From positions 1 through 24,069 of IMG/VR virus record IMGVR_UViG_3300046002_005306: DNA of 24,069 nt; one strand, given 5' to 3'. Below the pieces are notes generated by a model, which searched no databases, was not told the DNA's origin, and saw only the letters and a list, made by a program, of their open reading frames with translations. How positions within the stretch are numbered: the stretch's first letter is position 1; each line of letters starts with the position of its first letter. Below are positions 1-24,069 of the stretch, one piece after another. Both the position numbers and the translations under genes were made by a program. The stretch comes from a virus.

Positions 1-660
1 AAATTCAGCAGCGTATGCTTCAAAGATACGACGACCAAAATTGTTCTCGCGAGCAATTTTTACGTCTTCGTGCAATTGTGTAAGTTCTGCCTTCAAATGA
101 TGGCTAACAGCTCGAGTCATCTTGGCTGCAGATTCTTTTACGAATCGTGCTTTGAGTTGTTCGAGTTTGCCGCGAGCTTCACGCACCAAACGTACTTTAG
201 TTTCCACTACTTCACGTTTGTCTTGTGCGAATTCTTGAATTTCACGTGCAAGAGCATGCACCACAAACGACTCAAGTTTTTCAAGTCCTTCGCTGTGCAT
301 CTTACGGTCTTTACGCAGTTCGCCAATTTCTTCAGCAAGTTTTGTCACCATGAAGCCGTTGAACTTCTGTGCTGACTCTTTCATCTTGCCTTGGAACTTG
401 ACGCGATCTTCAACCAATGCACGCTTTTCAGCAGACACCGCTTGAATTTCACTGGCAAGACCTTCTGTTACCATCTTATCTAGGGCTTCGACCATGACTG
501 ACTTGTCATGCTCATAGCGTTGTGCGAATTCTTCTCTCAATTCCACACGAACTGATTCACGAGCTTCGTTTAACTTTTGATCCCAAGCTTCGTTGAGTTC
601 TCGGCTAACGTCTTCGTTAATCAGGCCGCTATCTAGCAATGGTTTAATAGCATCAAACAT
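1..660 (-). CDS. 22: Prohead scaffolding core protein, gp22-like (3' end outside window)
   Basis: Reading from 660 leftwards gives 220 open codons that run off the window edge, so the C-terminus is missing. The start is MFDAIKPLLDSG, followed by an almost uninterrupted charged helix rich in E, K, R and A (for example ELREEFAQRYEHDK and KMKESAQKFNGFM), with no cysteines or membrane segments. This is the style of T4 gp22, the major internal scaffold that shapes the prohead and is later degraded by the gp21 protease. The ATG at 660 has a strong ribosome site, AAGGAG, overlapping the stop of the upstream gp21 gene, so the two are probably co-translated. Order gp20 > gp21 > gp22 matches T4; gp23 would be expected just past the left edge. 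The assignment rests on composition, start and position. Confidence 0.85.
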   Translation of the reverse strand, partial: MFDAIKPLLDSGLINEDVSRELNEAWDQKLNEARESVRVELREEFAQRYEHDKSVMVEALDKMVTEGLASEIQAVSAEKRALVEDRVKFQGKMKESAQKFNGFMVTKLAEEIGELRKDRKMHSEGLEKLESFVVHALAREIQEFAQDKREVVETKVRLVREARGKLEQLKARFVKESAAKMTRAVSHHLKAELTQLHEDVKIARENNFGRRIFEAYAAEF

Positions 661-672
661 GCCTGGTTCTCC

Positions 673-1311
673 TTAGATTTTAAGATCCCTGATCAGGCGT
701 TTTACTTCCTCTTTCAGGTATCTTTGCACTTTGTCGCCTTGTCCAGACTCGCGAGCCATCGCCAACACTCTATGACCATGCTTCATGTTGAGCAAGCCTT
801 CATAGATAGCTGTGGGATAAGCATTTGGTGCGCTGGGTTGGGCAACCACATCTATAGTGACTATTTCAAAGTCACTTACATGTCCTGTTCTGTCGTCTAC
901 ATTGCCGCTACCGCGACTAGATACGCCAAGTTTTACACCTGACGTCAACAGAGTCTTTATCAAATTGCCCATTGGAGTAGGCAAAATTTTCAGCTTTCCG
1001 CAACCAGCATGTCCATCCATCCACATGTTTTCAACTGTGTGACACACCCGGTCTAGATTGATCTTGAGATCATCTGGATGATCAACTTCGCCCAGGACGG
1101 AATTACCTTCTTGAATTTGCTGATTTATAGTGTCAACTGCACGAGAAATTTCTCGTAGAGGATAGATACGCTCATTTGCATTGCGCTTGTCGCCTTCAAT
1201 ACAGATACCTTTGAGGTACAGATGCTTACCACCGTGTTGGTCGGCTTCTTCCAGGACCTGTATGTTGGCCTGGATGAAAGTAAGATCTTCTCTTAGGTAT
1301 GTTGACGACAT
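673..1311 (-). CDS. 21: Prohead core protease, gp21-like (peptidase S77 type)
   Basis: This 212-residue protein has the expected length and landmarks of T4 gp21, the serine protease inside the prohead that cleaves the scaffold and capsid proteins before DNA packaging. Visible family signatures are NANERIYP near residue 45, GEVDHP with the likely catalytic His78, GVSSRGSG with the likely nucleophile Ser131/132, and TIDVVAQPSAP around Asp154. The ATG at 1311 lies 4 bases after the stop of the upstream core-protein gene. AGAGG inside the end of that gene can serve as ribosome site, so translation is probably coupled. It lies immediately before gp22, one of its substrates. No truncation is seen. 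Confidence 0.93.
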   Translation of the reverse strand: MSSTYLREDLTFIQANIQVLEEADQHGGKHLYLKGICIEGDKRNANERIYPLREISRAVDTINQQIQEGNSVLGEVDHPDDLKINLDRVCHTVENMWMDGHAGCGKLKILPTPMGNLIKTLLTSGVKLGVSSRGSGNVDDRTGHVSDFEIVTIDVVAQPSAPNAYPTAIYEGLLNMKHGHRVLAMARESGQGDKVQRYLKEEVKRLIRDLKI

Positions 1312-1315
1312 TTAA

Positions 1316-2122
1316 TTAACCTCTGCCGCTTGGCAGTGGGCTCTTGTTGTTAACGCCGCTGGCTTGTGTAGTAGTTGGCTTTGGGGCCGCTGTTCTAAAT
1401 GCGCCTTTGCCTGCGTCTTGTGTTGGTGTTGTACCAAGGTCTTTTACTGTGTTGCGATAAGCAGCTGAGTCATGACTTCCGCCAAGACTTGTGCCTGTGC
1501 TTACTGGTTTGGCCATTGCACCACGTGCTCCGCTGTTGGCAGCTACCGTGGACTTTTTGTTGGTTGCGCCTTCTTCAGAAGTAACTGGTTTTGGGGCTGC
1601 TTTTAATTGCAGCGCTTCCATCATGCCCATTTCTTCTGTATCGTCCATTTCGATGGCGTCGCCGCCTTCTTCAGGACCAAAATCGTCGCCATCGCCCATG
1701 TCGTTGCCGTCGGCCATTAAATTTTCAAAGTCGGCCATCAACTGGTCCAGCTTGTCTTCTAAGTTCATGATGTCGTCTTTGGTGGCTGCTTCGCTGGATC
1801 CGCCCATGTCGTCACCCATGTCGTCACCCATGTCATCTCCGCCCATGTCGTCACCCATGTCGTTACCCATGTCATCATCTTCGCCTTCCATGCTGATATC
1901 AGACTCTTCGTCCATTTCAACATTGTCGATAAGATCGTCAGCAGCGTCGCCGCCCATGGCACCTTCTTCGATGTCGTCTTGACTTTCTTCAAGTTCTTCT
2001 TGGTCCATCATGTTTTCGTAGATCTCACGGCTTTTGGCCACTACGATGTCATGGAAAAGCTCACGAGCTTTGTGTTCTTCATCATTGATCACGTATTCAA
2101 TCAATTGTTCAAATCTGTTCAT
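1316..2122 (-). CDS. Acidic prohead core protein, gp67-like
   Basis: This 268-residue protein has a short helical start (FEQLIEYVINDEEHKARELF) followed by a very acidic stretch full of D, E, M and G. It then has a second acidic segment near residues 125-170 and a Pro/Thr/Lys/Gly-rich tail ending in KSPLPSGRG. T4 gp67 is a small acidic prohead core protein that starts with a similar helix and sits in the same place between genes 20 and 21. I therefore infer a gp67-type internal head protein, probably cleaved by gp21. It is much longer than T4 gp67 (about 80 residues, from memory). AGGAG lies 8-12 bases before the ATG at 2122. The low-complexity composition makes any similarity call weak; position is the main support. 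Confidence 0.6.
   Translation of the reverse strand: MNRFEQLIEYVINDEEHKARELFHDIVVAKSREIYENMMDQEELEESQDDIEEGAMGGDAADDLIDNVEMDEESDISMEGEDDDMGNDMGDDMGGDDMGDDMGDDMGGSSEAATKDDIMNLEDKLDQLMADFENLMADGNDMGDGDDFGPEEGGDAIEMDDTEEMGMMEALQLKAAPKPVTSEEGATNKKSTVAANSGARGAMAKPVSTGTSLGGSHDSAAYRNTVKDLGTTPTQDAGKGAFRTAAPKPTTTQASGVNNKSPLPSGRG
1802..1878 (-). repeat. In-gene repeats coding (D)DMG(G)DDMG units
   Basis: The plus strand shows repeated 12-base units like gtcgtcacccat. On the minus strand they encode consecutive DDMG/GDDMG units at about residues 80-107 of the gp67-like protein. Such repeats change copy number easily by slippage and give a flexible, highly acidic linker. Confidence 0.8.
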
Positions 2123-2150
2123 AAGGAAACTCCTATTGGTAAAGTGTGCT

Positions 2151-2159
2151 GTTATTTAC
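2151..2159 (-). promoter_or_regulatory. Candidate late-promoter box GTAAATAAC
   Basis: The minus strand reads GTAAATAAC 29-37 bases upstream of the gp67-like ATG. The same nine bases occur upstream of the portal gene at 4229-4237, and the core resembles the T4 late box TATAAATA recognised by gp55. Function is inferred from motif and position. Confidence 0.4.
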
Positions 2160-2187
2160 ACAGGTGAGATAAAAGCAGTGTTTTAAG

Positions 2188-2202
2188 TGGCCAAAATGGC
2201 CA
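2188..2202. other. Hairpin TGGCCA-3 nt-TGGCCA in the 2123-2226 gap
   Basis: A perfect 6-bp inverted repeat with a three-base loop lies between the 72-residue gene and the gp67-like gene. On the minus strand it is followed by CTTAAAACAC, which is not a proper U-tract. It could be a weak terminator or an RNA processing or stability element. The remainder of this 104-bp gap holds only the late-type box and ribosome site described for the gp67-like gene. Confidence 0.35.
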
Positions 2203-2226
2203 TAAATTGCAAATTGCTTGCAACAT

Positions 2227-2445
2227 TCACACTACAGGTGCTGGTGGAGGTGCGTATTGTTGACGCACCAGTTTGAGTTTTTCTTTGTACTCTACAGTTC
2301 TAACATCATTCATTTTTCTCAGCTTGCTGATTTGTCGCAGAGTCAAATGAGTTTTGCGCAGGTCACCCAGTTGTAGCTGGCTGTTGTCCTGCTCTAAGTC
2401 CTGATATGCTTCAGGTTCTTTCGACCAAAATTCTTGTAGTATCAT
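2227..2445 (-). CDS. Small conserved-looking protein between portal and prohead core genes
   Basis: This 72-residue protein starts MILQEFWSKEPEAYQDLEQDNS. It has a basic, helical middle (LTLRQISKLRKMNDVRTVEY) and ends APPPAPVV. I recall similar small proteins at this position in other marine T4-like phages, but I do not know a function. T4 gp68 is a prohead core protein in the corresponding place, so a head-assembly role is a reasonable guess only. The ATG is 8 bases after the end of the portal gene, with no clear Shine-Dalgarno sequence. A TATAAATA box sits five bases upstream of it, which would give an almost leaderless transcript. No signal peptide or membrane segment is seen. Confidence 0.7.
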   Translation of the reverse strand: MILQEFWSKEPEAYQDLEQDNSQLQLGDLRKTHLTLRQISKLRKMNDVRTVEYKEKLKLVRQQYAPPPAPVV

Positions 2446-2450
2446 GCCAG

Positions 2451-2458
2451 TATTTATA
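2451..2458 (-). promoter_or_regulatory. Late-promoter consensus TATAAATA overlapping the gp20 stop
   Basis: The minus strand carries an exact T4 late-promoter box, TATAAATA, whose TAA is the stop codon of the portal gene. It is also the centre of the near-palindrome CAGTATAAATACTG. The next ATG (2445) is only five bases away, so a transcript from here would be leaderless or nearly so. It may therefore serve the gp67/21/22 genes further on, or be fortuitous. Confidence 0.4.
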
Positions 2459-4223
2459 CTGTTGGGGCTGCACCAGCCGGGGTGGCTGGCAAGGCAGCAC
2501 CAGGAGTAGTAGCAGGAACACCTGGTTCAGCTGGCTCCATGCCAGCCATTTCTTCGCCGGCTGCAATGTCTGTTTCCAGGCCACCAGGTGTAATACCCAC
2601 GCTACGCAAGTCTTGTCCTGACTGTGTTTGCATTTCAGGATTGTCTCTCTCTTCACGCCACATTTCTTCGTTCTGTTTGATTTCTTCTTCAGTCAAGCCC
2701 AAGAAGCGTTCCAGCAAGAATCGCTTGCTCATGTACGGCAGTGGCTCAAGTCCTTGGAATGCTTGAATACGAGTGTTGTCCAGTTCTGATTGACGATAGC
2801 TGGCAAAGTTTTGTGGTGCATTGAACTTGATGTTGAACAAGCCGGAGTCAATGTTGAATCCGCGCCATTTTAAAAACATCTTGAATTCGTCGTCTAGTTT
2901 TTGACACACTAGAGCTTGCAAACGTTCACAATACTGATTGAATCGGAATTCTTGAATCAGTGCTGTTCCTACTTTGCCGTCGCTGGTAACACGATCACTG
3001 TCATCTGGACCTGTGGGCAAGTAGCTTGACGGTACACGCAAGCCACGGGCCATTTTGTTGTTGAAATACTTCAAGTCATCAATTTCGCCCAGATTTTGTC
3101 CACCCGGCAGTGTTTCAACACTGCTGCCACGACCGTCTTGTCCTTGTGGGAAGAAGTAGTCTTCGCCTACACTAAGTGGGTTGTAACTAGAGTCCATCAT
3201 GTTTTGCCCGCCACCTGTTACAGTGGGGATTCTTCGCTGATGCATTTCATTTTTTACACGTTCCACAAACGCCATAGCCAAGTGGCTGGGCATGTTGCCT
3301 ACGTCAATCTTGAAGATTCGTCGTTCTGGAGCACGTTGCACACGATAGATCAGGATACTGTCTTCCAACAGTTGCTTCTGTTTGAACACCATAAAAATCT
3401 GTTCCAGCACACTGCGCCCAAATGGCCAAAATACGTCCAAGCCTTCGTTCAGACTCATGTGTACCACGTGTTTGGCATCAATACAAACTTCGTTCATGGC
3501 CTGCATGAAACGACTGTTGGTTGTGCCGCCGCCTGTGCCGCCGTTGGGCATGGTGTAGTTTGCACTGCCACTGATGCTGCCTGTTACAGGATTGGTCATG
3601 TAGTCAGTTGTGGTTTTTGCTGCCACGCTGAGATTCTGAAAGTTAGGATTGATGTCACGAATAACATACTGTTCAGGACGCTTGCCTTCAGATTCGTTCA
3701 CAATAACTCGAGCCAGCTTGCTCATGTCAACCCAGTACATTTCAAATGTTTCTGGATCACGAACAAAAATCTGATCGCCGTACTTGATACAGTTGCGGAA
3801 CAGTTTGAAAATACGCTGATCCAGTTTGTTCAGTTTGACCCATTGCTGCAACTGCTTGCGAATAATGTCTACTTCGTGATCAGTGGGTTTGTCTTTGTAG
3901 TCTACTTCAAATGGTGTGCCGTTTGTTGGATTGGCCTGGGTAGAGAACTCAGCAATGATGTCCAAGCATGCATTGATTTCTGAATCCATGTCCATGTTTT
4001 CGTATTGGTTGTAACGCTCAACACGGTTTGGGTGTCCTGAATATACTTCTGGCAATCTCGACGCATAATTTCGAAACACAAAGTCTGCTTGTGCTCCTGA
4101 ATTGTTGCCGTCGTTTCTGGGGTAGCCGCTGAGTCCAAACTGATTTTTGCCCGATATTGGACTCAGTTGGCCAGACGTGTCTGCCACTTTGAAATATTTT
4201 TTCCAAGATTGTTGTTCTGCCAT
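2454..4223 (-). CDS. 20: Portal vertex protein gp20
   Basis: This 589-residue protein is the T4-type portal, the dodecameric ring at one head vertex that nucleates prohead assembly and through which DNA is packaged. Typical gp20 stretches are visible: LPEVYSGHPNRVERYNQYENMD (split here only by length), SEINACLDIIAEFSTQ, KLFRNCIKYGDQIFVRDP, YRVQRAPERRIFKIDVGNMP, and DDLKYFNNKMARGLRVPSSYLPTG. The last two are among the best-conserved blocks used for environmental gp20 surveys. The tail is rich in Ala, Pro and Gly (about residues 545-589) and looks disordered. Length is slightly above T4 gp20 (about 520). The ATG at 4223 is 18 bases after the tape-measure stop, with GTAAATAAC as possible late promoter in between. 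No obvious ribosome site is seen. Confidence 0.96.
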   Translation of the reverse strand: MAEQQSWKKYFKVADTSGQLSPISGKNQFGLSGYPRNDGNNSGAQADFVFRNYASRLPEVYSGHPNRVERYNQYENMDMDSEINACLDIIAEFSTQANPTNGTPFEVDYKDKPTDHEVDIIRKQLQQWVKLNKLDQRIFKLFRNCIKYGDQIFVRDPETFEMYWVDMSKLARVIVNESEGKRPEQYVIRDINPNFQNLSVAAKTTTDYMTNPVTGSISGSANYTMPNGGTGGGTTNSRFMQAMNEVCIDAKHVVHMSLNEGLDVFWPFGRSVLEQIFMVFKQKQLLEDSILIYRVQRAPERRIFKIDVGNMPSHLAMAFVERVKNEMHQRRIPTVTGGGQNMMDSSYNPLSVGEDYFFPQGQDGRGSSVETLPGGQNLGEIDDLKYFNNKMARGLRVPSSYLPTGPDDSDRVTSDGKVGTALIQEFRFNQYCERLQALVCQKLDDEFKMFLKWRGFNIDSGLFNIKFNAPQNFASYRQSELDNTRIQAFQGLEPLPYMSKRFLLERFLGLTEEEIKQNEEMWREERDNPEMQTQSGQDLRSVGITPGGLETDIAAGEEMAGMEPAEPGVPATTPGAALPATPAGAAPTV

Positions 4224-4228
4224 AGTAA

Positions 4229-4237
4229 GTTATTTAC
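4229..4237 (-). promoter_or_regulatory. Candidate late-promoter box GTAAATAAC before gp20
   Basis: This is the same nine-base word as at 2151-2159, located in the 18-bp gap between the tape-measure stop and the portal start codon. It is close to the T4 late box. The short distance to the ATG (five bases) leaves little room for a leader, so the call is tentative. Confidence 0.35.
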
Positions 4238-4241
4238 CGTG

Positions 4242-7028
4242 TTAGTAGCTGGACGCCAGTATCTTTTGTTGTACGTCTACACCAGATTTAGTGGCAGAGA
4301 TTAGTTCTTGTAGCAAGGCAGCAACACCACTCATGCCGTCTTGATTTTGCATTCTAGCGTTTTCTGACAGTTGTTGGCTCAGTTGTGTCATGGCTGTTTT
4401 GAATTCGCTTGTTACTTGACGCATTGCTGAGTCATTTTCAGATGTGCTTTGATTTTTTATTTCTTTTAATTGTTCAGCAATATCATCACCTAACCCCCCA
4501 AGTACATCTGTCATGCTCAAACTAACAGGAACAGTACCGTTTTTCAATGGTATAACTGCTTCATCACCGTGCAATGTAGCAGAATATCCTGATTTAGGTC
4601 CAGAGAACATGCCACCGTCAGCTGCTGTAACTTCAGAATTTCTAACCATTCCTACAATTTTTGGTGCTCGTCGGCCGACCTGTCCATACCAAGCACTATT
4701 AGTTAATCCTTCGGCAGCGCCTTCCGTATCGCCTGCACCTAGTTTTGCAGAAGTATTTTTAAACTTCTTAGGCCATCCAGGTCCCATGTTAAATGTCAAA
4801 TCAACTAATGCTGCCTGACCCATTGAGTCAAATTTAGAAAATCCTGGAACGTTTGACTCTGCTTGTTTTTTATGTTTTGCATAATCTTTCTCAAACATTG
4901 CCATAACTTCTTCTTCGCTGAATTTGCGATTCCATTCAGGCGGCAGTGTTTTTCCGTCACCTATTAAGTGACCTACTCCTACAGTCCACAATCCCAAACT
5001 GTCTTTATATGGTTCATATCTTTTACCTTCGTGATCAATGATCATTTTCTTAATGTCATCCTCACTCATTCTGCCCCCACCACCTTTAGACGCAGTTTTT
5101 TTAGGTGCTTGCATGTCGTTAGACCCAGTTTTTTCTGCACCTCCGTCTATTCCTCCAGCTGTTTTTTGTTTGGCTGCTCCTAGTGCCACTGGTGCTGCTG
5201 CACCTGCTGCAGGTGCAGCAGCTCTTGATACCGCAGGTGCAGCAGGTGATACAGATACAGGAGCAGCACTTACAGGAGCAGCACTTGCAGGAGCAGCTTT
5301 TGCAGGAGCTGTTGGTACAGCGGCTGACAAGGGACTGCCAGCTGGTACTGCAGGGTTCTTGTTTAAAATTACTGAACCTGGATTGACTGCTTGTTGTTCA
5401 GCTTTTCGTGTATCAAATGCTTTTTGTGCTGCTGCTTTTCTTTCTTCTTTGGTACTTTGGTTGTTTTTAAGTACGTCTTGCGCTGTTTTTTCTGCGGCTC
5501 TTGCAGCGTTAGATGATTCTTTTGCAGCTTTTTCAGCAGCTTTTGCTGCCTCTGATTCTTTAGCGTCACCTGGTTTAATACCAAACAACTTGTTAAGGCT
5601 ATCAACACCTGATGTGGTTGTTTTTGCCAGCACTTCCATGGCCTTGGTTGCTGGAACAATGCCTGCAAACACAAATTCTTCAGTTGCTTTGTTGCCTGCA
5701 ATCTGTGCTCGACGTAGATCAGTTTGTGCTTGCACTGCATCATCAGCAGCTTTACCACCTGTTGCTCCTTGTTTGGCCTGTTCCTTTGTAGCTTCTATGA
5801 GAGCCTTGTTATAATCAGTCAGGCCTGATCGCAGATCAGCAGCAAAGTCTGCTCCAAAATAAGCACCTGCTTTGGCCAATCCAGTCATTGATTTAGCAGT
5901 ATTACCAGCGGCCTGGCCAATGATAGTGGCACCTTCCCCTGCCGTGGCCAGGCCAGTGCTCATTCTATCAGCCTGAACCATGACTTGACCTTGAGTCACA
6001 AGCATGGCTTTTTGTGCTGCCTCAGTGGTAATCATTCCAGTTGATGCGTCACGGAAACCCTGAGCCAATGCTTTGTTTTCCTTAGAAATCATTATATTGG
6101 CTAGTTCTAACTGTTTGGCTTCTTCAACTCGACCTTGTGATCTTAGTTCCTGTAGCTTGGCTGCAAATCGTTCTTCACTACGAGCTGCTTCCATTTGATC
6201 TTCCATGGCCTTGCGACTTTCGCCAGTGACCTTGCTCAAAGAATCCATTTCTATTAGATATTTTTTGGCACCGTCAGCTAGTTCTGTAGTAGTTTTGTTT
6301 TGGCTCAGGCCTACTCTGCTTTGCAGTTTTAGATAGCCCATCATACCAGAATTTACTTGATCAACACTGAGACCCATGTTGAAAAGACCTTCTTGGTACT
6401 GCTCCATGCTTTCGCCCATGTCAGCAAACTTTTGTCTACCTTCAAACACGGTTCCTGAAAACAATGCCAAGTCTTTGGAATTTTCTCCAATCAGTTGAAC
6501 AAACCCATTAAGGTCGTTCATGCTGACTCCAAGTTTCTTAGCATCCTTAAACAAGCCAGTCATACCGTCACTGGCTGCTGCACCCGTCTCAGCTAGACCT
6601 TGGTAGCCTTTGTAGAGCTTGTCGCTCATTTCGTTGGCAGCTTGGGTATATTTGCCTAATGCAGCTATGCCGCCCATTACCGCTGCTGCTAGTAAACCCA
6701 AAGGACCTCCTAGCAGCAGTAGACCAGCAGCCGCTGCTTGAGCTGCTGTGGTCAACGAATCAACACTGTCGTTGAACGCTGCTGCACCTTTTTTTCCTTG
6801 GTACATTGACGATGCAGCTTGACCCATGGCCTTGCCAAGATTGATTACAGCGTCTGCCCCTTTTCCCGAAGCAGCAGTAAAGTTCTTGAGACCAAATTGA
6901 GCTGATATTTCAGCATCTTTGAGACGTTCAGCAGTGTTGGCATGTAGTTGCCCGTACAACTTCATTTCCCGATTGACGTCTGCCATTATTTCGGCAAATT
7001 CTTGTGCTTCGCGATTTATATCAGCCAT
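4242..7028 (-). CDS. Tail tape-measure protein with embedded T4-lysozyme-type (GH24) domain
   Basis: This 928-residue protein has tape-measure features. It has a helical N-terminus and a hydrophobic glycine/alanine segment at about residues 93-126 (AAAGLLLLGGPLGLLAAAVM). A long helical region follows, then an Ala/Pro/Lys-rich linker at about 500-640, and the C-terminal motif DGGMFSGPKSGYSATLHGDE seen in many tape measures. Between linker and C-terminus (about 663-795) lies a lysozyme domain. DHEGKRYEPYKD gives Glu667 and Asp676, and WTVGVGH gives Thr682; the 9- and 6-residue spacings equal those of T4 lysozyme Glu11/Asp20/Thr26. NSAWYGQVGRRAPKIVGMVR matches its C-terminal helices. The protein would set tail length and locally cut peptidoglycan during DNA entry. 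The start at 7028 follows a TATAAATA box by about 25 bases. T4's own tape measure gp29 lacks such a domain, so I give no gene number. Confidence 0.9.
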   Translation of the reverse strand: MADINREAQEFAEIMADVNREMKLYGQLHANTAERLKDAEISAQFGLKNFTAASGKGADAVINLGKAMGQAASSMYQGKKGAAAFNDSVDSLTTAAQAAAAGLLLLGGPLGLLAAAVMGGIAALGKYTQAANEMSDKLYKGYQGLAETGAAASDGMTGLFKDAKKLGVSMNDLNGFVQLIGENSKDLALFSGTVFEGRQKFADMGESMEQYQEGLFNMGLSVDQVNSGMMGYLKLQSRVGLSQNKTTTELADGAKKYLIEMDSLSKVTGESRKAMEDQMEAARSEERFAAKLQELRSQGRVEEAKQLELANIMISKENKALAQGFRDASTGMITTEAAQKAMLVTQGQVMVQADRMSTGLATAGEGATIIGQAAGNTAKSMTGLAKAGAYFGADFAADLRSGLTDYNKALIEATKEQAKQGATGGKAADDAVQAQTDLRRAQIAGNKATEEFVFAGIVPATKAMEVLAKTTTSGVDSLNKLFGIKPGDAKESEAAKAAEKAAKESSNAARAAEKTAQDVLKNNQSTKEERKAAAQKAFDTRKAEQQAVNPGSVILNKNPAVPAGSPLSAAVPTAPAKAAPASAAPVSAAPVSVSPAAPAVSRAAAPAAGAAAPVALGAAKQKTAGGIDGGAEKTGSNDMQAPKKTASKGGGGRMSEDDIKKMIIDHEGKRYEPYKDSLGLWTVGVGHLIGDGKTLPPEWNRKFSEEEVMAMFEKDYAKHKKQAESNVPGFSKFDSMGQAALVDLTFNMGPGWPKKFKNTSAKLGAGDTEGAAEGLTNSAWYGQVGRRAPKIVGMVRNSEVTAADGGMFSGPKSGYSATLHGDEAVIPLKNGTVPVSLSMTDVLGGLGDDIAEQLKEIKNQSTSENDSAMRQVTSEFKTAMTQLSQQLSENARMQNQDGMSGVAALLQELISATKSGVDVQQKILASSY
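5257..5316 (-). repeat. Four imperfect 15-bp tandem repeats in the tape-measure linker
   Basis: The plus strand reads two identical copies of ACAGGAGCAGCACTT followed by two diverged copies (GCAGGAGCAGCTTTT and GCAGGAGCTGTTGGT). On the minus strand they encode the Ala/Pro/Ser/Val repeats of the linker just before the lysozyme domain. Low-complexity linker expansion is the likely origin. Confidence 0.8.
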
Positions 7029-7053
7029 GTTTTGTTACCCATAAGTAGAACTA

Positions 7054-7061
7054 TATTTATA
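7054..7061 (-). promoter_or_regulatory. Late-promoter consensus TATAAATA for the tape-measure gene
   Basis: This is an exact TATAAATA on the minus strand in the 41-bp gap between the divergent tape-measure and gp26-like genes. The box is 25 bases from the tape-measure ATG, leaving a normal short leader. This is the best-placed late promoter in the window. No equally good box is seen for the plus-strand gene. Confidence 0.65.
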
Positions 7062-7069
7062 GGCACTCT

Positions 7070-7912
7070 ATGACCCAACTTTCTAACCCCTTGCGACAAT
7101 ACTTTAGGCAACCTGCAATTTACCTGCGGCTACCCACTGGTGGCAAGCACTGGCCACCCGGAGCACTGGAAATGACAGTCAACAAAGAATTGCCTGTGCT
7201 GCCTATGACTGCCATTGACGAAATCACTTACAGAACACCTGACGGATTGTTCAACGGGCAAGCAGTGGTCAGCGTGATACAAAGCTGTGTGCCCAACATC
7301 AAAGATGCTTGGAAAATTCCGCAGCCAGATATCAATGCAATCTTGACTGCTGTGCGAATTGCCAGCTACGGACATGAACTTGAAATTGGAACCAAATGTC
7401 CCAACTGCACTCACGAAGATGAGTACAACCTAGACCTGCGAATTGTGTTGGATCAGTTGAAAAGTCCAGATTTTGACGAACCCATGATTCACGGTGATTT
7501 GACCATTACTTTCTGCCCCATGAGCTACGAGAGTCAAAATATGACTAATCAAGAGCAGTTCGAAGAACAAAAAATGATGCAACTGCTGCCAACAGCAGAC
7601 ATGGAAGAAAAAGAAAAAATTCAGAGAATGCAAGAAGTCTTGAAAAAGATTACTGAACTTACTCTCAAAGCACTCAAGTGGAGTATTGCCAGCATACGAA
7701 CTCCTGGTGCCATTGTAAGTGAGCCTGAATTCATTGACGACTTTTTGAAAAACTGCGATCGTGCTTTGTTCAACAAGATACGAGACCGTGTGATTGAACT
7801 GCGTCAAAATTCTGAAATCAAACCAATTGGTATCACTTGTACTGAATGCAAACACCAGTATGAACAACCTTTGACTCTGGACATGACAAGTTTTTTCGAA
7901 CCCGCCTCCTGA
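7070..7912 (+). CDS. 26: Baseplate hub/assembly protein, gp26-like
   Basis: This 280-residue protein starts with IYLRLPTGGKHW and continues with conserved-looking LPVLPMTAIDEI, SVIQSCVPNIKDAWKIPQPDINAIL and RIASYGHELEIGTKCPNC. I take this as the T4 gp26 baseplate family (Pfam T4_baseplate). Two CxxC pairs (Cys110/113 and Cys257/260) could form one split zinc ribbon. In T4, gp26 acts with gp51, gp28 and gp29 in central hub assembly. It is divergent from the tape-measure gene, 41 bp away. Its 3' end overlaps a second open frame and carries a slippery T TTT TTC with a stem 6 nt later. A minority product extended by about 76 residues is therefore possible, a layout reminiscent of the G/GT tail chaperones beside tape-measure genes in other phages. 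Confidence 0.8.
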   Translation: MTQLSNPLRQYFRQPAIYLRLPTGGKHWPPGALEMTVNKELPVLPMTAIDEITYRTPDGLFNGQAVVSVIQSCVPNIKDAWKIPQPDINAILTAVRIASYGHELEIGTKCPNCTHEDEYNLDLRIVLDQLKSPDFDEPMIHGDLTITFCPMSYESQNMTNQEQFEEQKMMQLLPTADMEEKEKIQRMQEVLKKITELTLKALKWSIASIRTPGAIVSEPEFIDDFLKNCDRALFNKIRDRVIELRQNSEIKPIGITCTECKHQYEQPLTLDMTSFFEPAS

Positions 7913-7964
7913 CCGCTAATGCCGAAGAAATTGCCAACATAGTAGATGGCATGGAGCGGGAGGC
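7891..7964 (+). other. Candidate -1 programmed ribosomal frameshift signal
   Basis: In the gp26-like frame the codons AGT TTT TTC contain the classic heptamer T TTT TTC (7891-7897). After a 6-nt spacer (GAACCC), GCCTCCTG (7904-7911) can pair with CGGGAGGC (7957-7964) as an 8-bp stem with one G-T pair. Inside its loop, TGCCA (7932-7936) pairs with TGGCA (7947-7951). The zero-frame stop TGA (7910-7912) lies inside the stem. The -1 frame has no stop from 7864 to 8125 and no ATG until 7951. Slippage would give a product of about 352 residues with junction TSFF-RTRLLTANAEE. Pairing was done by eye. Confidence 0.55.
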
Positions 7965-8127
7965 TGATAGTATTCGAAATGAAAGTTTAAAAATGTCATG
8001 GTACATGCGCGGTGGAATAACTTATGATCAAGTGTTGGCCTTGAGTGCCAGTGAACGCACAATGATTTCAGCCATTATCAAAGACAACTTGGAAACCACA
8101 AAAAAATCAAAATTGCCATTTTTCTGA
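7951..8127 (+). CDS. Small protein downstream of gp26 (gp51-like?), or C-terminal part of a frameshifted gp26
   Basis: From the first ATG (7951) this frame gives 58 residues: an acidic helix, then MSWYMRGGITYDQVLALSA, ending NLETTKKSKLPFF. I recall similar short proteins with MRGG and a NLE.TKK..LPFF ending right after gp26 in other marine T4-like phages, sometimes labelled gp51 (baseplate hub assembly catalyst). That label is uncertain. The ATG at 7951 has no Shine-Dalgarno sequence and lies inside the stem of the frameshift signal. The frame is open upstream to 7864, overlapping the end of gp26, without any ATG. It may therefore be expressed mainly as an extension of gp26 by -1 frameshifting, or start internally at 7951 or 7993. 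Its stop overlaps the next start (TGATG). Confidence 0.65.
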   Translation: MEREADSIRNESLKMSWYMRGGITYDQVLALSASERTMISAIIKDNLETTKKSKLPFF

Positions 8128-8630
8128 TGCAACTAGAAACTGTAACTCAAGACATTCTGCACTGGGTGGAAAACTTTGTAGAAAAGCCACATCCTGCACT
8201 AGGAGGTTGGCCTCCGTGTCCGTTTGCAAGACAAGCAAGATTGAATCACAAGGTCAAAGTCATGATTGGCATTGATCCTTACTATGACATGAAGTCCAGA
8301 GCCAGTTGGGGCATGGGTGACCACGAAGTAATTGTGTATGCCTACGATCCTGCTGTATGGCTCTACGAACAATTTAGCACTGCACTCCGAGATGCCAATC
8401 AGGAATTTTTGTTGAGCAAAGATTTACTGGTGTTGGAAGATCATCCTGCTGACCCAGAAATTGTCAACGGCGTCAGCATGAATCAAGGTACCTATGCACT
8501 GGCCATGGTGCAAAGTCTCAGCAAGCTGGATACAGCAGCAGCACAAATGCACCATAAAGGCTTTTACGATTCATGGCCCACAGACTATCTTGAGCTGTTG
8601 TTTCAGCATCGAAAGGATCCCAGAGCATGA
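8127..8630 (+). CDS. Unknown protein with PPCPFARQAR motif
   Basis: This 167-residue soluble protein has no signal or membrane segment. Residues 10-35 read WVENFVEKPHPALGGWPPCP followed by FARQAR. A tryptophan, then a CPFA motif and a KV.V strand, recalls the DUF1415 family of bacterial proteins, but the C-terminal half (ALAMVQSLSKLDTAAAQMHH, then GFYDSWPTDYLELLF) does not obviously fit. I therefore give no function. The start shares a base with the previous stop (TGATG), and its own stop overlaps the next start (ATGA), so it is translated in series with the baseplate genes. Similar genes with the CPFAR motif occur, as far as I recall, in other aquatic phages. Confidence 0.6.
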   Translation: MQLETVTQDILHWVENFVEKPHPALGGWPPCPFARQARLNHKVKVMIGIDPYYDMKSRASWGMGDHEVIVYAYDPAVWLYEQFSTALRDANQEFLLSKDLLVLEDHPADPEIVNGVSMNQGTYALAMVQSLSKLDTAAAQMHHKGFYDSWPTDYLELLFQHRKDPRA

Positions 8631-9070
8631 GTTATCAGTTTGGCAGGATTGATCTAAGCAAGACCAATTACTCAGAAACAGTAGACTGGGAATACATCAC
8701 CAGTCGAGAACCCGATGTACTGGCCAAACTAGATGATATCTACAGAACCTACTGCATCTACAAACACTTTGCTAGTGTCATGCCCATGTTTCACAGTAGA
8801 TACAATGATCCTATGGCTGACATCATTGGCTACTATGACAACAAAAAACTAGTTGCATTCAGTCTAATACGCAAATTTGATTTGCACAATGCACAGTGTG
8901 ATCAGTTTGCATGGACTTACCATCAACCCAAACTACGGCTGGGTATCGAGACAATGAAAACAGAATGTGCAATTTACAAAGCACGAGGGTTTCGATACCT
9001 GTATCTTGAGCAAGCACACCTGTACAAATCCAACATGGACGGATTTGAAATACTAGGACCACTGGAGTAA
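8627..9070 (+). CDS. Putative GNAT-like acyltransferase
   Basis: This 147-residue protein has a pattern that suggests the GNAT fold: a strand pair DIIGYYDNKKLVAFSLIRKF, then FAWTYHQPKLRLGIETMKTE, then YKARGFRYLYLEQAHLYKSN and a terminal GFEILGPLE. The central LG...E..Y...GF.YLYL succession recalls the arginyl/leucyl-tRNA-protein transferase branch of that superfamily. I see no clear acetyl-CoA pyrophosphate loop (Q/RxxGxG/A), so enzymatic activity is unproven and the call is a fold guess. It overlaps the preceding gene by four bases (ATGA), while GGAG near its own end serves the following gene. The partners in the unit are the CPFAR protein and the DUF6614-like protein. Confidence 0.45.
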   Translation: MSYQFGRIDLSKTNYSETVDWEYITSREPDVLAKLDDIYRTYCIYKHFASVMPMFHSRYNDPMADIIGYYDNKKLVAFSLIRKFDLHNAQCDQFAWTYHQPKLRLGIETMKTECAIYKARGFRYLYLEQAHLYKSNMDGFEILGPLE

Positions 9071-9074
9071 ACAC

Positions 9075-9407
9075 ATGGACATTTATACAATCTGGGCCAA
9101 CAAGGCCGGCGACATTTCAGATCTTGAATGGGTCACGGGCATGAAAAGTTTCTTTGATCATTTGATCTCTGAAGGCAAAATGGAGAGCTATAGAATCACA
9201 CGCTGCAAGATGGGATTCCGCAGCATTGCTGACATGCCTGAATGGATGATCTTGATGGAGTTCACAGGCATGGCCCAAATGGATTCAGCATTTAAACGGG
9301 TAGCACCCCTGGAAGGTGAACTCGAAGTCAAACACAAAAGTTTCAATCAGTTTGTGTCAGGTGATATTCAACATGCCTTGTTCAGGGATTGGCCTGATCA
9401 ATTTTGA
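9075..9407 (+). CDS. DUF6614-like small protein
   Basis: This 110-residue protein begins MDIYTIWANKAGDISDLEWV. It then has a segment like YRITRCKMGF, a strand segment MPEWMILMEFTGMAQMDSAF, and FKRVAPLEGELEVKH ending near ALFRDWPDQF. From memory this series matches DUF6614, a short family of unknown function common in Alphaproteobacteria, with a ferredoxin-like alpha/beta fold as in NIPSNAP-type proteins. GGAG lies 8 bases before the ATG. The last 26 bases overlap the end of the convergent radical SAM gene. In a phage it looks like a host-derived accessory gene. Role unknown. Confidence 0.65.
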   Translation: MDIYTIWANKAGDISDLEWVTGMKSFFDHLISEGKMESYRITRCKMGFRSIADMPEWMILMEFTGMAQMDSAFKRVAPLEGELEVKHKSFNQFVSGDIQHALFRDWPDQF

Positions 9408-10647
9408 TCATTTTCCATTCGGGCAATATAGTTTTCCATTCTTGCTTGGCATCATACCAATTGAGAAAAATTTTTAATTTTTCATGTAAAGTCTGATCAA
9501 ATTTACACGATTGTATTAGTTTTATTAAGCTATCAATGTTTATATGAGACTCAGTCACATGCGGAGACACAGCTAATTTTATGGATGTTTTTAGAATATC
9601 AACTACTGCTTGTTCTATTATTTCTGTAGGAACTGCAGACAATGAAAGATAGTCGGGCTCAACTAACACTTCTAGAGAAATAGAAATATCACGTTGAGAA
9701 CTCCATTCTAATAGATCAACAAGTTTAGATATGGTAAGAGCTTGTAGTGTATGATGAATATAAATATTGCTTGTGCCATAGCAGTCAACATACCTAGATA
9801 TGTTAGCATCTATAGTTGCCCAGTTACTGCCTCGACGAACATAATCCTGCAATTGATCTATTCCCTCAAGACTTACCACAAAAGAAACACTTTTAAAATG
9901 GCTAAGTTTTTTGTGAGTTTCAACAAGATCTTGACTTCCGTTGGTAATGAATACCAAATCAATGTTGGTTGATTTTGAATGATCAGCTGCAAGTAATTCG
10001 TCTATTAGAGTTTGATCTAACAACGGTTCACCACCCAACAATTTAATCTGTTTTGGCTGTTGTTCTAAGATTTGTCTTAGGTGTTGATAATTGTTGTTTT
10101 TCTTAAACTCAGATCTAATACGAGTCAAATAATCTGGATCCTCGGATAACTTGGCTTTTACCAAAGTATGTTGTTGATTTTTTTTCCAAATAGTATAAAT
10201 TTTACTACTAGATCCAGGATTACACATTGCACACGCAAAGTTGCAAAGATTACTGCAACGCACATCTGCGGTGACCAATAGATCATTACGGTAATCTTGT
10301 TTGTGTTTTATAAATGATGCTACCCAAGATTTATCAAGATTATTGTTATTGTTAGTTACAGTATTATTAATAACTTGTCTTAGACTAACTTGATTGTATT
10401 CTTCTTTTTTCCAGCATGAACTACATTCTGGTAGTGGATTACCAGCGGTTAACTGTTGTCTAAGATATTGCACATAGTCTGAATTTAGCCAAGTTGTCAA
10501 CAAGTCAGAATTCAGACTATAATCAGTTCTTCCAGAATATTGAGTTTTATCATGATCAATGTTACAACACACCATGAATTTCCCATCAGTATGATTTCTT
10601 ACACTGAACCACGGTGCCGAACAAAAAGTCTTTTTAGAAAATTCCAT
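9382..10647 (-). CDS. Radical SAM enzyme with N-terminal twitch/SPASM-like cysteine module
   Basis: This 421-residue protein has a radical SAM cluster motif CNFACAMC at Cys135/139/142. It is followed by GGEPLLD (the SAM-binding GGE) and strands such as LVFITNGS and VSFVVSLEG. Before it lie CSAPW, VCCN and PECSSCW, cysteine groups typical of SPASM or twitch domains that usually follow, rather than precede, the radical SAM core. An additional iron-sulfur cluster is likely. Such enzymes start radical chemistry on peptides, RNA or small molecules; the substrate cannot be told. It shares its N-terminal cysteine layout with the 496-residue gene at 13714-15204. The ATG at 10647 has no ribosome site, and a strong hairpin ends 12 bases upstream. 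The gene is AT-richer than the virion genes. Confidence 0.88.
   Translation of the reverse strand: MEFSKKTFCSAPWFSVRNHTDGKFMVCCNIDHDKTQYSGRTDYSLNSDLLTTWLNSDYVQYLRQQLTAGNPLPECSSCWKKEEYNQVSLRQVINNTVTNNNNNLDKSWVASFIKHKQDYRNDLLVTADVRCSNLCNFACAMCNPGSSSKIYTIWKKNQQHTLVKAKLSEDPDYLTRIRSEFKKNNNYQHLRQILEQQPKQIKLLGGEPLLDQTLIDELLAADHSKSTNIDLVFITNGSQDLVETHKKLSHFKSVSFVVSLEGIDQLQDYVRRGSNWATIDANISRYVDCYGTSNIYIHHTLQALTISKLVDLLEWSSQRDISISLEVLVEPDYLSLSAVPTEIIEQAVVDILKTSIKLAVSPHVTESHINIDSLIKLIQSCKFDQTLHEKLKIFLNWYDAKQEWKTILPEWKMIKIDQANP
9395..9414 (+). terminator. Weak terminator-like hairpin at the end of the plus-strand unit
   Basis: TGATCAA and TTGATCA form a 7-bp stem with a two-base loop, followed by TTTT on the plus strand. 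The stem is AT-rich and overlaps the stop codon of the DUF6614-like gene and the end of the convergent gene. Any termination would be weak. Confidence 0.3.
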
Positions 10648-10650
10648 TAC

Positions 10651-10658
10651 ATATTTAA
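10651..10658 (-). promoter_or_regulatory. TTAAATAT late-type box before the radical SAM gene
   Basis: The minus strand reads CTTAAATATG directly upstream of the radical SAM start codon, similar to the TTAAATA before the gp48-like gene. It is only three bases from the ATG, so if active the mRNA would be essentially leaderless. In AT-rich DNA this may be chance. Confidence 0.25.
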
Positions 10659-10860
10659 GAGCTGCTGAGCAGCTCAGTTGATTTCGCTTTGCTCATCAAC
10701 TTAATAGACATAAGAGCAACGCGACCTTAATACTCATCTAGATTAATTGGTCACACTTAGCCCTGACGGGCTAAGAAAAAACACGAGGTTCTCATCTGAG
10801 TAGCTCAGTCACACAGCGTTAGATCTACAGTGTACATACAATATGCACACAACACAGGCG

Positions 10861-11019
10861 GTTGTCCGGTACCTATTCAATCTGTCTTTACAACGGCGGC
10901 TTGCAAACATACGCTATCATGCTTGCAAAGCGTGGGGTTATGGTTAATCCCCATCATTGGGCCTTTTTACAATTCTTTTCAAACAGCAAAACCGCGGCAG
11001 TTTGCGATCGTCGTCCGGT
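10861..11019. repeat. Short direct repeats in the non-coding stretch
   Basis: GTTGTCCGGT at 10861-10870 recurs as GTCGTCCGGT at 11010-11019, and GCTTGCAAA occurs at 10899-10907 and again at 10921-10929. TTGCAA is also self-complementary. The repeats could be protein-binding sites or opposing strands of RNA helices. Confidence 0.6.
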
Positions 11020-11132
11020 CAAGGATAGTTGCTGAGTGCTTGCGGCAGCGGCAAGACTTCCATCCCTGCGATCCCTAATCCAGGTCTAGAGCACACGATA
11101 TTGGCCTGCGCAAGCCTTAACTGCTTAATTGA

Positions 11133-11561
11133 TTAAAGTTTGTTTATTATGTGCGAACCATGTACTCTTACTTGTATATGGCCGTTGTAATAATCTGTTG
11201 ATTCTAATACTTGTCTGCTGAACTGTTCACGAGCCTCGATGTAACTACATTCTGACTTGGATGCACAGTAGAAAAGTATCTCTCTGGTAAAGTTTTCGGT
11301 GCCTAATTGTTCGATGTCTTTTGAAAGTTCCGGGCTTGAACCGTAGTACTCGCGCCAGTCTGAGTCGACCTTGCTGCGAACTTTCTTTTTCTTTTTTATG
11401 CCGTTTTTTTGTTTTACTGTCTTGTAAGTTGTTTTTGAGAACTTAGCTAGTTTTTTGCCTATGTACTTGCGTCCAGATAGATTATTTCTGATTAAGTATA
11501 CAAATCCAACACACTCTTCGGGCAATGTCTCAACTGGGGTGTTTTGATATTGCCAAGTCAT
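11133..11561 (-). CDS. GIY-YIG family endonuclease, Seg-like
   Basis: This 142-residue protein starts MTWQYQNTPVETLPEECVGF, then VYLIRNN, SGRKYIGKKL, i.e. the GIY-YIG core as VYL and KYIG. A lysine-rich stretch follows (about residues 50-66), then SDWREYYGSSPELSKDIEQL and ENFTREILFYC, and SYIEAREQF with the expected metal-binding glutamate. Similar free-standing proteins in aquatic T4-like phages are usually annotated as Seg-like homing endonucleases. It lies just after gp46 (71-bp gap) and before the non-coding hairpin stretch, as expected for a mobile gene inserted between core genes. Only the N-terminal nuclease domain is present, with no long DNA-binding tail, so the target and even homing activity are open. 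Confidence 0.8.
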   Translation of the reverse strand: MTWQYQNTPVETLPEECVGFVYLIRNNLSGRKYIGKKLAKFSKTTYKTVKQKNGIKKKKKVRSKVDSDWREYYGSSPELSKDIEQLGTENFTREILFYCASKSECSYIEAREQFSRQVLESTDYYNGHIQVRVHGSHIINKL

Positions 11562-11632
11562 GTGTAGTTTTGCGTTGCTGCCTTATGTAGTAGTTAGCAT
11601 GATTGACGTGCTGATTGTAATTTTGATGCCTA

Positions 11633-13705
11633 TTATGACAACTCAATGTCTGTGTTGTAACTGGTAAAGCCGTTTTCTTTCACGACTTTGAGTATGTTTT
11701 CTACTCGCCCTGCAAGTTCATCTCTATGACTCACTAGCCAAATACTTTTGTTGCGTTCGCGGCTCATTTTCTTCAGTAGTGCAAGACTGGATTCAACACC
11801 TTGTGTGTCCAAGCCGTTGTCAATCAGTTCGTCAATGAACAGCAAGTTGATGGGGCTGTATAAACTTTCCCAGACATCACGGAACGCCCAGCTCATGCTT
11901 AGTATCAATCGATTACGTTCACCACGACTCAGGTTGTCAAAGTCCAGCTCACGGCCAAGTTCTTCGATGCTGACAGTGAGATCGTTCTGAAACTTCACAG
12001 TGTGTGGCAAGCCAATCCGATCTAGATAGTGTGTGAGTCGTGCATTGAGATAGCTCAAGTTCTGATCAATAATCTTCTTGCGAACAAAACTGTCCTTGCT
12101 GGTCAGTAGCTTGAGCAAGAAGTCCTGATGATCCTGAACACGAGTAAGCTCATTCAATGCATCATACGCAACTGATTGCAATGCCTGCGTGGTCATGTCA
12201 GTGATTTGTTCTGAATACGTGTCTACTTCGGCATGCTTGTTTTGAATTTGTACCAGCAAGTTAGCAACTTGTCCACTGTGTTTGATTGCATCAGCTTCTG
12301 AATCGTAGTGAGTCTTGGGAACAGGACCCAGTACCTCTACGGTTGTTTCCGCCAGTTGTTCTGCATACGGATCAGCTTCAATTTGTTTAGCGTCAATCTT
12401 TTGCTGAATGTTTTCTACTTCGCTGGAATGACGAATTGCTTCTGCTTCGGTTTTGTAATGTGGTACAGGCTGTGTTGCAGCAACAAAAATTTGTTTTGCT
12501 CGCAACACATTCCATTCTTCAGTCTTGGCAGCAACGGCTGCCTGTGCATCACTGAGTAATTTTTCTTTGTCAGCAAGTACTGTGGAATGTTGCACGTCAT
12601 GAAAATCTTGACCACAAGCATAACACTTGTGATCGTTTAGTGTGACAATTTCAGCAGCCAACTTTGAGATCAACACAGATTCTTTGTCAATATCTTTGCC
12701 CAGGCGAGCAACTTCTTTATCACGATCTGCTAGTTCTTTTGACTTTGTGATATACTCTGCTAGTGCTTGGTGTGCTTGTAATTCTGCTGCCACATCAAGT
12801 TCGCTGATGCTGGCCCTTAGCGTTTCTAAGTCTGCTAGATCTTTACTTTGCTTTTGTTGCCATGCTGTTTGGCGAGCCAACAGTGAATCTCGAGCATCTT
12901 GTTGTGTTTTCTTTGTGTTGTAAATTGCCAAGGCCTGGTGAGCTATCAGCTCTTCGGCAATGTTAATCTTGGACAAGTCGTTGTATTGCACAACCAATTG
13001 TGCAATGTCACTGTCGTGTTTGGTCTTCCACAAAGTTTGTCTGCGTTTTAAAGTTTCGATCTGTTCTTCGATACGCTTGTTGGCTTCTTGCACAGCTCGT
13101 ATACGCATTTCTTCTTGAGTAATAGAATCTTTGGTAATCTTGTTGAGGTCTTTGATCTTGTCAGCTCGCTCGCTCAGCAGTGTAATGCCCAGCAACTGCT
13201 CGATGATTGCTCGTTGCTCATTGGACTTCAGGCTCAAAAACGGTTCAGTGTAAGTATTCAGTGCCAGAATGTGCTTGAACATATCATGGCTCATGCCAAT
13301 CACTCGTTCGATAGCATCTTGTGTTTCTCTACTGTCACCCTGTGCATCATCAGAACTTTTGTCTTCGTTGTTGACGTAAAAGCGTAGCACATTGGGCTTG
13401 CGGCCTCGTTCAATTCGGTATTCCTGTCCATTGACGCCAAAGTCTAGGCCAACCAACATATTCTTGCCGTTGGTTTTGTTCACAAGATTGTCCTTGCGAA
13501 TATTGCTTAGAGCATTGCCGTATAGTGCATAGCTTAGTGCATTGATGATTGTGGTTTTGCCTGTGCCGTTACGTGATCCGTCACCGCCTAGATCCATATT
13601 CTCACCCAGCACAAGTGTAAGATCGTTACGATCAAAGTTGATACCTTGTGTGGCATTGCCCACACTCATGAAGTTTTTAACGGTTAAATTTTTAATATGA
13701 ATCAT
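11633..13705 (-). CDS. 46: Recombination endonuclease subunit gp46 (Rad50/SbcC-like)
   Basis: This 690-residue SMC-type ATPase is the partner of the gp47 nuclease. Walker A lies in GSRNGTGKTTIINALSYALY (about residues 43-62), and two long coiled coils surround the zinc hook CYACGQ at Cys361/Cys364. The ABC signature is LSRGERNRLILSMSWAFRD, Walker B with D-loop is LLFIDELIDNGLD, and the H-loop is WLVSHRDEL. In T4 the gp46/47 complex resects DNA ends for recombination-dependent replication and helps degrade host DNA. All motifs are intact. Length is somewhat above T4 gp46 (560). The start at 13705 is 8 bases after the stop of the upstream radical SAM gene. Unusually, it is separated from gp47 by four genes. 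Confidence 0.96.
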   Translation of the reverse strand: MIHIKNLTVKNFMSVGNATQGINFDRNDLTLVLGENMDLGGDGSRNGTGKTTIINALSYALYGNALSNIRKDNLVNKTNGKNMLVGLDFGVNGQEYRIERGRKPNVLRFYVNNEDKSSDDAQGDSRETQDAIERVIGMSHDMFKHILALNTYTEPFLSLKSNEQRAIIEQLLGITLLSERADKIKDLNKITKDSITQEEMRIRAVQEANKRIEEQIETLKRRQTLWKTKHDSDIAQLVVQYNDLSKINIAEELIAHQALAIYNTKKTQQDARDSLLARQTAWQQKQSKDLADLETLRASISELDVAAELQAHQALAEYITKSKELADRDKEVARLGKDIDKESVLISKLAAEIVTLNDHKCYACGQDFHDVQHSTVLADKEKLLSDAQAAVAAKTEEWNVLRAKQIFVAATQPVPHYKTEAEAIRHSSEVENIQQKIDAKQIEADPYAEQLAETTVEVLGPVPKTHYDSEADAIKHSGQVANLLVQIQNKHAEVDTYSEQITDMTTQALQSVAYDALNELTRVQDHQDFLLKLLTSKDSFVRKKIIDQNLSYLNARLTHYLDRIGLPHTVKFQNDLTVSIEELGRELDFDNLSRGERNRLILSMSWAFRDVWESLYSPINLLFIDELIDNGLDTQGVESSLALLKKMSRERNKSIWLVSHRDELAGRVENILKVVKENGFTSYNTDIELS

Positions 13706-13713
13706 ACTGTGTC

Positions 13714-15204
13714 TTATTTGCTAGTATACACGTATCCCATTGCAGATGCAATCTCGTTATGGGTTAATGCAAAGTTTTCCTGACGAATTTTGTCGTAATA
13801 GCCGATGTATTGCTGAAATTCTGTGCCAGGGCCAGCAGGAGAACTAAGCAGTGTTGTTGCAATGTTTTTGAGCTCTGGCCATCGACAGTTTTGATATCGA
13901 GCAATAACTAACTGTTGTGCAGATTTGGTTAAATTTTTAATGTCCAGAAGTGCAGGCTGAGAGACATAGTTTAATCGAACTTTAATACCTAATTGCTCAG
14001 CCCACTCAAACACATCTCCGAGATAAAATACGTTCATTATATTTACTGATGGCATTAAACTGATTTCAACGTTTGGCAATTTTAAATTGAGCAAACGTGT
14101 AATGTTTGATTCAACCTCAATCCAACTTCCGCCTCGTTCTAGTTCGAATCGTTTACCTATATTATCGATGCTAAAATGAATGTCTACATGCCTAAAATGC
14201 GACCATAGGGGGATTAATTTTTCTGGCCAGATGGAACCATTGCTGTTATAGTGCAAACGTATTTTACTAGCATGTCTCTCTTTGACTGCAATTTTTGCTA
14301 ACTGTGTTAACGACTTTACTAAAAATGGCTCACCACCATACATGTCAATATTGATTAATGAATCAAGAATCTTGCTAACTTGAGTTAACGCAGCCGATTC
14401 TTGATCCCAATTATAAATTTTTATTGGTATAGTTTTGTGTCTATGTTGCTCTTCGGCATGCGAAGAACTAGAATCACTATTGCAAATTCTACATTTAAAA
14501 TTACACACTGATCCAGGCTTGATATCCAACCTAGAAATAACTGGACTGTGGAGATGATTTATTAAATCTGTCTTTAACAGTGATAAATGCAGCATACGAC
14601 TACTAGTAATTCCCATGCTCTCGGTATTCCAGCATTTAGTACAGCCTTTGGGTTTTTTGCCTGATAAAAACTCTTGTCGCAATTCTTGCAATTCTGGAGC
14701 TTGGAAAAGTTCAGTTAACTCAGTTTTTATAACATTACCGATAACACCGTTATACACACAACAAGGTTTTACATTTTGTGCAGCATCAATTTCTAAATGC
14801 ATCCACGGAAGTGGGCAAATAGTATTAGGTAATGTAAAATTTGTGCCTAATTTGGTTGTGGATAAAAATTCCCCTGTGATAATTTTGAAAGGTACAGTAT
14901 CAGTGCTGAATTCTAAACATATACGTTGATTAGATAGTAATGAGTCTTGGCTGACGATTATCACAAAAAAGTTACTAACATCAATGTAATTGGCAGCTTG
15001 ATATAACTGTATTAACAGGTCATCCGGCACAGCATGCGATGTATAGATTATTAATCGTTCATTGGGTTGATAAACACTACGCCAGTTCTTTTGAAAAAAT
15101 TTATAAGCTGCCGCCGGGCTGTGTGTTAACTCTGCTAAATCAACACAGTCTAGCACCTGGTAGTCTTTTTCTATCAAGGCCAGAAACTCTGTAACACTAA
15201 TCAT
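13714..15204 (-). CDS. Second radical SAM enzyme with N-terminal extension
   Basis: This 496-residue protein has a radical SAM motif CNFKCRIC at Cys234/238/241, followed by YGGEPFLV and strands such as RLHYNSNGS and HIHFSIDN (read VDIHFSIDN). Upstream are the cysteine groups CPLPWMHLEI, KPCCVY and PKGCTKCW, the same arrangement as in the 421-residue protein at 9382-10647, so the two are probably paralogues. An additional domain of about 125 residues at the N-terminus (from MISVTEFLALIEKDYQVLDC) has no signature I recognise. The substrate is unknown. It sits between gp46 and three unknown genes. A 9-codon open frame with a good ribosome site overlaps its start by ATGA and may help translation. 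Confidence 0.87.
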   Translation of the reverse strand: MISVTEFLALIEKDYQVLDCVDLAELTHSPAAAYKFFQKNWRSVYQPNERLIIYTSHAVPDDLLIQLYQAANYIDVSNFFVIIVSQDSLLSNQRICLEFSTDTVPFKIITGEFLSTTKLGTNFTLPNTICPLPWMHLEIDAAQNVKPCCVYNGVIGNVIKTELTELFQAPELQELRQEFLSGKKPKGCTKCWNTESMGITSSRMLHLSLLKTDLINHLHSPVISRLDIKPGSVCNFKCRICNSDSSSSHAEEQHRHKTIPIKIYNWDQESAALTQVSKILDSLINIDMYGGEPFLVKSLTQLAKIAVKERHASKIRLHYNSNGSIWPEKLIPLWSHFRHVDIHFSIDNIGKRFELERGGSWIEVESNITRLLNLKLPNVEISLMPSVNIMNVFYLGDVFEWAEQLGIKVRLNYVSQPALLDIKNLTKSAQQLVIARYQNCRWPELKNIATTLLSSPAGPGTEFQQYIGYYDKIRQENFALTHNEIASAMGYVYTSK

Positions 15205-15230
15205 ATTGTCTCATTAAATTTGTTTTCCAT
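15201..15230 (-). CDS. Possible 9-codon leader frame MENKFNETI
   Basis: On the minus strand an AGGA sits 7 bases before an ATG at 15230. The frame ends in a TGA that overlaps the ATG of the 496-residue radical SAM gene (ATGA). The radical SAM start itself has no good ribosome site, so reinitiation after this tiny frame is plausible. Too short to judge by composition. Confidence 0.3.
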   Translation of the reverse strand: MENKFNETI

Positions 15231-15289
15231 GGCAGCATCCTGAGATTAGCAACTGCTGATGCTTTGTCTACTAGGATTTTTTATTTGGA

Positions 15290-16174
15290 TCATAGATTTG
15301 GCGCTTGGTTAATCAAGTAGTATAACATATCTTTTGTAGAAGTAAAATATCTATCTTGATGAAACGGCATTTCTTTGTTGAAAATTTTTTCTAGTTGGCC
15401 GTTGATGTAACTTTCTTGAAACAACGACAGATTTGGAACATTGATGTCTGCACCTTGTTGAATGCAAGATATGACATGATCACACATCTCTTTGTGATTG
15501 ACATATGGGATAAATGAGATAAATTGTTGATATTGTTTATAAAATTCTGAAGAGAAGTCAAATGTTCGTCCAAGAAATAATTCTAATTTATTGATTCGTT
15601 CAACAAACAAATCTATATTATAAAAATCTTTGAAGTTGAAATAAAACACCTTGCAACTATTTTTATACCTTAGATTTTTTTGTTTGATCCAGTAACCGTT
15701 TATTCCTGGGTCACGAAATCCAAATTTATAAAACTCTCTAAGAACGTATCTGGGAATATTGTTATCAGTTTTTTGTAGAAATGGATACGAATGGTGTATC
15801 AATGCCAACGTATCTTGGTAGAAACGGTTGTTTAGTTTAGCAACAGTATCAACTTCGAGATTGTTGTTGTCTAAGGCAAGATCGGCAGCTCTTAGTAAAC
15901 TAACTGATGATAGCAGCAGTAGATCTTCTTGTTCAAATCGAATACTAATAAGTTGCGACACGTTGTTCAATTCTGACATGAACTTTTCGGACCAATGCTC
16001 TGCGTAAAATAAACGATTGTTGACATAACTGTCAGTTACATAATGACTAGTCCCAATGGAAGTAAATGCGCCACCGGCAACATCTGCAATATTAAAATAT
16101 TTGTTTAGAACATTTTCTAAAAAGTGTCCGTGACTTCCGGCAACAAAGTCAATTGGAATTTTATTATGTAACAT
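15290..16174 (-). CDS. Unknown protein with FVAGSHGHFLENVLNKYF start, possible sulfotransferase-like
   Basis: This gene gives 294 residues from the ATG at 16174. A longer frame opens at 16225, but it would overlap the previous gene by 62 bases. Starting at 16174 gives an 11-base overlap and puts the conserved-looking MLHNKIPIDFVAGSHGHFLE right at the N-terminus. GSHGHFLE after a hydrophobic strand resembles a nucleotide or PAPS phosphate loop. I recall comparable starts in aquatic phage proteins labelled sulfotransferase-like, but the second sulfotransferase motif is not evident. The rest is rich in Phe, Tyr, Asn and Leu, without membrane segments. It is strongly AT-rich compared with gp46 and gp47, suggesting separate ancestry. 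Confidence 0.6.
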   Translation of the reverse strand: MLHNKIPIDFVAGSHGHFLENVLNKYFNIADVAGGAFTSIGTSHYVTDSYVNNRLFYAEHWSEKFMSELNNVSQLISIRFEQEDLLLLSSVSLLRAADLALDNNNLEVDTVAKLNNRFYQDTLALIHHSYPFLQKTDNNIPRYVLREFYKFGFRDPGINGYWIKQKNLRYKNSCKVFYFNFKDFYNIDLFVERINKLELFLGRTFDFSSEFYKQYQQFISFIPYVNHKEMCDHVISCIQQGADINVPNLSLFQESYINGQLEKIFNKEMPFHQDRYFTSTKDMLYYLINQAPNL

Positions 16175-16733
16175 GATTACAACCAAAATGTATAAACAGT
16201 TTGTTGATGCTAACAGAATACACAAACTCTTTAACGGTAAACCCTGGAATATTAATACTGGCCATATTGTAAAATCTATCCACCAACCGGGTATCGTCGA
16301 TAAAAGTTGTATTCATATTTATAATCAGATGACTAGCTTGATAAGCATTGGATACACTTGTTAGCAAATTGGTTAGATTAGCAAGACTACGATATTTCAG
16401 CATAGGAGATCGATCAAATACCACCACAGGAGTAACAACGTCTAGACTAGGCCAGCGTATGCAATGATCTTGTTGATCATCAACTAATTTGTCAAATTTG
16501 TTCCTGCTTAATTTGAATTGCAATGCATTTTTTACAGTTTCTAATCTGATTATCCTGTTATTAGGAAACATATCATAATAATGCCACGCACAGCAATCGA
16601 CTAGCACACACTCGTTGGAAAAAATTTCTAAGTTTATTAATTGGTGCTTAGAATCAAATTGTTGACAGTAAACCTGTTGATAAAACTTGTCTCGGTTCTC
16701 GTCAGTAACTTTAGTTTGAAGTATTATACCCAT
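16164..16733 (-). CDS. Unknown AT-rich accessory protein (189 aa)
   Basis: Not recognised. It starts MGIILQTKVTDENRDKFYQQ. Alternating strands and helices such as ECVLVDCCAWHYYDMFP, NNRIIRLE and WPSLDVVTPVVVFDRSPMLK, then HLIINMNTTFIDDTRLVDRF, suggest an alpha/beta (Rossmann-like) fold. LVDCCAW...RIIRLE recalls the SAM-binding half of methyltransferases, but no glycine-rich loop is visible. The motif VVFDRSPMLKYRSL looks worth searching. It overlaps the upstream gene by 23 bases and the downstream gene by 11, so the three unknown genes are tightly packed and probably translated together, next to a radical SAM gene. Confidence 0.6.
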   Translation of the reverse strand: MGIILQTKVTDENRDKFYQQVYCQQFDSKHQLINLEIFSNECVLVDCCAWHYYDMFPNNRIIRLETVKNALQFKLSRNKFDKLVDDQQDHCIRWPSLDVVTPVVVFDRSPMLKYRSLANLTNLLTSVSNAYQASHLIINMNTTFIDDTRLVDRFYNMASINIPGFTVKEFVYSVSINKLFIHFGCNHVT

Positions 16734-17166
16734 AAACCCATGTTAACGGTTGCACAAAATTAAAATATTTTCCTAGATCCTGGTCAAACATGCCAGACTT
16801 TGTTACTATAAATCCTTGATCTTCTGTGATGTTGGTAATAAACTGTATCAAATCGGTGCTGTGATTTTCGGTATTTCTTATAACTTTGTTGGTATCGTTG
16901 CCTAGAATACAATATCGATTTATACCTATGTAAAATGTTTTAACATGACTAGCTAAATGTTGCTTGCAGTTAGCAATAATTGTAGAAACCCACATTGAGC
17001 TATTTAAAATTAAAATAAGATTTTCAGACGTTGAGTCATGAGTAAAATGCTGCTTGAATTCGTTATCGGTGCCAATGTAGTTTACATGCATGTTGTTGAA
17101 TAACTCCATAATCAATTTATCTTGGTCGCATAATGTAGTTCCTAATTGAACGGTTCGCCAACTCAT
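16711..17166 (-). CDS. Unknown AT-rich accessory protein (151 aa)
   Basis: Not recognised. It starts MSWRTVQLGTTLCDQDKLIM. A strand-rich centre (NLILILNSSMWVSTIIANC and VKTFYIGINRYCILG) gives an alpha/beta look, possibly a small Rossmann-type domain, with no catalytic motif I can name. It overlaps the gp47 stop by four bases (ATGA), so it is translated right after gp47. Its 3' end overlaps the 189-residue gene by 23 bases. Base composition is AT-rich like the next two genes. Partner function within the cassette is only an inference. Confidence 0.6.
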   Translation of the reverse strand: MSWRTVQLGTTLCDQDKLIMELFNNMHVNYIGTDNEFKQHFTHDSTSENLILILNSSMWVSTIIANCKQHLASHVKTFYIGINRYCILGNDTNKVIRNTENHSTDLIQFITNITEDQGFIVTKSGMFDQDLGKYFNFVQPLTWVYGYNTSN

Positions 17167-18179
17167 AAGTTTTGATAAATCTTCAGCAGTAGTTTGTTAT
17201 CATAGAACTCTGACTCAATGTTGGTCAGCTGATCGGTAACAATTTGATCCACGCTTTCAAACTTGATCTCGCCTGGTGCAAGATCTTCGCTGACTCCAGA
17301 AGTCTTGTTTGGGATCAAGGCCATCTCTCGCAAGTTGTAGTCTTTGACAAATGTTTCTTTGATAAAATTAGCTTCTTCGTAGCTGATCTCAATATCTAAG
17401 TTTACACGAACATGCATCTTGGGTGCAAGCAAAGTGGTAGCGTTATCGATCAAGTTGGCAAGACCATACACTCGGTACTTGGGCTGATCTGGCCAAGCAT
17501 AAAACTCGGGCTCCTTGCCCCAGTCTAGAATCATCATTCCTCGATCGTCGTCGCCTGCGTCAGCATAGTTGTGCGGAAAACAGTTGCCAATATAGGTAAT
17601 GTTCTTTTTGGTTTGTCGCTTGTGGAAGTGTCCAGTAAACACATGATCAAAATGTGCAAAGTCTTCACGTTGCACCTCGCCATGGTCTGGCATGGCCACC
17701 ATGGCATTCATCATGTATCCGGGCAGCTCAAAGTGCCCAAACATGTACTTGCCGGTCAGTTTGGGAATACGTTTGTAATCGTCGGCACACAGCCAAGGTG
17801 CAATAACAACATTACCACTATCAAACCAGTCATTGCAAATATGTACATTTGGAAGATGCTTGGCCCATTCTACACTCTGGATATCACGCTTGTCACGATA
17901 GTACAGGTCGTGATTGCCGGGTATAAAGTACACAGCAGAAAAGTTGTTGTTCATGTGCTCTAATGCTTGCAGGCTGTAGTTCAGCGTGACAATATTTAAG
18001 CTAGAGCGATTGTTGTGCCAATCGCCCAGGAACAAGCAAGTTTCGCACCCTTCTTCTAGGGCCTTGGCAGTGGCCCACTTGACAAAACTCAAACAGTCTT
18101 CGTTGTGCAAAGTGCTGTTTGACTTGAGTCCAAAGTGAATGTCAGTGAAGATTGCGGCTTTTTTGAATAAGTTACTCAT
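17163..18179 (-). CDS. 47: Recombination endonuclease subunit gp47 (Mre11/SbcD-like)
   Basis: This 338-residue calcineurin-type phosphoesterase has all metal-binding motifs: FTDIHFG (Asp12, His14), FLGDWHNN, PGNHD, GHFE and GHFHKRQ. In T4 gp47 is the nuclease that, with the gp46 ATPase, resects DNA ends for recombination and replication. Length equals T4 gp47 (339). The ATG at 18179 overlaps the end of gp55 by eight bases, and its stop overlaps the next start (ATGA), so it belongs to the unit driven from the promoter at 19121-19148. Confidence 0.96.
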   Translation of the reverse strand: MSNLFKKAAIFTDIHFGLKSNSTLHNEDCLSFVKWATAKALEEGCETCLFLGDWHNNRSSLNIVTLNYSLQALEHMNNNFSAVYFIPGNHDLYYRDKRDIQSVEWAKHLPNVHICNDWFDSGNVVIAPWLCADDYKRIPKLTGKYMFGHFELPGYMMNAMVAMPDHGEVQREDFAHFDHVFTGHFHKRQTKKNITYIGNCFPHNYADAGDDDRGMMILDWGKEPEFYAWPDQPKYRVYGLANLIDNATTLLAPKMHVRVNLDIEISYEEANFIKETFVKDYNLREMALIPNKTSGVSEDLAPGEIKFESVDQIVTDQLTNIESEFYDNKLLLKIYQNL

Positions 18180-19092
18180 CTACTGATTGTACTACATCGT
18201 CCAGGCTAGATACAACCGGTCCGGACAGTGCTGCCATACTTTTGGCACCAGAGTTCTGACGAGTCCATGACGGGTTCAAGCCGTTGATCTCTAGAATGTC
18301 ATCGCGGATGTTTTGATTTTTCTTTTCGATGTTAAGAATTCGAGTAAAGCTGTTAGTAATCGCAGCCGTGTAATAAGCAAATGGGTTCTGGCTCTTGGAC
18401 TCATCGAACTGTAAACCAATCTGTGATAGCTGCAATAGAGCTTGACCACGCATTTCTTCATTGTAAGTGTATCCTCGCCAGTTGGATCGTGTGGCATATC
18501 GTTCGCACAGTTTCATAAACATCATGGCCAGTTTACGGGTCATGTTGCCGTGTTCTCTGCAGAACTCACCTGTGGCCAAGTCGCCCTTCCAGTGACTGCG
18601 ACCTACCATGAATGTGGTTTTGTCTTCGGCCAGGCGATAGTGTTCAAACGGTGGGAAGTTTAACCGAACATAGTTCATGTCCAGCACTGGCTCGTCGATC
18701 AGTCCAGCTAAGGGATCATCTTCGACTGCATCGTCTAGATCTAAAATTTCTTCCAGCTTGCGTTTTTTGGCTTCGGCTTTGGTAATTTTTTTAGGTGCTT
18801 TGGGGATATGTTCCCACATGGTGATTCGAAACACTAGATCTGTGTTGGCAATTTTTTTTTGATCAACGATCTCGCCAGTCTCGCGTTTGATACGGTCTGC
18901 ACGTACTTTGCGTGCTTCTACAATTGTGCGTTGATTGATCTTGTCAACTGTGGGCAAAATAAGATCATATTGGTGATCCAGATCTCTGTCTCGGTACCAG
19001 CAGTAGGTATTTTTGCTGGCGTGTATTTCTTTTAGAATATCTCTGTTGTTGAGATAGTTAACGCGGGGAGCCGCTTTGGGTAGTAAAGACAT
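18172..19092 (-). CDS. 55: Late-transcription sigma factor gp55-like, with large insertion
   Basis: This protein has 306 residues against 185 in T4 gp55. The N-terminus PRVNYLNNRDILKEI matches T4 PKYNYVNNKELLQAI. The C-terminal half has the sigma-2-like core: MTRKLAMMFMKLCERYATRS, NWRGYTYNEEMRGQALLQL, FDESKSQNPFAYYTAAITNS and FTRILNIEKKNQNI. The tail SSLDDVVQSVDE resembles the acidic/hydrophobic clamp-binding end of T4 gp55. Between them, about residues 30-175, lies an extra segment with a lysine-rich patch (PKAPKKITKAEAKKRK), an acidic patch and FMVGRSHWKGDLATGEF. gp55 directs host polymerase to TATAAATA-type late promoters, and such boxes occur near virion genes here. TAGGAG (19110-19105) is the ribosome site, with a slightly long spacing of 12 bases. 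Confidence 0.85.
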   Translation of the reverse strand: MSLLPKAAPRVNYLNNRDILKEIHASKNTYCWYRDRDLDHQYDLILPTVDKINQRTIVEARKVRADRIKRETGEIVDQKKIANTDLVFRITMWEHIPKAPKKITKAEAKKRKLEEILDLDDAVEDDPLAGLIDEPVLDMNYVRLNFPPFEHYRLAEDKTTFMVGRSHWKGDLATGEFCREHGNMTRKLAMMFMKLCERYATRSNWRGYTYNEEMRGQALLQLSQIGLQFDESKSQNPFAYYTAAITNSFTRILNIEKKNQNIRDDILEINGLNPSWTRQNSGAKSMAALSGPVVSSLDDVVQSVDE

Positions 19093-19120
19093 AGTTGTCG
19101 GGATCTCCTAATATGTACTT

Positions 19121-19148
19121 ATTGTAGCATTTTTACAACAAGTGTCAA
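19121..19148 (-). promoter_or_regulatory. Near-consensus host sigma-70 promoter for the gp55/gp47/gp46 unit
   Basis: The minus strand reads TTGACA (19148-19143), a 16-base spacer, then TACAAT (19126-19121). The first transcribed base should be near 19114, giving a leader of about 20 bases with the ribosome site TAGGAG. It suits early expression by unmodified host polymerase, ahead of the late sigma gene. It is the best promoter in the window. Confidence 0.8.
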
Positions 19149-19183
19149 CCTTTTTGTTATAAACTTTGCCGTTTTTGTTTGGG

Positions 19184-19190
19184 TTAAATA
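19184..19190 (+). promoter_or_regulatory. Late-type box TTAAATA before the gp48-like gene
   Basis: GGTTAAATACAG on the plus strand lies 18 bases before the start codon, followed by AGGA as ribosome site. It fits a gp55-type late promoter with a short leader and faces away from the sigma-70 promoter of gp55. Confidence 0.5.
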
Positions 19191-19208
19191 CAGTATAGGA
19201 AAATAATC

Positions 19209-20492
19209 ATGGCCAGCCCAGAACAACTATCATTACAAATAACTGCAATTGACGCTGCCCTTATAGTATCGCGGGAGCAATTTGCAGGTCAAACATCTGG
19301 GTCAGCTGAGCAAAAACAACTAGCTGTAGCAATCAATCAACTTGAGCAAGAAAAAGAATCTTTACAGGCGCAACTTTCTTCTTTTACCACAGCAAATGTC
19401 ACAGCTTCTACCATAGGCGCAGGTGTGGTACCACAAACCACAGTAGACGAATTTGGTCAAGTGGTAGCAGTTGACTCGCCTGCAGCGGCATCAGTACCAC
19501 AAACAACTGTGGATGAATTTGGTCAAATTGTTCCTGTTACTGGACCGGCTCCAGTTGGAGTACCGCAAACCACAGTGAATGAATTTGGACAAACTGTTCC
19601 CAATCCTGACTTTCCAGGCAACAACTTGGCGTCTGATTCAGAAGATTCACAGTCTCGAAGAGTGGCAGCAGAACAAAAAAGTGCTATCAATCAGGCCACT
19701 CTGCAAGCCAGATACAAACAACCTGCCAACGATGACTGGCGTGTTCGACTGAGTTTGAGTGTAGGAGCCAACTACTTGTACAAAGATCCTAACCCAGGCA
19801 TCTTGGCACCATTGTCCAAAACTGACGGGGTGGTGTTTCCCTACACTCCCACTATCGACACCAGTTATGTGGCCAATTATGAAAAAACTGACCTGGTACA
19901 CTCCAACTATCGTGGCGCATTTTATAAAAACAGTGCAGTGCAAGATGTCAACATAAGAGGCATGTTCACGGCACAGGACACCAGTGAAGCAGCATACATG
20001 CTGGCAGTGATACACTTTTTCCGTTCAGTGACCAAAATGTTCTACGGCGAGGATGCGCAACGTGGCGCACCGCCGCCCTTGGTATATCTCACAGGCTTTG
20101 GAGATTTTCAGTTTGCCGGTCATCCTTGTGTGGTCACCAACTTTGCCTACACTTTACCAAGTGATGTGGACTACATACGTGCCAACAATCCCAACAACTA
20201 CGGCACTGACCTGCTGAATCGTCGAGAAGCACCGTTGAGTTCACCAACTCCGTTTGCCAGTCAACTTGGTCGCCTGATTAATTCAGCATTGGTGCCAGGA
20301 GCTTTGCCAGCCAAGCCAACACAGTCACCTATAACACAAAGTGTAACCAACACTTCTCGGGCCACTTATGTGCCCACCAAGATTGAAATCAGTATCACAT
20401 TGTTGCCAATGCAGACTCGAGATCAAATTAGCAAACAATTTAGTCTCAAAGACTTTGCTAATGGTAAATTAATTCAAGGAGGGTTCTGGTAA
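19209..20492 (+). CDS. 48: Baseplate tail-tube cap protein, gp48-like
   Basis: This 427-residue protein has three parts. Residues 1-60 form a Gln/Glu/Leu-rich probable coiled coil. Residues 74-140 hold three repeats of about 22 residues. The conserved domain, from about 170, begins WRVRLSLSVGANYLYKDPNP and contains SNYRGAFYKNSAVQDV, FTAQDTSEAAYMLAVIHFFR and SVTKMFYG. It ends EISITLLPMQTRDQISKQFS and FSLKDFANGKLIQGGFW. T4 gp48 shows the same ending logic (strand with EIT, then a tail near GTF) and an equivalent S.EDLMAII..Y.YF block. In T4 it forms the cap between baseplate hub and tail tube. The repeats and coiled coil are additional to T4. It is the first gene of the unit, with AGGA about 9 bases before the ATG. 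Confidence 0.75.
   Translation: MASPEQLSLQITAIDAALIVSREQFAGQTSGSAEQKQLAVAINQLEQEKESLQAQLSSFTTANVTASTIGAGVVPQTTVDEFGQVVAVDSPAAASVPQTTVDEFGQIVPVTGPAPVGVPQTTVNEFGQTVPNPDFPGNNLASDSEDSQSRRVAAEQKSAINQATLQARYKQPANDDWRVRLSLSVGANYLYKDPNPGILAPLSKTDGVVFPYTPTIDTSYVANYEKTDLVHSNYRGAFYKNSAVQDVNIRGMFTAQDTSEAAYMLAVIHFFRSVTKMFYGEDAQRGAPPPLVYLTGFGDFQFAGHPCVVTNFAYTLPSDVDYIRANNPNNYGTDLLNRREAPLSSPTPFASQLGRLINSALVPGALPAKPTQSPITQSVTNTSRATYVPTKIEISITLLPMQTRDQISKQFSLKDFANGKLIQGGFW
19428..19625 (+). repeat. Three 66-bp in-gene repeats, VPQTTVDEFGQ unit
   Basis: Units start at 19428, 19494 and 19560 (residues 74, 96 and 118), each opening VPQTTV(D/N)EFGQ followed by a variable Pro/Ala/Val segment. Period is exactly 66 bases or 22 residues. 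The DNA copies differ at many third positions, so they are not recent duplicates. Confidence 0.9.
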
Positions 20493-20794
20493 TGGCCGCA
20501 ACCTACGACGCAACAAGTCCCTACTACGCAACACCGTTCAGTCAGTTTTATCTGGACAGCATGGTCAATCGTGTTATTCCCCGAGAAGACGACGATTTGC
20601 AATTCACAATCAACTTGACATATCAGAACAGACCCGACTTGTTGGCCTATGACTTGTATGGATCGGGTGCGCTGTGGTGGGTGTTTTATCAACGCAATCC
20701 CAATACACTTACAAAACCTCCACTGGACTTTTTGGCCAACACCACAATCTACTTGCCTAAAATTACCACGCTGAAGTCAGCCCTGGGATTCTAA
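20492..20794 (+). CDS. 53: Baseplate wedge protein, gp53-like
   Basis: This 100-residue protein has RPDLLAYDLYGSGALWWVFY followed by QRNPN, matching the core of T4 gp53 (RPEELANAIYGNPQLYWVLL..N). It is a LysM-like module of baseplate wedge proteins that help join wedges around the hub. T4 gp53 is about 196 residues, so this is a short form ending soon after FLANTTIYLPKITTLKSALG, as I recall for other aquatic T4-like phages. The start shares one base with the previous stop (TAATG), so translation is coupled. Confidence 0.8.
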   Translation: MAATYDATSPYYATPFSQFYLDSMVNRVIPREDDDLQFTINLTYQNRPDLLAYDLYGSGALWWVFYQRNPNTLTKPPLDFLANTTIYLPKITTLKSALGF

Positions 20795-20797
20795 AGT

Positions 20798-23700
20798 ATG
20801 GCTAGATCTGTTGCAGAAATAGAAGCAGAAATTGCTAGACTTCAGGCAGAATTTGATGCGGTGCAAGCAGCCGCACGAGCTTCTGGTGATATTTATAGTC
20901 CTCTTCTAAACACAAGAGAACAATTAAGAGCTCAAATAGCTCAACTTCGACGTGAGTTAAGAACCGCGGTTGCACAAGAAAACAGCACACAGCCTTCACC
21001 GCCTGCCACAGCCAGTCAAACAGTACAAGCAGACGGCCCGCAAGGCCCTACTAAACCGCCTGTACAAGAAGTTGACGCTGCTGGACGAGTAGTTGCAGCA
21101 CCACCAGTCACACCAGCCACCAATGCTACCCCGACACCAACAACTGCAACCAATGTTGAAAACAACACAGACCCCAAAACAGTAACTCTAGCACAAAGTC
21201 AGGCCACTACTCCACAAACACTTGCTGGGCAACCGCTGAAAGCACCGGCTGTTGGTGCCAGTTCTGAAGGTAATGCTGGGGAAGCCGAAGCACAGGCGCA
21301 GTTGTCTGCTGGCCAAGGTGCGCCAGGAGCAGATGCTGCACCTACTTCTCCACAAGCAACACAAGCAGCAGTCGATGCAGCCTACAACACAGCAGTCAAA
21401 ATCAAACCACAGGATAATGTACTGGACAAATTTTCCAGTTACACATACACTGCATCTGTGTATCTGTTGACGCCACCGCAGTATGAACAACTGCTAAACA
21501 GCAAAAACAAAACTGTAAACGGTTATCAGTTGTTGTTTCAAAGTGGAGGTGCTGGCAACAATGTGGGTGGTGTGCAAGGTGCCAGTGCGCCTGGCGGAGC
21601 TGGCGTGATTCCAGATGCAACCAGTCCAGATGCAGGCCGCAATCCTTTCTTTGATCATGACTTTTATATTGATTCAATAACCATGGAAAATGCCATGGCT
21701 GGAAAACAAACTGGTGCAGCTCACATGGTCACTGACATCAAATTCACAGTGATTGAACCCATGGGCATAACTCTACTAGATCGGCTGTATGATGCAGTTA
21801 AAGACATAGCACCAAAAGACGGAGCAGGCGTGGTAAACTACAGTGCTGCAACGTATCTCATGGTCATACGTTTCTTTGGCTATGACGAAAGCGGCCAACT
21901 GGTCACACCGGGTCAAGCACCAAACAGCGGCGGCCTGAGCAATCCCAAAGCAGTGGTTGAGAAATTTGTTCCGTTCTTGATCAAAAAAATCAACTGGGGC
22001 GTGGGCAACAAACTGGTGCAGTATGACTTTGAATGCGCACCCGTTGGGCAGCTGATTGGTAGTTCCACTGCCCGCGGTACCATACCCTACGACATTGAAC
22101 TCACTGATTCCACTGTGGGTGGTTTGTTGGCAGGCAAAGCCACCTATGGCACTGGCACGCCCGCTGTCAACACACCAAGTACCACAGGAGACTTTGCCAG
22201 AGCTGACCGTGTGGCTCCAACCAAAGCAAACTCAGCACCATCCAAAAAAACAGTCACTCAAGGCTTGATGGATGCAATGAATACGTTTCAACGCGACTTG
22301 GTTCAACGAAACATCTACCGTACTGCCGACGAGTATGAAATAGAATTTACCAAAGACGCAGAAGAAATCAAAAATGCCACCATTGTTCTCAGTGACAATA
22401 AAAAAGTTGACAAACCAGGCACGCCAATGAATTCGCCGCCCACGGTAGCTGGCGGCCCCGCGCTAGATCCTGCCAAACAATCAGCCGACCTGGCCCGGCG
22501 AAACATGGCCATCACTGCTGGTCAACAAATTGTGCAAGCCATTGAACTGGCAATTCGCAACAGCAGTTACATATACAATCAAAGTTTGCTTGTTACTAAA
22601 CCAGATGGTAGTCAGGTGCCAAATCCTGTGGCCAGAAGCAAACCAATGAAATGGTTTTTGATTTCAATGAGTGCAACAACAATTGGTACAATAGATCCAC
22701 TGCGTAATGATTATGCGTACAAGATCAAGTATACAATCAGTGCTTTCAATGTTCCTAACTTTGACAGCAAATATTTTCCAGTGACACAATTTCCAGGAAC
22801 TCACAAGCAGTACAATTACTGGTTTACGGGACAAAACAATGCTATTGTAGATTATCAAGCACAATTCAACAGTTATTACAATGTCACAGTAAGTGGTTCA
22901 ACTCCTGAAGACAGTGCCACACAAAAAATACGTGAAAAATACACGTCCAGCATGCGAGACATTCCTAGATATGTGTATGCTGCAAGAAGTACTGAAAGTG
23001 CAGCAGGTGCTCCGGGCAAAAGCAATGAAGTGAGCTCAAATGCAGCTGAGTATTTGTACAGTCCTAGCGACCTGCACACTGCCAAGGTAAAAATCATAGG
23101 CGATCCGGCCTGGATTCAACAAGGCAGTTTGTTTCGTCCAATTACAGATCAAACATTTACCGGTATCAATGTGGCACCGGGATTCTTGCCCGACGGCACT
23201 ATTGACTTTGACAGCAGCCAAGTGTTGTTTGAAATTGCTTGGCAGCGACCAGAAGATTATGACTTGACCACGGGCCTTGCGGATCCTTATGCCAAAACTC
23301 AAAAAAAGTACGGCGAACGTAAACCATTGCAAAGCAATGTGTATCAGGCTACCAAGGTAACCAGCGAGTTCCGTCAAGGCAAGTTTGAGCAAACACTGAA
23401 CGGCAGTTTGTATTTCTTTCCCAAGCCTGATGGCAGCAATGCCATAGCAGGCAATGCTGCTGCTGCGGTAGCAACCACCAAACCAGCTGATGAATCCAAT
23501 CAAACAGCAGCTACTCAGTTGAGAACTGGTGTTGATTTGACCAATGCATCAGCTGGCGGCGGGCGAGGCAACGGCCAGGCACAGTTGCTGGCAGAACGAG
23601 CCCGACTTGGTACCAGTGTAACCGGTACCAATCCTACCAGTGCATTAGCCCAAGGAACTCAAGCCTTGTTGAATCCGCCAACAGTGTTGCCCAACCCAAG

Positions 23701-23962
23701 TCTTACACAACTCCAGCAAAGTCCTGCATATATAGCTGCAAGAAGATCGGGACAAACCGCGCCAGCAGCATTACAAGCAGCAAGACAAAGTTTTGCTGGT
23801 ACTGCTGGCGGAAGTCCTGTAAGCAGTAATGGACAAGCGGTAGCAACCAACACAGGCACTAGTCCCCCTGTTGCAGGAACCAACGCCAGGTTAACACCAC
23901 AACAAATTCAGCAACTGGCAACCAGCTCTCGAGACCCGCAAAAAGTAAACAGACAATATTAA
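20798..23962 (+). CDS. Large virion structural protein, probably baseplate
   Basis: This 1054-residue protein has a coiled-coil N-terminus (about 1-60: EIEAEIARLQAEFDAVQ, then QLRAQIAQLRREL). A Pro/Ala/Thr/Gln-rich disordered stretch spans about 61-205. Folded parts begin with FSSYTYTASVYLLTPPQYEQ, then DFYIDSITMENAM, KFTVIEPMGITLLDRLYDA, INWGVGNKLVQYDFECAPVG, and later KVKIIGDPAWIQQGSLFRP with LFEIAWQRPEDYDL. A Gln/Ala/Pro-rich tail follows from about residue 890. Its place between gp53-like and gp5-like genes, and its tail-protein style (strand motifs of hub or LysM-linked proteins), suggest a baseplate hub component such as a gp27 equivalent. I cannot prove this from motifs. No cleavage signal or membrane segment. 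The start is 3 bases after the previous stop. Confidence 0.7.
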   Translation: MARSVAEIEAEIARLQAEFDAVQAAARASGDIYSPLLNTREQLRAQIAQLRRELRTAVAQENSTQPSPPATASQTVQADGPQGPTKPPVQEVDAAGRVVAAPPVTPATNATPTPTTATNVENNTDPKTVTLAQSQATTPQTLAGQPLKAPAVGASSEGNAGEAEAQAQLSAGQGAPGADAAPTSPQATQAAVDAAYNTAVKIKPQDNVLDKFSSYTYTASVYLLTPPQYEQLLNSKNKTVNGYQLLFQSGGAGNNVGGVQGASAPGGAGVIPDATSPDAGRNPFFDHDFYIDSITMENAMAGKQTGAAHMVTDIKFTVIEPMGITLLDRLYDAVKDIAPKDGAGVVNYSAATYLMVIRFFGYDESGQLVTPGQAPNSGGLSNPKAVVEKFVPFLIKKINWGVGNKLVQYDFECAPVGQLIGSSTARGTIPYDIELTDSTVGGLLAGKATYGTGTPAVNTPSTTGDFARADRVAPTKANSAPSKKTVTQGLMDAMNTFQRDLVQRNIYRTADEYEIEFTKDAEEIKNATIVLSDNKKVDKPGTPMNSPPTVAGGPALDPAKQSADLARRNMAITAGQQIVQAIELAIRNSSYIYNQSLLVTKPDGSQVPNPVARSKPMKWFLISMSATTIGTIDPLRNDYAYKIKYTISAFNVPNFDSKYFPVTQFPGTHKQYNYWFTGQNNAIVDYQAQFNSYYNVTVSGSTPEDSATQKIREKYTSSMRDIPRYVYAARSTESAAGAPGKSNEVSSNAAEYLYSPSDLHTAKVKIIGDPAWIQQGSLFRPITDQTFTGINVAPGFLPDGTIDFDSSQVLFEIAWQRPEDYDLTTGLADPYAKTQKKYGERKPLQSNVYQATKVTSEFRQGKFEQTLNGSLYFFPKPDGSNAIAGNAAAAVATTKPADESNQTAATQLRTGVDLTNASAGGGRGNGQAQLLAERARLGTSVTGTNPTSALAQGTQALLNPPTVLPNPSLTQLQQSPAYIAARRSGQTAPAALQAARQSFAGTAGGSPVSSNGQAVATNTGTSPPVAGTNARLTPQQIQQLATSSRDPQKVNRQY

Positions 23963-23971
23963 GGATAACGC

Positions 23972-24069
23972 ATGGCAGAAAGTGTATCACGCAGCAGAGG
24001 ACGCCCCAGTAATTACAAACAAGACCGAGGCGGTGTACCTGCAGAATTTGGACCATTTATTGGCATTCC
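23972..24069 (+). CDS. 5: Start of a gp5-like baseplate hub/spike gene (cut by window end)
   Basis: Only 32 codons are present: MAESVSRSRGRPSNYKQDRG, then GVPAEFGPFIGI. GPFIGI just after a polar start is how the OB-fold domain of gp5-type hub/spike proteins often begins in T4-like phages (normally followed by a V.NN.DP...GRL strand). Position after gp48-, gp53- and hub-type genes agrees. AAGGA precedes the ATG by about 6 bases. Whether this gp5 keeps the lysozyme domain it has in T4 lies outside the window, and matters because the tape measure here already carries one. Confidence 0.55.
   Translation, partial: MAESVSRSRGRPSNYKQDRGGVPAEFGPFIGI

What the first reader, a model, noticed from the sequence alone, without database searches (positions are those of the whole stretch)
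10648..11132. 485-bp non-coding stretch packed with hairpins and repeats
Phage genomes rarely leave this much DNA uncoded. At least six inverted repeats and two direct-repeat pairs occur, the composition differs from the flanks, and there is no tRNA or known RNA signature. It could be a new structured RNA, a replication or packaging site, or the RNA part of an element linked to the adjacent GIY-YIG gene.
Basis: seen in the sequence. Interest (0 to 1): 0.6.

Follow-up and report, generated by a model that had tools for sequence, protein, structure and literature searches.

The report
Phage RNA with twin 7-letter elements
The gap codes for a large folded RNA of a T4-like phage, of which only the first third was catalogued before, and it carries two copies of a 7-letter word that always change together between phages, which suggests that the RNA reads one outside partner twice.

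Summary
The gap is real and non-coding, but not unknown: 136 nt on the minus strand (11116-10981) match Rfam RF01718, Polynucleobacter-1 RNA (111 bits; cut-off 37). That 141-nt motif is only the 5' third of a ~470-nt RNA. In 44 diverse relatives, 56 proposed base pairs are kept in 93.6% of cases, 43 of them with compensatory changes. The same place in hundreds of freshwater and marine T4-like phages, directly after a GIY-YIG or an unrelated PDDEXK nuclease gene, holds this RNA or one of several further 5' architectures without any Rfam match. All share a 3' module: two copies of UGAC-N10-[7-mer], separated by a hairpin, then two hairpins. The two 7-mers are identical in 107/108 type A and 92/96 type B RNAs (about 20 expected), although the 7-mer changes at least 31 times on the type A tree. 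Nothing else in the RNA, and no site in 1.77 Mb of aligned phage DNA, follows these changes. I conclude: a trans-acting phage RNA whose twin elements read one outside partner. Partner and role are not identified. Direct guidance of the neighbouring nuclease is disfavoured: 98.6%-identical nucleases sit beside different RNA types and 7-mers.

The parts
10655..11125 (-). Whole structured RNA (~470 nt), from just after the GIY-YIG stop to the terminator-like hairpin; ends are estimates
   Evidence: Conserved block in 44-sequence alignment A1 with 14 helices; ends not mapped by experiment
10981..11116 (-). 5' domain = Rfam RF01718 Polynucleobacter-1, model 1-141 complete
   Evidence: 111.3 bits, gathering 37
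10984..11034 (-). Helix 11034-11030 with 10988-10984 closing the end of the RF01718 part; four pairs counted, all with compensatory changes, 100% paired
   Evidence: helix 3
10905..10951 (-). Two covarying hairpins beyond RF01718: 10951-10948/10938-10935 and 10925-10919/10910-10905
   Evidence: helices 6 and 7 (97.0% and 92.2% paired; all 11 pairs with double changes)
10815..10915 (-). Long-range pseudoknot: hairpin loop 10915-10911 pairs with 10819-10815
   Evidence: helix 8: 99.1% paired, 5 of 5 pairs with double changes
10822..10880 (-). Helix 10880-10878/10824-10822 around the most conserved stretch GGTACCGGACAACCGCC (10873-10857)
   Evidence: helices 9-11; conserved in types A and B
10791..10811 (-). 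Element E1: TGAC (10811-10808) ... ACTC + 7-mer AGATGAG (10797-10791)
10756..10775 (-). G+C hairpin between the twin elements
10733..10753 (-). Element E2: TGAC (10753-10750) ... AATCT + the same 7-mer AGATGAG (10739-10733)
10677..10700 (-). Hairpin with conserved UGAGC..GCGAA core
   Evidence: helix 13 (80.5% paired)
10659..10675 (-). Terminator-like 3' hairpin, stem sequence almost wholly exchanged between relatives
   Evidence: helix 14 (96.1% paired, 6 of 6 pairs with double changes); short U tail, so termination is inferred
11133..11561 (-). SegE-type GIY-YIG nuclease gene (142 aa), directly upstream of the RNA
   Evidence: PF19835, 111.8 bits
11633..13705 (-). gp46-like (SbcC/Rad50 type) recombination gene upstream in the same direction
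   Evidence: AAA_23; synteny

Best explanation
The stretch is the gene of a ~470-nt, minus-strand structured RNA of a T4-like phage; RF01718 is only its 5' domain. It lies at the 3' end of the gp47-gp46-nuclease recombination gene cluster and is probably made from that operon or a promoter inside the nuclease gene, ending at the 3' hairpin (inferred). The large 5' part, which exists in several exchangeable architectures, folds into a pseudoknotted scaffold (pairing shown by covariation). It presents two equal 21-nt modules, UGAC-N10-[7-mer], on either side of a hairpin (shown by sequence). The 7-mers are the recognition parts: they are kept identical to each other and change in step (shown). 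Because no other part of the RNA follows them, the partner is a separate molecule read twice, most likely by base pairing with a host-encoded or variable phage nucleic acid (inferred). This would make it a dual-seed trans-acting RNA that retargets both seeds together.
For: RF01718 match. Covariation over the whole length: 56 pairs, 93.6% of cells paired against 72.7% in shuffles and 34-44% when slid, 43 pairs with double changes, none of 500 shuffles as high. 7-mers identical in 107/108 type A and 92/96 type B RNAs against 19-20 expected, maximum 33; the four B exceptions are register shifts that match by eye in whole or most letters. Match length exactly 7 in 175 of 216 and never extending to the left, with different flanks CTC and TCT, which speaks against short gene conversion. 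At least 31 changes of 7-mer class on the RNA tree built without the 7-mers. No other column covaries with the 7-mer. In 1.77 Mb of pairwise-aligned phage DNA, 41 of 44 sites that switch in step are the two elements themselves; the other 3 equal the random control.
Against: No partner was found: no complement in the RNA or within 1.5 kb, no conserved mRNA target family, no phage tRNA. Expression of the RNA was not observed. A protein partner whose specificity drifts could in principle give the same lock-step. Only the alignable part of the phage genomes was tested. One type A RNA (L297) and one type C RNA beside a PDDEXK gene (L651) differ at position 7.
Confidence: 0.5

Rival explanations
1. 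Protein-binding decoy or assembly scaffold: the twin modules are two binding sites for a dimeric host or phage protein whose preferred 7-mer drifts.
For: Two equal modules with constant UGAC and spacing of 47-64 nt; repeated identical motifs are typical of protein sponges such as CsrB (general knowledge).
Against: The 7-mer changes at most positions across types, for example AGATAAT, ACATGAA, GGTGAAG, TGCCAAG, GGGTAAT, more than one protein fold would be expected to follow; the adjacent GIY-YIG protein does not track it.
Confidence: 0.22
2. RNA component of an RNA-guided nuclease: the GIY-YIG or PDDEXK enzyme next door uses the RNA, and the 7-mers select DNA targets.
For: The RNA, found by its own sequence, has the GIY-YIG gene within 2.5 kb upstream in nearly all loci with enough flank; the proteins are little more than catalytic domains; a nuclease is kept even when its fold is exchanged.
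Against: GIY-YIG proteins 98.6% identical adjoin types A, B and C and different 7-mers; the same RNA types go with two unrelated folds; relatives have the gene without the RNA beside it. Position at the end of a conserved gene cluster explains the association.
Confidence: 0.1
3. Cis-regulatory element of the recombination operon or of a downstream gene, as the original description guessed for RF01718.
For: Weinberg et al. listed the motif as possibly cis-regulatory (PMC2864571); it follows the nuclease gene directly.
Against: The next genes are mostly on the opposite strand in relatives, so it is not a 5' leader there; lock-step 7-mers need an outside partner.
Confidence: 0.12
4. DNA-level site: origin, packaging site, or homing-endonuclease target.
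For: Direct repeats and hairpins at the junction of convergent gene clusters; a nuclease gene next door.
Against: Covariation includes many G-U pairs on the minus strand, for instance U-G in 26 of 44 sequences at pair 169/200, which would be C-A mismatches on the other strand; strand-specific RNA folding fits, DNA cruciforms do not.
Confidence: 0.06

Closest known systems
Rfam RF01718 Polynucleobacter-1 RNA (Weinberg et al. 2010, PMC2864571)
   Same: The 5' third of this RNA is a full-length, high-scoring member; fresh water fits.
   Different: The described motif is 141 nt with no known function, listed for Burkholderiales, fresh water/estuary. Here it is the 5' domain of a ~470-nt phage RNA with twin 7-mers, and one of several interchangeable 5' architectures.
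Large ornate bacterial and phage RNAs (GOLLD, ROOL, HEARO)
   Same: Long, complex, conserved, phage or mobile-element linked, function initially unknown (general knowledge).
   Different: No Rfam model of these or any other family matches the window or types B to F.
IscB/TnpB omega RNAs and IS110 bridge RNAs
   Same: A non-coding RNA beside a nuclease or recombinase gene, with short recognition segments; bridge RNA has two recognition loops (general knowledge).
   Different: No RuvC, HNH or IS110 enzyme next door; the 7-mers are equal to each other and do not match flanking DNA.
Dual-seed bacterial small RNAs and CsrB-type sponges
   Same: Repeated identical short motifs and a 3' terminator-like hairpin (general knowledge).
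   Different: Far larger and pseudoknotted; the repeated motif is variable between relatives but locked within one RNA.

Membership tests
RF01718 Polynucleobacter-1 RNA | Covariance model score above gathering cut-off, full length | tested here: met
   111.3 bits against 37, model 1-141 of 141
RF01718 Polynucleobacter-1 RNA | Occurs in Burkholderiales genomes | tested here: inconclusive
   No match in 392 Burkholderiaceae genomes, but nothing rang in controls either; abundant in viral contigs
RF01718 Polynucleobacter-1 RNA | Cis-regulatory position before a gene | tested here: not met
   Downstream genes are mostly convergent in relatives; this was a guess of the authors, not a definition
GOLLD / ROOL / HEARO and other Rfam families | Rfam model match | tested here: not met
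   Only RF01718 matched in the window; types B, C, D, E, F have none
RNA-guided nuclease (omega RNA type) | Recognition segment matches adjacent DNA | tested here: not met
   No excess of complements in the RNA or 1.5-kb flanks
RNA-guided nuclease (omega RNA type) | RNA binds the neighbouring nuclease | not testable with these tools
   Protein identity does not track RNA type or 7-mer
Group I intron | Rfam intron model match and an interrupted gene | tested here: not met
   No match; intergenic position
Type III toxin-antitoxin RNA | Tandem repeats followed by a toxin gene | tested here: not met
   Only two 21-nt modules with a hairpin between; the following gene is a radical SAM gene here and varies in relatives
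CsrB-type sponge | Many GGA motifs in loops | tested here: not met
   Two motifs only, and GGA is absent from many 7-mers including this one

The most novel reading that the evidence does not exclude
A superfamily of large phage RNAs with programmable twin 7-nt guides on exchangeable scaffolds: both guides are retargeted together against a host or rival-phage nucleic acid, either as a stand-alone dual-guide RNA or with the neighbouring nuclease. This would be a guide-RNA principle not described before.
Probability: 0.25. Interest if true: 0.92.

Novelty: new variant of a known kind. Interest (0 to 1): 0.74.

Why it matters
An Rfam family known since 2010 and without a function turns out to be one end of a much larger RNA that is widespread in aquatic T4-like phages and exists in several scaffold types. 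The lock-step 7-mers are a rare, testable clue to mechanism: they say where the partner is contacted, that it is contacted twice, and that it changes between closely related phages. That makes the search for the partner, and so for the function, direct.

Tried and rejected
Complement or copy of the 7-mer within the RNA or 1.5-kb flanks: no excess. Mutual information with all RNA columns: only the twin responds. Genome-wide excess or clustering of the 7-mer in 11 phages: none apart from the RNA. Complement near start codons of orthologous genes: no shared target. Long exact complements and phage tRNAs: none. Orthologous sites changing in step in 18 phages: only the RNA itself. Residues of the GIY-YIG protein tracking the 7-mer: weak only, 0.34 bits of about 1 at best. 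Duplicated UGAC tetrads varying together: marginal, 163 identical against 155 expected, maximum of shuffles 162. Named phages and plasmids: no real match. The 25 bacterial-genome hits to the 17-nt core lack the RNA around them and are chance. Promoter scan: nothing above chance that fits. Literature: only the 2010 paper names the family. A search for endonuclease VII had no positive control that rang, so its absence proves nothing.

Full report
What is there. The stretch 10648-11132 lies between a SegE-type GIY-YIG gene (11133-11561, minus; PF19835, 111.8 bits) and a radical SAM gene (9382-10647, minus). It holds no convincing ORF, no tRNA, and is richer in G+C than its flanks. Strict repeat counting gives three inverted repeats with 8-nt arms, and folding energies are only about two standard deviations better than shuffles.

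It is not without a known signature. Rfam's RF01718, Polynucleobacter-1 RNA, matches 11116-10981 on the minus strand over its full length (111.3 bits, cut-off 37). The family was described in 2010 from fresh-water and estuary sequences and Burkholderiales and has no known function (PMC2864571); no other paper in the library names it.

The RNA is three times larger than the Rfam model. A search with the nuclease proteins and with conserved RNA words gave several hundred viral contigs. In an alignment of 44 diverse type A sequences over the whole gap, covariation marks helices from end to end. A structure of 56 pairs in 14 helices, nine of them beyond RF01718, keeps 93.6% of cells paired against 72.7% in shuffles and 34-44% when one side is slid; 43 pairs show changes on both sides; the covariation score is 0.547 against 0.180, with none of 500 shuffles as high. 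The structure was derived from the same alignment, so the slid control is flattered, but the double changes are not explained by that. They include a pseudoknot between the hairpin loop at 10915-10911 and 10819-10815 (99.1% paired). G-U pairs in the given strand show that the minus strand is the RNA.

The same place holds other RNAs. Directly after the nuclease gene, relatives carry type A (this one), type B (about 400 nt) or type C in fresh water, and A-like, B-like, C-like and further architectures (called D, E and F here) in the sea. Types B to F have no Rfam match at gathering scores, and B and E none even at relaxed scores. Some phages with the gene, such as Methylophilales phage Melnitz and cyanophages, have ordinary genes there instead. 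The letters of the architectures are mine. That all descend from one ancestral RNA is likely, because they share the 3' module and several share a central GGGGUA..CCGCCUC hairpin, but it was not tested with a formal model.

Twin elements. All types end with the same module: UGAC-N10-ACUC-[7-mer], a G+C hairpin, UGAC-N10-UCU-[7-mer] (the three or four letters before each 7-mer are part of the N10), a hairpin with a UGAGC..GCGAA core, and a terminator-like hairpin. The two 7-mers are the same letters within an RNA but differ between RNAs: 107 of 108 type A and 92 of 96 type B RNAs have equal 7-mers, against 19-20 expected (maximum 33) if paired at random. The four type B exceptions match in whole or most letters once the register is adjusted by eye. 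The identity is 7 nt long in 175 of 216 RNAs and never extends to the left, since the flanks are CTC and TCT; gene conversion of such a short piece without its flanks is implausible. On a tree of type A RNAs built without the 7-mers, the 7-mer class changes at least 31 times. Marine RNAs show the same with other words: ACATGAA, ACATAAA, GGTGAAG, TGCCAAG/TGTCAAG, GGGTAAT, TGGTAAA. An automatic detector of such twins, with strict settings, rings in 45 of 67, 23 of 68 and 24 of 78 downstream regions of three locus sets, in 0-2 of 77-78 upstream controls and in none of 639 shuffles.

Where is the partner? Not in the RNA: no other column follows the 7-mer. Not next door. Not in the conserved phage genome: among 18 large phage contigs, 1.77 Mb of aligned pairs contain 44 sites that switch in step with the 7-mers; 41 are the two elements themselves, and the remaining 3 equal a random control. 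It is not read by the GIY-YIG protein: proteins 98.6% identical lie beside types A, B and C and beside different 7-mers. The partner is therefore host-encoded, or a fast-changing phage molecule, or another protein. Base pairing is the simplest reading of a word that can change at most positions while staying equal in two copies; it is an inference.

The nuclease. By RNA pattern, nearly every locus with enough flank has a GIY-YIG gene upstream (139 loci for type A, 129 for type B, 17 for C; part of these loci had been fetched with the GIY-YIG protein itself, part by RNA words alone). Most of the rest have, in the same place, a PDDEXK_15 gene (PF24608; PHROG 244 'RusA-like Holliday junction resolvase'). 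The two were mutually exclusive on the contigs searched, and PDDEXK loci carry the same RNA types A, B and C. The usual order is gp47, gp46, nuclease, RNA, with later genes on the other strand. I read this as a recombination cluster in which a structure-specific nuclease was exchanged, with the RNA at its 3' end; a guided nuclease is possible but disfavoured.

Verdict. A real, large, conserved phage RNA; partly known by its 5' end; with a twin recognition feature that I know of in no described RNA class (own knowledge, not a search result). Function remains open, and no expression data were available. Shown: the structure, the twins and their lock-step. Inferred: transcription unit, trans action, base pairing.

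Noticed in passing
window 11133-11561 and about 500 named phage records: The GIY-YIG gene family is annotated 'NAD synthetase' in PHROGs (phrog_447) and in many cyanophage, rhizobiophage and other records, although it carries a GIY-YIG nuclease domain.
   Followed up: partly
L102, L108, L134, L147, L160, L340, L581-L660: A PDDEXK_15 nuclease takes the place of the GIY-YIG nuclease before the RNA; the two were mutually exclusive on the contigs tested, which looks like non-orthologous replacement.
   Followed up: partly
window 9382-10647 and 13714-15204: Two radical SAM proteins, one with a SPASM domain, lie in a T4-like structural and recombination gene region; unusual cargo.
   Followed up: no
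G001, G016, G463, G464 (331-347 kb contigs): This gene neighbourhood sits in contigs of about 340 kb, twice the usual T4-like size; G016 has 28 tRNA genes and a tmRNA-like hit.
   Followed up: no
L407, L422, L424, L084, L616 between nuclease gene and RNA or downstream: Spacer tracts of repeated AGGCACA / CTAGGCTAA-like units and AGACACNAAGTC words precede the RNA in marine and some freshwater loci.
   Followed up: no
L160 about 3.6 to 1.3 kb before the RNA anchor at 10576: The gp46 gene appears interrupted just after a GTGK motif by a long reading frame; it may be an intein or a similar insert.
   Followed up: no
L651 downstream of PDDEXK gene: One of the few RNAs with unequal twins: ACATGAA in E1 and ACATGAT in E2.
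   Followed up: no
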